Under the pieces are notes generated by a model. It had not been told where the DNA came from, searched no databases, and was given only the letters and a program-made list of their open reading frames with translations. A DNA stretch of 64,000 bases from Roseibacillus ishigakijimensis (GTDB taxonomy: Bacteria; Verrucomicrobiota; Verrucomicrobiia; Verrucomicrobiales; Akkermansiaceae): positions 1 through 64,000 of the forward strand of contig NZ_JAENIO010000005.1 in assembly GCF_016595415.1 (NCBI RefSeq), in the 5' to 3' direction. Positions 1-64,000 of the stretch are shown here, in pieces. Within the stretch, counting starts at the first letter, position 1; each line of letters opens with the position of its first letter. Made by a program: the position numbers and the translations under genes.

Positions 1-2
1 GA

Positions 3-31
3 TTGACGGCAAGGGAGAAATTCCTTACCTT
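3..31 (+). promoter_or_regulatory. candidate sigma-70-type promoter
   Basis: TTGACG at 3-8 and TACCTT at 26-31 are separated by 17 bases and lie just ahead of the STAS gene. The layout matches the candidate ahead of rplM. The assignment is by pattern only. Confidence 0.35.
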
Positions 32-49
32 GCGTGAACTCCTTCACAA

Positions 50-598
50 ATGGTGACGACTCTCGAACGCGTGGCGAAATCTGATTCCATAGCTGTGGGC
101 GAAACTGGGGATTCCCAGTGGGTTCGCGTGGAGGGCAAGGGTAACTTCATGAGTAGCCCTCGCCTTAAAGAATACGTGGACCAGTATCTCAGGAAGGGCG
201 GTTGCGAGGATGTGGTGGTGGATTTGGAGGTTTGCTCCGGCATGGACTCCACCTTCATGGGCACGTTGGCTGGTTTGGCCGGGCGCCTGATGGAGTGCGG
301 GGCCGATATGTTCATTGTCGGCTTGTCCGAGCGCAATCGTGATTCTCTGGTCGATCTGGGCTTGGATGCCCTCATGACGCTGGAGGGTGAGGACGGCGGC
401 TCGAAATGGGTCGGGAAGTTGGACGAAATTCGGGGGGGATTGACTCCTTGGACGGGCAAGCAGCATCAGGCTGCCGCTGCCGATGAAGTTCTTGAAGCCC
501 ATCGCAAGCTCTGTGAAGTCGATGGGCGGAATCACGCCAAATTTGACGCGGTCTTGGAAATCCTGGAAAAAGAGAGCGCGGCCCGTAGGGCGAGCTGA
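50..598 (+). CDS. STAS-domain protein (anti-sigma factor antagonist type)
   Basis: This 182-residue soluble protein has a STAS fold in its first ~110 residues. The conserved loop reads D66-S67-T68 followed by FMG, and Ser67 is at the place where SpoIIAA-type antagonists are phosphorylated by their anti-sigma kinase. The tail after residue ~125 is helical and charged and is not part of the usual domain. The next gene, 8 bases downstream, encodes a SpoIIE-type phosphatase that could dephosphorylate such a serine, so the two probably form a partner-switching module. No kinase or sigma factor is visible here. The start is ATG at 50, and GTG at 53 is an alternative. Confidence 0.85.
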   Translation: MVTTLERVAKSDSIAVGETGDSQWVRVEGKGNFMSSPRLKEYVDQYLRKGGCEDVVVDLEVCSGMDSTFMGTLAGLAGRLMECGADMFIVGLSERNRDSLVDLGLDALMTLEGEDGGSKWVGKLDEIRGGLTPWTGKQHQAAAADEVLEAHRKLCEVDGRNHAKFDAVLEILEKESAARRAS

Positions 599-606
599 CT
601 GCCGCC

Positions 607-2004
607 GTGGCGATGACGATGACCAGTCTGGAGTGGGGGTTGCTGGTCGGCTTGGCGGTTTTGCTGATTCCGATTCTTGTCCTGCGCCATCGCTTGCGGG
701 CTCGCGAGGAGGAGCTGGAAGCTTTTGGTGCCGAGGAGAACCGGATGTTCGACTTCCTCCACCATCTGGGGGAATCCATCGCGCAAGAGCGGTCCTTGGC
801 CCATCTCTACCGAACCATTGTGAATGGTATCGAAGAGGTGGTGGCGGCGGATGGCGCGGTGCTCTATCTGGTCCATGAGGAGCAATTCGCCCCCGGGCAT
901 CTTACTGATTCCTGTCCGCCCCTGATCACGGTTCCGGCCAAGGTGCGGGCAGAGGGAGAGGAGGCCGTTACCAAATGGCTGCGCCTGGGGCGGGTTGACC
1001 GCAAGGGGGAGTTTCTCGACCAGGTGGTGGCGCACGAGGCTGGAATCCGCTGGGGGGCGGGGGAGGCGGCCTTGCCTGCGGGGGTGAGTGACTTTTTTGG
1101 CGTGCCTCTGGCTCATGCGGGCAAGGTCTTTGCTATTCTGGTAGCCGTGCGCGCGACCGAAAAGTTTTCCAACAACGATTGGGATGTCTTTCGCTCGGCC
1201 GCTGAGCAATCGGCATTCGGCTTGGGCAATGCTCTTCTCCACAAGGAGGTGCAGGAGAAGCGTCGGCTGGATGACGAACTCCGCACCGCGCAGGAGGTGC
1301 AAAAGGTGCTCCTTCCCGATGGCAACCCCGATTGGCCGGGCTACCGCGTGCGGGGAGTGAATTTCGCGGCCCGTCTTATCAGTGGGGACTATTTTGACTT
1401 CGTGGATCTGCCGGGGAATCGTCATGGGGTGGTCATTGCTGATGTCTCCGGCAAGGGCGTGGCCGCCGGCTTGGTGATGGCAAGCTGCCGCAGCGCCCTG
1501 CGGGCCCACGCGGTGGTCTCCGACGGCCCGGCGGCCGCTCTCTCGGCTCTGAATCGACAGATTTTTTCCGATGTGCGGGAGGATATGTTTGTGAGTTCGG
1601 CCTATGCCGTTCTGGAGAATGGCTCCGGCAAGGTCACCTTGGCTCGGGCTGGTCACGATGCTCCTTTGCTCTATCGAAAGAGCACTGGCGAGGTGGAGCG
1701 GCTGAAGCCCGGTGGATTGGCGCTTGGGATTGATCGCGGGGCGGTCTTCGAGCGCGTGCTCAAGGAGATGGAGATCGAGCTCGCATCGGGCGATGTTCTC
1801 TTATTCTACACCGATGGGGTCAATGAGGCTGAGAATGCCAAGGGGCAGGAATTTGGCAAAGACCGGCTCATCAAGCGTTTTGCCGCCCTCGCCAGCGAGG
1901 GTGCGGAAGGGGTGGTGGAGCAGTTGCCCGAGGAGCTGCGCAAGTTTGCCGGTAGCCGCGACCAGTTTGATGACATCACTCTGGTCGCGATTGAACGGGT
2001 CTAG
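607..2004 (+). CDS. GAF domain plus PP2C-type (SpoIIE) serine phosphatase, membrane anchored
   Basis: The 465-residue protein has one N-terminal membrane helix (about residues 8-27), a short coiled linker, a GAF-like sensor region (about 45-215) and a C-terminal SpoIIE/PP2C phosphatase domain (about 225-465). Metal-binding and core motifs are visible: SGDYFDF near 259, ADVSGKG near 279, RAGHDAPLLY, YTDGVNEAEN and DQFDDITLV at the end. By family it should dephosphorylate a STAS-domain antagonist, and the likely substrate is the adjacent upstream protein. The start used is GTG at 607; ATG at 613 or 619 would remove only two to four residues. Confidence 0.9.
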   Translation: MAMTMTSLEWGLLVGLAVLLIPILVLRHRLRAREEELEAFGAEENRMFDFLHHLGESIAQERSLAHLYRTIVNGIEEVVAADGAVLYLVHEEQFAPGHLTDSCPPLITVPAKVRAEGEEAVTKWLRLGRVDRKGEFLDQVVAHEAGIRWGAGEAALPAGVSDFFGVPLAHAGKVFAILVAVRATEKFSNNDWDVFRSAAEQSAFGLGNALLHKEVQEKRRLDDELRTAQEVQKVLLPDGNPDWPGYRVRGVNFAARLISGDYFDFVDLPGNRHGVVIADVSGKGVAAGLVMASCRSALRAHAVVSDGPAAALSALNRQIFSDVREDMFVSSAYAVLENGSGKVTLARAGHDAPLLYRKSTGEVERLKPGGLALGIDRGAVFERVLKEMEIELASGDVLLFYTDGVNEAENAKGQEFGKDRLIKRFAALASEGAEGVVEQLPEELRKFAGSRDQFDDITLVAIERV

Positions 2005-2013
2005 CGGATGGCT

Positions 2014-2433
2014 TCACAAGCGGCCTTCGTCCGCATCGATATAATCGCAGAAGGTGAGCAAATGGCTGGTGTCCGGGCGATTCAATTCCGCCAGGCGGCT
2101 GGCCAGCTTCTCCGCCAAGTCGTCGCGGAAACCGCGGGTGAGGAGGTAAGCGCGGAACCAGGCCAATTCTTCCGGGCTCCGCTCCTTGCCAACAGCGCGC
2201 GCGTGGGCGAGAGCGTCGTCATCGCTGGCTCCGGCGAGGACATGGTCGCGAATTGTTTCATAGGAAACCCCGAGAAACTGGCAAGTCCACAGGTCCATGC
2301 CTTTGCCGAGATTGGCATGGAGATCGGGGTGCAGTTCGCCGGCTGCAAAGAGGCGGATCTTTCCGCAGAGGCGGGGGAAATAGGGCAGGCCATCGAGTTC
2401 CTCTCGTGGCGAACAAGGATAGGTGTCGGGCAT
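2014..2433 (-). CDS. DUF5069 domain protein
   Basis: A 139-residue soluble protein. The N-terminal half follows the DUF5069 pattern: a short SPRE motif, then PYFPRLCGKIRLF, an acidic linker and a WTCQFLGVSYE motif. Function is unknown. The open frame extends further upstream, but that part runs antisense to rpsN, so the ATG at 2433 is preferred. It is transcribed toward the SpoIIE gene and ends 10 bases from it. Confidence 0.75.
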   Translation of the reverse strand: MPDTYPCSPREELDGLPYFPRLCGKIRLFAAGELHPDLHANLGKGMDLWTCQFLGVSYETIRDHVLAGASDDDALAHARAVGKERSPEELAWFRAYLLTRGFRDDLAEKLASRLAELNRPDTSHLLTFCDYIDADEGRL

Positions 2434-2565
2434 GGCGCGAGAATGGCGAAAAGGGGCTCTTATCGGCAAGAAAGAAGGCCTTTTGGCCGAAAATCGGAAA
2501 AAAATGCGCTGGCACGGTAAAAACGGCTTGAAATCATCGCGAAAACCCTTATCTCCTCCGCCCCC

Positions 2566-2835
2566 ATGGCTAGAAAATGCTGGAAAGCCCGAAACGAGCG
2601 CAAGGCGAAGACTGTCGCCCGCTATGCTGATCTCCGTCACCAACTGAAGAAAGAGAAAGACTACGTCGGTCTTTCCATGCTTCCCCGTGACGCAAGCCCG
2701 ACTCGCCTCGTCAACCGTTGCGAGATCACCGGACGTCGCCGCGCCTACCTCCGTCGCTTCAAGATGTCCCGGATTACCTTCCGCGAATTGGCTTCTGCTG
2801 GAATGATTCCCGGCGTGACCAAGTCGAGCTGGTAA
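2566..2835 (+). CDS. rpsN: 30S ribosomal protein S14 (zinc-free form)
   Basis: The 89-residue sequence matches the long S14 form: a basic N-terminus ([13 protein letters not shown]), [16 protein letters not shown] in the middle and the C-terminal SRITFRELA...GVTKSSW. The CxxC pairs of the zinc-binding form are absent. It is an essential small-subunit protein near the decoding head. It stands alone here, outside the spc ribosomal operon. A weak promoter-like pair (TTGAAA at 2528, TATCTC at 2550) lies very close to the start. Confidence 0.95.
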
Positions 2836-2900
2836 TTTCCTCCCGACTGTTATAGTTTTTCGGAAAGGGATTGCGAACAACCCGTCCCTTCCGTCCCCTG

Positions 2901-3161
2901 ATGCCTATCTACGAATACCTTTCTGCAGAGCCGGACAACCCGGAGAAGAGTTGTCGTATCTGTTCGAAGGGCTTCGAGTTGCGGAGACCGGTGGAACGTC
3001 CTCCCTTGGAGTTCTGCCTCTCTTGCAAAAATCCCGTTCGCAAGGTGATCAGCCGGGTTAATACGCCCACGATTACCAAGCCTTTCTCTCCCACCGATGC
3101 CAAGAAGGCGGGCTTTACCGTGCTCCAGAAGCGCGATGAGGGAGTTTTTGAGAAGCTGTGA
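2901..3161 (+). CDS. FmdB-family zinc ribbon protein
   Basis: An 86-residue protein starting MPIYEY, the hallmark of FmdB/CxxC_CXXC_SSSS putative regulators. Two cysteine pairs (CRIC and CLSC) form a likely zinc ribbon. Its role in the cell is not established for this family. The ATG at 2901 is chosen because MPIYEY is the conserved N-terminus. The stop overlaps the GTG start of the next gene (GTGA), so the two are probably translated together. Confidence 0.85.
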   Translation: MPIYEYLSAEPDNPEKSCRICSKGFELRRPVERPPLEFCLSCKNPVRKVISRVNTPTITKPFSPTDAKKAGFTVLQKRDEGVFEKL

Positions 3162-4561
3162 ATGGAACCCTCGAGCTAGGCTTCGTCCTCGCTTCTGCCA
3201 CGGCGGAAGTGTCCGAACATTACCCGTCCTTGGGAGAATCCCTGTGGGCGCTCTTTTTGATCACCCTGCTTCTCTTAGCCAACGCCTTCTTCGTGGCTTC
3301 GGAGTTTGCCATCGTCAAGGTGCGTCCCAGCCAGGTGGAAGCGGCCGGCAAGCTCAAGGGCAAGCCCTTTCCGACTGCCGAAAAGGTGGTTGGCAATCTG
3401 GACGGTTATCTCTCTGCCAATCAATTGGGCATCACCTTGGCTTCCCTCGCCCTGGGCTTCATTGCCGAGCCCTTCGTGGCTTCTCTGATCGGGCCCAGCC
3501 TCAAGATGTTGCCTTGGTTTCCCGAAAACCTCATCAGCGGCACCTCCTTCTTCATTGCCCTGATTTCCTTTACTTTTCTCCACGTCGTGGTGGGTGAGCT
3601 GCTCCCCAAGTCGGTGGCCATTCGCAAGCCGCTCGAGTCCACTCTGCTCCTCGCCCCCCCTCTCAATTTCTTCTACTTTTGCAGCTGGCCGGCCATTTAC
3701 TTTCTCCAAGGCACCTCCAACCGCCTGCTCAAGTGGATTTTCCGGCTCGATCCGGCAGACGAGAGCGAGGTCCACAGCTCGGAAGAGCTCGCTCTCCTCG
3801 TGCATGAAAGCGGCGAATCGGAAGAGGTGACCAAGACGGAGAAACAGATTCTCATCAATGCCCTTGAACTCAACGATATGTTGGTTCGGGAGGTGATGTT
3901 GCCCCGCAGCGAGGCTGTCGCCTTGGACCTGGAAAAAACCTTCGAAGACAACCTCGCTCTGGCCATTCGCACCAAGCACACCCGCTTTCCTCTCGTGCGC
4001 GGGCACTTCGACAACACGGTGGGCCTGATTCATATCAAGGACATCCTCAAGCTGGTCGGTGATGAGGCCCCCGATCTCCTCAAAATCAAGCGGGAGCTGA
4101 AGGTGGTGCCCGAGACCATGCCCCTCGATGGCTTGCTGGAGTTTTTCCTCAAGGAACGAGCCCACCTTGCCATGGTGGTCGATGAATACGGTGATCCGGC
4201 GGGTCTGGTCTTCATGGACAACATTATGGAAGAGCTCGTCGGCGACATTCAGGATGAGTTCGACAACGAGGAGGCGGGCTACACCCAGGTCAACGAGGAG
4301 GAATTTGTCGTGGAAGGCTCCTTCAGCGTAAACGAGCTGGAAACGATTTTTGCGGGTTTCGAGCTGGACGCCGGGGAGGTCACTACCATCGGCGGCTACA
4401 TCACCCAACAGCTTGGCCGTTTGCCGGAACCAGGCGAGATTCTTCGCATTGACGACTTTGAGGCCAAAGTGACCAGCACGGATGGTCGGCGGGTGGGGCA
4501 GGTTCATCTGCGGCGGCTCTCCGATAAGGACCTCGCCGAGGAGGTCGGCTCGCTGGCCTGA
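3158..4561 (+). CDS. CNNM/HlyC-CorC family transporter with CBS domains
   Basis: This 467-residue membrane protein has a DUF21/CNNM region with about four membrane segments (residues ~25-190), including the typical NAFFVASEFAIVKVR stretch. A pair of CBS domains follows (about 205-345; MLPRSEAVAL and VVDEYGDPAGLV are recognisable), then a C-terminal CorC_HlyC domain. Members are linked to magnesium or cobalt efflux; many are misnamed hemolysins. It starts with GTG overlapping the fmdB-like stop and ends before a new unit. Confidence 0.9.
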   Translation: MNGTLELGFVLASATAEVSEHYPSLGESLWALFLITLLLLANAFFVASEFAIVKVRPSQVEAAGKLKGKPFPTAEKVVGNLDGYLSANQLGITLASLALGFIAEPFVASLIGPSLKMLPWFPENLISGTSFFIALISFTFLHVVVGELLPKSVAIRKPLESTLLLAPPLNFFYFCSWPAIYFLQGTSNRLLKWIFRLDPADESEVHSSEELALLVHESGESEEVTKTEKQILINALELNDMLVREVMLPRSEAVALDLEKTFEDNLALAIRTKHTRFPLVRGHFDNTVGLIHIKDILKLVGDEAPDLLKIKRELKVVPETMPLDGLLEFFLKERAHLAMVVDEYGDPAGLVFMDNIMEELVGDIQDEFDNEEAGYTQVNEEEFVVEGSFSVNELETIFAGFELDAGEVTTIGGYITQQLGRLPEPGEILRIDDFEAKVTSTDGRRVGQVHLRRLSDKDLAEEVGSLA

Positions 4562-4638
4562 GGCCGGGAGTTGACAGAAAAACCGTCTTCTTTTGCTGTT
4601 CGTTGTAATTTTGCCCCTTGAGTCGGGCTACATAGGGC

Positions 4639-6708
4639 ATGGCTGTCTTAAACGGTTCGACTTCGCGCTGGTTTTCCTTTGTTCCGCTGTTTTGCGGGGC
4701 TTTCGCTTCTCTTCCCTTGGCCGCAAAGCCACCTCATATTGTCTACATTCTGTGTGATGATTTGGGATATGGCGATGTGGGCGTCTTTCACCAGAATGAG
4801 CGCGCGGCGCGGAAGGACCGCAGTGTGCCCTATTTTGAAACGCCCGCGCTGGACCAATTGGCGGGGGAGGGCCGCATGCTCACCCGGCATTATTGCTCGG
4901 CGCCCGTTTGTGCGCCTTCGCGGGCTTCCTTTCTGACCGGGCTCACCCAAGGTCATGCCACGGTCCGGGACAATCAGTTCGACAAGGCTCTTCCCGATAC
5001 CTGGACGGTGGGTTCCGTTTTGCAAGAGGCGGGCTATGCCACCGCCGCGATTGGCAAATGGGGGTTGCAAGGCAAGCGTCCGGAGGATTCCCAAGAGGCG
5101 GATTGGGAGTCCTATCCCACCCGGCGGGGTTTTGATTTTTTCTTCGGCTATGTCCGCCACCGCGACGGTCACCAGCATTATCCCAAGGAGAAGGCCAAGG
5201 AGGTTTGGGAAAACGGGCGCGAGATTTCCGAGGAGCTGGACCTCTGCTACACGACGGACTTGTTCGCCGCGCGGGCCAAAAAGTGGATCGTGGATCACGT
5301 CAGTGAGAACCAGGAGCAGCCCTTCTTTCTCTTTCTCTCCTACGACACTCCGCACGCCGTTCTCGACAATCCGCCTTGTCCTTTTCCGGAGGGAGCCGGG
5401 TTGGAAGGTGGTTTGCAATGGACCGGGCAACCTGGGAAGATGATCAACACCGCCCGGGGAGGTCAGGACAGTTATCTGCATCCTGCGGTGGCGGAGGCGA
5501 CTTGGGACCACGATAACAATGCGGAGACTGCGGAGCAGCCTTGGCCCAATGTGCAGAAACGCTATGCCAATCTCGTTCGCCGTATCGATCAAGCCACCGG
5601 CGACGTGGTGCAGCTTATCGACGACTTGGGCTTGCAGGAGGAGACCCTCATTATCTTTTCCTCCGATAATGGCCCCTCCCGCGAGTCCTATCTTCGGGAG
5701 ACCTTTGACCCTACCTTTTTCCAAGGCTATGGGCGGATGACCGGGATCAAGCGCGACACTTGGGAGGGCGGCCTGCGCGAGCCCACCATCGTGCGCTGGC
5801 CGGGCAAGATTCCTGCCGGCGAGCCCATGCGCACCCCCTCGGGACAGTGGGATTGGTTGGCGACCTTTGCCGAGGCGGCCGACCTTCCCGCCCCCGCCTT
5901 CAGCGATGGGGCGAGCCTTTTGCCTGCTCTTTTGGCTGCTTCCCAGCCGGAAGGGGCTCACCCCGCGCCCTACATGGAATACCTCAATCGCGGCAAGACT
6001 CCGGGCTATCCGGACTTTCCGGAGGAAAAACGCCAGCGCAGGCGCGGTCAAATGCAGGTCGTCTTTGTCGATGGCTACAAGGGAATTCGCTATGACGTGA
6101 GCTCCGCGCAGGACGACTTCGAGATCTACGACGTGGAGGAGGACCCCGGGGAGCGGAAAAATCTAGCCGCCACCGCGCTGGGTGAGGAGCTCCAGCCCCG
6201 CATGAAGGCGGCCGCGCTCCGGCAGCGCCGTCCCAATGCCTCGGCCAAGCGGCCTTACGACGGGGCCCCCATCCCGGCCTTGGCTGCGGCTCCCTCCGGG
6301 GAGCCCGGCTTGACCTGTTCCTGGTTCGCGGGAGATTGGCCTTGGTTGCCCGACTTTCGCAAGATGAGCCCGGCTGGGTCGCGCCGCCTGAGCGAGCCTT
6401 CTCTTCCGGAAAAGGCCCTCGCGGCCGATGGTCTTCTGCTGCAGGGTTACTTCCGGGTTGAAGAGGAGGGCGTTTATCACTTCCGGGCCTCCGGGGGGAG
6501 CGAGAGCATGCTCTTTGTCCACGAATGCCGGGTTTTGGCCAGTGGAGTAACTAGCGGGGAGGAGGCGATCACCCTCGGGGTGGGTTGGCATCCCATCCGG
6601 GTCTTGGTGCGGGACCCCCGGGAGGGAGAGCCGCTGGCATTGCAGGTGAAAGCCCCCGGAGGAGACTTCACGGGCTTGGAGACATTTTCCCTGCGAGCGG
6701 CGGAATAG
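4639..6708 (+). CDS. secreted sulfatase with C-terminal PA14-like domain
   Basis: The 689-residue protein has a signal peptide (cleavage near residue 29), an arylsulfatase-A-type catalytic domain and an extra C-terminal domain (about 555-689) resembling PA14 carbohydrate-binding modules. Cys91 in the CAPSR motif is the residue that a formylglycine-generating enzyme must oxidise. Metal-binding DD at 40-41, IGKWGLQG and SSDNGPS are also present. It probably removes sulfate from algal or other polysaccharides in the periplasm or outside the cell. The substrate cannot be told from sequence, and no maturase gene is in the window. Confidence 0.92.
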   Translation: MAVLNGSTSRWFSFVPLFCGAFASLPLAAKPPHIVYILCDDLGYGDVGVFHQNERAARKDRSVPYFETPALDQLAGEGRMLTRHYCSAPVCAPSRASFLTGLTQGHATVRDNQFDKALPDTWTVGSVLQEAGYATAAIGKWGLQGKRPEDSQEADWESYPTRRGFDFFFGYVRHRDGHQHYPKEKAKEVWENGREISEELDLCYTTDLFAARAKKWIVDHVSENQEQPFFLFLSYDTPHAVLDNPPCPFPEGAGLEGGLQWTGQPGKMINTARGGQDSYLHPAVAEATWDHDNNAETAEQPWPNVQKRYANLVRRIDQATGDVVQLIDDLGLQEETLIIFSSDNGPSRESYLRETFDPTFFQGYGRMTGIKRDTWEGGLREPTIVRWPGKIPAGEPMRTPSGQWDWLATFAEAADLPAPAFSDGASLLPALLAASQPEGAHPAPYMEYLNRGKTPGYPDFPEEKRQRRRGQMQVVFVDGYKGIRYDVSSAQDDFEIYDVEEDPGERKNLAATALGEELQPRMKAAALRQRRPNASAKRPYDGAPIPALAAAPSGEPGLTCSWFAGDWPWLPDFRKMSPAGSRRLSEPSLPEKALAADGLLLQGYFRVEEEGVYHFRASGGSESMLFVHECRVLASGVTSGEEAITLGVGWHPIRVLVRDPREGEPLALQVKAPGGDFTGLETFSLRAAE

Positions 6709-6710
6709 GC

Positions 6711-7136
6711 TCAGCCTTTCCCGTCGAGATACATCCATTTGCCTTTGTAGCGGCGGAAGCGGGAGTGCTCGTGCAGCTCTCCCTCTTCGCCGTCGATGCG
6801 ATAGCTGGCCACGAATTCCACTTTGCCGGTCTTGTCGGCGGGACCGCCCTTGGAGCCCCCGAGGATGGTGAGCCCTTGCCAGCGGGGCTGGTCGATGGTC
6901 CGGGCCAGCTCCCGGGCGAGATTTTTTTCCCGTTTGTCGGGGTGGGTGGTGGCGACGAGATAGTCGACGAGGCGGAAGAAGTAGGCGCTGTAGCGCGAGC
7001 GCATCAGTTCCTCGGCTGTGGCCGGGGTTTTGCGGTTCTTGTGAAAGGGGCGGCAGCACTCCAGGTAACTGCGCTCGCGGTTGCAAGGGCAGGGTTCCAG
7101 GTCGCGTGGCCGGGGATGATATTCTGCGCCAGCCAT
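6711..7136 (-). CDS. YchJ family protein with SEC-C zinc motif
   Basis: A 141-residue protein. The N-terminal SEC-C motif shows Cys16, Cys18, Cys27 and Cys28, followed by the YchJ/UPF0225 core (MRSRYSAYFFRLVDYLVATTHP). The biochemical role is unknown; SEC-C motifs bind zinc. Its ATG overlaps the stop of the upstream histidine phosphatase by one base (TAATG), indicating one transcript. Confidence 0.88.
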   Translation of the reverse strand: MAGAEYHPRPRDLEPCPCNRERSYLECCRPFHKNRKTPATAEELMRSRYSAYFFRLVDYLVATTHPDKREKNLARELARTIDQPRWQGLTILGGSKGGPADKTGKVEFVASYRIDGEEGELHEHSRFRRYKGKWMYLDGKG

Positions 7137-7783
7137 TACTTCACCACTTCGTCGAGGACTGTGACGTTCTTGAGATGGGCGGTATCACCCCACGTCCGCA
7201 GGGTCCAATTGTGATCCGCAAATTGGAAAATGTTCACTGCTGTATTGGGCAGTTGGAAGCGGCGGGGGGGGAGCAAGTTCAGCCCGAGGGCATCGCGCAG
7301 GGCCATGCCGATCACCCCTCCGTGGGAGACGGCGAGCACCCGTTGGCCGTCGTGGCGGCGCACGATGCGGCGCAGGGCGGCGGAGGCGCGGGCAAAGGTG
7401 TCGGCCCAGGATTCCCCGCCTTCCGGCGCATAGTGGGGATCGCCCGAGGCATGGAGCACGGCGTCCTCCGGATGCTCGGCTTCGATTTGGGCAAAGGTCA
7501 GGCCCTGCAAGTTGCCGAGGGCGCGCTCCCGGAGATCGGTTTCGATCTTGATGTCGCCTCGCTGTCCCAAGGGCTCGACGAGATACTCGCAGGTGCGGTA
7601 GGCCCTCCCGAGGTCAGAGGAGTAGATGGCGTCGAAGTGCAATTCCTCCTGGGCAAAGCGGGCCCCCAGGCTCTGCGCTTGCTCCACGCCGTTTTCCGTC
7701 AGTGGCGAGTCCTCATGGCCTTGCCACAATCCCGCGCGATTCCATTCCGTTTCGCCGTGGCGAATGAGGTAGAGTTCGGTCAT
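7136..7783 (-). CDS. histidine phosphatase family protein (phosphoglycerate mutase-like)
   Basis: This 215-residue protein begins MTELYLIRHGETEWN, the RHG motif with catalytic His9. The second histidine lies in VLAVSHGGVIGM. The fold is shared by cofactor-dependent phosphoglycerate mutases, alpha-ribazole phosphatases (CobC) and other small-molecule phosphatases, and the sequence alone does not decide the substrate. ATG at 7783 is preferred over an upstream alternative because it begins the conserved strand. It is co-transcribed with the YchJ-like gene. Confidence 0.88.
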   Translation of the reverse strand: MTELYLIRHGETEWNRAGLWQGHEDSPLTENGVEQAQSLGARFAQEELHFDAIYSSDLGRAYRTCEYLVEPLGQRGDIKIETDLRERALGNLQGLTFAQIEAEHPEDAVLHASGDPHYAPEGGESWADTFARASAALRRIVRRHDGQRVLAVSHGGVIGMALRDALGLNLLPPRRFQLPNTAVNIFQFADHNWTLRTWGDTAHLKNVTVLDEVVK

Positions 7784-7852
7784 CAGTCCGCAGCCGTCTA
7801 ACCCCATGAAGGGAAAAGATCGACTGCGGAATGATCCGAAGTCACTGCCAGG

Positions 7853-10800
7853 TCACTTCACATGCAAAATACCGCGCATGATCTGGGCGTGGCCGGGGAA
7901 GGTGCAGACGAAGGGGTAATCGCCCGGTTCACTGGGAGCGGTGAATTCCAGGGTCTCTATTTCCTTGTTGCCCAGCAGCTTGGTGGCATACAGAACGTCG
8001 TCGCTCTCGGGGACGAAGTGGGCTTTGAAGCCGTCTGCTCCCAAGGCGATGGCGGCATTAGCGACTGAATCCGCCGTGCCGGGTTTCACAATGACCAGAT
8101 TGTGGGGCATGAAGTCCGGGTTGGCCAAGGTGAGCTTGATGGCTTTGCCCGCTTCAAGAGTCAGCTCGCTCACGTCGAATTGGAGCTTCTCCACCACCGT
8201 GTTGATCTGAATGGTGGTTAGTTCGGGGGTATCGGAGAGGATGCCGCCTTTTACCACCACCATCTCTTCTTCTTCTTCGATGTGTTGCTGGCCCTTGGCG
8301 GGATCGGCCGGTCCCCACCAATGGGCAACCATCCTGGCTCCCTCCTGCACATGAGGATCCGCCGAGCGCAGAACCACTTCCAGCAGTTCTTCGTCACGCA
8401 CATTGTGTTGCTGGTAGGTCCAGAGGGCTTCCAGCAGAGGGATGCCGTTTTCGGCCACCGTCGGGTCGAATTGTTGCACCCAGCTGCGGGTGGCTGCGAT
8501 GACCTCCTCGGTGTCGCGTTCGCTCAACTCCACCCGAGTGCGGTGGCGCACATTCATGTCGGGGTGCTTGAAGTTCTCCAAGAGCTCCGCGAGGCTGGCT
8601 CCATCGATCTTGACGGGTTTCTGCAGCTCTCGGCTGGGGTAGGTCATGCGGTAGATGCGGCCGTGCTTTTTATCCCGGTTGGGGTCGCGCACATTGTGCT
8701 GCATGTGGCCGATGATGACGTTGTGCCAGTCGGAGATGTAGAGGGCCCCGTCTTCCCCAAAGACCGCGTCGGTGGGGCGGAAGTTGCCGTCCTCGCTGTA
8801 GAGGAGCTCGTCGGTGGGCGTGCCCCAGACTTCGCCAAAGCCGTAATTTTTCTCCGGGTAGCCCTCGCGATGCAGCTTGTATTGCTTCAAGCCGAGGTAG
8901 CCGATGGTGTTGCACAGGATGAAGTTCTGCTGCATCTCCTCCGGGAAGTGAGTGCTGGAAATGATGGCATCAGCCGAAACCGGGCGCACTTCTTTGGTTA
9001 CCAGTGGAAACATCCGGAAGCCTTCCCCATGGGGTCGGACTTGGTAGGAGCGCCCGCCGGTTCCATCGTTGGCGTAAAGGTAGCCCCATTGGTCAAAGCT
9101 GGTGCCATGTGGGTTGGGGCCGTTGTTGGCCACAAATGATACCGTGTAGCGCCGGGGATCAAAGCGATACATCCCGGCTGCTCCGGTCGCCAGGTTGGGC
9201 CCCCATGGAGTTTCGTGGTTGTGCTGGAGGAAGATCCCACTTTGCCAGTAGATCCCTCCGTCGGGGCCAAAGATGAGGTTGTTGGCGGCGTGGTGGGTAT
9301 CGGAGGAGCCAATGCCCTGCATGAGCACGTAGCGCACATCGGCGACATCATCGCCATCGGTGTCTTTCAGGAAGAGAATGTCGGGTTGGCTGGTCACAAT
9401 CACTCCGCCATTCCAGAACTCAAAGCCAAGGGGGTTGTGCACCTTGGCGAATTCCTTCACTTCGTCGGCCACGCCATCTTTGTCGTGATCTTCAAAGATG
9501 AGGAGAGCATCGTTCATCTCCTTCAGCGGCTCCCACTTGGGGTAGGTGGGCCAGGCTGCGGCCCAGAGCCGTCCCTTGCCATCCACTTGCATCTGCACCG
9601 GATTGGCCAGCTGCGGGAATTTCTTTTCATCGGCAAAGAGGTTCACCTCGAAGCCTTCCGGGTAGTGCATCTTCTCGATCGCTTTTTCTCCGTCGAGATA
9701 GTTCAGGCTTCCTTCTTTCTCGGCACTCGAGCTCCGCGAGCCTCCTCCCACGTTGGAAACGACCGGAATCGGCTTGGGGGCATTGGAATCATCGACCTGA
9801 AGGTCGCGGCCTGCTGCCCGGGCCCAGACGCGTTTATCGCGATTAGCTGTGGTCACATCCAGTATTGTCAGCTCGTGTTCCAAGACGTCGCGGTTGGTTT
9901 GACCATCCACGAATTGCAATCCGCCCCGGCTGCCCCAGATGTCGTTGCCATCGGTCGCCCGGTAGCGGTTGTGCCAATGCCAGTTTTTGTCGAGGACTGC
10001 TTGCCGAACCGCTTCGTGCTCCTCTGTGGCGGTCACTTCCTGCTGGAGGAGGGCACTGGCAATCACCTCGCCCACTTGCTTGTTGCCAAAGCTGTTGAGA
10101 TGAATTCCATTGAGAGTCAGTGGCTCACTGGAGTCGGCATACAGCCTGAGGGTGGGGTTGAAGAGATCAACGAAAGCCACGCCATTGCGCTCGGCCGCCT
10201 GGCGGGTCGCTTCAGTCAGAGCCAGCAGCCGCTTGTTGTTGGCCTTGCCATCGGGAAGATTCCGGGTGTTGAGATTCTCGTGAGCGATAGGGCTGAAAAG
10301 CACGATACGAGGAAAGCTCTCTCCATTCGGGCGGGCCTTGCGCGTTTTTGCCACAAAGGCGTCAAGCTGGGCCCCGTAGTCTTCCGGGCTGGTGTCGAAG
10401 GATTCGTTGTAGCCAAACATCGCCCACACCACATCGGCCTTTACCTGTTGGAGATACTTGTCCATGGGAGTGAATCCCTTGGAACGAGGGTAGTTGTTCA
10501 GCCGATCCCCGCTCACGCTCATGTTGCGGAACTTCAGCTCGCGGCCAGGGCTGGCGGCCTGAATGAGAGTCTCCGTCCAGCCGTCATGTTGCATACGGTC
10601 GGCGAGGCCATTGCCGAGAATGGCGATGGTGTCTCCTTTTTGAAATTGAAAAGGAGCCGGGTCGCGATAGTCGGCAGGCACGATGACCACCTCTTGGACT
10701 TGTCCATCGGCCGAGCGATAGCTCACCTGACCTTCCTTGGTATAGTCGATCCAAACACTCGACTCCGGCGCTGTCAGATTGCCGTGGCGCGCGACTTCCT

Positions 10801-11206
10801 GGCGCTGCTCATCCAGGAGGATTACCCGCGCGTTCTCGAGACGACTGCCCAGCGCTTCCTCGTGGCGGTTCCAGATCGCGATGCGATCGATCGCCGCTTC
10901 CCGGCCGAGGTCCACCTCCCACCAAGGATTGCTTTCGCCTATGCGAGTGTGGGTCTGGCCGCCTCTGGCGTATTGAGAGGCCTTGTTGCCATCGAGGGCC
11001 CGGCTCGCCACCCCGTCGTGGGAGGTCGAGGATTGGGTGGCCTTGCCCGTGCTTGCAATGTTCTTCCCTTGGGAAAAAATTTCGACTTCCGCGAGAGTGA
11101 GCGTCCGGCTTTTGCCCGGCAACTCCACCCGCACATAACGGGCATCCGTTTGGGCCCAAGCGACTCCCGAGAGCCCCAAGAGCGTGATCAGCGTTTGAGT
11201 TAACAT
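7853..11206 (-). CDS. giant secreted chimera: F5/8 C, SGNH hydrolase, PVC-type sugar dehydrogenase, HEAT, azurin-like
   Basis: The 1117-residue protein has a signal peptide (ends near AWAQ). An F5/8 type C (discoidin-like) module follows at about 20-165, then an SGNH/GDSL-like esterase domain at about 185-400 in which the usual GDS reads GNG. Next is a beta-propeller of the PVC membrane-bound dehydrogenase type at about 515-900, a short HEAT-like helical stretch and a C-terminal blue-copper domain at about 1010-1117. The copper ligands are visible as MPHN, then [12 protein letters not shown] (Cys-x4-His-x3-Met). No heme CxxCH is evident. It likely binds a glycan, oxidises sugar or alcohol and hands electrons to copper. 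ATG at 11206 fits the signal peptide. Confidence 0.85.
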
Positions 11207-11309
11207 AAGAGAAATTTTGCTACGAAGGATTGACAAAGTAAATTTCAGAAAACTCGGCAACGCCTTGACGATATCCGGCACAGGCAAGAGCAGGCCCCGT
11301 CTGGAGGAA

Positions 11310-11328
11310 GCGCGTAGCGCAGGGTTGG
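11310..11328 (+). repeat. dispersed GTAGCGC/AGGGTTGG repeat, copy 1
   Basis: The 19 bases GCGCGTAGCGCAGGGTTGG lie just after the Mpv17-like gene. A close relative with two extra bases is at 51976-51994, also between genes. Confidence 0.35.
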
Positions 11329-11332
11329 CCAA

Positions 11333-12025
11333 TCAGCCATTCTTCGCAAAGAAGCTGATGATGAGGCACCAGAGGGCCAGGATGAGGTTCATCAGCGGCA
11401 ACTGCAAAGGTAAGGGAAACAGGTAAACCAAAGAAACGGAGGGCACCCACACCACCCAGTTGGCGATCATGAGGGGAATCGCCCTTTCCCAATAGCTCTT
11501 TCGCCGCAGGGCCTCGCCAAACCGCTTCCCTGAGAGCCCATGTTCGATGAAGAGATAGCTCAGCAAGACCTGGGGCACGGCCAGAAGGGGAACCCACACA
11601 AACTGGTCCACCAGGGTCTTGCGAACAATGGTCGCGGCATCAATGGCATTGCCAAAGACGTGAGCCTGCAGCTCATAGAGTTTGTCCACCTGCCAACCGT
11701 GCAGGGCCCAAAAAAGAAACAGCCAGGGAACCTGCCGGAAGGGCATCCTCCGTTCCCGGGGCAAAAAGGCCAGCTGGGCCAGCCAGGGGATGAGGCTGCC
11801 AAACAGCGCGGTCGACACCATCGCAAACCAAGGGGAGTAGCGGTTCTTCCAAATGCCGATGTGATCGAAGGTCTGCGCCACCACCGGGGATTGATAATAA
11901 GCGATCACCAGAACCAACCCCACCGTCCACAACAAGGCCCCCGGGAGCAAGTTGCTCTTCGCCCCTCCCCAACCCAAACGGAGGGCTTCGCGCAAATGAC
12001 TGGGGCGGAGAGTGGAGTCGGGCAT
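11333..12025 (-). CDS. Mpv17/PMP22-like integral membrane protein (remote match)
   Basis: A 230-residue protein with about four or five hydrophobic segments. The C-terminal half resembles the eukaryotic Mpv17/PMP22 pattern in order and spacing: a HGWQ...L block, VDQFVWVPLL (compare the DQ...P motif), and ANWVVWVPSVSLVYLFPLPL followed by an N...W...S block. Mpv17 proteins form small channels in organelle membranes; the bacterial role is unknown. The ATG at 12025 is preceded by AGGAAAGAG, a good ribosome-binding site, so the upstream TTG is unlikely. The family link is by eye. Confidence 0.5.
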   Translation of the reverse strand: MPDSTLRPSHLREALRLGWGGAKSNLLPGALLWTVGLVLVIAYYQSPVVAQTFDHIGIWKNRYSPWFAMVSTALFGSLIPWLAQLAFLPRERRMPFRQVPWLFLFWALHGWQVDKLYELQAHVFGNAIDAATIVRKTLVDQFVWVPLLAVPQVLLSYLFIEHGLSGKRFGEALRRKSYWERAIPLMIANWVVWVPSVSLVYLFPLPLQLPLMNLILALWCLIISFFAKNG

Positions 12026-12184
12026 CGGCAGCTCTTTCCTGATCGAGACGCCCCCGGGGGTCAATCCTGCATCCCCTTAGCGAAGGAAAAAAACTTTTGC
12101 TAAAAAGGCGCGCTTTGGTCTTGCCTCATCAGGGGCAAGAGGCATACTCCCCGCCCCGAACGGAAATTGCCGCTTTGGGAAATG

Positions 12185-12258
12185 GCCGGCTTAGCTTCAG
12201 TTGGTAGAGCATCCGACTTGTAATCGGAGGGTCATCGGTTCGAATCCGATAGCCGGCT
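12185..12258 (+). tRNA. tRNA-Thr (anticodon UGU)
   Basis: A complete cloverleaf can be folded. The acceptor arms are GCCGGCT and AGCCGGC, the anticodon stem TCCGA/TCGGA encloses CTTGTAA, and the T arm is ATCGG-TTCGAAT-CCGAT. The discriminator base is T, and CCA is encoded at 12259-12261. The sequence is close to bacterial tRNA-Thr(UGU). A run of seven T follows directly. Confidence 0.97.
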
Positions 12259-12261
12259 CCA

Positions 12262-12595
12262 TTTTTTTCTCGGGATTCCTCCCTTGTTGATGAGGAAGTC
12301 TTCCACCCCACTCTTTAAAGTCTGCCAGCGGGGTGAACGTGAGAACCAACAGCCAATCAGAGTTTTCGGGGAAATCTTGTCGCTTTGCAGAGTGCGACTA
12401 GCGGCTCGTTGCGGCAAAATGTCATTTCATCGCTAACTGATCAGGCTATTTCTTCGTTAAATTCATCCCTTTGAGTCAGTTGCCGTGGATTGCTAACTGT
12501 CTTTGCCGGGATTGCTAATGTTTAATTCGTTCGCTCGTTAGGAAAAGTGACGAGGGACGGCCGAGAGTGTTGCTCTCTCGTCCACGCGCCTTGTT
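12262..12595. other. non-coding stretch between tRNA-Thr and the TonB receptor
   Basis: After the T run behind the tRNA no convincing gene is seen. The last 165 bases hold repeated GCTAAC/GCTAAT words (12432, 12492, 12514 and, inverted, CGTTAG at 12536) and a weak promoter-like TTGAGT at 12471, so this is the likely control region of the receptor gene. Confidence 0.5.
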
Positions 12596-14737
12596 ATGAA
12601 ATTGTCTTTCGATCGTCGTTCCCTGACTTCGCCGCTGGTTGTTGCTTGGGGATTGGGGGGGAGTCTTCTCGCCCAAACCAATGATACTTTGTCCGATAGC
12701 GTGGTGGTCGCTGCGGAAAATGCTTCTCTCGTCAATCCCGCCTCCTCGCCGACGACCACGAAGTCTCTTGTGCCACTGATAGAGAATCCACGCTCGATAT
12801 CGGTGGTCACGCGCGAAGAGCTGGAGCGCCGGGGTGCGCAGAGCGTCCAGGAGTCGGTGGCCTATGTGCCGGGGGTCTTGACCGGGGTGGGCGGCGTGGA
12901 CAGCCGCATCGATGACATCATGATCCGGGGGTTTGAGGCCGGGGGCTTCACCTCCAATACTTATTTGGACGGCTTGCGCGTCCCCACTGGGGGGCAGTGG
13001 ACCACGACGCAGTTTGATGTCTTCGGGCTCGAGCAGGTCGAGGTCTTGAAGGGCCCGGCTTCGGTCCTCTTCGGGCAGGTGGCGCCCGGCGGACTGGTCA
13101 ATATGGTGAGCAAACGCCCCCAGCGGGAGAGCCAGCGCAGCTTCTCGACCCAGTATGGTTCCTTTGACACCTGGCAGCTGAGCGCGGATGTCACGGGTGC
13201 GCTCGATGACCAGGGCACGCTGCTCTATCGTGTTGCCGGACTCTACCGCGAAGGGGAGAGCCAGGTCGATCACACCGACCTGGAGCGCATCTATCTGGCC
13301 CCCAGCCTCACCTGGACCATCGGGGCGGATACTTCCCTCACGCTGCTCACGAGCTATCAGAAGGATCAAGGGGGAGACACCTATCAGTTCCTGCCTGTGG
13401 AGGGCACTTTGTTTGCCACTCCTTTGGGAAGAATCGACCGCGAGAACTTTATCGGGGAGCCGGACTTCAATACCTACGACCGCGAGCAATTCGCGGTGGG
13501 CTATGAGTTCGATCACCGCTTCAGCGAGGTCTTCTCTTTCCAGCAAAATGCGCGCTACACCTCCGTCGATACCCTCTATCAGAGTGTGGTGGCGGGTCGC
13601 ACGGCCCCGGATGCGACGGGGATGATGGCTCGTCGGGCTGTCGAGGGGGCGGGTGATGCCCAGAGCTTGACCATCGATTCCCGTCTGCGGGCTGACTTTT
13701 CCACCGGGCCGGTTGAGCACGAGGCCTCCGTGGGGTTCGACTACCTGCGCACCGAGTGGGATCACGAGCGGAGCGGCTCCAATTCCGTGGCCGCGATTAA
13801 CGTCTACGACCCGGTCTATAGCGGGGTCTCCGGCGCCTTTCGCACCCAGGTCAGCCAGGAAACCGTTTCCTATCAGCGGGGCTTCTACCTGCAGGATCAG
13901 CTGCAATGGCAGGGCTGGCACCTCTCCGCGGGGGCTCGCTGGGATGATACCACCACCAATCTCCGTAATCGTCTCACCGACGACGCCCTCGTGACCGAGG
14001 ACGAGAGCTTCACCTGGCAGACGGGCTTGCTCCATCGCTTTGAGAGCGGGTTCTCTCCCTATCTCAGCTATGCCACCTCCTTCGAGCCCCTTGCGGGCAC
14101 CGATGCTGATGGCTCCGCCTTCGATCCCTCCGAGGGGCGGCAGTTCGAGGTGGGGGTGAAGTATGAGCCGCAGGCTTGGCCCGGGCTTTTCACGCTCTCC
14201 TACTTCGATCTCGAGCAGAGCAACCTCCTCACCCGGGACAATGACGACCCCACCTATCAGGAGCAAACCGGGGAAGTCACCATCCGCGGGGTGGAGTTCG
14301 AGGGCAAGGTGGAGCTTCTTCCCGGCCTGACCGCCATCGGAGGCCTGGCCTATCTGGATGCGGAAATCACCGAAGACAATGACGGCAACGAGGGCAACGA
14401 TTTTGCTAGCGTGCCCGATTGGTCGGCCTCCCTCTGGCTGGACTACGAGTGCCGCGAGGGAGCCTTTGCTGGCTTGGGCCTGGGCGTCGGGGTGCGGCAT
14501 GTCTCATCCCGGGCAGGGGACAATGGCAACCTCTACGAGCTTCCCTCCTACACTCTCCTGGATGCCGGCCTGCGCTACGACCTGGGCCAGCTCTCCGACT
14601 CGCTGGAGGGCGCGCGCCTCTCCCTCACCGGTAGCAACCTCACGGACAAGGATTACGTCGCCAAGGCCGAGACCGCGACCTCCGCGAACTACGGTCCTGC
14701 TCGCCAAATCAATCTCAACCTCAACTACACATGGTAA
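12596..14737 (+). CDS. TonB-dependent siderophore receptor
   Basis: A 713-residue outer-membrane receptor of the FhuA/FpvA class. It has a short signal region, a plug domain from about residue 60 (NPRSISVVTREELERRGAQS, then IMIRGF...YLDGLRV and VEVLKGPASVLFG) and a 22-strand barrel. It ends NLNYTW, a typical aromatic terminal residue. By family it imports a ferric siderophore using TonB energy. The next gene, an esterase-like protein, overlaps its last codons by seven bases, so the pair forms an iron-acquisition operon. No clear Shine-Dalgarno sequence precedes the ATG. Confidence 0.93.
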   Translation: MKLSFDRRSLTSPLVVAWGLGGSLLAQTNDTLSDSVVVAAENASLVNPASSPTTTKSLVPLIENPRSISVVTREELERRGAQSVQESVAYVPGVLTGVGGVDSRIDDIMIRGFEAGGFTSNTYLDGLRVPTGGQWTTTQFDVFGLEQVEVLKGPASVLFGQVAPGGLVNMVSKRPQRESQRSFSTQYGSFDTWQLSADVTGALDDQGTLLYRVAGLYREGESQVDHTDLERIYLAPSLTWTIGADTSLTLLTSYQKDQGGDTYQFLPVEGTLFATPLGRIDRENFIGEPDFNTYDREQFAVGYEFDHRFSEVFSFQQNARYTSVDTLYQSVVAGRTAPDATGMMARRAVEGAGDAQSLTIDSRLRADFSTGPVEHEASVGFDYLRTEWDHERSGSNSVAAINVYDPVYSGVSGAFRTQVSQETVSYQRGFYLQDQLQWQGWHLSAGARWDDTTTNLRNRLTDDALVTEDESFTWQTGLLHRFESGFSPYLSYATSFEPLAGTDADGSAFDPSEGRQFEVGVKYEPQAWPGLFTLSYFDLEQSNLLTRDNDDPTYQEQTGEVTIRGVEFEGKVELLPGLTAIGGLAYLDAEITEDNDGNEGNDFASVPDWSASLWLDYECREGAFAGLGLGVGVRHVSSRAGDNGNLYELPSYTLLDAGLRYDLGQLSDSLEGARLSLTGSNLTDKDYVAKAETATSANYGPARQINLNLNYTW

Positions 14738-15693
14738 AGTCCCTTCTCATCTCTACTCTACTCTCCTTGAGCACCTTCTCCGGGTCCGTCCTCGGGCAGG
14801 ACGACGCCCCCGCGCAGCCCTATCAGCAGCCCGGCTGCGTGCAGTGGGAAATGGTGGCCGCATCCGGCACAGAATACCGCATCATGGTCTCTCTCCCGGA
14901 GGAAGAGGCCCCTGCCGGGGGCTTTCCGGTCGCCTATCTCCTGGATGGCAATGCTCTTTTTCCGCTCGCGTCCTCCCTCTATCGGGTGCAGGCCGGCACG
15001 GCCAAGCTGCGGAAGCATAACGGTATCTCCTCCGGAATCATCGTCGGTATTGGCTACGTTGGGGACTCGCAGCGGGACTACGAATACACCCCTGAGGCGG
15101 AGCCCACCAGCCAGCCGGAGACCTACCGCAATGGCCAGCCCTACCCCCCGAGGGAATACGGCGGGGCCGCCCGGCTGCGGGCCTTTATCGAGGACGAGCT
15201 GAAGCCCGAAATCGAGAAACGCTACCCTGTCGACCCGAGCCAGCAGGCTCTCGTCGGCAATGGCTTCGGTGGGGTCTTCGTCTTGCACACTCTCTTCACC
15301 GCACCCGACTCCTTCCACACCTACGTGGCGGGCAGCCCCTCCATCTGGTGGAATGGCCGCTCGATTCTAGAGCAGGAAAAGGCCTTTCGCGCCCAACCCG
15401 CCGCCGCCCGTCTGCTCCTGACCGTGGGCGAGGGCGAGCAATCCCTGACGCGGGTGGAGACGAACTGGGCGGACGAGGATGCCCGTGAAGAGCACCGGCT
15501 GAAAGTCACCAGCCGCCGGATGGTCGACAATGCGCGCGAGCTCTTCTGGCGTCTCGACGACCTCGACCATTCTGGCTTCGAGGTGGAGTATGCGAGTTTC
15601 GCAGGCGAGAGCCATAAGTCCGCAATCCCCATGTCACTCAGCCGCGCCTTGCCCTTCCTTTTTCCTCCCCAAGAGGCTGGCGAAAAGGAGTGA
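14731..15693 (+). CDS. IroE/Fes-like siderophore esterase homolog, nucleophile serine replaced
   Basis: A 320-residue secreted alpha/beta-hydrolase (signal peptide, cleavage near LGQ). It has the family landmarks: VAYLLDGNALF, the elbow region before FVLHTLF, SPSIWW and a C-terminal histidine at 295 (GESHKSA). At the nucleophile elbow the usual G-H-S-x-G-G reads G176-N-G178-F-G-G, so the catalytic serine is glycine (codon GGC at 15262-15264, one base from AGC). Active relatives hydrolyse siderophore esters; this copy is probably inactive as such a hydrolase or works by binding. It starts inside the receptor gene, so translation is likely coupled. Confidence 0.85.
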   Translation: MVKSLLISTLLSLSTFSGSVLGQDDAPAQPYQQPGCVQWEMVAASGTEYRIMVSLPEEEAPAGGFPVAYLLDGNALFPLASSLYRVQAGTAKLRKHNGISSGIIVGIGYVGDSQRDYEYTPEAEPTSQPETYRNGQPYPPREYGGAARLRAFIEDELKPEIEKRYPVDPSQQALVGNGFGGVFVLHTLFTAPDSFHTYVAGSPSIWWNGRSILEQEKAFRAQPAAARLLLTVGEGEQSLTRVETNWADEDAREEHRLKVTSRRMVDNARELFWRLDDLDHSGFEVEYASFAGESHKSAIPMSLSRALPFLFPPQEAGEKE

Positions 15694-15819
15694 CCGCTGA
15701 ATAGCATACCCCGGCGGGCAGCGCGGCACACGCGGCCTGTCCTTCTGCAGAGGCAGTCTAGGGGACTGATGCGCAGGATGGTTGTCACCAAGGGACTATC
15801 GGGGTGCAAGAAGGCCCCC

Positions 15820-15880
15820 AAGGAGCCCCGGTGTCCCGCCGGGAGGAGATTTGTTCACCGCCGGGACGGCGGCGCTCCTT
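15820..15880. repeat. REP-like palindrome between convergent genes
   Basis: Outer arms AAGGAGC and GCTCCTT enclose GC-rich inner palindromes, CCCGCCGGG and CCGCC-GGGAC-GGCGG. It lies between the esterase and addA 3' ends and may serve as a transcription barrier. Its form resembles REP elements moved by RAYT enzymes. Confidence 0.5.
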
Positions 15881-15910
15881 GAGCCGGGTCAGTGCCCCTG
15901 TGGCCCGCTC

Positions 15911-18900
15911 TCACTGCTCCTTTTCCTCCAGCAGGAGGGGCAGGCGGGTGAAGAGGAGGCGGGTGGTCACTTTTTCCAGGGGGAGGTGGAGGAGACGGGC
16001 GGTGGCGGCGCGGTAGAGGGCCATTTGCTCGGCGTAGTGACGACTGCGCTGGCGGGCTTCCGCGTGGTCGGCGACTTGGTCGGTCTTGAAGTCGAGGATG
16101 TCGGCGGAGAGGGCTTGGCCGGAGGGGGCGCGGATGATGGTGACGCGGTCGATGGTGCCGGAGATCCAGCGGCCGTCGAGCAGGATCTCGAAGTCCTGCT
16201 CGCGCCAGAGGGTGACGGTTTCTCCGCTGGCGAGGGGGGGCTTTTGTAAGGCCCGCAGGCAGGCGGGGTCGCGCAGGACCTGGGCGACCTGTTGGCGGGC
16301 TGCGGGGCTGGCGGGGCTGGCGGGGCCTGGGGGGAGGGAGTTTTGGTCAGGCCAGGAGAGGGCTTGGAAGAGGGCGTGGACGTCTTCGCCGAGCTGGCGG
16401 GCGGTGGTGTCGCGGGTGGCGAAGAGGGCTCCTGCGGGCTGCCAGTCGGCTTTGCGCGAGGGGGTGCGGCGGGCAGGACGGAGGCGGGGAGACAGGGCGC
16501 GGGGCGCGGGTGCGGGGGGGGCGGGCTCTTCTTTTTTTTCCTTGGTCGGGAGGTGTTTCCACCAATCGCGGCGGGTGTGTGGGGTGTCGCTCTGGTAGCG
16601 GACGAGGTAGCGGAGGTCGGCGAGGGTTTCTTCCTCTGGCTCGGCGTTGACGAGGGTTTCCTCAAGGAGGCGGACGAAGTTGCGGCTGCGGCTCTTGGCG
16701 GGCAGGGGGCTGGCGATGAGGTAGTTGGCGTAGCGGGCGCGGGTGAGGGCGACGTAGAACTTGCAGAGGGATTCGTAGCCGCTCTCGGCCTCCTGCTCTT
16801 CGAGATGGGCGCCGAGCACGGGGTCGGTCTCGCTGATGGCCTTGCGCGGGGGCTCGAGGATCCAGTCGACCTCACGGGTGGCGGGGTCGCGGTGGACGGC
16901 GATGCCTTCGCGGGCTTGGATGAGGGCGTTGCCGTCGAGCTGGGGGAGGATGGCCATGTCGAAGGTGAGGCCTTTGGACTTGTGAATGGTCATCACTTGC
17001 ACGGCGCTGGTGGAGCTGGCTTCGCGGAGGGTGTAGGCGCGGGCATAGTGCAGGAAGCGGTCGATGGAGCGGTCGCCGGCCTCGTCGAAGAGGCGGGCGG
17101 CCTGGGCGAGCTCGCGGAGGCGGCGCCGGGAGAACTCGTCGGGGAGGAGGGCGGCGGCCTCGCTGCGGGCGACCCAGTGGTGGAGGGTGGCCTCGAAGCC
17201 GTCGCGATGGAGGCGGGTGCGGACGAGGTCGCCGAGACCTTCGAGGGTGGGGTCTTCCTTTGCTAGGAGGGAGCCCAGTGGGGTCATGGCAAGGTGCTGG
17301 CGGGCAAAGCGGTCGCCGGGGTGGGCGGCGAGCTGGAAGAGCTGGAGGAAGGCGAGGGTGACGGGGTTGTCGATGCCGATGGCGACGTCGGACTCCGAGA
17401 TGACGGGAAGGCGTGAGGGGGAGTGGGCGCGGATGTAGTCGACGACTTCGCGGCCTTTTTGATTGCTCTGCACGAGGATGACGCAGGAGAGGCCGTGCTG
17501 GAGGGGCTGGATCTCCTCGAGGAGGGCCAGCATGAGGGCGAGGTTGTCCTCGGGGTCGGGTTTGTCCCCGGTGGGGAGGGGGGAGTAGTAGGCGGTGAGG
17601 CCGGGGAGCTGGTCATTGGGGGGGGCGACCTGGTGGGGGGACCAGTGCCAGCGGTCGAGGGCGGCGCGGGGGAAGCCGAGCTTCTCCAGAGCCCGGCGAT
17701 CGTTGAAGATGGTATTGAGGGGGCTGATGACGTCGTGGCCCGAGCGCCAGGAGACGCTGAGGTCGCGGGCGGTGAGGGCTCGCGGGCCCCGGTCCTGGTA
17801 GCGGCGGCGGATGTCGTCGAAGAGGCGGGTATCGCCGCCGCGCCAGCCGTAGATGGCTTGCTTGGTGTCGCCGACCTGGAAGAGGGAGCGCTCGCCGGAG
17901 GGGTCGTCCATGACTTCGTCGATGAGGTTTTGGATCACTTCCCACTGCAGGTAGGAGGTGTCTTGGAATTCGTCGAGGAGCCAGTGGTGGTAGTTGGCAT
18001 CGAGCCGGTAGTCGATGCGTAGGCGGCTCTCGGCATCGGCCTGTTGGCTGAGCAGGGGGACGGAGCTGCCGGCGGGGCCGGCGAGGAGGACGGTGATGTC
18101 TTGGAAGGTGAGCTGGCCCTTGCTGCGGATGAGCTGGGCGTAGCTCTCTTCGTATTCCTGGAGGAGGGCCCAGGTGCCGCGGGTGCGGCGCAGGCAGCTC
18201 TCGATCTCGGCTCCGACGAGGTGGGTGGTCAGATTTTCGAGGTGCCGGCAGGCGGTGGCGTCGAAGGTTTGTTTGTTGCGATTGATGGCGAAGGCGGTTT
18301 CCCCGGCTTGGATTTCGTCCCACTGGGCGAGGATCTTGCCAAGGATGCTATTGAGACGTCCCTCCCAGGGGGTGCCCGGGGTGTGGGCGAGGAGTTCGCG
18401 TTCGAATTGCCGCCACCATTCCCATTGCTTTTCCAGGAGGCCTTGTTCCTCGAAGTGGGCGAAGAGGGCGCTTAGCTCGGCCGCGGGTTCCCCGGGGCGG
18501 CCGAGCCAGGGGCAGCCCCGGGGCCAGATGCGATCGGGGTTGCCCCAGAGCTGGGGGCTGGCGGCGGTGAGAAAGAGGGCGTGCTTGCCCTGGATGTAGC
18601 GGTCGAGGAGGCCCTGCACGGCGGCTTCTTCCTGGCCTGCGGTGATGAGGCGGAAGGCTTCGAAAAAGGCGCTGTGGGAGTGCTCGTCGAAGGCTTGCTC
18701 GAAGACGCGGCGGAGGGCTTCGCTGCGGGCCAGGCTCTCCTGGTGGTCATCGAGGATGTCGAAGTCACCCGTGAGGCCGAATTCGGCGGGGAAGCTGCGC
18801 ACGATGTTGGCAAAGAGGGCGTCCAGGGTGCCGAGGAAGAGCCGGGGCATGCGGCGGACAAAGATGACGAGCAATTGGCGGTAATGAGCCTGGGTGAGCT

Positions 18901-19174
18901 GGCTGAGGAGGGGGTGGAGCGGGTTGCTGGCGGGGTCGGAGGGGCCGGCCAGTTTGCGGGCGTTTTCCTCGGAGGTGGCTCCTTGGGCCAGTTTCTTGAG
19001 AATCTCGTCAAAGAACTCGCCGGCGGCTTTGCGGGTGAAGGTGAGGGCGAGGATCTTCTCGGGCTGGGGCTCGCGCCCGGCCAGAAGCTCGCGGGCCATG
19101 AGGGCGAGATAGCGGTTGGTGAGTTGGTAGGTCTTCCCCGAACCAGCGGAGGCGAGAATGATTTCGTTAGTCAT
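15911..19174 (-). CDS. addA: UvrD-family helicase/nuclease, AddA-like (RecB family)
   Basis: The 1087-residue protein has a Walker A at the very start (ASAGSGKT, residues ~8-15), helicase motif Ia (ALTFTRKAAGEF) and a Walker B LLDEFQDTSYLQW. Motif IV-VI blocks include VGDTKQAIYGWRGGD and TIHKSKGLTFD. A C-terminal PD-(D/E)XK nuclease follows (GTIDRVTI...DILDFKTDQ). With its neighbour it should process double-strand DNA ends for RecA loading. The ATG at 19174 overlaps the stop of the AddB-like gene by eight bases. The long frame upstream of that ATG is only the antiphase shadow of addB. Confidence 0.9.
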   Translation of the reverse strand: MTNEIILASAGSGKTYQLTNRYLALMARELLAGREPQPEKILALTFTRKAAGEFFDEILKKLAQGATSEENARKLAGPSDPASNPLHPLLSQLTQAHYRQLLVIFVRRMPRLFLGTLDALFANIVRSFPAEFGLTGDFDILDDHQESLARSEALRRVFEQAFDEHSHSAFFEAFRLITAGQEEAAVQGLLDRYIQGKHALFLTAASPQLWGNPDRIWPRGCPWLGRPGEPAAELSALFAHFEEQGLLEKQWEWWRQFERELLAHTPGTPWEGRLNSILGKILAQWDEIQAGETAFAINRNKQTFDATACRHLENLTTHLVGAEIESCLRRTRGTWALLQEYEESYAQLIRSKGQLTFQDITVLLAGPAGSSVPLLSQQADAESRLRIDYRLDANYHHWLLDEFQDTSYLQWEVIQNLIDEVMDDPSGERSLFQVGDTKQAIYGWRGGDTRLFDDIRRRYQDRGPRALTARDLSVSWRSGHDVISPLNTIFNDRRALEKLGFPRAALDRWHWSPHQVAPPNDQLPGLTAYYSPLPTGDKPDPEDNLALMLALLEEIQPLQHGLSCVILVQSNQKGREVVDYIRAHSPSRLPVISESDVAIGIDNPVTLAFLQLFQLAAHPGDRFARQHLAMTPLGSLLAKEDPTLEGLGDLVRTRLHRDGFEATLHHWVARSEAAALLPDEFSRRRLRELAQAARLFDEAGDRSIDRFLHYARAYTLREASSTSAVQVMTIHKSKGLTFDMAILPQLDGNALIQAREGIAVHRDPATREVDWILEPPRKAISETDPVLGAHLEEQEAESGYESLCKFYVALTRARYANYLIASPLPAKSRSRNFVRLLEETLVNAEPEEETLADLRYLVRYQSDTPHTRRDWWKHLPTKEKKEEPAPPAPAPRALSPRLRPARRTPSRKADWQPAGALFATRDTTARQLGEDVHALFQALSWPDQNSLPPGPASPASPAARQQVAQVLRDPACLRALQKPPLASGETVTLWREQDFEILLDGRWISGTIDRVTIIRAPSGQALSADILDFKTDQVADHAEARQRSRHYAEQMALYRAATARLLHLPLEKVTTRLLFTRLPLLLEEKEQ

Positions 19175-22058
19175 GGGCGGGGCTGGCTGTCGGGTGCACA
19201 GGACGGGTGGCGGAGAGGGTGGTGGGCTGGACGGCCTCGGTGGGTTTGGCAAAGAGGAGCTCCTCGAAGTCGTCGTGTTCGACGCGTTGGGTCGGGGGCC
19301 AGAAGATTTGCTCCCGGATGGCGCGGGCGACTCCCCGGGCGCAGTCTTCGGCGGCATCGAGCACCTCGTGGTCGAGGCTTTCCCAGAGGTCGAGGTGGAC
19401 GTCTCCCTTGGTGGCACCCAGTTGCACGTAGCCCGCCGTGCGGGGGCGCTTGGGGTAGCGGTCGCGCAGGGCGAGGAGGTAGAGGGGGATTTGCAGATTG
19501 CTCCAGACCTGCTCGCGCTTGCCTTCCTTGAGCTGTTGCCAGGCGGGGAAGTCGCTGAGGGTTTCGGAGCGTTTGAGGTTGCGCAGGTGGGCCTTGATGA
19601 CGGGGGTGGGCTTTTTCTTGGTCTTGAAGTCGAGGATGCGGAGCCCTTCCTCGGGGTGTTCCTCAATGCGGTCGATGTAGCCTTTCAGCGTCATACCTTC
19701 CAATTGGAAAGGGTGGTCGGCGGGGGCCAGAGGGGCCTCGGTGGTGAGGATGCGCCATCCCCCGGCCCGTTGGCGGGCCTCCAGGTGGGCCCACCAGCGC
19801 AGTCGCTGGCGGATGGAGTTGGCTTGCAGGATGAGGGGGGCGGAGAGGCGCTCGCCGTAGGTCTCGACCAGTTGTTGGGAGACCAGGTCGTCGAAGCATT
19901 CCGCGATTTCCTTGGCGGACTCCGAGGAGGCTGCGCTGCTGTCCGCGAATTTCTCCAAAATGTGGTGGGTGAAGGTGCCGAAGTCGCGGGCATTCAGCTC
20001 ACTGCGGTCCAGGTCGGGCCTTTGCATGCGCAGCTGGTGCTTGAGGTAGTAGCGGAATGGGCAGGCGAGGTAGGAGGCGAAGGAGGTGACGGAGAGAGTG
20101 GCGGGGGGGTCGCCGGGGGCGGGTGGGGTGAGCTGCCAGCCGAGGGTCCAGGGGAGCGGCTGGGGGGCATTGTCGCTCTCGCGAAAGAGGAGGTTGACGC
20201 GGGCGGGGAGGTCTTCCGCGCTGGTGGCGAGGAGGAGGCGGGAGGGGCGCAGGGGATCGCCCTGGCTGGTGGTGCGGCCGAAGAGGAGGTCGACGCGGCC
20301 GGTGGCCTGGCGGGCGGCGAGGAGGCTGGTGAGGAGATGGCGGTCGCGGGCTTCGCGGTGGGCATTGTGACGGAGGCCGAGGAGGATGCGGGCCCGGTTG
20401 GGGAGCCAGGGGTGGCCTTGCACGCTCTCCGGGAGGGAGCCTTCATTGCAGCCAGTGAGGACGAGATGAGGGGCGTCTTCCCAGGGAAGTTCCAGCCAGC
20501 CGGGCAGGTCGAGGGCGTGGTCCGGCCGGGCATCGGGGATGGTCTGTTGCTCCAAGAGGGTTTGGTAGAGCTGGAAGCTCTCGCTCGCGGAGATCCCGGC
20601 GAGGGGGAGCTCTTGCAATTCCTGGAGAACTTCCTGACAGAGCTGGGCGGTGGTGGCGAAGCCCTCGTCCGCAGGCAAGTCGGTGTGGGCATAGATGTCG
20701 GCAAGGAGGGAGGGGAGGCTCTCCCCGAGAGGCTGTCTTTCGCCATTTCGCAAATGAAACTGGGCCCAGCTCAAGGCCCGTCCGATGACCGCTCCGAATT
20801 TCCTTTGATCATAGGGAAGAACGGCCCAGGCATCGTCCAGCGACTCGCAGAGATGGGCTTCGTGAAAGTCGTCAAAGGCTCTCAGAACCTGGCTGGCGGG
20901 GAAGGGGGTGCTGCCCTCGGGCACCTCGAAGGAACCGGCTGCGGCGGCCACGCCGGGCACGCGCAGGAGCTCGCGGAAGGTGCTCAGGGCGGGCTGGCCG
21001 AGGAACTCGCGCCAGAGCCGGAGGAGGTGGCAGATCCCTTGGCGGGAGAGAGGCGTGCCCGCAGGATCGAAGCTCGCGAGCCCACGCTGGGCTAGCTCCT
21101 CTTGCAAGGGGGCGAGCACCTCGGGGTCGGGCACTCCCACTGCGGCGACGAGGTGGGGCTCGGGGTGCTCGCTCACCAGGGCGGCAGCTTTCCCGGCCTG
21201 CTCGGCGGGGTGGCGGGCCTGCTGGAGAGCTTCCTCGGGGAGGTCGAGCGGGCCTTGTAGCCAGTCCTCGTGTGGCAGCCCCCAGCGGGTGAAGAGCGCG
21301 GCTTTTTCCTCCGGGGCGTGAATGGCGACTGCGAGGGGGAGCTTTGCGGCGAGGTTTTCCAACAGGGTCTCCAGCGCGGGAGGGGGATCGGGGAGACCGA
21401 GGAGGAGAAGACTTTTTCCCTGCGGCGGGAGGGCGGGATTTTCCAGGGCCAGGCGCCGGGCCTGTTGCCGGGGAAGGCGGTTCTGCTGGAGGAGGTGGCG
21501 GTGGGTCAGCTGTTCCAGATGGGCCAGCTCCTGCCAGCGCTCGGGCTCCAGATCGTGCTCGCCGAGGACCTTGGCCGCGTAGCTGGCATGGTGCGCCGCC
21601 TCCCCGAGCAAGGACTGCACTTGCTGGAACTGGCGCGCGGTGTGCAGGGCCCACGAAAAGCTCTGGGCCGGGATCTCTTTGGGAAAGAGCGCGGGGAAAT
21701 CGGTGGGCTCGATGGTGCGCAGAACCTCCACCCAGGCGATGAGGGATTCCGCTTGGCTGGCGAGGGGGAACTCGGGATCGCGCGGCACGAGCAAGTCGTC
21801 GGGATTGAGCAGGATGGGGGGCAGGACGCCGCTGTCCCGCTCCGCAGCATGGAGGGCGAGGGCCTCGCGCAGGCGGCGGGAAGCATTGCGGGTGGGCACG
21901 ACCACGATTTGGTCGGAGAGATCGAGCACGCCTCCCTGCCAGTCACGCGCGAGATAGCGAACGGCGAGAGGGAGAAGGGGCTCGTGCCAGCCGAGAAAGA
22001 TCCGTTCAACGGAGGGAGGTTGGTTAAGATCGAATTCGGTTTGTTGGGGACTGGCCAT
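19167..22058 (-). CDS. addB: PD-(D/E)XK nuclease, AddB-like subunit
   Basis: A 963-residue partner of AddA. The N-terminal two thirds is a degenerate helicase-like scaffold (VVPTRNASRRLREAL near residue 55). The C-terminal part is a RecB-type nuclease: YLACPFRYYLKH, YIDRIE and ILDFKTKKKP are clear. The cysteine before PFRYYL is kept, but the later cysteine trio that completes the iron-sulfur cluster in Bacillus AddB is not seen; the end reads WPPTQRVEHDDFEELLF instead. It is first in the operon with addA. Confidence 0.82.
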   Translation of the reverse strand: MASPQQTEFDLNQPPSVERIFLGWHEPLLPLAVRYLARDWQGGVLDLSDQIVVVPTRNASRRLREALALHAAERDSGVLPPILLNPDDLLVPRDPEFPLASQAESLIAWVEVLRTIEPTDFPALFPKEIPAQSFSWALHTARQFQQVQSLLGEAAHHASYAAKVLGEHDLEPERWQELAHLEQLTHRHLLQQNRLPRQQARRLALENPALPPQGKSLLLLGLPDPPPALETLLENLAAKLPLAVAIHAPEEKAALFTRWGLPHEDWLQGPLDLPEEALQQARHPAEQAGKAAALVSEHPEPHLVAAVGVPDPEVLAPLQEELAQRGLASFDPAGTPLSRQGICHLLRLWREFLGQPALSTFRELLRVPGVAAAAGSFEVPEGSTPFPASQVLRAFDDFHEAHLCESLDDAWAVLPYDQRKFGAVIGRALSWAQFHLRNGERQPLGESLPSLLADIYAHTDLPADEGFATTAQLCQEVLQELQELPLAGISASESFQLYQTLLEQQTIPDARPDHALDLPGWLELPWEDAPHLVLTGCNEGSLPESVQGHPWLPNRARILLGLRHNAHREARDRHLLTSLLAARQATGRVDLLFGRTTSQGDPLRPSRLLLATSAEDLPARVNLLFRESDNAPQPLPWTLGWQLTPPAPGDPPATLSVTSFASYLACPFRYYLKHQLRMQRPDLDRSELNARDFGTFTHHILEKFADSSAASSESAKEIAECFDDLVSQQLVETYGERLSAPLILQANSIRQRLRWWAHLEARQRAGGWRILTTEAPLAPADHPFQLEGMTLKGYIDRIEEHPEEGLRILDFKTKKKPTPVIKAHLRNLKRSETLSDFPAWQQLKEGKREQVWSNLQIPLYLLALRDRYPKRPRTAGYVQLGATKGDVHLDLWESLDHEVLDAAEDCARGVARAIREQIFWPPTQRVEHDDFEELLFAKPTEAVQPTTLSATRPVHPTASPAHD

Positions 22059-22149
22059 ACTTCATTGATGACAGAAATGTTCGCGAGGAAAACCGATATC
22101 GTTGCCAGTTTAGATTGTTCGACTAAAAAATCAGCTTGTTGAACCGTTC

Positions 22150-22413
22150 GTGATAACGCACGTTTTGGGGGTGAAGACAGTCACCGCCACATCGGCTCGC
22201 TCAGATTTATACAGGCTGATCGATTCTGCCCAGACCTCGCACGAACCGATTCAGATCACCGGCAAGCGCGGCAACGCGGTGCTGGTTGCTGAGGGCGATT
22301 GGCGCGCCATTCAAGAGACTCTTTATCTCCTCGGCATTCCCGGTATGCGGGAGTCCATCGTTGAAGGGATGTCTGAGCCTATCGAGAATTGCAGCGAGGA
22401 GATTGATTTGTGA
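22150..22413 (+). CDS. YefM/Phd-family antitoxin
   Basis: A small protein (87 residues from GTG at 22150, or 80 from GTG at 22171). The conserved start KTVTATSARSDLYRLID argues for the second GTG. The N-terminal part folds as the DNA-binding Phd domain, and the C-terminal tail (EPIENCSEEIDL) should wrap the toxin. It overlaps the toxin gene by four bases (GTGA), the usual order for YefM-YoeB modules, and likely represses its own promoter. Confidence 0.88.
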   Translation: MITHVLGVKTVTATSARSDLYRLIDSAQTSHEPIQITGKRGNAVLVAEGDWRAIQETLYLLGIPGMRESIVEGMSEPIENCSEEIDL

Positions 22414-22673
22414 GCTACAAGCTGGTCTATACCCGGCAGGCCCGGAAAGACGCGAAGAAGCTCAAAGGCACTTATCTCGCGGAGAAGGCCAAGAATTTGT
22501 TAGCGCTGATTGAGAAGGATCCTTTCGCTGATCCACCACCCTTTGAAGCCTTGGTTGGAGACCTCAAGGGCGCTTACTCACGACGCCTCAATATTCAGCA
22601 TCGGTTGGTCTACCAAGTCTTGGCCGATGAATCCACGGTCAAAGTCCTGAGACTCTGGACCCACTACGAATAG
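22410..22673 (+). CDS. YoeB/Txe-family mRNA interferase toxin
   Basis: The 87-residue toxin has the RelE fold. Residues matching the YoeB active site are present: Glu in PFEALVGDL, Arg in YSRRLN and a C-terminal His followed by Tyr (WTHYE). By family it cleaves mRNA at the ribosomal A site under stress when the antitoxin is degraded. It is the second gene of the pair, with a GTG start overlapping the antitoxin stop. It appears intact. Confidence 0.9.
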   Translation: MSYKLVYTRQARKDAKKLKGTYLAEKAKNLLALIEKDPFADPPPFEALVGDLKGAYSRRLNIQHRLVYQVLADESTVKVLRLWTHYE

Positions 22674-22790
22674 ACCGGGAGCCCAAGCGGCACACACCCA
22701 CGGCCCGTCATGAGGAGTCAGCTTTCCCGCTATTCTGACTTTCAAATCTGAGTTCTTGCTCGCACTCCATCGAGGGTGGAGCCAGGGACC

Positions 22791-23351
22791 TTATCGCAGG
22801 ACCTCCAGCGGTTGGTCGGCGAGATTCAGTTCTTCGATGAGGTGAAAGAGGATCAAGAGAGAGGCTGCGGCATCGAAGAGGGCGTCGTGCCAATCGCGAT
22901 CGGGCACGAGGGTGCGCAAGCGTTTGCTGAGCAGGAGGCTGTCGCAGAGGCGGCCGAGCTTGTGGGAGGGGGCCTGGGGATAGACCTTGCGGCCGAGCTT
23001 GAGGGTGTCGATCCACGGGCCGAAGGGGTGGCCGGGAAGGGCGGCCAGGAAGCGCTTCTCGGTGCCATGGGCGTGCGCCACCAGGGGGCGGTTGGCAAGG
23101 TGCTGCTGCAGAGTCGGATAGAGCTGGAGGAGGGTGGGAGCCTCTTCCAACTGCTCGTTGCTGATGCCGTGAACGCGCTGGGCACCCGGGGTGACCGGGC
23201 GATCAATGGCCAGGAAGCTATCGTAGAGGACGGGCATTTCGCCAGGCTTGCCGGTAGCGATGCCGATCTGGATGGGGACATCGGGCTGGCCGGGCACCGC
23301 ACCCGCAGCCTCGAAGTCCAGCGCGGCAAAGGTGGTCTCGGCAATGGTCAT
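22791..23351 (-). CDS. DEDDh-type 3'-5' exonuclease
   Basis: A 186-residue exonuclease of the DnaQ/epsilon-like superfamily. The first motif is ALDFEAAG (Asp and Glu ligands), HGIS is present, and the last motif WHDALFDAAA gives the His and Asp. The middle acidic residue appears as Glu in VAHAHGTEKRF where Asp is more common. It probably trims DNA or RNA ends. The ATG at 23351 begins the conserved strand. It stands as a single gene, divergent from the FAD oxidoreductase operon. Confidence 0.82.
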   Translation of the reverse strand: MTIAETTFAALDFEAAGAVPGQPDVPIQIGIATGKPGEMPVLYDSFLAIDRPVTPGAQRVHGISNEQLEEAPTLLQLYPTLQQHLANRPLVAHAHGTEKRFLAALPGHPFGPWIDTLKLGRKVYPQAPSHKLGRLCDSLLLSKRLRTLVPDRDWHDALFDAAASLLILFHLIEELNLADQPLEVLR

Positions 23352-23430
23352 CGCGGCACTGATGGCGCTGGGGCCCGCTTTTGGCAATCTTTGTTACACT
23401 TTGCCGATGGAAAGAGACATCCTCTCCGTA

Positions 23431-25293
23431 ATGATGACCATGATCGATCGGAAGTCTCTCTGGGGTGCGTTAGTCGGAACGGTGCTGACTGCCAATCTGT
23501 TGTCGGCGGAAAGAATTCTCGTGGAAGCAGAGTCTCTTTCCGACCGGGGCGAGTGGAAGCTCGATACCCAGTTCATCGAGCTGATGGGTTCGCCTTACCT
23601 GTTGGCGCACGGGATGGGAGAGCCGGTGGGGCCTGCCAAGGGGAGCTTCGCGGTCACCGAGGGCGGAGATTACCAAGTCTGGGTGCGCACGCTGGATTGG
23701 TCGGAGCAGCTGGGTCAGGCCGAGGGAGCCGGGCGCTTTTCCTTGGAAATCGCGGGCCAGAAAATCGACCACGAGCTCGGGGCGGGCGAACCGGCCTGGG
23801 CTTGGGAGCGGGCGGGCGAAATCGCTCTTGCGGTGGGGGAGCACCCGGTGACGGTGACGGATCTGACCGGATTCAACGGCCGCTTCGACGCGCTCTACCT
23901 CAGCAATGAGGAAGGAGATACCCCGCCGGAGGATTCGTCCATTTTGCCCCAATGGCGCCGCGAGTTGCTGGCTTTGCCCGAGGAGCCCATCGCGGAGGAC
24001 GGCTATGATTTGGTCGTGGTGGGCGGGGGCTATGGAGGTCTGGGAGCGGCTCTCTCCGCCGCGCGCAATGGGTGCCGGGTCGCACTCATCGAGAGCCGCC
24101 AAGTCCTGGGTGGTAACGGTTCCTCGGAGATTCGGGTCTGGGCCCAGGGCACCTTCCCGCCCTCGGAATACCCGCTTGCCGACATCATCAAGGAGTTCAC
24201 CGACGAGGCGGAGGCCTCCCCGGCTCCGGCCGAGCAGTTTGGCGATGCCAAGAAGGAAGCTGTCGTGAGGGCGGAGGACAACATCACCCTCTTTCTCAAT
24301 CAACATGCCTTCGGGGTTGAAATGGAGGAGGGAAAAATCGCTGCTGTTCTGGGGCTTGATACCCGCACCAGTGAGGTTCGGCGCTTCAGTGCTCCGCTCT
24401 TTGCCGATTGCACCGGTCACGGCTGGATCGCGGCCAAGGCCGGGGCGGATACCCGTATGGAGGAGGGCGGTCGCATGGGGATGAGCAACATGTGGATGTG
24501 GCACAATGGCGAAGAGGAAGTGGCCTTTCCCCACCAGGATTGGATGCTCGATCTTGCGGAGGAGGACTTTCCTTTCCCCGTCCGCTTCCACGGGCAGTGG
24601 TTCTGGGAAAGCGGCTTTGACCAGCATCCTATCAATGATTTGGAGAAGATTCGCGACTGGAATTTGCTGGCCGTTTACAGTGCCTGGAGCGCGATGAAAA
24701 ATAAGGGGGCTTACGCGGAGCGTGATCCGGCCGAGGCCGCCTACGCCAAGGCCCGCCTGGGGTGGTTGGCGCATATCGGGGGCACCCGCGAGACTCAGCA
24801 GGTGCTCGGCGATGTTATTTTGACCGAGGAAGAAATTCTGGGAGGCAAGGAGTTTCCCGATGGCTGTGTATTGACCACCTGGTCCATCGACCTCCACTAT
24901 CCTCACGACACCTACAAGGGTGGAACCGAGCAAGGACGCCCCTTCATCTCCAAAGCCGTCCATGATCGGGGAGTGGACCGCAAGGTGGGCTATCCCATTC
25001 CCTATCGCTGCTTCTACTCCCGCAATGTGCCGAACCTATTCACCGCAGGGCGCAATATCAGTGTCACTCACGAAGCCCTCGGGACCATTCGGGTGATGAA
25101 TACCATCGGGATGATGGGAGTGGTGGTGGGCAAGGCGGCCGCGCTGTGCCAGGTCCACGATACTCTCCCGCGCGGAGTGTATGAGAATCATCTGCCGGAG
25201 CTCAAATTTCTCATGCGCCAACCGGGAGCCCACCGTTACGAGAAACTCAGCGACTTGGCCGCCGATTTGGAAAAAGCCGACGGGCTGAAGTAA
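23431..25293 (+). CDS. secreted FAD-dependent oxidoreductase (FAD_oxidored type)
   Basis: The ~620-residue protein has a signal peptide (hydrophobic stretch ending LLSAER) and an N-terminal beta-rich module (about 30-170) seen in PVC homologs. The flavin domain starts with the dinucleotide motif VVVGGGYGGLGAA and the ESRQVLGGNGSSE loop. It ends with FTAGRNISVTHEALG, the C-terminal FAD contact. Substrate is unknown; some homologs are named xanthan lyase without proof. ATG at 23431 is used, with 23407 and 23440 possible. It is 18 bases ahead of a membrane FMN-binding protein and ApbE, suggesting a shared extracytoplasmic redox role. Confidence 0.82.
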   Translation: MMTMIDRKSLWGALVGTVLTANLLSAERILVEAESLSDRGEWKLDTQFIELMGSPYLLAHGMGEPVGPAKGSFAVTEGGDYQVWVRTLDWSEQLGQAEGAGRFSLEIAGQKIDHELGAGEPAWAWERAGEIALAVGEHPVTVTDLTGFNGRFDALYLSNEEGDTPPEDSSILPQWRRELLALPEEPIAEDGYDLVVVGGGYGGLGAALSAARNGCRVALIESRQVLGGNGSSEIRVWAQGTFPPSEYPLADIIKEFTDEAEASPAPAEQFGDAKKEAVVRAEDNITLFLNQHAFGVEMEEGKIAAVLGLDTRTSEVRRFSAPLFADCTGHGWIAAKAGADTRMEEGGRMGMSNMWMWHNGEEEVAFPHQDWMLDLAEEDFPFPVRFHGQWFWESGFDQHPINDLEKIRDWNLLAVYSAWSAMKNKGAYAERDPAEAAYAKARLGWLAHIGGTRETQQVLGDVILTEEEILGGKEFPDGCVLTTWSIDLHYPHDTYKGGTEQGRPFISKAVHDRGVDRKVGYPIPYRCFYSRNVPNLFTAGRNISVTHEALGTIRVMNTIGMMGVVVGKAAALCQVHDTLPRGVYENHLPELKFLMRQPGAHRYEKLSDLAADLEKADGLK

Positions 25294-25311
25294 TTGCCCT
25301 TTGCCGCCCTC

Positions 25312-26976
25312 ATGCCCCGCTCGAGTCGTGGACGAAAGATCATCGTCGGAGTCTACCGCTTGCTGGTTCTGGCTCTGCTTTGCGGGGCCATTTTTGCCTC
25401 TGCGCGGCGAAAGGAGCGGGTTTGGGACGAGGCCGCCATTCTCGCCAAGGCCCGGGAGCGTTACCCGGCAGCGGTGGCCTTGAGTCCGCGTCGGGGACAG
25501 GTTGCGGATGTTCTCGGACCGGAAGGGGAAGTGCTGGCCCGGGTGACCCCAACGAGCCCCGCCTCCGATGCCATCACGGGCTACTACGGTTCGACCCACT
25601 TGCTGGTATTCTTTGACCTCGCAGGCCGGGTCTCGGGCGTGGAGATTTTGCAAAGCGCCGATACCCGGAGCCACGTGGCCCGGATTCGGGAAGACCAGCC
25701 CTTCTGGCAGCAGTGGCTGGGCCGCAAGGAAGGTGATTTGCCGGAGGAACCCCTCGTGGTCAGCGGGGCGACCTTGAGCAGTGAGGCCATCGCCAAGGCC
25801 ATGCGGGCGCGCTTTTTAGGCGAAAGCAGCAGCGGTTTTTTTGCGGAGGAACCCAGCCACGAAGATGTGCAAGCCCTGGTGCCGGAAGCGGATTCCTGGC
25901 GGGCGGTTCCCGGAAAGCGGGGCTGCTACCAGCTCCTCGCTGCGGGGAAGAATCCCGTGGGGTATCTCTTGCGCAGCGGCCCTAGTCCGGCATCGCCCCG
26001 GGGCTTCAATGCTCCCCACGATGTCTGGCTCATCCTCGATGCCACCGGGGAAGTGGTGCAAAAGGTGCATCTGGCCGACTCGCGGGACAACGAACCCTAC
26101 CTCGGTGACGTCCGTGAGGAATTGAAGTGGAGCAAGGCTTATCGCGGTAAAAGGGGGAGCGAAATTGCGGGGAATCCGGAGGCGGGTGACCGGGTGCTGG
26201 TCGTCAGCGGAGCGACGGTGACCTCGGGCTCGGTGGCGGAGACCGTGAAGGCTCTCCTCCGCGAATGGTTGCGCGAGGAGGCTCGACCCCTCTGGTGGCA
26301 AGGGCGCGATTGGGCGATCCTGCTCTGGCTGAGTGCAGCCGGGCTCTTGGCTTGGTCCCGGTGGAAAGGGAAAAAGGCGGTGCGCTGGGCGCTGGAAGGA
26401 ACGGCCATCGCGGTGGGAGGCCTGTGGCTGGGGGCTCTTCTCGGCATGGGGTCGCTGGTGGGCTGGAGCCGGGACGGGCTGCCTTGGGCGAATTTCCCCG
26501 GTCTCGTCTTGCTGGCAGGGGTCGCCCTGTTGGTTCCAGTCGCCACGGGGAAAAACTTCTACTGCGCTCGCCTTTGTGCTCATGGGGCTCTGCAGGGACT
26601 TCTCTTTCGCGCCACCCGGCGGCGCTGGGTGCCGGGACCCCGCCTCCACCGCATCCTCAAGCAAGTTCGCTGGCTACTGCTGGTGGCTGTTCTCCTCGCC
26701 GCGACCACCGCTTGGCAAGGAGGCTTTTCCGAAGTGGAGCCCTTCGAAGTCTGGAGCCTCGGGCTCGCCTTTTCTCTCCCCGCCGCGCTGTGGTTGGCCT
26801 CTCTGGTGGTGGCTCCTCTCGTGCCGCAGGCCTATTGCAAGTATGGCTGCCCCACCGGGTATTTGCTGGAAAATCTCACGGCCAGCCGGAGTCGCCTGAC
26901 GCGACGGGATCTGTGGGCCGGGGGACTGGCAGGGCTCGTTTGGATCGTGGTCTGGTGGTCAGGAAGGGGGAGCTGA
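25312..26976 (+). CDS. NosR/RnfG-like FMN-binding membrane protein with two flavinylation sites
   Basis: This 554-residue protein has an N-terminal membrane anchor, two periplasmic FMN-binding domains and about five C-terminal membrane helices. Each FMN domain carries the ApbE target motif SGAT: Thr154 (VVSGATLSS) and Thr302 (VVSGATVTS). The membrane part has two cysteine pairs (CARLCAHGALQG near 419 and YCKYGCPTGYL near 508) like the 4Fe-4S-associated loops of NosR, but full ferredoxin motifs are missing. It should move electrons across or along the membrane through covalent FMN. The stop overlaps the apbE start (TGATG). Confidence 0.85.
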   Translation: MPRSSRGRKIIVGVYRLLVLALLCGAIFASARRKERVWDEAAILAKARERYPAAVALSPRRGQVADVLGPEGEVLARVTPTSPASDAITGYYGSTHLLVFFDLAGRVSGVEILQSADTRSHVARIREDQPFWQQWLGRKEGDLPEEPLVVSGATLSSEAIAKAMRARFLGESSSGFFAEEPSHEDVQALVPEADSWRAVPGKRGCYQLLAAGKNPVGYLLRSGPSPASPRGFNAPHDVWLILDATGEVVQKVHLADSRDNEPYLGDVREELKWSKAYRGKRGSEIAGNPEAGDRVLVVSGATVTSGSVAETVKALLREWLREEARPLWWQGRDWAILLWLSAAGLLAWSRWKGKKAVRWALEGTAIAVGGLWLGALLGMGSLVGWSRDGLPWANFPGLVLLAGVALLVPVATGKNFYCARLCAHGALQGLLFRATRRRWVPGPRLHRILKQVRWLLLVAVLLAATTAWQGGFSEVEPFEVWSLGLAFSLPAALWLASLVVAPLVPQAYCKYGCPTGYLLENLTASRSRLTRRDLWAGGLAGLVWIVVWWSGRGS

Positions 26977-27710
26977 TGCGTGGGCTGTTGCTTTTGCTCT
27001 TTCTGATCCCCGGGTGCCAACCCGAGAGGGAATCGACATTACGGGTGATGAGCGGGGAGGCCATGGGCACCACCTGGCGGCTGGTGGTGCGCGAATCCGG
27101 GCAAAAAGACTACGAAGAGCTGGTGAGAGAGAGCTTGCAGGCTGGGGAGCGCTCTTTTTCCAATTGGGATGAAGATAGCGAGGTTTCCCGTTGGCTCCGG
27201 GGCGAGGTCGAGCCCTCGGCGGAGTTGCATGAACTGCTCGCCCTTGCGGAAAAGATCAAAGTGGCCACTGGCGGAGTCTTCGACGTGGCCTGGGCGGGAG
27301 GCTGTGACTTGGGCGGAATCGCCAAGGGCTGGGCGGTCGATCGGGTGGGCGAGGGCCTTCTGGCTGAGGGATTGGAAAACTTCGTCTTTGAGCTCGGGGG
27401 CGAGGTTCTCGCCCGAGGCTCCCTCGTCGGGCAAAAAGGATGGCCCGTAACTATCGAGAGCCCTCATCCCGGCTCGTCGCGCGCCGCCCGCACGCTCTGG
27501 TTGCGCGATGAAGCCCTCGCCACGAGCGGGAATTACCACCAGCCTTTTCACCTGCGCGATGGACGGGATGGCGCGGTGGTCGGGGGGGCGGCCCGGTCGG
27601 TCTCTGTCGTCCTCCCCACCTGTGCCGAGGCCGATGCCTGGGCCACCGCGCTCTTCGTCTTGAACGAGGCCCCGGCCTCCTTCCCGGGGCAGGTGTTCTG
27701 GAATCAGTGA
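26976..27710 (+). CDS. apbE: FAD:protein FMN transferase
   Basis: A 244-residue lipoprotein-type ApbE. The lipobox is LIPGC (Cys near 13), and the family motif DLGGIAKGWAVDR and the C-terminal EADAWATALFVL are present. It transfers FMN from FAD to threonine in SGAT motifs outside the cytoplasm, and its upstream neighbour carries two such sites. A strong ribosome-binding site (AGGAAGGGGGAG) precedes the ATG and lies within the previous gene. At 244 residues it is shorter than many ApbE proteins. Confidence 0.92.
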   Translation: MRGLLLLLFLIPGCQPERESTLRVMSGEAMGTTWRLVVRESGQKDYEELVRESLQAGERSFSNWDEDSEVSRWLRGEVEPSAELHELLALAEKIKVATGGVFDVAWAGGCDLGGIAKGWAVDRVGEGLLAEGLENFVFELGGEVLARGSLVGQKGWPVTIESPHPGSSRAARTLWLRDEALATSGNYHQPFHLRDGRDGAVVGGAARSVSVVLPTCAEADAWATALFVLNEAPASFPGQVFWNQ

Positions 27711-27794
27711 AAAGGGTTCCGTTTTCCCTGTTGATTGCCCCTCTCTTTTCCTTGGCGAAACTCGTCAGCCTGTTTGAATGTATCTTTGGCAACT

Positions 27795-29126
27795 ATGAAT
27801 AAAAACCGACTGTTTCTCTGGGCCCTCACCTCTGCGCTGGCCGGCTTCCTTTTTGGCTTCGACACCGTAGTGATTTCTGGCGCGGAGAAAAAAATCCAAA
27901 GTCTCTGGGGTCTGGATAGCTGGACGCATGGGTTCGCCACTTCGGCCGCGTTGTGGGGTACGGTATTGGGCGCGATTCTCGGGGCCTGGCCCAGTGACCG
28001 CTTCGGCCGCCAGAAGACCCTGCTCTGGATCGGCATTTTTTACCTCCTGTCAGCTCTTGGCTCTGCCTTTGCCCCCGAGGTCAATTCCTTCATCATCGCC
28101 CGCTTCTTGGGCGGGGTGGGGGTCGGTGTTTCCACGGTGGCGGGGCCCATGTATATCTCGGAGATCGCTCCCCCGGACAAGCGCGGTCGTCTCACCGGAC
28201 TCTTCCAGTTCAATATCGTTTTTGGAATCCTGGTTGCTTATCTTTCCAACTGGCTGATTGGAGAAAGCATGGGCGCAAATGCCTGGCGCTGGATGCTTGG
28301 CGTGGAAGCCATTCCCGCTCTTATTTACACTGGCATGTGCTTGCGCATTCCGGAGAGCCCTCGCTGGTTGATTACTCGTAAAGGCGAACGTTCGGCAGCG
28401 AAAGCGACTTTGGCTCAGGTGAATCCCGAGGCTGATGACGCGACTATCGAGGCCTTGGTTACAGAAATCGAGCAAAGCGCGGGAAAGGATACCGCAGCCA
28501 AAGGATTGCCCTTTGCTCGGCTTAAACTCCCGATTTTGTTGGCGTTTCTCGTGGCTTTCTTCAACCAGCTTTCTGGCATCAATGCCATTCTCTACTTTGC
28601 CCCCCGCATCTTCGAACTGACAGGGATGGGCGACCAGGTTGCTCTTTTGCAGTCGATCGGTATCGGGATCACCAATCTCGTCTTTACCTTTCTTGGCCTC
28701 TATCTCATCGACCGTTTGGGTCGGAAGACTCTTTTGCTGATTGGCTCGGTGGGCTACATCGTTTCTCTGGGCCTCTGTTCCTGGGCTTTTCACAGTGAGA
28801 CCTTTGGCATCGTGCCTGTCTGCATCTTTGGCTTTATTGCTGCTCATGCCGTCGGGCAGGGCGCGGTGATCTGGGTGCTGATTTCGGAGATTTTTCCCAA
28901 TAAATTCCGGGCTGCCGGGCAGTCTCTGGGAAGTGCCACCCACTGGGTTTTTGCGGCCGCCCTGACTTTGGTTTTTCCTTACGTCGTCGCGAGTATTCCT
29001 CCGGCGACCATCTTTGGATTTTTCGCTTTCATGATGGCCCTGCAATTGGTCTGGGTCCTCACCATGGTGCCGGAAACGAAGGGTGTGCCCCTTGAGGAAA
29101 TCGAGAAAAAACTTGGGGTTTCCTAA
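27795..29126 (+). CDS. sugar porter family MFS transporter
   Basis: The 443-residue protein has 12 predicted membrane helices and the sugar porter signatures: GFLFGFDTVVISGA at the N-terminus, DRFGRQKTL between helices 2 and 3, PESPRWL before the central loop, FNQLSGINAILYF in helix 7 and PETKG at the end. It is likely a proton-sugar symporter; the sugar is not predictable. ATG at 27795 is chosen because it begins the conserved first helix. Transcription ends at the hairpin just downstream. Confidence 0.92.
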   Translation: MNKNRLFLWALTSALAGFLFGFDTVVISGAEKKIQSLWGLDSWTHGFATSAALWGTVLGAILGAWPSDRFGRQKTLLWIGIFYLLSALGSAFAPEVNSFIIARFLGGVGVGVSTVAGPMYISEIAPPDKRGRLTGLFQFNIVFGILVAYLSNWLIGESMGANAWRWMLGVEAIPALIYTGMCLRIPESPRWLITRKGERSAAKATLAQVNPEADDATIEALVTEIEQSAGKDTAAKGLPFARLKLPILLAFLVAFFNQLSGINAILYFAPRIFELTGMGDQVALLQSIGIGITNLVFTFLGLYLIDRLGRKTLLLIGSVGYIVSLGLCSWAFHSETFGIVPVCIFGFIAAHAVGQGAVIWVLISEIFPNKFRAAGQSLGSATHWVFAAALTLVFPYVVASIPPATIFGFFAFMMALQLVWVLTMVPETKGVPLEEIEKKLGVS

Positions 29127-29156
29127 CGCGAAGGCTCAGTAGAAAGAGCGATAAAA

Positions 29157-29180
29157 AAGCACCAGCGTTTGCTGGTGCTT
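29157..29180. terminator. bidirectional terminator between MFS gene and pyk
   Basis: A perfect 10-bp stem (AAGCACCAGC and GCTGGTGCTT) with loop GTTT is flanked by A-rich sequence on the left and T-rich on the right. It suits termination of both convergent genes. Confidence 0.85.
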
Positions 29181-29210
29181 CTTGTTTTCGGAGGTGCTGG
29201 TCGGCTTGAT

Positions 29211-30623
29211 TCAGGCGTGTTCCAAGAGAATGGTGTTCACCGCCCGATCATCCTGCAAGGTGTCGGAAACCACCACCAGCGGGGTGCCAGGAGCGATGTC
29301 GCGTTCTTGCCGCAAGGTATCGATGCCCTTGGCAATGGTGAGCCGGGGCAGATTCTCGAAATTGATGCAGAAGGAGCGCACCCCGCGCGACAGGGTCAGG
29401 AAACGCCTCACTTGTTCGTCAGGAGTGAAGGCGAAAATTGGCGAACGCGGACGCATCAGCGAGGTGTGGTGGGCAGTGGCTCCCGAGCGGGTGAAGACGA
29501 CCAGCAGGGCTCCCGGCAAGGAGTCGGCCAGTTGCACCGCCGAGCGAATGGTCTTCTGCTTGTCAGTTTGCAAACTGGAATTTTTGGCAAAGCCAAGCCC
29601 GCCTGAGCGCTCAATGCGGCGGGCCACCCGGTTGAGAATGTGCAGGCACTCCGCAGGATACTTGCCAATCGAGGTTTCGCCCGAGACCATGAGCACATCC
29701 GCTTCCTCGAAGACCGCATTGGCCACGTCGGTGACCTCCGCCCGCGTGGGGGTGGGATTGGAAATCATCGACTCCAGCATGTGCGTGGCCACGATCACCC
29801 GCTTTCCTTTCTCTAGGCAGCGTTTGACGATTTTTCGCTGGAGGATGGGCAGCTCCTCGATGTGAACCTCGATACCGAGGTCGCCGCGAGCCACCATGAT
29901 CACGTCCGAGGCCTCAATGATGGCATCCAGATTGCGCATGGCCTCCTGATCCTCCAGCTTGGAGACGATTTGGGCGTGCCCTCCCAGTTCTTTCATCGCC
30001 GCGCGCAGTTCGCGCACATGGCCCGCATCGCGCACGAAGGAGCCCGCCACAAAGTCAGCCTGACATTCGACCGCCAGATCGAGGTCCTTGCGGTCCTTGT
30101 CCGTCAGCGCGGGGAGATTCAGCCGCGTGCCGGGGAGATTGATGTGGCGTCGTGAGCCCAGTTCCCCCGGCGTGGTATTGACCGCCACCAGGCGATCATC
30201 GGCGATGGACTCCACTTTCATGATCAGCGTGCCATTGTCCACGATGAGGGTGTTGCCCACTTTGACATCCTCCAGCAGACCACCGTAGTTCACGGTGGTG
30301 GAAATCGGCAGCTTGGGCTCCGAGCCCTCCACCCGGAATTCCACCCGATCGTTGTCCTTGAGCTGGTAAGGAGTCTCCAGTGTGCCCGTGCGGATGGAAG
30401 GGCCCGTCAGGTCGAAAAGGATCCCCACCGGATACTCCCGCCCGACCGCGAGACGGCGGATGCGGCGCACGGTGTCGCGGGCCACCTCGTGCTTGGCGTG
30501 CGACATATTGATGCGAAAACAATCCGCCCCGGCATCGAGGAGGCTTTCGATCATCTCATCGCTGTCTGAGGCGGGTCCTAGAGTGGCAAGCAGGCGCGTG
30601 CGGCGCATCGTTACGGGCTTCAT
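29211..30623 (-). CDS. pyk: pyruvate kinase
   Basis: A 470-residue enzyme converting phosphoenolpyruvate and ADP to pyruvate and ATP in glycolysis. Recognisable blocks are ATLGPAS, the active-site Arg in FRINMSHA, ISKLE-type IVSKLEDQE with the catalytic Lys, VARGDLGIEV, and the signature region THMLESMISNPTPTRAEVTDVANA. Two spots differ from common forms: FDLTGPSIRTG in place of DTKGPEIR, and THML for TQML. The C-terminal allosteric domain is present. It is transcribed alone, divergent from rplM. Confidence 0.93.
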   Translation of the reverse strand: MKPVTMRRTRLLATLGPASDSDEMIESLLDAGADCFRINMSHAKHEVARDTVRRIRRLAVGREYPVGILFDLTGPSIRTGTLETPYQLKDNDRVEFRVEGSEPKLPISTTVNYGGLLEDVKVGNTLIVDNGTLIMKVESIADDRLVAVNTTPGELGSRRHINLPGTRLNLPALTDKDRKDLDLAVECQADFVAGSFVRDAGHVRELRAAMKELGGHAQIVSKLEDQEAMRNLDAIIEASDVIMVARGDLGIEVHIEELPILQRKIVKRCLEKGKRVIVATHMLESMISNPTPTRAEVTDVANAVFEEADVLMVSGETSIGKYPAECLHILNRVARRIERSGGLGFAKNSSLQTDKQKTIRSAVQLADSLPGALLVVFTRSGATAHHTSLMRPRSPIFAFTPDEQVRRFLTLSRGVRSFCINFENLPRLTIAKGIDTLRQERDIAPGTPLVVVSDTLQDDRAVNTILLEHA

Positions 30624-30795
30624 TTCGGCGGAGGTCTAACCCAATGCAGAGTCCGTGCCGAGTCGGGATTTGGACAGAGGGGATTTTTTGCCCCTCTTTG
30701 TGGAAAAACATCAAATCCTGAAGCCCTTGCCGCGTTCGCCAGCCTGCCCGAGAACGGGCGGTCTCTCATTTTTTTGCCTCCTCCTGTGAATGAGA

Positions 30796-30824
30796 TTGAC
30801 ACGGGAGGGAAGACTTCCTAGCTT
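30796..30824 (+). promoter_or_regulatory. candidate promoter of rplM-rpsI
   Basis: TTGACA at 30796-30801 and TAGCTT at 30819-30824 are 17 bases apart, leaving a leader of about 60 bases before rplM. The -10 matches only at the outer positions. Confidence 0.5.
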
Positions 30825-30891
30825 CCGCGCCCGCCTGCGCCGTGATGGCTCCGGTAGGAAATGGTCTAAGAGCCCTTGCTCCCATTCAATT

Positions 30892-31323
30892 ATGAAAACA
30901 TACTCAGCAAAAGCCGAAGAGGTCGAGCGCGCGTGGCATCTCATCGATGCCACCGACAAAGTGCTCGGCGATGTCGCCGTGGAAGCTGCCCGCCTCTTGC
31001 GTGGCAAGCACAAAACCATCTTCACCCCTCACGTCGATACTGGTGACCATGTGGTCATCATCAACGCTGAGAAAGCCCGCTTCACCGGCAACAAGGAGTG
31101 GCAGAAGATCTACACCCGCTACACGGGCTACGTCGGTAATCAGAAAGTGGAAACTCCCCGCAAAGTGCGTGAGCGCCGCCCCGAGCTTCTCCTCGAGCGC
31201 GCCATCTGGGGCATGATCCCTCACAACAAGTTGGGCCGCCAAATCATCAAGAAATTGAAGGTGTGTGTCGGACCTGAGCATCCTCACGAAGCCCAGAATC
31301 CCCAGCCCTACGAGGTCAAGTAA
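30892..31323 (+). CDS. rplM: 50S ribosomal protein L13
   Basis: This 143-residue protein matches L13 throughout: KTYSAKAEEVERAWHLIDATDKVLG at the start region, RGKHKTIFTPHVDTGD, the RYTGYVG block and the WGMIPHNKLGR motif. It is an early-assembly large-subunit protein. It is followed by rpsI 35 bases on, the conserved rplM-rpsI operon. ATG at 30892 begins the conserved sequence; the upstream in-frame extension is not conserved L13. Confidence 0.97.
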   Translation: MKTYSAKAEEVERAWHLIDATDKVLGDVAVEAARLLRGKHKTIFTPHVDTGDHVVIINAEKARFTGNKEWQKIYTRYTGYVGNQKVETPRKVRERRPELLLERAIWGMIPHNKLGRQIIKKLKVCVGPEHPHEAQNPQPYEVK

Positions 31324-31358
31324 CCCTGAACCACTGAACTTTTTTACCACTTTTACTC

Positions 31359-31754
31359 ATGGCAACTGCTAATGAATTCACCGCCACCGGTCGCCGCAAG
31401 ACCGCCGTGGCCCGCGTCTATCTCACCGAAGGCTCTGGCGTCATCGAGATCAACGGTCGCAGCTTCGAAGACTACTTCGCCACCCTCCCGCTCCAGAGCC
31501 ACGTGCTCGAGCCCTTCCAGGTCGCGAACCTCATGAACAAGTTCGACGTGCGCATCTCCACCAAAGGCGGCGGCCTCCACGGCCAAGCTGGCGCGGTCAA
31601 GCTGGCCATCGCCCGCTCCCTCCTGCAAGTGGATCCCGAGCTTCGCCCCGCATTGAAGGCCGCTGGTCTTCTTCGCCGCGACCCTCGTGCCAAGGAGCGG
31701 AAGAAATCCGGTCAGCCCGGTGCCCGCAAGCGTTTCCAGTTCTCCAAGCGCTAA
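31359..31754 (+). CDS. rpsI: 30S ribosomal protein S9
   Basis: A 131-residue protein with S9 hallmarks: TGRRKTAVARVYL, GVIEINGRSFEDYF, GGGLHGQAGAVKLAIARSL and the basic tail ending FQFSKR, which reaches the tRNA P site. Second gene of the rplM operon, ending just before a strong terminator. Confidence 0.97.
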   Translation: MATANEFTATGRRKTAVARVYLTEGSGVIEINGRSFEDYFATLPLQSHVLEPFQVANLMNKFDVRISTKGGGLHGQAGAVKLAIARSLLQVDPELRPALKAAGLLRRDPRAKERKKSGQPGARKRFQFSKR

Positions 31755-31776
31755 TCACCCTTTCCCATTCCTTACC

Positions 31777-31811
31777 AAAAAGCCGCTTCCTCTCGGGGAA
31801 GCGGCTTTTTT
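31777..31811 (+). terminator. rho-independent terminator of rplM-rpsI
   Basis: A 14-base stem (AAAAAGCCGCTTCC and its complement) with a six-base loop ends in a run of six T. It lies 23 bases after rpsI. Confidence 0.92.
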
Positions 31812-31890
31812 CGTGCGGGATCGAGTCTGTTGCGGAAGCTCTCTCGGCGGGCCTTCCTCATCGCCTCCGGGCCCCGAATCTGTGGGCCGC

Positions 31891-34467
31891 CTAATCCCTC
31901 TCTTCCGCAAAGCGAATGAAGAACCGATCCGGATTGGGCGTGGGGATGGGGACCTGGACCGAGTTCGTGATGACGCTATTCGGGCTGACGACGAGGTCGG
32001 TGGGGGTGAAGCCGAAGCTCAAGTCGGTGGTGGTTTCGACCCGCCATTGGATTCCGCTGCGGCCACGGAAAGAGAGGGGAATCTGGTTGTTGTCCGGGTC
32101 TCCCACGCTGCGGATCTCGAAGAGATCGGCGAAGGGGACTCGCTCTTGCACCGCGCCCGGCTGGATGTAGGTCAGGCTCCCGAAATTGGGGACGAAGAGA
32201 GATTCGAAGGCGACCCGATTGAGCGCGTCACGCAGCACGGGGATGCCGGCTTGTTGGTCGAGCTCGGTGATGGCGGGCTCGGAATCCTCGAGCAGGCGGA
32301 CGACGGGGACTTTTCCACCAGACTCGTAGGGGGGAGCGACTTTGAGGATACGGCCACGTTGGTCGGGACCGGCAAAGTCTTGGAACACTGCAGGAGCATC
32401 GGTCCAGTTCGGGTAGCCGGTGGTGAGGATGACGCTCTCGGGCTCCATCGCGTGGAAATCACGCCGCTCGGGACGGGTGATGAGCTCCGAGCCGTTCCTA
32501 TTTTCGGCAAAAAGGCATCCCGAGACGTGGACCCGCATCCGGTCCTCAAAGGTGACGGCGCCATCCACGGCCTCGTTTTGGGCAAAAGTGCATTGGTCGA
32601 GCTCTAGGGTGATGCTTCCAAAGGCGCTGTCCTCGGCATAAATGGCGGAACCTCCGTGGCGGACTTCATTGCGCGCAAAGGTGCAGCGGCGGAAGCTGGC
32701 GCGACTGAGGCTGTCCATTCGAATGGCCCCTCCGCGCATATTGGTGACCGTGGCGGTATTGCCGATGAAGGAGGAGTTCCAAGCGGTGATGCGGCTGGAG
32801 CTGGCTCGAATCGCGGCCCCACCAATCCCGAAGTCCCCGACGGTGGAAGTCTGATTGTTGTTTTCAAACAGCGTCTCGTTGAGGAAAAGGTCGCCCTGGC
32901 ATTCGATCACTCCGTGCACGGCGGCGGTATTATCGGTGATATCGCATTGGTGCAGGGAGAGTCCGCACAAGGGATCGACGGCCATCACGCCGCGGTTGGG
33001 AATCTCGCTGTTCGCCTCGTAGCCAGAGAACTCGATGCTGTCGAAGGAGACGGTGGTTCCGTTTGTGAGGCCGTCGCCAATCGCGATCATGTCCTCATCG
33101 GCATCGTTCATGATGAGGCGGTAGTTCCCGCCCGAGCCATCGATGTTGTAGTTGCGCTCGCCGCTGAAGGTGACGGTAGAAAGAAGAGAAATGGTCCGGT
33201 CCGTGATGGGGGTCTTGAGGACGATGTGGTTAGTCTCGTCGGTGGCGGCGAGAACGGCGTCCCGGAAGCTCCCGGCACCGGTGGGAAAGTCGTTGGTGAC
33301 CTCGATGGTGCCGTCGGGATTGGTTTCCACCGCACCGATGTCGATGATGTTCGTCAGGCCATTGGAATTGGCCGCGACCTTGCGGGGAAAGCCGCGAATG
33401 TCGGTGGTCAGGAGCGGAAACCCCCGGTCGGGAATCCCTCCCTCAATGGCGCGGGAATTTTGATAAGGGAAGCAGCACATGAGTTCTCCGCCATAATTGC
33501 CAAGGCGGGAAACGGCGACCCCGGTGGGGCCGGTTTGATCGGTCTCGTGGTCGAAAGAGGCCGGAGTGTCGTCACAGAGATTGTAGCCAGCGGATGTCGC
33601 GCCCCAGATTCCCGTTTCGACAATACTGGTGGGAGGACCGGTGGAGCCTTCCGCAGAGTTCCGGGCGAAGAGGTTTCCTTGAAAGAGAATGCCAGCAGGC
33701 CCGGAGTAGCCTGCGCCATGATTGTCGACGAATGAGCAGTGGATGATGGCGGATGAGCTGTTTTCCCCTTCCAGGGCCAGGGTTCCCTGAGTGCCAAAAA
33801 CGCGATTCTCCGCGAAAGTGCAGTTCCGGATGCGCAGAAGATGGCTTTCGACGAGCTGACCAATGTAAGCCGAGCGGGTGGAATGGAAGGCGAAGAGGCA
33901 ACGGTCGATTTCTCCAGCGGAGTTGTTCATTCGACAGCCTTCGGCATTGTGGTGGAAATAACAGCCCAGGAAGTTGGCTTCCCCATCTCGGATACTGGCT
34001 CCGATGCTGGTGAAGTTCTCGATTTCGACCCGAATGAGGTTGAGCTTCTCTCCCACGAGGTTGATACCCGTGCTGAGAGTCTGGTTTCCATCAATAATGA
34101 GGTCGTTGAAGCGCAGCTCACGGTTGCTTGCGCTGAAGAGAGAAGAACCTGCAAAGATTTCGGACGCTTGGATTCGGGGAGGAAGGCCGTTTGTCGAGGC
34201 GCCGTCGAAGACGATTTGGCCGCCACTACTCCCCAAGGACAATCCCGAGTCTTCCACCTGAATCGTTGCTCCCGAGAGATGGGGTGAAAAGCAAACTGTT
34301 CCCCCGGTACTGCCCACATCACGTATCGCCTCACGCAGAGAGACTTCGGGGCCGGAAGGGAAGTCGAATTGGTCCTCCGCCGTGGTGACCGTGGCCGTAA
34401 GAGCAGAAAGCGGCTGGCTGAGCAGCCCGAGGAAGAAAAAGAGAAGAAGACGTTGTTGCGCTGCCAT
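31891..34467 (-). CDS. secreted right-handed beta-helix (choice-of-anchor/CSLREA type) protein
   Basis: The 858-residue protein has a signal peptide (LLLFFFLGLLSQPLSA). A motif near residue 40 (PEVSLREAIRD) matches the CSLREA domain that opens many secreted repeat proteins. The rest is rich in short strands with NxxxxxGGA and CTFAxNE-like turns, as in parallel beta-helices of pectate-lyase type. The end has no clear sorting signal. It probably binds or cleaves a polymer, or is a surface structural protein. ATG at 34467 is preferred. A perfect palindrome lies 23 bases upstream of this start. Confidence 0.78.
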   Translation of the reverse strand: MAAQQRLLLFFFLGLLSQPLSALTATVTTAEDQFDFPSGPEVSLREAIRDVGSTGGTVCFSPHLSGATIQVEDSGLSLGSSGGQIVFDGASTNGLPPRIQASEIFAGSSLFSASNRELRFNDLIIDGNQTLSTGINLVGEKLNLIRVEIENFTSIGASIRDGEANFLGCYFHHNAEGCRMNNSAGEIDRCLFAFHSTRSAYIGQLVESHLLRIRNCTFAENRVFGTQGTLALEGENSSSAIIHCSFVDNHGAGYSGPAGILFQGNLFARNSAEGSTGPPTSIVETGIWGATSAGYNLCDDTPASFDHETDQTGPTGVAVSRLGNYGGELMCCFPYQNSRAIEGGIPDRGFPLLTTDIRGFPRKVAANSNGLTNIIDIGAVETNPDGTIEVTNDFPTGAGSFRDAVLAATDETNHIVLKTPITDRTISLLSTVTFSGERNYNIDGSGGNYRLIMNDADEDMIAIGDGLTNGTTVSFDSIEFSGYEANSEIPNRGVMAVDPLCGLSLHQCDITDNTAAVHGVIECQGDLFLNETLFENNNQTSTVGDFGIGGAAIRASSSRITAWNSSFIGNTATVTNMRGGAIRMDSLSRASFRRCTFARNEVRHGGSAIYAEDSAFGSITLELDQCTFAQNEAVDGAVTFEDRMRVHVSGCLFAENRNGSELITRPERRDFHAMEPESVILTTGYPNWTDAPAVFQDFAGPDQRGRILKVAPPYESGGKVPVVRLLEDSEPAITELDQQAGIPVLRDALNRVAFESLFVPNFGSLTYIQPGAVQERVPFADLFEIRSVGDPDNNQIPLSFRGRSGIQWRVETTTDLSFGFTPTDLVVSPNSVITNSVQVPIPTPNPDRFFIRFAEERD

Positions 34468-34489
34468 TTGTATAGTAACCCACATATTT

Positions 34490-34510
34490 CTTGGAAAGTC
34501 ACTTTCCAAG
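34490..34510. promoter_or_regulatory. 21-bp palindrome, operator candidate
   Basis: CTTGGAAAGT, one central base, then its exact complement. It sits just upstream of the beta-helix gene, in the place expected for a repressor site or a 5' leader hairpin. Confidence 0.45.
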
Positions 34511-34992
34511 TGGTGGAATTTTATAAACCCGTATTGAACCTTTCTTGTGTCAGGAATATTGACACCCGGATGAGAACCTCATACCAAAGAAGGGATTCAA
34601 CTCGTAAAAGGATGAAGCCGCTCGTGCAGCGCATTTTCTCAGCAAAAAGGTCCTCTTATTTTACCAGATGAAAACTTGAGTGGGTATTATCTGGAATCAT
34701 GGGTCACAAAAGTGAAGAAGGCTATCTGAAGAGCTGGATTGTCGCTGTTCTTCTCCCTTATTTGAGAGCGTCTCCGCGAGTTCAGGGGAGGTGGTTTTGA
34801 GGGCATCTGACTCCGTTATGGGCCGTCGCTATCAGCCCGGGTTTTCTCCCAATCTGCCGCGAGAGTCATGGTCTGACCTCGGCCCAGTCCATTGGGGGGT
34901 AATGGGGAGTCGCTTCATGACCCTCTCTCGACCCGTCCACTGCTCCAGAGCTTTTTCCGCATCCGGATGGCACGGAAAGAGAGAGCTAAGGA
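34511..34992. other. non-coding stretch of about 480 bases
   Basis: No gene could be supported. A GTGTCA/TGACAC inverted pair with seven-base spacing lies at 34547-34565. The rest has no clear pattern, and base composition drifts from AT-rich on the left to GC-rich toward the transposase. Confidence 0.5.
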
Positions 34993-36114
34993 CTAACCGA
35001 GAGCGTCTTTGCCGAGTTGGCGCAGATTGTAGAGGCGGTCGGGCTTGGGAACGGTTTTCATGCCACGCAGGGAGCGCGCGCCCGTCTTTCGCTTGGAGTG
35101 AAAATGGGATTTGGCTTCTTGGAACACTTCTTCGATGAAAGCCTTGGAACCGAGGGCCCCGCCGTCGATGAAGTAACGCACCCGGCACCGCAGATAATCG
35201 GCTTTTTCGAGGCGGCCTCCGTTTTCAAGCACTTCGAGGGCTTTCTGGCGGGGGATGCGGGCCCGGAAAAGGTGGGCTTTGCCCCCTGACTGCTCATGGG
35301 CGAGTTCCTCTTTCTGACGGGCTTCGCTCTCCGGGATGCCAAAAAGATAGCAACGCCAGCGGCGCAAGGAATCATCAAGGGAGCAGGGGCCCTCTTGTCC
35401 CTGAATCGAGCTGCGCTCCCGAGCCTCGCCCGTCATCCCAATAGTGAAAGAGTCCAGCCAGATGAGAGCTTGGCGAGCTCGGGTGGCTTTTTTGCCGCCT
35501 GCGACTGCTTCGCCGTAAGAACACCAGCGGTAATCCTTGGGGTCTTCGCAAATCCCGGCCCGCACGGGATTGAGGTCGATGTAGGCGGCCATGGCTTTGA
35601 GGGCGGGGCCTTTTCCTTCGACGAGAACACTTTTGAAGCGGTCTTCCCAGAGCGTGCCCCGGCGCTGGTGGACGCGGTTGAACCATTGGGTGAAGCGTTG
35701 TTTGAGGATTTTCATATACTGGCTGATGTCCCACATGCGGGCAAACCAGCTCTCGCGCAATTCTTCAGCCGCCTGGTTATTGCTCTGAGCTCGATAGTGC
35801 TCCAGTTCCCAGCGGAGATTGGTGGCAGCCTTTCCACCCAAGCATTTCTCGACATGGGCAATCAAGCCCTCGTCGTCGGGGAGAGCCTCATCGGCAGGGC
35901 GTTGCGGGACTTCGACCAGGAGGTGAAAATGGTTCGACATCAGGCAATAGGAAACGATGCGCAGGCCGTAGAGGCGTTCATAAAGGCGCATGAACTCTGA
36001 GAATTTCGCCTTCTCCATTTCTCCGAGAACAAAGTCGCGATTCACGATGCGGGAAACGCAGTGGTAGTAGGCGACTGGGTGAGACCTGGGGGCAAGGAAT
36101 CGAGGACGGCGCAT
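34993..36114 (-). CDS. REP-associated tyrosine transposase (RAYT, Y1_Tnp family)
   Basis: A 373-residue single-strand transposase-like enzyme. The HUH metal site is H62-F-H64 in SNHFHLLVEV, and the catalytic tyrosine is probably Tyr133 (SQYMKILKQRF). YIDLNPVRAGI follows, typical of this group. The C-terminal third is a longer helical extension. RAYTs move or maintain short palindromic REP sequences rather than themselves. Just upstream (36156-36230) lies a hairpin and three copies of a 12-base word, its likely recognition DNA. It appears intact. Confidence 0.9.
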   Translation of the reverse strand: MRRPRFLAPRSHPVAYYHCVSRIVNRDFVLGEMEKAKFSEFMRLYERLYGLRIVSYCLMSNHFHLLVEVPQRPADEALPDDEGLIAHVEKCLGGKAATNLRWELEHYRAQSNNQAAEELRESWFARMWDISQYMKILKQRFTQWFNRVHQRRGTLWEDRFKSVLVEGKGPALKAMAAYIDLNPVRAGICEDPKDYRWCSYGEAVAGGKKATRARQALIWLDSFTIGMTGEARERSSIQGQEGPCSLDDSLRRWRCYLFGIPESEARQKEELAHEQSGGKAHLFRARIPRQKALEVLENGGRLEKADYLRCRVRYFIDGGALGSKAFIEEVFQEAKSHFHSKRKTGARSLRGMKTVPKPDRLYNLRQLGKDALG

Positions 36115-36155
36115 GGAGGGAGGGTGAGCAAAGGAAGACGGCGTGTCAATTACTT

Positions 36156-36230
36156 CCTAAAAAGGGACAGGCACTTTTTAGGGCAGGCACTTTTTAGCTT
36201 GGCACTTTTTAGCTTGTTTTAGCTTTTTAG
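36156..36230. repeat. hairpin plus GGCACTTTTTAG repeats beside the RAYT gene
   Basis: CCTAAAAAG (36156-36164) pairs with CTTTTTAGG (36174-36182). The 12-mer GGCACTTTTTAG occurs at 36170, 36186 and 36201 with no change, followed by decayed copies. This is the expected form of RAYT target DNA. Confidence 0.7.
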
Positions 36231-36269
36231 TCGCGCCTGCACCGGAGAAGAGTTCAATGGAAGAGAGTT

Positions 36270-36848
36270 TCATGGGGTGGGCCTTTCGTATTTGGATTTC
36301 AGCCAATCAAGGACGGCAAGCTGGTCTTCCTTCTTGGCGCGACGGACCTGGATCAGCAGCTTGGAGATACTGGGCCGATCCAGGGTGAGATTGGAAGCTC
36401 CCTCGTTGCAAACCGAACAAAGGGCGCGAAGGTTGGAGGCTTCGTCCTTGCCACCTTGCGATTTGTCAAGGATGTGACCAAGGTGGAGGCGGGTTTTACG
36501 ATTGGGATCGTAGGGATGGGGTTCTCCGGCGACGGCACCGCACATTTGGCAGGTAAAGCCATTGCGGTCGAGGACGAAGGCACGAAGCTCTTTGGAGATG
36601 CTACGCTCGAAGGCGGGTTGGGGTTTGGCGCTTTCGAGGAGGTATTCGCCGGGTTTGAGGGTGCTGCGGTCGTTATGAGTGAGGATCTGGTAGCCCTCTT
36701 CGTTGCGAAGCTCGCGGATGCGTCTGGCCCATTCGCTAATACCGGCGACTTGGCGGAGGTCGTCGGCGTGCAGGACGATCCCGACATTGGCGAGGAAGTG
36801 AGCTCGGAGTTTGGCACGAGCTCCTCCTTGTCCTTTTGATTGAGCCAT
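36270..36848 (-). CDS. HNH endonuclease
   Basis: A 192-residue protein. The C-terminal half carries an HNH nuclease: CQMCG zinc pair, LHLGHILDKSQGG (His and His), SNLRALCSVCNEG (Asn and second zinc pair). The N-terminal part (about 1-95) looks like a small DNA-recognition domain. It starts four bases after the methyltransferase stop in the same direction, so it is probably the restriction enzyme of a type II system. The ATG at 36848 is preferred over an in-frame upstream extension, which runs into the methyltransferase. Confidence 0.85.
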   Translation of the reverse strand: MAQSKGQGGARAKLRAHFLANVGIVLHADDLRQVAGISEWARRIRELRNEEGYQILTHNDRSTLKPGEYLLESAKPQPAFERSISKELRAFVLDRNGFTCQMCGAVAGEPHPYDPNRKTRLHLGHILDKSQGGKDEASNLRALCSVCNEGASNLTLDRPSISKLLIQVRRAKKEDQLAVLDWLKSKYERPTP

Positions 36849-36852
36849 AGCG

Positions 36853-37815
36853 TTAAGCGGCTTTGGTTTTCTCCTGGGTTTGCGCGGTGACGATGGCAGC
36901 CTTGAGTTGTTCGGCAACCGCTCTGGCGACAGGGGGAGGGAAGGCATTGCCGATTTGTCGATAGGCAGCTGTCTTTTTGCCCATAAATTTCCAGTTGTCA
37001 GGGAAACCTTGGATTCGAGCGGTCATGGGAATCGTGAGGCGCGGCATTCCTTCGAAGTCTCTTTCCGGCGAGGCGTCACCCAGGCTCTTGCCGTTGACTC
37101 CGAGCTTGGCCCAAGCGTTGCGGGCACGAGTTGGCCCCAGGTCGGCTCCTCCATGCTTTTTGGAGCCTCCCACCAGAGTGGGGGCGATGGCGTTGGCCTG
37201 CTTCTTCCAAGCGTTGGCTCCCTTCCAGCCGTCCTGAGCCATGAGGTCATAGAGGGCTTCTCCCACCGTGGGGGGGAGTTTGTTGAGTCCGAGGGGCCAT
37301 TGAAAGTGGGGGGCGATGTCCTTGCGGAGTGCGACGATGACGACGCGGGGTCTGAGCTGGCTGACCCCAAAGTCCGAAGCATTGAGCAGTTGCCAGTCGG
37401 TGCGATAGCCCATGCGAGACAGCTTGCCTTTGAGGTGGGCGCGGTATTCGTCGAAATTGCTTGCGAGGAAGCCGCGCACATTCTCGAGCATGACAGCTTT
37501 CGGATGGCATTGCTTGATGAGGCGAAGCGCTTCGGGGAAAAGGTCTCGTTCATCATCTTTGCCCAGTTGTTTGCCCGCGATGGAAAAAGGAGGGCAGGGG
37601 ACGCCGCCGGCGAAGAGATCAACGCCATCGTAGGCGGTGGCCTCGAAGTGGCGCACATCTCCCTCGAATACCTTCCATTGGGGGCGGTTGTGGCGAAGAG
37701 TGGCGCAAGAAGGGCCGTCGAGCTCGACCAGGGCCTGGGCCTCAAAGCCCGCCTGCTCCAGTCCGAGAGCTTGCCCCCCGCCGCCCGCACAGATTTCTAT
37801 GGATGTGAGAATCAT
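36853..37815 (-). CDS. DNA (cytosine-5-)-methyltransferase
   Basis: The 320-residue enzyme has motif I (EICAGGGGQALGLEQAGF), catalytic Cys74 in PCPPFS, ENVRGF and the C-terminal motif QIGNAFPPPVA. It methylates C5 of cytosine within a short site; the variable region between about 180 and 260 sets the specificity, which cannot be predicted. It is followed at once by the HNH gene, forming a compact restriction-modification pair. Confidence 0.93.
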   Translation of the reverse strand: MILTSIEICAGGGGQALGLEQAGFEAQALVELDGPSCATLRHNRPQWKVFEGDVRHFEATAYDGVDLFAGGVPCPPFSIAGKQLGKDDERDLFPEALRLIKQCHPKAVMLENVRGFLASNFDEYRAHLKGKLSRMGYRTDWQLLNASDFGVSQLRPRVVIVALRKDIAPHFQWPLGLNKLPPTVGEALYDLMAQDGWKGANAWKKQANAIAPTLVGGSKKHGGADLGPTRARNAWAKLGVNGKSLGDASPERDFEGMPRLTIPMTARIQGFPDNWKFMGKKTAAYRQIGNAFPPPVARAVAEQLKAAIVTAQTQEKTKAA

Positions 37816-37915
37816 ATGTTCAAATAATCAGTTTCTAGGCTGCCGGTCAATCTGGAAATCGAATTTGGTAAGAATTCGGAAAAAAGCATGGAGGTGTGGT
37901 GAGGTGATCAGATTT

Positions 37916-37955
37916 ACAATTCACGGACTGACCCCGTTTTCTTGCCCTTTTTAAG
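37916..37955. repeat. RAYT-type motif around CACGGACTGACCCCG
   Basis: A short conserved-looking block (CACGGACTGACCCCGTTTT) lies between the methyltransferase and the 541-residue gene. It resembles sequence often found beside Y1_Tnp genes in related phyla. The link is from memory of the pattern. Confidence 0.3.
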
Positions 37956-37962
37956 CTTTTTT

Positions 37963-39588
37963 TCAGGCAAGCACCAATCGAGTTATTTGGTCCGCTGCCT
38001 TTGTGAGCCCCTCAAACACTAAGATTGCGGCACCCTGAAGATCGTCAGGAGGAGATTCGAAACCGAGAATCTTGAGTGCTCTTTCGTAGCCAGAGCTGCC
38101 TGAATGAGCATCGAGTTGTCTGAGGTCGTTGATTCCGGCTAGAATTCTAGTTTCTTCTCGGCCATCTCCACCTAGCTCATCGATGAGGGCTGCGAGCATA
38201 TTTCTGATTTGAGCCTTTTTTCCTTTGAATTTGGTTTGTCCCTCTTCACCTAGATTTTTGTAGATATTAGCCCCGTTTATAGCCTCATTGGTTAGCTTGT
38301 TCAGCTCCTTGGCAAGGTGGCAAAAATCTTCTTTGTTATCCGAGTCGAATCGATGGATATGTTTAAGAAACTCTCGCTCCGCTGGAATTTCATTAAAGAG
38401 TGGGCATCCGAATCTCGAAATGAAGGCTGAATTTAGCTCGATTAACGACTTATGTAGTAAGTTCTCAGGTGCTATTGAATCTGAAAACCATCCTTGGATA
38501 TACGAATCATAAAGAGCTTTTCCTATTCCTCCTTCAGGAATGATGTTGTAAGATTTTAGCTTCTTGAGGAACCAATGGGGAAGGTTTTTGAGGTCCTTTG
38601 CAAAAATGACAACCTTGCCAAGCTCGTTGACTCCAAATGTGAAATCCGAATGGCCGATACCCAGTTTGCCAGCATCGAAGGCCCACCACTCGATAAAGGC
38701 CCTTTGCTCCTTTAGAATCGATGTAACAAGAGACGGTTCGAAGCAAAGAAATTGGAAGTCTTTTTTAATTTCTTCGAGGCTTTTCGTGTCTTCGCTTTGA
38801 TTGTCTACGAAGAAGGCTATTCGGTCGGGGTGTTTGTCCCCAGCAACGCGAGTAGAAACGCTGCTTTTTTCCAGCCAATCCTTCCACCAGAGTTTACCGA
38901 ATAAGAAGTTTAATTCTTCATCGTCATCAGTCTTTCCCTTATAACCGTGCCACTCCTGAGTATCATTGTCGATGTTGATATGTTCTTCTTGCCAATCGAC
39001 GTCGTGCAGAGAATTGCCTTTGAATTCCCGGCACATGAAACCCGCGCTGAAAAGCGAAGTCGACCTTGCCTTAAGATAGTCGCGAAGGACATCGGCTTTG
39101 ATTCTTATTTCAATAGGTTTTCCCGATTCGTCATTACGCACTAGCTGGGCAACTTCGAGATAGTTCTCAGACGGACGAACCCAAGTGTCGCCTTGGCGGA
39201 GAAGTCGCAAAGAGAGCACTATTTCTTGGTTAAGGTCCCATACACGCTCTCCATCTTCATGCCAAAGGTCGGTAATCGGCATTATTCCAGTGACTTTTCC
39301 GTGTTGGTAATCGTAGTAATCGGTAGGAGAGTAAAAGCGGTCTTCATCAACATAGGCTGTTGTTTCTTCCCGATGTAATCCGATATCCTGCCACGAAAGG
39401 TGCGCGTATTTTTCTCGGTCCTCATCGAAAACAATCAACGTCTCGAGAGAGAAATAGATTCTCGTGTCGTCTTGTTCATCCGTAATGTTTATCTTTAAAG
39501 GAATCCACTTTCCTGAGGTGAATTTCGAGGAGTTGAAGTCATTGAACTCGAGCCAATTTTTAAGTGATTGAGGGGACGGTCGATTCAT
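37963..39588 (-). CDS. uncharacterised 541-residue protein next to the restriction-modification pair
   Basis: I do not recognise this family. The protein is soluble, rich in acidic and aromatic residues, with no signal peptide or membrane helix. A segment near 165-190 (ADVLRDYLKARSTSLFSAGF) resembles a YL-x-R motif seen in other large proteins of defense islands. The C-terminal ~130 residues are helical. Its base composition is more AT-rich than the flanking core genes, a sign of transfer. It lies upstream of, and in the same direction as, the methyltransferase and HNH genes, 147 bases away. A role in restriction or another defense step is a guess from position. Confidence 0.6.
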   Translation of the reverse strand: MNRPSPQSLKNWLEFNDFNSSKFTSGKWIPLKINITDEQDDTRIYFSLETLIVFDEDREKYAHLSWQDIGLHREETTAYVDEDRFYSPTDYYDYQHGKVTGIMPITDLWHEDGERVWDLNQEIVLSLRLLRQGDTWVRPSENYLEVAQLVRNDESGKPIEIRIKADVLRDYLKARSTSLFSAGFMCREFKGNSLHDVDWQEEHINIDNDTQEWHGYKGKTDDDEELNFLFGKLWWKDWLEKSSVSTRVAGDKHPDRIAFFVDNQSEDTKSLEEIKKDFQFLCFEPSLVTSILKEQRAFIEWWAFDAGKLGIGHSDFTFGVNELGKVVIFAKDLKNLPHWFLKKLKSYNIIPEGGIGKALYDSYIQGWFSDSIAPENLLHKSLIELNSAFISRFGCPLFNEIPAEREFLKHIHRFDSDNKEDFCHLAKELNKLTNEAINGANIYKNLGEEGQTKFKGKKAQIRNMLAALIDELGGDGREETRILAGINDLRQLDAHSGSSGYERALKILGFESPPDDLQGAAILVFEGLTKAADQITRLVLA

Positions 39589-39666
39589 TCGAATTAGATT
39601 TTAGTTGGTTACGAATAAACAGTGACTTGGCGGATTATGAGTGTGGGGGTATTCCCAAGGTTTTGG

Positions 39667-39755
39667 CGAACAAGAATTGCGGCGGACTAGCGGCAGCTCC
39701 TCTACTGACAAGCCTCATTTTTACTCTCGCTTCGATGGAGCAGGTTGCTTTTTAG
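39667..39755 (-). pseudogene. degenerate second copy of the nrdA 3' end
   Basis: Read on the minus strand, this segment repeats the last codons of nrdA. It gives TGCTCCATCGAAGC, and after a small gap GAGGCTTGTCAGTAG, where nrdA has the same words ending in TGA. Similarity continues past the stop into flanking sequence (ACAAGA, then GGACT, CGG). The spacing between the two copies is about 143 bases. Confidence 0.6.
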
Positions 39756-39788
39756 GCTGCGGTTCTTTCTCCACTCATTCCCCCTACG

Positions 39789-39810
39789 CCAAGGCTTCAC
39801 CAAGGCTTCA
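39789..39810. repeat. 11-bp direct repeat CCAAGGCTTCA x2
   Basis: Two adjacent identical 11-mers lie between the two nrdA tail copies. They may mark a past duplication or slippage event. Confidence 0.5.
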
Positions 39811-39843
39811 AAAGACAAGAGCTTCGGAGGACTGACGGTAGAT

Positions 39844-42800
39844 TCACTGACAAGCCTCACATTCCTCCCCATTCCGCTGGGCTTCGATGGAGCAGGCGGC
39901 TTGTTCGGCGGCCGTGTAGGAGCGGGCGGCGGGGGCCTTTTGGGCGGAGCCGGTGCTCTTTTCGATGCCGCTGGCTCCGAGGGTGCGGAGGTAGTAGGTG
40001 GTTTTCATGCCGGTGGTCCAGGCGCGGCGATACATGTGACTGAGGGTCTTCATCTCGGGCGCGGCGAGGAAGAGGTTGACGCTCTGGCTCTGGTCAATCC
40101 ACTTCTGTCGGCGGGCGGCGGCGTCAATGAGGTAGTTATAGCTGATGCCGAAGACGGTGAGGTGCTTCTGCTTGAGCCGCTCGGGGATGCCTTCAATGTC
40201 GGTGAGCTCGCCGTCGAAGTATTTCAATTGGTCGAGCATGTCCTGATTCCAGAGTCCTTCGGCCTTGAGGTCGTTGACGAGCTCGCGATTGAGGACGATG
40301 AAGTCGCCGCTGAGGTTGCTCTTGACGAAGAGGTTCTTGTAGTTGGGCTCGATGCAGGGGGTGGTGCCCATGATGTTGCTGATGGTGGCGGTGGGGGCGA
40401 TGGCGAGGACGTTGGAGTTGCGCATGCCGTGGCGGGCGATCTTCTCGCGCACGGGCTGCCAGTCCATTTTGCCACCGCGGGGGACGTCGAGGTGTTGGCC
40501 GCGTTCTTCTTGCAGGAGGTCGAGGGTGTCCTGGGGGAGGAGGCCGCGATCCCATTTGCTGCCCTGATAGCTCTGGTAGGTGCCGCGCTCGCCGGCGAGG
40601 TCGCTGGAGGCTCCGTAGGCGTAGTAGGAGATGGCTTCCATGAACTCGTCATTGAATTCCACCGCTTGCTCGCTGGCGAAGGAGTAGCCTTTTTTGTAGA
40701 GGGCATTCTGCAAGCCCATGACGCCGAGTCCGATGGGGCGGTGGCGGCTGTTGGCGGTGGCGGCCGCTTGGGTGGGGTAGAAGTTGATGTCGATGACGTT
40801 GTCGAGGGCGCGGATGGCCACGGTGATGGTCTCGCGCAGCATCTCGTGGTCGAGGGCGCCATCGTCGGTGAGGTGGCTATCGAGCACGACGGAGCCGAGG
40901 TTGCAGACGGCGGTTTCTTCCTCGCTGGTGTTGAGGGTGATCTCGGTGCAAAGGTTGGAGCTGTGGATGACGCCGGCGTGGTCCTGGGGGCTGCGCACGT
41001 TGCAGGGGTCCTTGAAGGTGATCCAGGGGTGGCCGGTCTCGAAGACCATGGAGAGCATTTTTTTCCAAAGCTCGATGGCGGGGATTTGGCGGCTCCAGAT
41101 TTTGCCTTCGGCGGCTTGTTTTTCGTAGTCCTTGTAACGGAGTTCGAAGGCGCGGCCGTAGAGGTCGTGGAGGTCGGGGGTTTCGTTGGCGCGGAAGAGG
41201 GTCCAGTCCTGGCGGGCTTCCATACGCTTCATGAAGAGGTCCGGAATCCAGTTCGCGGTGTTCATGTCGTGGGTGCGGCGGCGGTCGTCCCCGGTGTTTT
41301 TGCGCAGCTCGAGGAAGTCCTCGATGTCGTTGTGCCAGGTCTCAAGGTAGGCGCAGCCGGAGCCGCGGCGTTTGCCGCCTTGGTTGACGGCAATGAGTTG
41401 GTCGTTATGGAGTTTGAGGAAGGGGATGACGCCCTGGGACTCGCCATTGGTGCCCTGGATGTAGCCGCCCGTTCCGCGCACGGCGGTCCAGGAGCCGCCC
41501 AGTCCGCCGGCCCACTTGGAGAGGTAGGCATTGTCGGCGATGCCGCGCTGCATGATGGACTCGATGCTGTCGTCGACTTTGTAGAGGTAGCAGCTGGAGA
41601 GCTGGCTGTGGAGGGTGCCGGAGTTGAAGAGGGTGGGAGTGCTGGAGCAGAAGCGGCGGCCTTTGTAGAGCTGGTAAAGGCGGGTCACCCAGTCTTCGCG
41701 CTCGCTTTTTTCTTCTTTGAAGAGGCCCATCGCGACGCGCATCCAGAAGAACTGGGGTGTCTCCATGCGGCGGGGCTTTTCGCCGGTTTTGTCGACGATG
41801 AGGTAGCGATCGTAGAGGGTCTGAATGCCGAGGTAGTCGAAGTCGAGGTCGGCGGAGGGGTCGAGGGCTTCGGCGAGTTTCTTGAGATCGTAGCGGCCGT
41901 CGATGAGGTCGGGGCTGAGGCGTTTGATTTTGACCCCGTGCTTGAGGTAGGCCTTGAAGGCGGTCTGGTGTGCTTCCTTGAGGCCTTCGATGCCGTCGCG
42001 CATGATGGACCAGTCGAGCACCTCTTCATAGATGTAGGTGAGGAGGACGCGACCGGCGAATTTGGCCATGTCGGCGTCGCGCTCGATGAGGGCGCGGGCA
42101 TTGAGCACGATGGTTTTCTGGAGGTTCTCGGCGGTGATTTCGGCTCCGATGGAGCGGCGCAGTTCGCGCTCGAGGTCGTCTTCGCTGAGGGTGAGATTGA
42201 GGCCGATGCAGGCGAACTGGATGCGCTTTTTCAGCTCCAGACCGTCCCAGAATTCCGCGCTGCCATCGCGCACCACGGTGACGAAGGATCCCTGGTTGGG
42301 GTCCTCCTCGGGGGCTCCCTGCAGTTCGCGCAGGCGGGAGCGCTCGGCGCGGTAGAGGATGTAGCTCTCGGCCACCTTGTAGTAGCCCTGGCGCATGAGC
42401 TCGTTCTGCACCATGTCCTGCACGTCCTCGATGTGGACGAAGGCCTGGTCACCTTGGCGGGCAATCTGGGTGACGGCTCGCGCCACGCTCCCGGCGGGGG
42501 TGGGGTCTTCCTTGGAGGAAAGAAAGGCGTTGCGCACGGCGGACTCGATCTTGCTCTCCGACCAGGGCACGACGTTGCCGCTGCGGCGGATCAGGCGCAC
42601 GGGCATGGTCTGGGGCTCGCCTTCGAGGTCGATTTGTCCGTTGTTTTCCATATTGCGCTTGAAGACGAGGGACTTGGCCACGTCGTGGGCGTCGTTCTCG
42701 ATGAGGGCTTTCTCAATGAGGAGGTAGAGGTCGTTTTGGGAGAGCTTGAGGGAATTGCCCTTTTGCACCTGCGCCATCAGGCTCTTGGATACGCTATTGG

Positions 42801-43095
42801 CGACGGCCGAGACGAAGGTGCGGTTTTCTTCGTTAAAAATGCTGTCCTCGGGGGTGCGGCGGGCGATGAGGAGGTCGGTGAGGGATTCCCCAATGGCATC
42901 GGCGACATCGGCGAGGGAAAAGTGCTCTTCGGCGTTGCCCTTGGTGACGGTGATCTGCGGGACCGGCGTTCGCTCCGAAGAGGGCAGCGTTTCGCGCCAG
43001 CTGTAGCTGCGGAAGTCGCTGTTGGTGTTTTGGAAGCGGTTGGAGATGACTTCCTTGAGGGCGATGTCTTCTTCGAGGGTGATGGAGCGATACAT
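39844..43095 (-). CDS. nrdA: ribonucleoside-diphosphate reductase, alpha subunit (class I)
   Basis: A 1083-residue catalytic subunit. The first ~270 residues hold ATP-cone regulatory domains (VRLIRRSGNVVPWSESKIESAV marks one, with a second like region ahead). The barrel follows with active-site cysteines in RFCSSTPTLFN and AVCNLGS, and the NLCTEI motif. The C-terminus ends EECEACQ, the mobile cysteine pair that is re-reduced by thioredoxin. It makes deoxynucleotides for DNA synthesis with NrdB. It lies downstream of nrdB but is separated by a four-helix-bundle unit. Size and architecture resemble the chlamydial enzyme. Confidence 0.95.
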   Translation of the reverse strand: MYRSITLEEDIALKEVISNRFQNTNSDFRSYSWRETLPSSERTPVPQITVTKGNAEEHFSLADVADAIGESLTDLLIARRTPEDSIFNEENRTFVSAVANSVSKSLMAQVQKGNSLKLSQNDLYLLIEKALIENDAHDVAKSLVFKRNMENNGQIDLEGEPQTMPVRLIRRSGNVVPWSESKIESAVRNAFLSSKEDPTPAGSVARAVTQIARQGDQAFVHIEDVQDMVQNELMRQGYYKVAESYILYRAERSRLRELQGAPEEDPNQGSFVTVVRDGSAEFWDGLELKKRIQFACIGLNLTLSEDDLERELRRSIGAEITAENLQKTIVLNARALIERDADMAKFAGRVLLTYIYEEVLDWSIMRDGIEGLKEAHQTAFKAYLKHGVKIKRLSPDLIDGRYDLKKLAEALDPSADLDFDYLGIQTLYDRYLIVDKTGEKPRRMETPQFFWMRVAMGLFKEEKSEREDWVTRLYQLYKGRRFCSSTPTLFNSGTLHSQLSSCYLYKVDDSIESIMQRGIADNAYLSKWAGGLGGSWTAVRGTGGYIQGTNGESQGVIPFLKLHNDQLIAVNQGGKRRGSGCAYLETWHNDIEDFLELRKNTGDDRRRTHDMNTANWIPDLFMKRMEARQDWTLFRANETPDLHDLYGRAFELRYKDYEKQAAEGKIWSRQIPAIELWKKMLSMVFETGHPWITFKDPCNVRSPQDHAGVIHSSNLCTEITLNTSEEETAVCNLGSVVLDSHLTDDGALDHEMLRETITVAIRALDNVIDINFYPTQAAATANSRHRPIGLGVMGLQNALYKKGYSFASEQAVEFNDEFMEAISYYAYGASSDLAGERGTYQSYQGSKWDRGLLPQDTLDLLQEERGQHLDVPRGGKMDWQPVREKIARHGMRNSNVLAIAPTATISNIMGTTPCIEPNYKNLFVKSNLSGDFIVLNRELVNDLKAEGLWNQDMLDQLKYFDGELTDIEGIPERLKQKHLTVFGISYNYLIDAAARRQKWIDQSQSVNLFLAAPEMKTLSHMYRRAWTTGMKTTYYLRTLGASGIEKSTGSAQKAPAARSYTAAEQAACSIEAQRNGEECEACQ

Positions 43096-43138
43096 TGTTT
43101 TTGGCGTGGTGGGGGTTGTTGATGGTTGGGAGGCGGGA

Positions 43139-43180
43139 AAGTTTGCGAGTTTGTCAGTGTTTCAGTTTGTCAGGGCTTTG
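43139..43180 (+). repeat. left inverted repeat of the four-helix-bundle unit
   Basis: This 42-base arm contains AGTTTGTCAG twice. It matches the complement of 43648-43689 with five differences. Confidence 0.8.
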
Positions 43181-43224
43181 AGGGGACGAGGGCTGTGTGG
43201 GTGGAGTTGTGTGGGTGGGGTTTT

Positions 43225-43593
43225 TTAGGGGCGGGATTGGAGGGTGTTGATGAGGCTTTGAATCATGGAGGCGAGTTCGCGGGTCTCTTGGATGAGGTGG
43301 GTCGCATTGAGAAGCTCGGGTCTGCCCAGTTCTTTGCGAACGCGTTGGGCAATGAAGAGTTGGGTGCGGAGTTCGGCGCAGGAGCCTTTGGCATAACGCA
43401 GAAAACGGGCAAAGTCCTTGTCGCTGTCACGTTCGGCTCCTTCGGCGATGTTTGAGGAGATGGAGACCGCTGCCGCTTGCATCTGCCCGTTGAGGCGGAA
43501 GTCCTGCGAGCCCTCGGTTGCCAGATAGGTGTCGACGGCAAGCCGGCAACCACGTTTCCAGATTTCCAAGTTCTCAAAGGTCTTCAGGGGCAT
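43225..43593 (-). CDS. four-helix-bundle protein (23S rRNA intervening-sequence protein family)
   Basis: The 122-residue protein is all helical. It follows the TIGR02436/S23 pattern: FENLEIWKRGCRLAVDTY at the start, SISSNIAEGAERDSDKDFARFLRYAKGS in the middle and a last helix with LASMIQSLINTL. The family was first seen inside intervening sequences of 23S rRNA and also includes the Avd accessory proteins of diversity-generating retroelements, but no reverse transcriptase or template repeat is nearby. The molecular role is not known. It lies in the loop between 42-base inverted repeats, between nrdB and nrdA and in the same direction. Confidence 0.88.
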   Translation of the reverse strand: MPLKTFENLEIWKRGCRLAVDTYLATEGSQDFRLNGQMQAAAVSISSNIAEGAERDSDKDFARFLRYAKGSCAELRTQLFIAQRVRKELGRPELLNATHLIQETRELASMIQSLINTLQSRP

Positions 43594-43647
43594 GGTGTTC
43601 TTTCTTTCGCTCTTTTTCAGGCTGTCGTTCGGCAGTCAGTGCCAGCG

Positions 43648-43689
43648 CAAATCCCTGACAAACTGAAAAACTGCCACACTCGCAAACTC
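43648..43689 (-). repeat. right inverted repeat of the four-helix-bundle unit
   Basis: The 42-base partner of 43139-43180; it ends exactly at the nrdB stop codon. Confidence 0.8.
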
Positions 43690-44781
43690 TTAAAGCTCAT
43701 CATCATCTGCGGCCAGGAGGGAGCTGGACTTTTGGTATTCGGTCACTTTGCCCTCGAAGAAGTTTTGCTCTTTCTTGAGGTCCATGGACTCAGAGAGCCA
43801 GGGGAAGGGGTTTTCGGTGCCGGGCTTGAGGGGCTCGAGGCGGCAGTTGAGGAGGCGGCGATCGGCGATGTAGTCGATGTATTGCTCGAACTCCTCGGCG
43901 CTGAGTCCGACGGCGGAGACGGGGAGGCAGTCGCGGATGAATTCTTTCTCGAGGCGGATGCCCTCGGCCATGGTGTTGCGGAGGTCGGCCTGGAATTCGG
44001 CGGTCCAAATGTCGGGGTTCTCGGTGATGAGGGTGTTGAGGAGATTGCGGAAGACCTCGATGTGGTTGGACTCGTCGCGCAGGGTGTAGCGGAACATCTG
44101 GCCGATGCCGGGGAATTTGTTCTGGCGATAGAGGCTGAGGATCATGCCGAAGAGGCCGTAGAACTGGGTGCCCTCCATCACCTGGCCGAACAGGAAAATG
44201 TTCTTGGCGAGGGCTTGCTTGTTTTCCAGCACGGTGAGGTCGACATCGCGGCGCAAGGAGCGGGAGTTGCTGACGACGAAAGAGTTCTTGGCCTTGATAG
44301 TGGGCACGTCCTCGAACATCGCTTCGCATTCGTGGGGATTGATGCCGAGGGAGGAGATCATGTAGACGAGGCTGTCGGCGTGAATGTTTTCCTCATGGGC
44401 GTGGCGGCCGAGCACGAGCTTGAGCTCCGGGGCGGTGACCAGCTCGCGCACGACGTGGAGGATGTTGTCGCCCACGATGCCTTCGGCGGCGGAGAAATAG
44501 CCGATGCCCATCTTGATAATCCAGCGCTCCTCGTCGGTGATTTCGCTGCCCCGCCACTGCTGGATGTCGGTCTGCATCTGGATGTCCTCCGGCTCCCAGT
44601 GATTGCTCTTCATCGTTTTGTAGAGGTCGTAGGCCCACTGGTATTTCAGGGGGAGGATGTTGAAGAACATGGTGTCACGACCATTGATGACAGCTTTGGC
44701 GGCAATGGCGGCTTCGGCTTTGTCGCGGTCGAGAACGAAGGAGCGGTTGCCAACGGTGTAGGTAGTGGTGTGAGCGGACAT
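43690..44781 (-). CDS. nrdB: ribonucleotide reductase beta subunit, class Ic type without radical tyrosine
   Basis: A 363-residue R2 protein. Metal ligands can be placed as Glu100, Glu131, His134, Glu203, Glu237 and His240. The first is Glu rather than Asp, as in the Chlamydia enzyme. The residue four after His134, where the stable tyrosyl radical normally sits, is Leu138; Tyr140 follows at the place of the second chlamydial tyrosine. The C-terminal half (RDCLP, YIADRRL, NPFPW, NFFE) is very close to the chlamydial R2. It should therefore use a Mn/Fe cofactor. ATG at 44781 starts the conserved part. Confidence 0.93.
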   Translation of the reverse strand: MSAHTTTYTVGNRSFVLDRDKAEAAIAAKAVINGRDTMFFNILPLKYQWAYDLYKTMKSNHWEPEDIQMQTDIQQWRGSEITDEERWIIKMGIGYFSAAEGIVGDNILHVVRELVTAPELKLVLGRHAHEENIHADSLVYMISSLGINPHECEAMFEDVPTIKAKNSFVVSNSRSLRRDVDLTVLENKQALAKNIFLFGQVMEGTQFYGLFGMILSLYRQNKFPGIGQMFRYTLRDESNHIEVFRNLLNTLITENPDIWTAEFQADLRNTMAEGIRLEKEFIRDCLPVSAVGLSAEEFEQYIDYIADRRLLNCRLEPLKPGTENPFPWLSESMDLKKEQNFFEGKVTEYQKSSSLLAADDDEL

Positions 44782-45413
44782 TTTTCTAGCTGTGTGAGGA
44801 ATTGGGGGGGAACGGGGTGGGGGATTTCTTTCTTGCTTGGGGAAGGGGTTGGGTGACTTGGGTCGCCTTCGCAGAAGCACCGTCAGACTAGCGGAAAAGG
44901 GGATTGAGGGTCAACGCGATTTTGCTTATCTAGTAGTCCACAAATTATTCACATACTACATGTGGTGGTTTTACGGTTCTGCCGCATTTGTCGCATTTCG
45001 TGCAAAGGGGCGCAATGATTGACTCGGTGAGGGTTTGCGGGCCTTTTCTAACAGAATCGACCCCGGGGGCTAGGGGCGGGAAAAGTTGCGTGGAACGCGC
45101 GGCTCCACTTGCTTGCGCTGTTTTTCTAAAAAGTTCTTGGGCGGTGACTTGTTCTTCTTAGAAAAATCACGCCTGTCATTGATTGTCAGGATAAAATTAT
45201 GAATTCGGGTGCTGGCCAAAGGAACTTGACTTTTTGGGCGAAATTCTGCAATGCCCGGAAATACAGGGATTCGTTTTGTGTTGGTTTTTTTGTTCTGGTG
45301 AGTAGTGAATGAGTCAGTATGACACAAGCGCGGGGGAGAGAAAGGGCATTTTTGCTGAAAGATGAGGGAAAAGGGGAAAAATTTTGTTCGCTGATTTCGC
45401 TTGCGCAAGGCGC
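44782..45413. other. upstream region of nrdB, non-coding
   Basis: About 630 bases with no supported gene. CACAT and ATGTG form an inverted pair at 44950-44964, overlapping TTATTCACA (44945-44953), one base from a DnaA box. These could be control sites for nrdB, but neither fits a consensus well. The rest is AT-rich and without pattern. Confidence 0.4.
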
Positions 45414-45439
45414 AAAAAAACCCGGTGCGAGGACCGGGT
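45414..45439 (-). terminator. terminator of the small lipoprotein gene
   Basis: On the minus strand ACCCGGT pairs with ACCGGGT around a six-base loop and is followed by seven T. Confidence 0.8.
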
Positions 45440-45469
45440 GGGAAAGAGAGGAGTGAGGAACGGGAGGAA

Positions 45470-45595
45470 TCAGAAGCCGAAGGTGCGGCCTACGGACTGC
45501 ACGGTGCGGCCAGGGACCTTGAGGGCATTGCTGAGGAGCGCACAGGAAGAGAGGAGGAGGCTGGCGGCGACGGCGGCGACGAGGAGCTTGAGCAT
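45470..45595 (-). CDS. very small lipoprotein (41 residues)
   Basis: Not long enough for most gene callers. It reads MLKLLVAAVAASLLLSSCALL, a complete lipoprotein signal with the lipobox LSSC (Cys18), and then only ~23 residues ending VGRTFGF. A GR-T-x-QSVGRT repeat-like basic motif follows the anchor. A good terminator lies 31 bases after its stop, on the same strand, which supports expression. Function unknown; small lipoproteins of this shape seem common in the phylum. No ribosome-binding site is obvious. Confidence 0.6.
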   Translation of the reverse strand: MLKLLVAAVAASLLLSSCALLSNALKVPGRTVQSVGRTFGF

Positions 45596-45647
45596 GAGGG
45601 CACGCTGACAGGTTCCGGCGCAGAGGTCAATCATGCGGTGCGAAACG

Positions 45648-46085
45648 TCAATCGCGAAGAAGCCTCAGGTAGTCGCGGTAGAAAAGGCAGGAGTAAAAAG
45701 AGAGGAATGCGAGGGCTGTGACGAGCTTGGTTGTGTGGATTGTGGCTGGAGAGTCCGAGCCTTCCCTAGTAATGAGCAGGGCCACTACGGCAATGGAGAA
45801 GAGAAGAGGCGGGACCCTCCTCCACCAGCAAAGGTCTTTCAGCTCGGCTTTGGCTGGGATGATTTGTTCACGGGAGGTTTCTGGGTATGGGTGAGGCCGA
45901 AGGGGACGGACAAGTCCCGCCAGAATCATTAGAATGAAGGGATGAGACGCGGAATGAAGGAACGGCCAAAGAGTGATTGAAGGGGTGGGGCTGAGCGCGA
46001 ATTCAAAACAACCGCAGGCCACCAGGCCCAGCGCGAGGATGAGCCTGAGGCGGGAGGCTAAAGGGATTGGGCGGGCGGTGGTCAT
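45648..46085 (-). CDS. small integral membrane protein, unknown function
   Basis: A 145-residue protein with about four hydrophobic segments: residues ~14-30, ~40-60, ~92-106 and ~120-135. The loop between the second and third is basic with histidines and prolines. I recognise no family. Its ATG directly adjoins the stop of the transglutaminase-like gene, so the two are co-transcribed. Confidence 0.55.
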   Translation of the reverse strand: MTTARPIPLASRLRLILALGLVACGCFEFALSPTPSITLWPFLHSASHPFILMILAGLVRPLRPHPYPETSREQIIPAKAELKDLCWWRRVPPLLFSIAVVALLITREGSDSPATIHTTKLVTALAFLSFYSCLFYRDYLRLLRD

Positions 46086-47870
46086 TCAGAGGGCGCTGCG
46101 CTCGAGACGGCTGCGGCGGCGTTCGATTTTCTTGGCGATGGAGTCCGCTTCTTCTTCATTGCCGGCCTGGCGGTAGGCATTGCCGACTTGTTGGTAGAGC
46201 TTCAGCTCCATCTCGCCGCGGAAGTATTCCTTGGAGCTGGTCTCGGCCATCCGCTTGTAATATTTTTCAAGGTCGGCGGGGATTTCCGGCGCGACGAGGG
46301 GAAGGCGGCGTCCGTAGCTCTGGTAGCTCTTCATCAGCTTTTCAAAGAGCTCCAAGTCCTCCCCGTAACGGCGGAAAGAGCTGGCGTAGAGTTTGCGCAG
46401 GGCCTCGCCGGACTCATTGGCGACGAGGATTTCTGCCAGCGAGGCCACGGCATCGGAGACAAGGTCTCCCTCGCTGCCATTCTTGCGAGCCACGCTGCGA
46501 ATCTCGCTTTCGAGGGCCTTGATCATCTCGTTCTCATCGAGGGTGGGGAGGAGGTGTTCCTTACGGATGGAGGCAATGTCTTCCAGAATGTTGGAGTGCT
46601 CGTCGTAGTTGCGCTCCATGTCGGCGAGGAGGTTTTTCCAGTCCTCAGCCTGTCCTTCCCGGGCCTTGGTCAGCTCCACTTCTTCCAGCCAGATGTCGAC
46701 GACGAGAGAGGCCATGCGGCGTGCTTCCTGCAAGAGGGTTTGTGCGCTCTCCCACTTGCCTTGCTCGCGGGCGCTGCGGGCCAGCTCCAGCATCAGGAGG
46801 ATGGGCACCCGTTTCTCCGCCCGGTAGTCCTCGCTGCTCTCCAGCCAGATGAGCCGGGAGGAGACGCTCTTGCCTCGCTGGGTGTCGTAGACAAAGCCGT
46901 TGACGATTCCCTGGCTGCCGTAGGATTGCCAGCTCTCGTCATCGGGCATGTATTCCACCCAAGCGTGGGCTCCCCGGTTGCCGGTGCCGTGGACATAGAC
47001 TGCGGGGATGCCGCGGGCTTTCCCGGACTCACTGGCAAAGTTGGCTTGGTCGTGGCAAATGCCCCCTTTTTCGAGAATCTCGGGTAGGATGTAGTAGTCG
47101 TAGGGATTCTCGCCGTTGACCGCGCGCTCCATCAGGTATTCCACCTCGCCGTAGGTGGAGCCCCAGTTTTTGCGGGATTCCCGCATCTTCTTTAGGGACC
47201 AGTCGATTTCGAAACGGGAAATCTTGAGGTCCACCACGCGGACGAGCTCCCGGGGAGTCATGCGGGCGCAGGAGGTATCGAGATCGTTGCCTTCGGAGGC
47301 CTTGACGAAGTAGCGGTAGCGCTCGTCGCGGTCGAGTGATTGGTAGGTGTGGTCGCTGCTGGTGCGGACACTCCCGGGCTGGTCGTAGATGAGGGCCAGG
47401 GCAAGGGCGAGCGGGGCGTATTGCTCGCGGTAAGTGAGGTTTTCTTCGCGGCGCCAGAGTTCGGCCCAGTTGGTGAGCACGGCGAGGGCATCGTCCTCCG
47501 GGCGCAATTCGTTGAGCAACATGCCGAGACGATCGGGGGAGAGGAAGAGCCAGCCGAGGAAGCCGCGATTCTCCGCCGTCCAGTCGCGGTCACTGATCGC
47601 TTCGGCCGGGAGCTTGTTGAGAATGCTGAGCAGAAGGAGACGAGTGCGCACTTCATCCTCCTCCAGGGCGGCAGAGAGCGCGCGGGCCGATAGATTTTCC
47701 ACCAGAGAGTCGGCATCCTGTCGCAGGCTCTCCCGCAGGAGGTCGTAGCGATAGGAGAGCAATTGTTCGCCCAGGATTTCCTGTTCCACCAGCGGGGGCA
47801 GAGTGGCGGCGGGGAGGGGCGAGCTGCCCAGCGCGCAGAGGCTGGCGAGGAAAACGAGCGTTCTTTTCAC
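46086..47870 (-). CDS. secreted transglutaminase-like protein
   Basis: The 594-residue protein has a signal peptide (ends near LPAA). The core is papain-like: GGICHDQA with Cys272 and RGAHAWVEY with His302, the catalytic pair of transglutaminase-type cysteine enzymes. The remaining parts are long helical stretches, the C-terminal one with TPR-like spacing. Bacterial members act as proteases or amidases more often than as cross-linkers. It starts a two-gene unit with the small membrane protein. It is divergent from glutamate dehydrogenase. Confidence 0.75.
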   Translation of the reverse strand: MKRTLVFLASLCALGSSPLPAATLPPLVEQEILGEQLLSYRYDLLRESLRQDADSLVENLSARALSAALEEDEVRTRLLLLSILNKLPAEAISDRDWTAENRGFLGWLFLSPDRLGMLLNELRPEDDALAVLTNWAELWRREENLTYREQYAPLALALALIYDQPGSVRTSSDHTYQSLDRDERYRYFVKASEGNDLDTSCARMTPRELVRVVDLKISRFEIDWSLKKMRESRKNWGSTYGEVEYLMERAVNGENPYDYYILPEILEKGGICHDQANFASESGKARGIPAVYVHGTGNRGAHAWVEYMPDDESWQSYGSQGIVNGFVYDTQRGKSVSSRLIWLESSEDYRAEKRVPILLMLELARSAREQGKWESAQTLLQEARRMASLVVDIWLEEVELTKAREGQAEDWKNLLADMERNYDEHSNILEDIASIRKEHLLPTLDENEMIKALESEIRSVARKNGSEGDLVSDAVASLAEILVANESGEALRKLYASSFRRYGEDLELFEKLMKSYQSYGRRLPLVAPEIPADLEKYYKRMAETSSKEYFRGEMELKLYQQVGNAYRQAGNEEEADSIAKKIERRRSRLERSAL

Positions 47871-48023
47871 GGTCTGGAAATAGCAGAAAGAGAGAGTGGT
47901 GGCAAGGCAGGGAGTCCTCCGGGGGCGACCTTGGCCCCGGGGCCCGTAGTCGCTCTCCCTCGCCGGGGAGTTGTCTCACAATTTCTTTTACCCCACCGTC
48001 CTTTTGGTCCTAGAGTGGGGGGA

Positions 48024-49286
48024 ATGAAAGAGATTTTGCTCGCGAACAGCACCTTTGGTCAGGCCGCCCGCCAATTCGATCGAACAGCGGAATTTTTGGA
48101 GCTGGACGAGGCCGTGGCCGAGCGTTGCAAGTGGCCCAAGCGCCTCCTGTCCTTCTCCATGCCGGTCAAGATGGACGATGGGCGCACCGAGGTCTTCTTT
48201 GGCCATCGCGTGCAGCACCACCTCTCGCGGGGACCGGTGAAGGGCGGCATCCGCTACCACCCCGATGTCGAGCTTGGCGAAGTCGCCGCCCTGGCGATGT
48301 GGATGAACTGGAAGTGCGCCCTCATGCGCTTGCCCTTCGGGGGAGCCAAGGGCGGCATCGCCTGCGATCCGCACCAGATGTCGCTGGGGGAACAAGAGCG
48401 CCTCACCCGCCGCTTTGCCCAGGAAATGTTGCCTTTCATTGGAGAAGATATTGATATCCCCGCGCCTGATGTCGGCACCAATGCCCAAACCATGGCCTGG
48501 ATTGTCGATACCGCTTCCACCCAGGCCGGGCACTTCACCCCCGGGGTCGTGACGGGCAAGCCCCTCGAGCTCCAGGGCTCGGCCGGGCGCACCCAAGCCA
48601 CCGGTCACGGCGTCGCCTTTACCGCCACTCGCGCCCTCTCCCGACTGGGCATCGACTGCGAAGGCGCGTCGGCCGTGGTGCAGGGCTTTGGCAACGTCGG
48701 CAGCTATGCCGCCGAGACCCTGCTCTTTGATGGGGTGAAGGTGAAGGGGGTTTCCGATGCCTCAGGCGCGATTTGGAATGATGAGGGACTCGATATCTGT
48801 CGCCTGCGGAAGTATGCCGCCGAGAATGGCACCGTGGTCGACTTCCCCGAATCGGAGCCCATCGATCCTTGGGAAATGATGGTTCAGAAAGTCGACGTCC
48901 TCGCCCCCTGTGCCCTGGAGCGGGCCATTGACGAGAAAATGGCCGCCGAGCTCCAATGCCGCGTCCTGGCGGAGGGCGCGAATGGCCCCACCACCACCGC
49001 AGCGGATACCGTCATCGAAGAGCGTGGCGATATCTTTCTCATCCCCGATGTCATGTGCAATGCCGGTGGCGTGACGGTGAGCTACTTCGAGTGGGTGCAG
49101 AACCTGCAGCGCTTCTCGTGGACCGAGCGCGAGGTCATCTCCAAGCTTGAGACCCAGATGGCGACCACCTTTGATCGTCTCGTCTCCTTTGCCGAGGCCC
49201 GCAAATGTGGTCACCGCGTCGCCGCCCTTGCCCTGGGAATCAAAGAAGTGGCCGACGTGAAAAAGACCCGTGGCCTGTATCCGTGA
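48024..49286 (+). CDS. glutamate dehydrogenase (Glu/Leu/Phe/Val dehydrogenase family)
   Basis: A 420-residue oxidoreductase linking glutamate to 2-oxoglutarate and ammonia. The substrate-site lysines lie in GPVKGGIRYHPDV and MRLPFGGAKGGI, PAPDVGTNAQTMAW is the catalytic Asp region, and the nucleotide motif is QGFGNVGSYAAE. Glu is favoured over branched-chain amino acids by the family pattern but not proven; cofactor choice is open. ATG at 48024 is preceded by a G-rich run (GTGGGGGGA). It stands alone. Confidence 0.9.
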   Translation: MKEILLANSTFGQAARQFDRTAEFLELDEAVAERCKWPKRLLSFSMPVKMDDGRTEVFFGHRVQHHLSRGPVKGGIRYHPDVELGEVAALAMWMNWKCALMRLPFGGAKGGIACDPHQMSLGEQERLTRRFAQEMLPFIGEDIDIPAPDVGTNAQTMAWIVDTASTQAGHFTPGVVTGKPLELQGSAGRTQATGHGVAFTATRALSRLGIDCEGASAVVQGFGNVGSYAAETLLFDGVKVKGVSDASGAIWNDEGLDICRLRKYAAENGTVVDFPESEPIDPWEMMVQKVDVLAPCALERAIDEKMAAELQCRVLAEGANGPTTTAADTVIEERGDIFLIPDVMCNAGGVTVSYFEWVQNLQRFSWTEREVISKLETQMATTFDRLVSFAEARKCGHRVAALALGIKEVADVKKTRGLYP

Positions 49287-49375
49287 GGGAGACCAACTCA
49301 CTGCGGCATGGGGGGGGCATTTTCAGTCTCGGAACGCTCGCCGATGGTGGGTGCGAGTGAGGACCTGGGTGAATT

Positions 49376-50499
49376 TCATTCCGGCTTTTCCTCCTTGCTG
49401 AGAGCTTCCAGGGCTTTGATTGATTCAGACGCTTCGCGTTCCTCCCTGGCGATGCGGCGGCGCTTGGCGAAGCCATCGTATTGTGATTTCGCGGACTCGT
49501 CGGCTTCTTGCTTGGTGACTTTGCCCGCGTGGTCGAGCACGTCCCGCTCGTTGAACCGGAGGAATTCATCGAGCTTCGTCTGCCAATCCCGGAGGAAAAT
49601 CTGTTTGCGCCGTTTGGCCTGATTAAAGGCGAAGTCCAGCCACATCACGACGATGCGGTTCAGCTCGTCGATTTGATTCGAAGCCCCTCACGGCTTCTCA
49701 CCCTACGGGCTCCAGGCGCAAAGCGCCTTCCGTCCAAAACACCTACAAGCCTTCGGTGTTTTTCGTCTTCGTGCAGGTAGTTCTTCGCCACGGTGACATC
49801 CGTTTTGCGGACGATCTCGCCCTTCCAGACCGTCAGCCCCATGTTCGGTTGCGAGGCATCCGCGCGCTCGGCGATGAGTTCGGCCGCAGTGTGGCCCGTC
49901 GCGGCGAAGTGTAGCTTGTTCTGGATGATCTGGAAAAACCTCACCGATTCCTTGCGGGAGGGCTCGTAGTCCGCAGCGAGAGCGAAGATCTCGCGCACGC
50001 GCAGATACATGCGTCGCTCGCTGGCCCGGATGTCCTGGATGCGGGCGAGGAGCTCGTCGAAGTAGTCTGGAACGGCGGAGGTCCCGGAAATGTCCGGATT
50101 CTTGAGCCGCTCGTCATCCATGGCGAACCCCTTGACGAGGTATTCCTGCAGGCGAGTATTTGCCCAGCGGCGGAACTGAGTGCCACGGGGCGATTTGACC
50201 CGAAAGCCGACGGCGAGGATGGCTTCCAGATTGTAATGCTGGACATCGTAGGCTTTGCCGTCGGCGGCAGTTGTCCGGAAATTCCGGACAACTGAATCGG
50301 CCCCCAATTCGCCTTCCTCGAAAAGGTTTTTCAGATGCTCGCTGATGGTCTTTTTCGAGCGATCGTAGAGCTCGCCCATCAAGGCTTGTGAAAGCCAGAT
50401 CGTCTCGTTCTCGAAACGGCACTCGACCCCCGCTTTCCCGTCCTCGGTGGTGTAGAGCAGGAACTCGCCGCTGGGCGTGTCTGGGGATTCTTCATTCAT
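49376..50499 (-). pseudogene. rhuM-family gene split by a hairpin insert
   Basis: The 5' part (49764-50499) encodes a RhuM-type protein of the KilA-N/RhuM helix-turn-helix group: IWLSQALMGELYDRSKKTISEHL, then NYLEAILAVGFRVKSPRGTQFR-like blocks, up to NYLHEDE. The normal continuation, IDELNRIVVMWLDFAFNQ to DEFLRFNERDVLDHAGKV, is found at 49376-49674 in another frame. Between them is an ~89-base insert with three hairpins. The gene is thus broken; the 5' frame runs on to an artificial stop at 49660. RhuM genes often sit in type I restriction loci, as here. Confidence 0.8.
49675..49763. mobile_element. small palindromic insert with three stem-loops inside rhuM
   Basis: Three stems follow one another: GAAGCC/GGCTTC (49680-49697), AGGCGC/GCGCCT (49714-49728) and AAAACACC/GGTGTTTT (49736-49762). 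Removing it rejoins conserved RhuM sequence, so it inserted into a working gene. The exact ends are uncertain by a few bases. Confidence 0.65.
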
Positions 50500-50505
50500 A
50501 AGGGA

Positions 50506-51908
50506 TCATTCATCGTTTGGGCTCTCGGGCTTCGGTGAATTTCCTGAGTCGAGGACCTCCCAGTAACCGCCCTTCTGTGGACCTTTGTATTTAAGCTTTC
50601 CCTCTTCACGTAGCTTTCTTGCCGCTCGTTCCACTGCGCTCAGTGACTTGTCGATCAAAATAGCGACCTCTTGGAGGGTGAGAGTTGAATCTTTTCTAAG
50701 AATCTCGATCACAGCATCGGGCGTTTTCACCGGCGTTTTCACCGGCGTTTTCACCGGCGTTTTCACTGAACTCTTTTCCGAACTTTTCTCCGGCATTCGG
50801 AAAAGCTCTACCAAAACACCGCCGGAGCGTTCTTGGAATACCGGCTCCGCGAGTCCTGCGGCTTTACAGGCTTCACTGATCTTTTCGACGCCCCGCCCCC
50901 AGGAATCGACGTAGCCTGCTTTGTAGCAGGCCTCGGCGAAGAGGGGATTGCGGGGGATGGATTCGTGGGCTTGGAAGAGCTGCTCGATGCTGAGTTCTTC
51001 GGGCAGGCTCCCGGCGTTCCATCGTTCCATAATGTGAGAGGGTCGTCGTAGGCCTTCATCTGGGTCATGCTGCCAAGGTAGTTGCGGTGGACGAGGGCAT
51101 TGAGCAGCATTTCCCGCAGAGCCTCGACCGGGTATTCCAGTTCTTCGATGCGGTGGATGCCTTCAAACCGCACCGGCTTGGTGAGGAACTTTCGCTCCAA
51201 TTGCTCGAGAATGTCGGGAAACATGGATACGAGGTTGCCCTCGCTGACTTCCTGAAACCTGAGGTCTGCTTCGCTGTCGCCAAAGCGGCCGATTTTGACA
51301 AAGAGGTTGGGGTAGAACTCGCCCGGGTCCTTGCCAAAAAGCACCAGCGCGGCTCGGGTGAGGCCTTCGCGGGTGGTGAGACGCAGTTTTTTCAGGATCT
51401 TCTGATCAGATAAATCGGATAAGTCTGGCAGACGGCCCGCCTTGGCCGCGTCGCGCTTGAAGCGGTCCATGGCTGCAGGATCGATGTCCTCTGGTGTCGC
51501 CTGAGGTTCAATGACTCGATCCCAGGTCAGCCCCATTTTCTTGAGCAGAAAGTCATTGAGTGCGGCACCTCTCAGCTCCTGTTTGACGCTACCGGAACGC
51601 CAGTAATACACCCCGCGCAGCGAGATCGGAACCGAAGAGGGGGCCACCGTGATTTCGAGGTAGGCTTTGCCATTCTCCTCCTGCAGGTCGACCTTCGGCA
51701 TCAGCCCCAGCTTGTCACGGATCTTGTTGGGCAAGTCTTCCAGCATTTTCTCCGCCTTGGGCAGCCCGACCACCTTACCCGCATCATCCTTGCCGATGAA
51801 AATCCGACCACCCTCCGCATTGGCAAAGCCACAAATCCACTTCAGGTAGTCGTCATGCCATGACTCCTTCCATTCGGTGTTTTGGGATTCTTTGGAGTGT
51901 GGGTTCAT
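50506..51908 (-). pseudogene. AlbA_2-domain/ATP-binding regulator gene, frameshifted
   Basis: The first ~295 residues have an AlbA_2 (Schlafen-like) domain, TEWKESWHDDYLKWICGFANAEGG, and a histidine-kinase-like ATPase end, EALREMLLNALVHRNYLG. After LTLWN the frame is lost. The rest (SIPRNPLFAEACYKAGYVDSWGRGVEKI, a winged-helix tail) is in another frame at 50506-51030. The cause is a tandem 8-base duplication, CGTTCCAT at 51015-51030. Before the winged helix lies a KTPV repeat. Such genes are frequent companions of type I restriction systems. A sequencing error could also explain the shift. Confidence 0.8.
50720..50767. repeat. 12-bp microsatellite, four copies
   Basis: GGCGTTTTCACC repeats four times (the last ends in T). 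It encodes KTPV repeats on the minus strand and could change length without a frameshift. Confidence 0.85.
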
Positions 51909-51975
51909 TTTAATGATCTGTTGATGCCGTGATGTCTTTCTTTTCGCTACTCATAACTCAGCATTCAGCATTCGT

Positions 51976-51994
51976 GCGTAGCGCGCAGGGTTGG
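51976..51994 (+). repeat. dispersed GTAGCGC/AGGGTTGG repeat, copy 2
   Basis: GCGTAGCGCGCAGGGTTGG, related to the copy at 11310-11328, between the AlbA-type pseudogene and the AAA ATPase. Confidence 0.3.
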
Positions 51995-52007
51995 GCTTCG
52001 GTGAACT

Positions 52008-54473
52008 TCATGAGGTGGCACTTCCTGCTGCTTCGGTTTCTTGCTCGTTTGCCTCACTCTCAGGCTGCTCGCCGATACTCGCCAAAAATGCATCATATTG
52101 ATCACGATCTTGTCTTAACCGTTCAACCATTAACCGAGCCACCTCCTGTATCTCACTCGCATCAACAGGCGTTGATCCGCGCTCAAATGATCCAGCTAGG
52201 TGAGAGTATTCGTTGCTAACTCGTGTCGTAAGAATTGTCGGAATGCTGTGCCCCTCGAAGAACTTCCTCATGCTCTCCAGATGAATCTCTCCGCTTCGAT
52301 CTCTCGATCCATGGGGGTATTTGTAGTAGAGAAAGATCTCCAAAAACTTCCGAGCGTTGTTTCCAAAGTTGTAAATGATCGAGTAGTTATCGTCGGTCAC
52401 ACTCTCAATCTTTGAGCAGAGGTATATTTGGTGAAAGAGATAGTTAAATTCGGTCACGTATTCCCGAAGGTATTCAGGCATTACGATAATTTTCGACACT
52501 CTCAGATGACGCTCCACCACAAAAAAACGACATTCATATGGCTGTTTGTTTTGATGGTGGTTTACAAATGATCCTCGAAGCCTTTTTAGATACTTGAGGA
52601 AGTCGAGATTGTGGGTCGACACGAAGAGCTGTTCGAATCGGTTCTCAAGAACAATTTCTGTCTGAATCAGACTGAAGATAAAAAATATGTGATTTGAATC
52701 GAGGCTGGAGATCGGATCATCGATCCAGATAATTGGATTGGTTCCACGGGTCTCAACATCATCCAGCTTGGCCATGAAGTAGCAGAATGCTAGAAGGCTT
52801 ATTTCTCCTTCGCTTAGATGGTGTGCTTTTTCGCCATCTCGCATTACCACAAAGCGCACACTTATTTCGCCAAGCTCATCCTCTTGATTCTCTTGAGCCT
52901 CGAGAGTCAAGAAGCTGTGGCCAAAGTGGTCGTTGAGGTATTCATTTACCTTTATTGCACCCTTCTCTTCGTCGTTCATCTCACGACGCTTCACTTCGAT
53001 CTCCTGCTTTTTCTGCGAGATAGTCTGCTCAACACCAGACGCCGCGTCTGAGGCCTCCTGCTGGAGCGTGGCGAGCCGATCAATCTCGGCTTTCTGATCG
53101 CTGTAGTTGACGTTGACAGCGAACTCATGAACGGTCTTTAAGCGAAGCTCTGTGCGGGCAGTTGCCTGATCCTCTCCTAGAGAGCTGCTGTATTCATTGG
53201 CTTCCTTTCGAAGAGTCTCATAGTCGCTGAGGGCTGCGCGAATCAGATCGCAGTGGTCATCCTGACCTTGGAAATCCTTCGAGTGGATTATGTCGTCCTT
53301 TCTCGCTTGTAGCTGCTTGGCTAGTTCTTCTAGCGAGTCCGAGTATTTGGCGACAGCTTCTTGGTGTGCCTCTTTGATTTCGGTCAGGCGACTTCTGAAC
53401 TTCGAGTAGAAGGTCTTCTCATCAATCTCAAAAACTCCTTCCAACTTGACCTTTTCATTTGCGATGGACTCAAGGAGCTGATCAATCGCTTCTTCGAGCT
53501 TTTCGGACTCTTCATCAAAGTGTTTATCTAACTGCTCCCAACGTGATTCTTGAATCTCGTTTCCGCAGAATGCACAGGTCTTGCGTTTTGATCGATGGTG
53601 ATCCCGTCCTTCTTTTACCCATCGATTCAAGACGGCTTTAGCTGCCAGCTCTTCGATCTTATCTGATTGGGCTACTGCTTTTGTGACAAGTTCTTCGGTC
53701 TCTGTCACGAGTTGATCCCATGACAATGACGGGTATTCCAGTGCAGCGACATCATCGTTTACCTCCTCCTTTAGAAGTTCTTCGTTGGAAGCAATCTTCT
53801 CATCTGAAATCGGATCGAATTCCTCTTTGAGAACCTGGTCTATTTCATTTCGAAGTTTTGATATTGTGTAGTTCTGGTCGCCGAACTTGTCTGAATTGTA
53901 TTTAATGCTCTCATTTCCAGCCGTGGCCTTCGTTCGCAGTTGCGACTCCAGAGTGTTCTGCGCGGTCTGGTGGGAATTGGTAGCTTGTGTTTTGGCTGCA
54001 CGTTTCAATTTCAACTTCGCGAAGAGGCCTGTCTCTTGGCCTTCCTCGTTCGATCCAATCTCTGCTTCAATTGCTTCGATTTGCTCTTGGATGGCGACAT
54101 TGTCGTCACCGATCAGCGCAAATGGCTCGACCGCTTCGTCTGGGTTATTAATGAAGCGGAGGTTGTCTCGAACAAAGTCTTCGTTAAAAACGCGAATTTT
54201 TCCGACGTAAGCATTGAAGTTTTCGTGAGTTGTTACCGAGCCATCATCAAAGACAATTTCGAATTCCCGGCCCTCAAACTTCTCTGAAAGGAACTGGGTT
54301 TCAAGCGCCCTTAGGAGGCGAGAGAGTGTCGTCTTACCAGAGTAGTTTCTGCCGTAGATTACATTGATATGCTGGAAGCATTGGGGTTGTCCGTTGGCGT
54401 TTACTACTTCCTGATCCCATTGGAAGGCTCCGAAAACTCCGAGGTTAGTGATTCGCCGAAACTTCTTAATCAT
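52008..54473 (-). CDS. RloC-like AAA_13 ATPase with zinc hook
   Basis: The 821-residue protein has an SMC/Rad50-like plan. Walker A is GRNYSGKTTLSRLL near residue 45, two long coiled coils (about 125-300 and 330-510) flank a CAFCG zinc-hook near residue 300, LSEGEISLLAF is the signature motif, and IIWIDDPISSLDSNH is Walker B. The C-terminal ~170 residues could hold an effector. In RloC and PrrC that is an anticodon nuclease, but its catalytic triad could not be assigned here. It overlaps the hsdS fragment by four bases. Such ATPases guard type I restriction systems. It is uninterrupted and AT-richer than core genes. Confidence 0.8.
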   Translation of the reverse strand: MIKKFRRITNLGVFGAFQWDQEVVNANGQPQCFQHINVIYGRNYSGKTTLSRLLRALETQFLSEKFEGREFEIVFDDGSVTTHENFNAYVGKIRVFNEDFVRDNLRFINNPDEAVEPFALIGDDNVAIQEQIEAIEAEIGSNEEGQETGLFAKLKLKRAAKTQATNSHQTAQNTLESQLRTKATAGNESIKYNSDKFGDQNYTISKLRNEIDQVLKEEFDPISDEKIASNEELLKEEVNDDVAALEYPSLSWDQLVTETEELVTKAVAQSDKIEELAAKAVLNRWVKEGRDHHRSKRKTCAFCGNEIQESRWEQLDKHFDEESEKLEEAIDQLLESIANEKVKLEGVFEIDEKTFYSKFRSRLTEIKEAHQEAVAKYSDSLEELAKQLQARKDDIIHSKDFQGQDDHCDLIRAALSDYETLRKEANEYSSSLGEDQATARTELRLKTVHEFAVNVNYSDQKAEIDRLATLQQEASDAASGVEQTISQKKQEIEVKRREMNDEEKGAIKVNEYLNDHFGHSFLTLEAQENQEDELGEISVRFVVMRDGEKAHHLSEGEISLLAFCYFMAKLDDVETRGTNPIIWIDDPISSLDSNHIFFIFSLIQTEIVLENRFEQLFVSTHNLDFLKYLKRLRGSFVNHHQNKQPYECRFFVVERHLRVSKIIVMPEYLREYVTEFNYLFHQIYLCSKIESVTDDNYSIIYNFGNNARKFLEIFLYYKYPHGSRDRSGEIHLESMRKFFEGHSIPTILTTRVSNEYSHLAGSFERGSTPVDASEIQEVARLMVERLRQDRDQYDAFLASIGEQPESEANEQETEAAGSATS

Positions 54474-54886
54474 GTCAATGTCTCCTTGGTAAGTTGTTTG
54501 CTGTCGAAGATGCCAAGCTCGCCGGAGATGAGTTTTGGGAGGATGGTGTCGCGGAGTTTTGTGAGGGATTGTGACACCGACACGCCATCTAAGATCTTGT
54601 CGTAGATCGCTCCAGTTGTCTCCGTGTAAGCAGCTGCAACAGATTGGCTCAGAGCGACAATCTCGAAAGGTCGGAAGGCCTTTTTGCTGTTTTCTGCAAA
54701 TGTGCTTCTGCCTGCTGCTCGTTTAATGTCGTCCATTTTTGATTCAGTCCACTGTCGAATGTATTCTGATGATAGCCGCTTGTTTCCCATCCGCCCAGGA
54801 ATCCAGCCGAGCACTTTGATTTCTTGAAATGCGGCGGCTTCGGGTTTGGCGATGTGCTTGGGGGTGGATTTGTTGAGGGAGGGCAT
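54470..54886 (-). pseudogene. HsdS fragment (type I restriction specificity subunit, C-terminal part)
   Basis: Of 138 residues the last ~90 match the end of HsdS: RQWTESKMDDIKRAAGRSTF, KKAFRPFEIV and the conserved spacer helix end LTKLRDTILPKLISGEL. A whole HsdS has about 400 residues with two target-recognition domains; the first ~300 are missing and replaced by ~45 unrelated residues. No methylase (hsdM) or motor (hsdR) gene is nearby. It cannot specify a DNA site alone. Confidence 0.75.
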
Positions 54887-55059
54887 GGACGGAGTGGGGG
54901 GTAGGCGAGTGGTTGCCAGAGGTTAACAAGAGTTGAGCGAGAGAGGGAAGGGGGAAGGGAGATTTATTTGAGGGCTTGAGGAGGGGAGGTTTCTTCTTCC
55001 TCCTGGGGTGGCTTCTTGAAATGTGGGCGGGGGAAGCGACGTTCTGTCTCTTGCTCGTT

Positions 55060-57807
55060 ATGATTGTCCTGGTTCTCCTTTTGTTCTGTCTGCCTTTGTG
55101 GGGGCAAGGCCACTGGGCCTATGAGCCTCCGCAGGCCCCGGTCTTGCAGGGCGAGGGGCATCCCATTGATGAGTTGCTGGCGATCGCACGGAAGGAAGAA
55201 GGGCTGGCGGTGAATGAGTTAGCGACTCCCCGGGAGTGGCTGGAGCGGGCGGCTTATACTTTGACGGGACTGCCGCCGTCGGCGGCGCAACTGCGAAAAT
55301 TGGCCGCAGAGCCAAGCGAGGAAGGGTATCTCCAATTGGTGGAGGAGCTTTTGGATTCTCCGGCTTATGGCGAGCGCTGGGCGCGCAATTGGATGGATGT
55401 GGCTCGTTATGCGGATACGCAGGGGTATAATTTTGACCGCGATAATCGCTATCCTTTTGCTTACACTTATCGCGATTGGCTGGTGCAGGCCTTTAATGAG
55501 GATTTGCCTTTTGATGAGTTTGTTCATTGGCAGATAGCGGGGGACCACTTGACGGAGAAGGAGGAGGACCCCAATCTGGCTGCGTTGGGTTTTCTGACCG
55601 TGGGGCAGCGGGCGGGGCGGGTGGAGACCATTGATGATCGGGTGGATGTGGTCACGCGGGGCTTTCTAGGCACGACGGTTTCCTGTGCGCGTTGCCATGA
55701 GCACAAGTTCGATCCCATCACGACGGAGGATTATTATTCGCTCTTTTCCATCTTTGAGAACCTGCGGGAGCCTGAGGAGAAGCCCGTCATTGGTCAACCT
55801 GATGACCAGGCCGCCTTTGAGGACTTTCAGCAGCAGATGGCGGCGATTGATGAGAATGATCTGAATTACCGGCGAGAGTTTGTGGCGCAGTTGCGTGAGC
55901 CGGAGTCCCTGGCGGTGTATCTGGAGCTTGCCTGGCAGGCCGGGCAGGAGGATTGGGATGAAGGGAAGGCGACCGGGGAGGCTTTCAAGCGGGGTCGGTA
56001 TCGGCCCAAGGCGGTGATTCGCTGGCGAGATTTCCTGCGCGATCAGGGCGCGGGAGTGGCTCGGTTGCAGGCTTGGCAGGAGGCGATGGCGAAGCCGGCA
56101 GAGCGAGCGGAGGCAGCGCTGGCCTTGGCCAGGGAATGGGCGGAGGCCGAGGAGGGGGACTTGGCGCGATTGCGCGGGGAGTCGTCCTGTCCCTTGTCCT
56201 ACGATGAGCAGAAGGTGCGTCAATTCTATGACACCAAGGATAATCAGGAGAACGCGCGTTTCCGCAGTGAGCGGGCGGCCCTGCAGATGGAGCATGCGGG
56301 CTCGCCGCCGCGTGCGATGGTGGTGCGGGATCGCAAGGACTGGCTTCCGGCCCAAGTTTATTTGCGTGGTGACCCCAATAATCGCAGTGAGGCCTTCGAG
56401 CGTCATTGGTTGTCTTTCTTGGGGGGAGAAAAGTTTGGGGAGGGGAAGAGTCCTCGTCTTTCGCTGGCGGAAAAGATAACGGAAGTGGGCAATCCGCTGA
56501 CTGCTAGGGTGTATGTGAACCGGGTGTGGAACTGGCACTTTGGCCAGGCATTGACCGAGCCCAGTGACTATGGTTATGAGGTGCCCGAGCCTCCGCTTTT
56601 GCCTTTGCTCGACTATCTGGCTCTTTACTTTCAAGAGCAGGGGTATTCGAGCAAGGCTTTGCACCGCCATCTTCTCTCCTCTCGCGCTTTCCGGTTGTCG
56701 GCAATGAGTTCTGCGCGGAACCGGGAGCGCGATGAGGGGAATCGGTTCTATTGGCGTTGGCAGCCGCAACGGCTCGACTTTGAGGTTATGCGGGATCGGA
56801 TGTTGGTGACAGCGGGGAGGTTGAATCTGGCCCAGCGGGGAGGTCCGGCCGCCCGCTTGGGGGAGGAGGGGATGGCTACCCGGCGCACTTTGTATGCGTT
56901 TGTGGACCGCTATCAGCTCGATTCCGACTTTGTGGCCTTTGATTTGCCGCACCCTGATTTACATGCGGCGAGGCGGGTGGAAACGATTGTGCCTCAGCAG
57001 TCCCTTTATCTTCTCAACGGAGAGGGGGTGATGGCGGCGGCCCGGCATCTGGCGGCGGCTCCAGAGCTCGCGGCGCTGGCGGAGGCGGGGGCGCAAGTGG
57101 ACTGGATATACGAGCGGATTTTCCAACGGTCCCCGAGTGCGGGAGAAAGGCGAAGGGCGGTTGAGTGGTTGCAGTCGGCGGAGGAAGAGCACTATTTGCC
57201 GCCCCTGAGTGGTTATTGGGAGGTGCGCTATGCGCCAATGAAGGAAGGGGAGCTGGGGGAGGAAAAGTCGTTCCCCTTGTTTGCCGACGGAGTCTGGAAG
57301 ACGGGACCGGGGCTGTCGAAGGCTCCGTTGCGGTGGTTGCATGCGGGGGCGCAGAGCGGTCATCCCTTGCGCGATTATGCTCTCATTCTGCGCTTTCGGG
57401 CGACCGCTGCGGGGGAGATTCGGCTGCGGGGGAATCTTCGCCGCAGCTCGGCAACCGGAGATACCCTGGCGTGGGAAATCCGGGGAAATGACGGGCGCCA
57501 CCTGGCCGGGGGCGATCTTCCTCCAGGGGCTAAGCGGAGTTTTCAGCATGAAGCGGTCCCGGTGAAAAGCGGGGAGGCGATTTCCTTTCTCCTCCTGGCT
57601 CCCGAGGGCCAGAACTCGGGGCATACCAGTTGGGATTTTGCGGTTGAGGGACGGCAGCGGGAGGGGGAGGAATGGGCGTCTTTCGCGACTCTCGGGGGCA
57701 GCTTTCCGCAAAGTGAGGAGGTGCCGCCGCTGGAGGAGGTGGGTTCTCCGCTGGCTGACTTGATTCAGATGCTCTGGGCCTCCAACGAATTTCACTATAT
57801 CTACTAA
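55060..57807 (+). CDS. DUF1549/DUF1553 (PSD1-type) secreted protein
   Basis: A ~915-residue exported protein. After a signal peptide comes DUF1549 (about 35-230) with WARNWMDVARYADTQGY and a heme-type CARCH motif in VSCARCHEHKFDPI. DUF1553 follows (about 450-700; NRVWNWHFGQALTEPSDYG). The last ~200 residues are beta-rich, LamG-like. Such proteins are abundant in planctomycetes and verrucomicrobia, always with DUF1501 partners, and are thought to act in periplasmic polymer degradation; activity is unproven. Starts at 55021 or a TTG at 54976 are also open; 55060 gives a tidy signal peptide. The DUF1501 gene follows after 10 bases. Confidence 0.88.
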   Translation: MIVLVLLLFCLPLWGQGHWAYEPPQAPVLQGEGHPIDELLAIARKEEGLAVNELATPREWLERAAYTLTGLPPSAAQLRKLAAEPSEEGYLQLVEELLDSPAYGERWARNWMDVARYADTQGYNFDRDNRYPFAYTYRDWLVQAFNEDLPFDEFVHWQIAGDHLTEKEEDPNLAALGFLTVGQRAGRVETIDDRVDVVTRGFLGTTVSCARCHEHKFDPITTEDYYSLFSIFENLREPEEKPVIGQPDDQAAFEDFQQQMAAIDENDLNYRREFVAQLREPESLAVYLELAWQAGQEDWDEGKATGEAFKRGRYRPKAVIRWRDFLRDQGAGVARLQAWQEAMAKPAERAEAALALAREWAEAEEGDLARLRGESSCPLSYDEQKVRQFYDTKDNQENARFRSERAALQMEHAGSPPRAMVVRDRKDWLPAQVYLRGDPNNRSEAFERHWLSFLGGEKFGEGKSPRLSLAEKITEVGNPLTARVYVNRVWNWHFGQALTEPSDYGYEVPEPPLLPLLDYLALYFQEQGYSSKALHRHLLSSRAFRLSAMSSARNRERDEGNRFYWRWQPQRLDFEVMRDRMLVTAGRLNLAQRGGPAARLGEEGMATRRTLYAFVDRYQLDSDFVAFDLPHPDLHAARRVETIVPQQSLYLLNGEGVMAAARHLAAAPELAALAEAGAQVDWIYERIFQRSPSAGERRRAVEWLQSAEEEHYLPPLSGYWEVRYAPMKEGELGEEKSFPLFADGVWKTGPGLSKAPLRWLHAGAQSGHPLRDYALILRFRATAAGEIRLRGNLRRSSATGDTLAWEIRGNDGRHLAGGDLPPGAKRSFQHEAVPVKSGEAISFLLLAPEGQNSGHTSWDFAVEGRQREGEEWASFATLGGSFPQSEEVPPLEEVGSPLADLIQMLWASNEFHYIY

Positions 57808-57817
57808 ATTCCTGGTT

Positions 57818-59227
57818 ATGAATCATCATTCTCTGAGCTCCCGTGACCTCTTGCTTGACCGGCGCGACTTTCTCAATCGTTGTGGAATGGGATTTGGGGC
57901 GATGGCTCTGGGGGGGCTGCTCGACCAGGCGATGGCCAGTGAGGAGGTGACCCACTTTGCGCCCAAGGCCAAGCGGGTGGTGCATTTGTTCATGAATGGG
58001 GGGCCATCCCAGGTGGACACCTTTGATCCCAAGCCTGCTTTGCAGAGCCAGCATGGCAAGGCGATCCCCTTGCAAGGGCGGAAGACCGAGCGCCCGACGG
58101 GGGCGGCCTTGCGGAGTCCTTTTTCTTTCCAGAAATATGGGCAATGCGGCTTGGAGGTGAGCGAGCTTTTTTCGCACACCGCCCGTCATGCCGATGACCT
58201 TTGTGTGATTCGCTCCATGCAGGCGGATGTGCCCAATCACGAGCCCTCGCTGATGTTGATGAACTGTGGGGATGCCCGTCTCTCGCGTCCTTCCATGGGG
58301 TCGTGGGTGAGTTATGGCTTGGGAAGCGAGAATGAAAACTTGCCGGCCTATGTGTCGCTTTGTCCGGGGGGGATGCCCATCAAGCGGGCAGAGAACTGGC
58401 GATCGTCATTTCTTCCGGGGAGTCATCAGGGCACTTATCTGGATTCTTCCATTCAGGAGGTGGATCGCATGATTGCGAACTTGCGCAATGGGCGAATTGG
58501 GGAGCAGCGGCAGGCGAGGCAGTTGGCTTTTCTCCGGCAATTGAATGAGCATCACCAGTCCCAGCACGCTCACGATCCTCAACTGGAGGCGCGTATCCGG
58601 AATTTTGAGCTGGCTTATCGCATGCAGAGCGAAGCCACTGATGCCTTCGACGTTGGCCGGGAGCCGGAGGAGGTGCGTGCGATGTATGGAGAGGGCTCCT
58701 TTGCCCGGCAATGTCTGATGGCCCGTCGGCTGTTGGAGCGTGGGGTGCGGTTTGTCCAGCTGTGGCATGGGCCGGGGCAACCGTGGGATAGTCATGATGA
58801 CATCGAGGATCACCGTCGTTTGGCGGGGCAATGCGATCGGGCGATTGGGGCCTTTCTTTCCGATCTGAAGATGAGGGGCTTGCTGGAGGAGACTCTGGTG
58901 CTGTGGGGCGGGGAGTTTGGGCGCACGCCGGTGGTGGAGCTACCCAAGGCGGGGTCCAATAAGGGGGTGATGAAGGGGCGGGACCACAATCACTATGGCT
59001 TTACGGTCTGGATGGCTGGGGGTGGCGTCAAGGGTGGGCACGTCCATGGCGCGACCGACGAGTTTGGTTTTGCGGCGGTAGAAAAGCCGGTGCATGTGCA
59101 TGATCTCCACGCCACGATTCTTCATCTTCTCGGCTTTGACCATGAGAAGTTGACTTACCGGTATTCGGGGAGGGATTTTCGCCTGACCGATGTGCATGGA
59201 GAGGTGATCCATGAGATTGTGGCGTAA
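57818..59227 (+). CDS. DUF1501 protein with Tat signal
   Basis: The 469-residue protein begins with a twin-arginine signal (RRDFLNRCGMGFGAMALGG). The DUF1501 fold is related to alkaline phosphatase and sulfatases: VVHLFMNGGPSQVDTFDPKP gives the first metal site, VLWGGEFGRTPV and a C-terminal HATILHLLG block follow. Substrate unknown. Its upstream neighbour is the usual DUF1549/1553 partner, so the two are one operon. Its 3' end meets an 87-bp tandem repeat. Confidence 0.92.
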   Translation: MNHHSLSSRDLLLDRRDFLNRCGMGFGAMALGGLLDQAMASEEVTHFAPKAKRVVHLFMNGGPSQVDTFDPKPALQSQHGKAIPLQGRKTERPTGAALRSPFSFQKYGQCGLEVSELFSHTARHADDLCVIRSMQADVPNHEPSLMLMNCGDARLSRPSMGSWVSYGLGSENENLPAYVSLCPGGMPIKRAENWRSSFLPGSHQGTYLDSSIQEVDRMIANLRNGRIGEQRQARQLAFLRQLNEHHQSQHAHDPQLEARIRNFELAYRMQSEATDAFDVGREPEEVRAMYGEGSFARQCLMARRLLERGVRFVQLWHGPGQPWDSHDDIEDHRRLAGQCDRAIGAFLSDLKMRGLLEETLVLWGGEFGRTPVVELPKAGSNKGVMKGRDHNHYGFTVWMAGGGVKGGHVHGATDEFGFAAVEKPVHVHDLHATILHLLGFDHEKLTYRYSGRDFRLTDVHGEVIHEIVA

Positions 59228-59236
59228 GAGTGGTTG

Positions 59237-59467
59237 GGGCAAGCTGGTAGCTTGGGGTCACATTCGGCAAGCTGGAAGCTCGCCGCTACGATTTGAAGAG
59301 GGAACGAGGGGGACGGTGTGTTTGGGCAAGCTGGAAGCTTGGGGTCACTTTCGGCAAGCTGGAAGCTCGCCGCTACGATTTGAAGAGGGCGCGAGGGGGA
59401 CGGTGTGTTTGGGCAAGCTGGAAGCTTGGGATCACATTCGGCAAGCTGGAAGCTCGCCGCTACGATT
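59237..59467. repeat. 87-bp tandem repeat, 2.7 copies
   Basis: Copies start at 59237, 59324 and 59411 and differ by only a few bases. Each unit contains the word GGCAAGCTGGAAGCT twice (once as GGTAGCT in the first), and the third stops after GCCGCTACGATT. It fills the gap between the DUF1501 gene and the convergent cysteine synthase gene and supplies the latter's last codon and stop. Confidence 0.9.
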
Positions 59468-60389
59468 GGGGCTGGAAGAGGGAGGTGCTGAAGTAGCGTT
59501 CGGCCCGGTCGCAGAGGATGGTGACCACTTGCGAGGTGGGGCCCAGCTCGCGCGCTACGCGGAGGGCGGCGGCGATATTGGCTCCGGAGGAGGTGCCGAC
59601 GAGGAGCCCAAAGTCGCGATGGAGGCGGCGGGTGGTGGCCATCGCTTCTTGGCCACTGATGGCGACCTTGCGGTCGATGGGGGCGGAGGCGAGGAGGCGG
59701 GGCTGGAAGTTGACGGAGACGCCTTCGATGCGGTGACAGCAGGGGAATTCGCCGGGGAGGGCATCGCCTCCGGGTTCCATGCAGACCACTTCGAGATCGG
59801 GCCATTTCTCTTTGAGGGCCTGCCCGGTGCCCGCGATGGTGCCCCCGGTGCCGTAACCGCTGACGAAGGCCTGCACGGGCCGGGAGGTCTGGGCGATGAT
59901 CTCGCGGGCGGTGGTTTCGTAGTGATCGCGGGCATTGAGGGGATTGGCAAATTGCCGGGGTAAAAAGATGCGTGCATCCCGGGCTGCGACGTCCTCCGCG
60001 AGGTCGATACCGGCTTGATAGCTTCCCTGGCAGGCAAAGAGCTCCAGTTCGGCACCCAGTTGGCGAATGAGATTGCGCCGTTCCACGCTGGCACTATCGC
60101 TCATCAGGATTTTTACGCGATAGCCACAAGCTGCTCCGATCATGGCGAGGGAGATGCCGGTGTTGCCACTGGTGCATTCCAGAATCAGGGAATCGGGGGT
60201 CAGCTCGCCCCGGGCCTCGGCGTCGAGAATGAGGCAGCGGGCGAGGCGATCTTTGACGCTGCCGCTGGGGTTGAGAAACTCGGCTTTGGCCAGAATTTCC
60301 AAGCCTTCGGGTTCGAAGCGGAGGCGCAGGAGGGGGGTATTGCCGATGAGGTCCAGGACGGGGCGGTGTGGTGGAGCGAGGGTGGTCAT
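59460..60389 (-). CDS. PLP-dependent cysteine synthase family protein
   Basis: A 309-residue beta-family PLP enzyme. The cofactor lysine is Lys46 in NPSGSVKDRLA, TSGNTGISLAMIG binds substrate, and GTGGTIAGTG holds the phosphate. The family makes cysteine from O-acetylserine and sulfide, but cystathionine beta-synthase and related activities share these motifs. The last residues and stop lie in the 87-bp repeat. It is followed upstream by the MarC-like gene in the same direction, 13 bases apart. Confidence 0.88.
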   Translation of the reverse strand: MTTLAPPHRPVLDLIGNTPLLRLRFEPEGLEILAKAEFLNPSGSVKDRLARCLILDAEARGELTPDSLILECTSGNTGISLAMIGAACGYRVKILMSDSASVERRNLIRQLGAELELFACQGSYQAGIDLAEDVAARDARIFLPRQFANPLNARDHYETTAREIIAQTSRPVQAFVSGYGTGGTIAGTGQALKEKWPDLEVVCMEPGGDALPGEFPCCHRIEGVSVNFQPRLLASAPIDRKVAISGQEAMATTRRLHRDFGLLVGTSSGANIAAALRVARELGPTSQVVTILCDRAERYFSTSLFQPQS

Positions 60390-60402
60390 GTGTCTTTGGT
60401 GA

Positions 60403-60996
60403 TTAGAAATCGCTGTGGGGGAGGTGGAGGCCGTCGAGGAACATCTGCACCGCGACGGTGATGAGGAGCATGCCCATGAGGCGCTCCATGGCAGTGACGC
60501 CGCGCTTTTTCAGGAGGCGGACCAGCAGGGGTGCGCTGCAGAGAATGACGGTGGTGATAAGCCAGACCACCATGATGGCTCCCCACACACTGGCGCGTTG
60601 ATCGGGGTATTGGCTGCTGATGATCATGATCATCGCAATCGCGGAAGGGCCGGCCAAGAGGGGAGCGGCGAGGGGCACGATGAAGGGCTCGCTCTCGCCC
60701 GGAAGCACGAGGCTTTCATCGTTCTTTCCCGGAAAAATCATCCGCAGTGAGATGATGAAAAGCATCACCCCCCCAGCGATGCGGAGGGCTTCCGGGCTTA
60801 TCTCGAGAGTGGCCATGAAGGCTCGTCCTCCGAGAAAAACGATGGCAAAAATGAGGAGGGCAATGAGGCATTCCCGTAGAATAACGGTCCGCCGACGTTC
60901 CGGGGGCACGTTTTTGAGGGCCGCGACGAAGATGGGACTGTTGCTCAAGGGGTCGATGACCAGGAGGAGAGTGAGAAGCGTTTTTGCAAAATCCAC
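60403..60996 (-). CDS. MarC family integral membrane protein
   Basis: The 197-residue protein has six hydrophobic segments and the MarC/YhgN pattern: LVIDPLSNSPIFVA, ISPEALRIAGGVMLF, VPLAAPLLAGPSAIAMIM, GMLLITVAVQMFLDGL. Function remains unknown; the old link to multiple antibiotic resistance is not supported. The start is GTG at 60996. It precedes the cysteine synthase gene in one transcript. Confidence 0.9.
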   Translation of the reverse strand: MDFAKTLLTLLLVIDPLSNSPIFVAALKNVPPERRRTVILRECLIALLIFAIVFLGGRAFMATLEISPEALRIAGGVMLFIISLRMIFPGKNDESLVLPGESEPFIVPLAAPLLAGPSAIAMIMIISSQYPDQRASVWGAIMVVWLITTVILCSAPLLVRLLKKRGVTAMERLMGMLLITVAVQMFLDGLHLPHSDF

Positions 60997-61063
60997 GAGT
61001 TAATAGACTCGATTTCCGAGCAGGAAGCGAGCCGGGATTTTGCTTTTTACGCGATTTTTTTGG

Positions 61064-61567
61064 CTAGTAGAGCGTTTTGCGAGGCTCGGTGACCGGCGAT
61101 TGCTCGTTGGCTTTGAGGACTTTCTCAAAGTCGCCTTCTTCACAGCAGCGCACAAAGCCCTCTGCGTAGCATTTCAATTTGTCCCAGTGTTCGCGGATAT
61201 CGGCGGATTCGTCGCTGTCGATGGAGTTGTCGAGGGCGGCTTGGGAGATGCGGGAGAGGAGAACAGAGAACTGGGCAACAATCTCGTTGGTGGCCGGGAG
61301 GTATTCGAAGCCCTTCTCGCAAGCGGAATCCGGATTGCGCACGTAGTAGCCGCCCGCGCGTGCGCAGAGCCACTCCACGATGCGGATATCGCCAGTCAGC
61401 CGGATGATTTCCAGGATGCGGTCGAGGGGATTGCGGGAGCCCGAGCCGGTGGCTGATTGTTCTTGGGCCCACTTGTAGACGAGGGAAAGGGAGACTCCCA
61501 GCTCGGAGGCCACGGCTTTGGGAGAGGTTTTTTCAAAGGCCTTTTTCAAGACTTCGTGAGATTCCAT
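61064..61567 (-). CDS. CII-like (Phage_CP76-type) regulatory protein
   Basis: A 167-residue protein with an N-terminal helix-turn-helix (KAFEKTSPKAVASELGVSLSLVYKWAQEQ) and then the family's IIRLTGDIRIVEWLCARAGGYYV block and a helical end. The family is named from phage CII regulators, but related genes occur as chromosomal singletons in this phylum. No prophage genes lie around it. Target unknown. Confidence 0.65.
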   Translation of the reverse strand: MESHEVLKKAFEKTSPKAVASELGVSLSLVYKWAQEQSATGSGSRNPLDRILEIIRLTGDIRIVEWLCARAGGYYVRNPDSACEKGFEYLPATNEIVAQFSVLLSRISQAALDNSIDSDESADIREHWDKLKCYAEGFVRCCEEGDFEKVLKANEQSPVTEPRKTLY

Positions 61568-61634
61568 AACAAAGGTCTACCGACATTTGTCAGAGCGGAA
61601 AAGAAGGAACTGTCCCAAATGAGGGGGGGAGATG

Positions 61635-61670
61635 ACAAAACAGCCAACTCCTGGCGAGGAGTTGGCTGTT
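61635..61670 (-). terminator. rho-independent terminator of the FKBP gene
   Basis: A perfect 14-bp stem (61639-61652 with 61657-61670, loop GGCG) is followed on the minus strand by a short T run (TTTTGTC). Confidence 0.85.
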
Positions 61671-61703
61671 GCTAAAGAAGGGGAATTGCCGGGGAAGTCC
61701 CGC

Positions 61704-62396
61704 TTAGCCTTTGATGTCGAGAAGCTCGACTTCGAAGACGAGGGTCTCGCCAGGGCCGATATTCGGGCCGGAGCCGCGATTGCCGTAGGCGAGGTCGGAA
61801 GGGATGTAGAGTTTCCACTTGGAGCCCACGGGCATCAGTTGCAGGGCTTCCACCCAGCCTTGAATCACGCCTCCCACGGGGAATTCGGCAGGTTGGCCGC
61901 GTTCCACGGAGCTGTCGAAGACGGTGCCATCGAGGAGAGTGCCATGGTAATGAACGGAAACCGTGTCGGAGGCGGCAGGCTTTTTGCCCTCGCCAGCGGT
62001 CAGGACTTCATATTGCAGGCCGGATTCGGTCTCGGTCACTTCCTCGCGCTTTTTGTTTTCGCTGAGGAATTTTTCGCCGGCCTCGATGTTTTCGGCTGCG
62101 GCCGCTTCCTGCTTGGCCATAGCCTTGGCTTGCATTTCCTGCTGGAATTTCATCATCACGGCTTGCGCTTCTTCGTCAGAGACTTTCGACTCGGTGCCCG
62201 CAGCCACTTCCTTCAGACCGGCGTGGAGGAGGTCGAGGTCCAGCTCCAGGCCGTCGGCTTTGATGCTTTCGCCGATGTTGCGTCCGATCAGGTAGGAAGC
62301 TTTTTGTTGATCAGTTTCGAGCTTCACTTCTTCAGCGAGAGCGAGAGGGGAAAAGGAGGCCAACAGAAGGCCTGCGGTAAGGAATGATTTCATCAT
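61704..62396 (-). CDS. FKBP-type peptidyl-prolyl cis-trans isomerase, periplasmic
   Basis: The 230-residue protein has a signal peptide (cleavage near ALAEE), an N-terminal helical dimerisation region (about 25-125; QKASYLIGRNIGESI) and a C-terminal FKBP domain. The latter shows VHYHGTLLDGTVFDSS, FPVGGVIQGWVEALQLMPVG and IPSDLAYG. This is the FkpA/Mip plan: a chaperone and proline isomerase for exported proteins. ATG at 62396 (or 62393) is preferred over the upstream TTG. A strong terminator follows. Confidence 0.93.
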   Translation of the reverse strand: MMKSFLTAGLLLASFSPLALAEEVKLETDQQKASYLIGRNIGESIKADGLELDLDLLHAGLKEVAAGTESKVSDEEAQAVMMKFQQEMQAKAMAKQEAAAAENIEAGEKFLSENKKREEVTETESGLQYEVLTAGEGKKPAASDTVSVHYHGTLLDGTVFDSSVERGQPAEFPVGGVIQGWVEALQLMPVGSKWKLYIPSDLAYGNRGSGPNIGPGETLVFEVELLDIKG

Positions 62397-62528
62397 CGGA
62401 GGTGACAATCAGGCTCTCTGGCGATGGGGTCAAACGAATATCTCGATTTTTCTCAAAGGGTGAGGAAGGGAGAAAATGATGAAAGAAAGCTTGGTCCGGG
62501 CTCGTCAAGAGGCCCTTTTCCCTTTGCG

Positions 62529-63326
62529 ATGACGGCCATGACAACCCCTTTCTTGACCATTGCGCGGGCCACGGTGTGGCAAGGCTCCACCGCCGCGCTC
62601 AGGGAGCTGGACCTCACTTTATCCTTGGGAGAGAGCGTGGCCATCCTCGGTCCCAATGGTGCGGGCAAAAGCACCTTGCTCAAGCTCCTCGCCGGACAAT
62701 TGCGGCCGGCCTATCATCCCGAGACCCGTTGCGAGCTTTTTGGCAAGCGGCTCTGGGACCTCGATACCCTGCGGGAAAGAATCGGGCTCGTTATGCCCGA
62801 AGAGGTGAACCGGTTCCATCCCGCTGAGGAGGCTTTCGATGTCGTGCTTTCTTCCTTGCAAGGGGCCTATGGCATCACCCGGCAGATGCGCTTCAGTGAT
62901 GCCGATCGCCGGGCGACCCGCGAAGTGATCGAACGGGTGGGGGTCGGGCCGCTGGCCGGGAAACCCTTCGGCCAACTTTCCTCCGGGGAGCAAAGGCGCT
63001 TCCTGATCGCGCGTGCGCTAGTGCACCAGCCGGAGGTCATCGTGCTCGACGAGCCCTCCACCGCCCTGGACTTCGCGGCGGCGGTCACCCTGGGGCAGAC
63101 CCTCCGGCAGCTGCTGCGGGAGGGGCAGACTCTGGTCTGGGTCACCCATCATCCCAGTGAGATCCCGCCCGAAGTGCAGCGGGTGATCTTGTTGCAGGCC
63201 GGCCGGGTCTTTGCAGATGGAACTCCCCGGGAAGAGCTCACTTCTGCCCGGTTGAGCGAGCTTTATGGCCTTCCGCTCAGCGTGGACTGGCACCGTGGCT
63301 GGTGCGAGGTGCGACCCGAGGAGTGA
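62529..63326 (+). CDS. ABC transporter ATP-binding protein
   Basis: A 265-residue ATPase with Walker A (LGPNGAGKSTLLKLLAG), LSSGEQRRFLIARAL signature, Walker B VIVLDEPSTALD and the switch His in WVTHHPSE. The pattern resembles the ModF/YlmA group with iron-, molybdate- or unknown-substrate relations. No permease gene is next to it in the window, so the substrate and even a transport role are open. The upstream in-frame ATG at 62424 is unlikely; ATG at 62529 or 62538 begins the conserved part. Confidence 0.88.
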   Translation: MTAMTTPFLTIARATVWQGSTAALRELDLTLSLGESVAILGPNGAGKSTLLKLLAGQLRPAYHPETRCELFGKRLWDLDTLRERIGLVMPEEVNRFHPAEEAFDVVLSSLQGAYGITRQMRFSDADRRATREVIERVGVGPLAGKPFGQLSSGEQRRFLIARALVHQPEVIVLDEPSTALDFAAAVTLGQTLRQLLREGQTLVWVTHHPSEIPPEVQRVILLQAGRVFADGTPREELTSARLSELYGLPLSVDWHRGWCEVRPEE

Positions 63327-63614
63327 GAGGTGTGGAGTGCTTGGCTGAAATAAGCAATCTTTTGTCCTTTTCTGATAGTTGAAGTGATGTTTTTGGCGCC
63401 GATTTGACTGAAGTCTTGGATGATTTGCCGTTTTTCTTCAGATATTGTCTTTTTTCGTCGTTTTGTTTTCCGAAGTCTCTCCTTTGGCTCAGGGCGCGTC
63501 AGATTTTATCTGATTGACGGGGAAAGAGTGAGGACTTGAGATGAAAACGTTCCCCTGTCGATTAAGAAAAAGTTTGAGTCTTCTTCGGGCAGGGGTCTTA
63601 AATCCACATAGATA
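63327..63614. other. leader region of the LamG protein gene
   Basis: AT-rich and non-coding. TCAGAT and ATCTGA with a three-base spacer form an inverted repeat at 63500-63514. A promoter-like pair, TTGAGT (63574) and TTAAAT (63598), has an 18-base spacer and lies close to the start. Confidence 0.4.
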
Positions 63615-64000
63615 ATGAAAAAACCTACCACTATCATCTGTTCCTTAACCGCTTCGCTTTCATTTTGCGGGCTTTCTCAAGCCGCTCTCCTCAGTCACTG
63701 GACCTTTGATGATGGAAGTGGGCTGGTGGCGGCCGATACCGGAGGGTCGGTGGCCAACAATGGAACCTGGGCCAATGGCTCGGGCGATGGCTTGACCTGG
63801 GTCAGCGGGGTCGTTGGCGGGGCTGCACAATTGGCAGGGACGGTGAGCGATCAGCATTTTGACATCACCTCGGGAATTGAAGCTGACAACAAGACTCAGC
63901 TTTCCTACTCAATGTGGATCGCTCCCAACCTCACTCAGGCTGGCTCGGGTGGGGATTTGGATAACAAGGGCATCTTTACGACCGGGAGCGCGCAAGTCGC
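63615..64000 (+). CDS. LamG-domain secreted protein, N-terminal part (cut by window edge)
   Basis: Only the first ~128 residues are present. A signal peptide (SLSFCGLSQAA) is followed by LLSHWTFDDGSG, the opening strand of LamG/concanavalin-like folds, and LSYSMWIAP, a later strand of the same fold. In this phylum such proteins often end in a PEP-CTERM sorting signal, which would be outside the window. It probably binds glycans at the cell surface. Confidence 0.75.
   Translation, partial: MKKPTTIICSLTASLSFCGLSQAALLSHWTFDDGSGLVAADTGGSVANNGTWANGSGDGLTWVSGVVGGAAQLAGTVSDQHFDITSGIEADNKTQLSYSMWIAPNLTQAGSGGDLDNKGIFTTGSAQV

Follow-up and report, generated by a model that had tools for sequence, protein, structure and literature searches.

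The window, a 64,000-nucleotide (nt) stretch of the Roseibacillus ishigakijimensis genome (contig NZ_JAENIO010000005.1), carries on its minus strand nrdB, then a small gene enclosed by an inverted repeat, and then nrdA (Table 1). The open reading frame (ORF) between the two reductase genes matches the profiles PF05635 (23S_rRNA_IVP; E = 5e-26) and TIGR02436 (four helix bundle protein; E = 9e-28), and its AlphaFold2 model consists of four helices (pLDDT 94), with the S23p family proteins 2GSC and 2RLD as its top matches in the PDB. The initial annotation had assigned this gene to the four-helix-bundle family of the 23S rRNA intervening sequences (IVSs), as these matches confirm. To our knowledge, no function has been assigned to PF05635, a widespread family familiar chiefly as a curiosity of 23S rRNA. 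We refer to its members as IVP genes.

Table 1 The nrdB–nrdA unit and its flanking genes, in window coordinates
Feature	Position	Strand	Remarks
nrdB, ribonucleotide reductase small subunit	43690..44781	−	Upstream gene of the operon; from the ORF list and the sequence read
5′ arm (coding strand), AGTTTGCGAGTGTGGCAGTTTTTCAGTTTGTCAGGGATTTG	43648..43688	−	Period-8 units starting AGT; 1 nt past the nrdB stop codon
IVP/S23p gene, 122 amino acids, four-helix bundle	43225..43593	−	PF05635, TIGR02436
3′ arm, inverted partner of the 5′ arm	43140..43180	−	37 of 41 positions pair
nrdA, ribonucleotide reductase large subunit	39844..43095	−	Downstream gene; start 44 nt beyond the 3′ arm

The inverted repeat had been described as 42 bases long with 37 paired; the repeat itself is borne out, and its arms measure 41 nt and are 90% complementary. 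The window-right arm, which had been placed exactly at the nrdB stop codon (TAA, 43690–43692, minus strand), ends one base short of it. For nrdB, the ORF listing begins at an upstream GTG at 44880, and the ATG at 44781 was taken from the sequence. Both arms are built of tandem 8-mers (AGTTTGTC AGTGTTTC AGTTTGTC), a feature absent from the initial annotation, and no other arrays in the window score as well at period 8. When the left flank of each gene was compared with its reverse-complemented right flank, the IVP gene scored 33, as against a median of 10 and a maximum of 14 for the 47 other genes of the window. The fold of the nrdB–IVP–nrdA strand beats 100 of 100 shuffles (z = −3.0), and the energy of the arm duplex is about −61 kcal/mol.

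Several simpler origins were considered and rejected. Chance is ruled out by the flank-score comparisons with other genes of the window and of the sampled loci, together with the permutations described below, and a terminator or attenuator is ruled out because the arms stand 467 nt apart around a gene. The genome contains no close copy of this arm pattern elsewhere, save a weak one (C162), which excludes a genome-wide dispersed repeat. A search of 15 loci against Rfam gave no match at the element.

Concerted change of the arms at the nrdB–nrdA site

Orthologues of nrdB are present in 36 of 38 relatives, and we compared 26 intact orthologous nrdB–nrdA loci from 26 genomes. The IVP proteins at this site form essentially one clade (support 97), three members of which sit elsewhere, suggesting one arrival and later departures. 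The site had one main origin of the unit, followed by long vertical residence, and the protein is under strong purifying selection, with a dN/dS of 0.03–0.19 between IVP pairs, several of which have a dS near saturation.

The initial annotation had expected conserved arms. What is conserved is the match between the two arms of a locus and not their sequence, which occurs in the kinds AGTGATC, AGTTTTC, AGTGAGA, AGTAAAA, AGGAAAA and AGGTTTC. The likeness of an arm to its own partner (23.4) exceeds that between orthologous left arms (14.7) or orthologous right arms (13.5), and the two arms therefore change together. In a sub-clade of six loci, whose IVP proteins are 79–88% identical, only 2 of 720 pairings reach the observed mean, the observed one included. 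The drift of the unit is stepwise (AGTGATC, AGTGTTC, AGTTTTC), with both arms following.

The spacer is not uniform among relatives. Sister species G001 and G003 lack the IVP gene, and in many relatives the spacer is plain or holds another insert; the proposed comparison with an empty site yielded no clean one, as the spacers of the sister species hold other sequence. Just before nrdA, G003 retains a right-arm-like remnant, ACTGAAAACTGCAAACTGAACGCTAACAAACT, with neither an IVP gene nor a left arm (L014).

These observations bear on the proposal that the unit has become a domesticated part of the nrd operon, with the stem and its cleavage adjusting the ratio of nrdB to nrdA. The long vertical residence in 26 genomes, essentially as one clade and with the arms kept, is in keeping with such a role. 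However, the IVP-less sister species, one with its remnant, the many relatives with a plain or otherwise occupied spacer and the presence of the unit in many unrelated operons (below) make domestication highly improbable, and the suggestion in the initial annotation that the element sets this ratio finds no support.

IVP units at other sites and a second cargo

Whole IVP units have been exchanged at one sugar-operon spacer in a related genus within the family (flanking genes named by eye), where eight genomes hold a unit A and four a unit B: the flanks are up to 98% identical, and the A and B IVP blocks do not align. In the flanking-gene trees, genomes with unit A and genomes with unit B are intermixed, and well-supported branches force at least two changes. 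Among more distant members, the spacer is plain, measures about 105 bp and contains a hairpin; these members are too diverged for a target-site duplication to be defined at this site. Several unit-A IVP genes are broken, with the arms still present, and at two loci (L219 and L226) the spacer before the downstream sugar-kinase-like gene has inverted heptamer arrays and no IVP gene. The nrdB–nrdA spacer at L039 likewise holds inverted heptamer arrays without an IVP gene. The IVP-less arrays at these three loci are possibly non-coding derivatives of IVP units.

The host genome itself contains six PF05635 matches, five of them above the cut-off. The other copies also lie between genes, and their arms are alike in style and unlike in sequence (GAGTTTAGAGTTGGGAG, AAAACTAAAAACGAAAG and AAGACTCAAGATTGG). 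At three loci of this genome, the left arm scores 33, 23 and 30 against its own right arm and 7 to 12 against the arms of other copies. Two further copies showed no arm match in this matrix; for one of them this is probably due to misplaced gene bounds, as its arms had been found separately. Since the five IVP loci of this genome differ in their arms, they lack the terminal repeats common to copies that define a MITE or an insertion sequence. A lone AAACTGAAAAACTGAAAAACTAACAAACTC array stands right before the start of an integrase-like gene of the same genome (L009, about 1490–1527).

Beyond this genome, we sampled 146 PF05635 loci from the family, the phylum (L076–L104) and more than ten other phyla. 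The widest sampling covered 80 loci, spread over more than ten phyla, and five plasmid loci; the 80 were drawn with a four-sequence query alignment and are hence biased towards members of that alignment. An arm score of at least 15 was reached by 119 of the 146 loci, compared with 33 of 250 further genes taken from these loci; the 27 loci below this score include degenerate, mis-bounded and arm-less ones, the archaeal locus L163 being an example. The left flank matched the reverse-complemented right flank of its own locus better than that of other loci at nrdB–nrdA (23.4 versus 11.7), in the phylum (20.4 versus 9.4) and in all phyla (16.0 versus 9.4), and in each of these sets none of 10,000 permutations of the arm partners reached the observed mean. 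The repeat period is 7 at 91 loci, 8 at 17 and another value at 2, and is weak at 36, and the mean lag-7 score is 23.5, against about 7 in shuffles. In most sampled loci there is a tandem unit, different at almost every locus and matched between the arms of one locus. The initial annotation had proposed a search for the arms beside other copies of the gene family in related genomes; their style recurs there, with a sequence private to each locus.

Gene starts were called by script and neighbour calls in GC-rich loci are rough; with this proviso, 62 of 81 loci of the all-phyla set have co-directional neighbours on either side, the gaps to the neighbours are short (medians of 64 and 30 nt), and the right arm ends a median of 12.5 nt before the next start codon at the 36 loci where a start was found. 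The PF05635 unit flanked by inverted short-period arrays recurs between genes in many phyla, including beside an iron-sulfur assembly gene in Riemerella. On an Anabaena plasmid, an IVP gene in AGGTGAC heptamer arms lies between cas6 and cas4 of a type I-D CRISPR operon (L075).

A different gene shares this arrangement. The nrdB–nrdA spacer of genome G013 holds a PDDEXK_3 gene between inverted arrays, and across 55 PDDEXK_3 loci sampled in the bacterial family (a few fetched twice), the flanks match their own partners at 20.8 versus 9.6, with none of 10,000 permutations reaching the observed mean after removal of duplicates. The period of these arms is about 9, not 7. The PDDEXK_3 (GxxExxY, PF13366) genes at L237–L286 and L020 lie in inverted arrays of about 9 bp, which often begin with ACCNC (for example, ACCACGGAATACACGGAA) and are locus-private in sequence. 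That two unrelated proteins go with two periods, about 7 and sometimes 8 for IVP and about 9 for PDDEXK_3, suggests that arm and protein are matched.

The concerted arms might also arise through DNA mechanics only, with slippage expanding a short unit and quasi-palindrome templating copying it to the other arm, the arms being functionless and the gene an unrelated passenger. Stepwise drift with both arms following, arms that outlast broken IVP genes and stems without a G–U signature (below) are consistent with such a process. The concentration of the arms at PF05635 and PDDEXK_3 genes, their rarity at other genes of the same loci and the family-specific period argue against it, and we consider mechanics alone quite improbable.

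Possible RNA pairing, protein recognition and mobility

Stem mismatches comprise 82 of the G–U type and 149 of the A–C type, a ratio of 1.82, where base composition predicts 1.86. There is no G–U excess among them and hence no sign of selection on sense-RNA pairing; the A–C excess, considered as a possible RNA-pairing signal, is accounted for by base composition and lends no support to strand-specific RNA selection. RNase III is encoded in the host genome, and the length of the stem suffices for this enzyme. A period of 7 or 8 does not follow from RNase III alone, which counts against a purely RNA-based explanation.

We consider it probable that the locus holds an IVS-type element in a protein operon, in which an IVP gene is carried between inverted arrays of a locus-private tandem unit, usually of 7 bp and here of 8. 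In the nrdB–IVP–nrdA transcript, the arms would form a stem about 40 bp long that holds the gene in its loop, and RNase III may cut this stem as it does in the Coxiella rRNA IVS, rendering the insertion harmless to the neighbouring genes; operons would tolerate the unit since its RNA could be removed by cutting. The initial annotation had likewise suggested that the element may be excised or split from the transcript. The IVP protein may recognize the arms of its own unit, and this would account for the link between repeat period and encoded protein. Slippage together with arm-to-arm templating could keep the arms matched while the unit drifts. Because of the lack of a G–U excess and the 7- or 8-bp period that RNase III does not explain, we favour a DNA unit with protein-cognate arms.

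Mobility as a DNA unit, which the initial annotation had raised as an option, is likely from the sequence comparisons, and gains indirect support from the exchange of units at one site, the nrd-clade genes found elsewhere and the occurrence in unrelated operons of many phyla. The unit encodes neither a transposase nor a reverse transcriptase.

Alternatively, IVP could be an autoregulated DNA- or RNA-binding protein, with the heptamer arrays as binding sites through which an IVP pentamer controls expression of its own or the downstream gene; the inverted layout would then give the gene a site at either end, and neither excision nor mobility would be needed. This would accommodate the purifying selection on the protein, a period that tracks the encoded protein and the right arm lying so close ahead of the next start codon. 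Binding sites, however, need be neither mutual inverted copies nor different at every locus, it is hard to picture one protein recognizing so many unrelated units, and the exchange of units and the copies consisting of arms alone speak for an element. We therefore regard regulation alone as unlikely.

Compared with the reading as an IVS-type element, a wider proposal is more tentative: PF05635 and PDDEXK_3 might be cargoes of small elements of a little-recognized, phylum-wide class, bounded by inverted locus-private arrays with a protein-specific period (about 7 or about 9), and the protein would maintain or recognize these arrays. The rRNA IVS would then be the particular instance in which such an element inserted into 23S rRNA, and cyanobacterial and Beggiatoaceae heptamers may be debris of such elements. 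If IVP genes ride in their own heptamer-bounded units, the rRNA IVS ceases to be an isolated curiosity, a candidate source emerges for scattered heptamers whose origin is unknown, and function becomes testable, in that the protein may bind, make or keep arrays, and what moves the unit can be sought. Two arms that are separated by about 470 nt and change in concert at one orthologous site also offer a clean natural system for studying how distant inverted repeats are kept matched.

Comparison with known systems

The closest counterpart is the 23S rRNA IVS of Coxiella burnetii and Leptospira, which has the same protein family, terminal inverted repeats and a size of about 430–550 nt (PMC4990558). 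In Coxiella, tandem GACAGAT heptamers, whose copy number varies among strains, lie just before the S23p start, and RNase III makes its 5′ cut in vitro at the first of them; the authors found no S23p made in vivo (PMC4990558). We found no open-access literature linking IVP genes in general to heptamer arms, other than this Coxiella observation. These heptamers and this cut uphold the 'IVS-like' label, and the claim that the nrd unit is the same kind of element stands on the gene family, the inverted-repeat anatomy and the tandem repeats beside the S23p start, with periods of 7–8 across the family and 8 here. The nrd unit has the stem-forming terminal inverted repeats and the S23p/IVP frame in the loop, but is located in a protein-operon spacer instead of an rRNA gene. 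It also differs in that its protein is clearly under selection its arms are locus-private and change in concert, and its cleavage is putative.

The short tandemly repeated repetitive (STRR) sequences of cyanobacteria are degenerate heptamer arrays, dispersed as direct repeats with no gene partner. The cyanobacterial IVP genes sampled here carry inverted heptamer arms.

The IVP model has a distant fold similarity (TM of about 0.6) to Avd of the diversity-generating retroelements (PDB 4DWL), a family resemblance noted previously (PMC10053308). Unlike in those retroelements, neither a reverse transcriptase nor a template/variable repeat was seen beside the IVP gene among its direct neighbours, nrdB and nrdA.

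Finally, the TAACTGA heptamers of Beggiatoaceae, cyanobacteria and Bacteroidetes (PMC4679880) differ from IVP arms in having one fixed unit, an almost always direct orientation and no reported link to an IVP gene, but like the arms described here, they are tandem heptamers next to start codons, with a patchy distribution across phyla.
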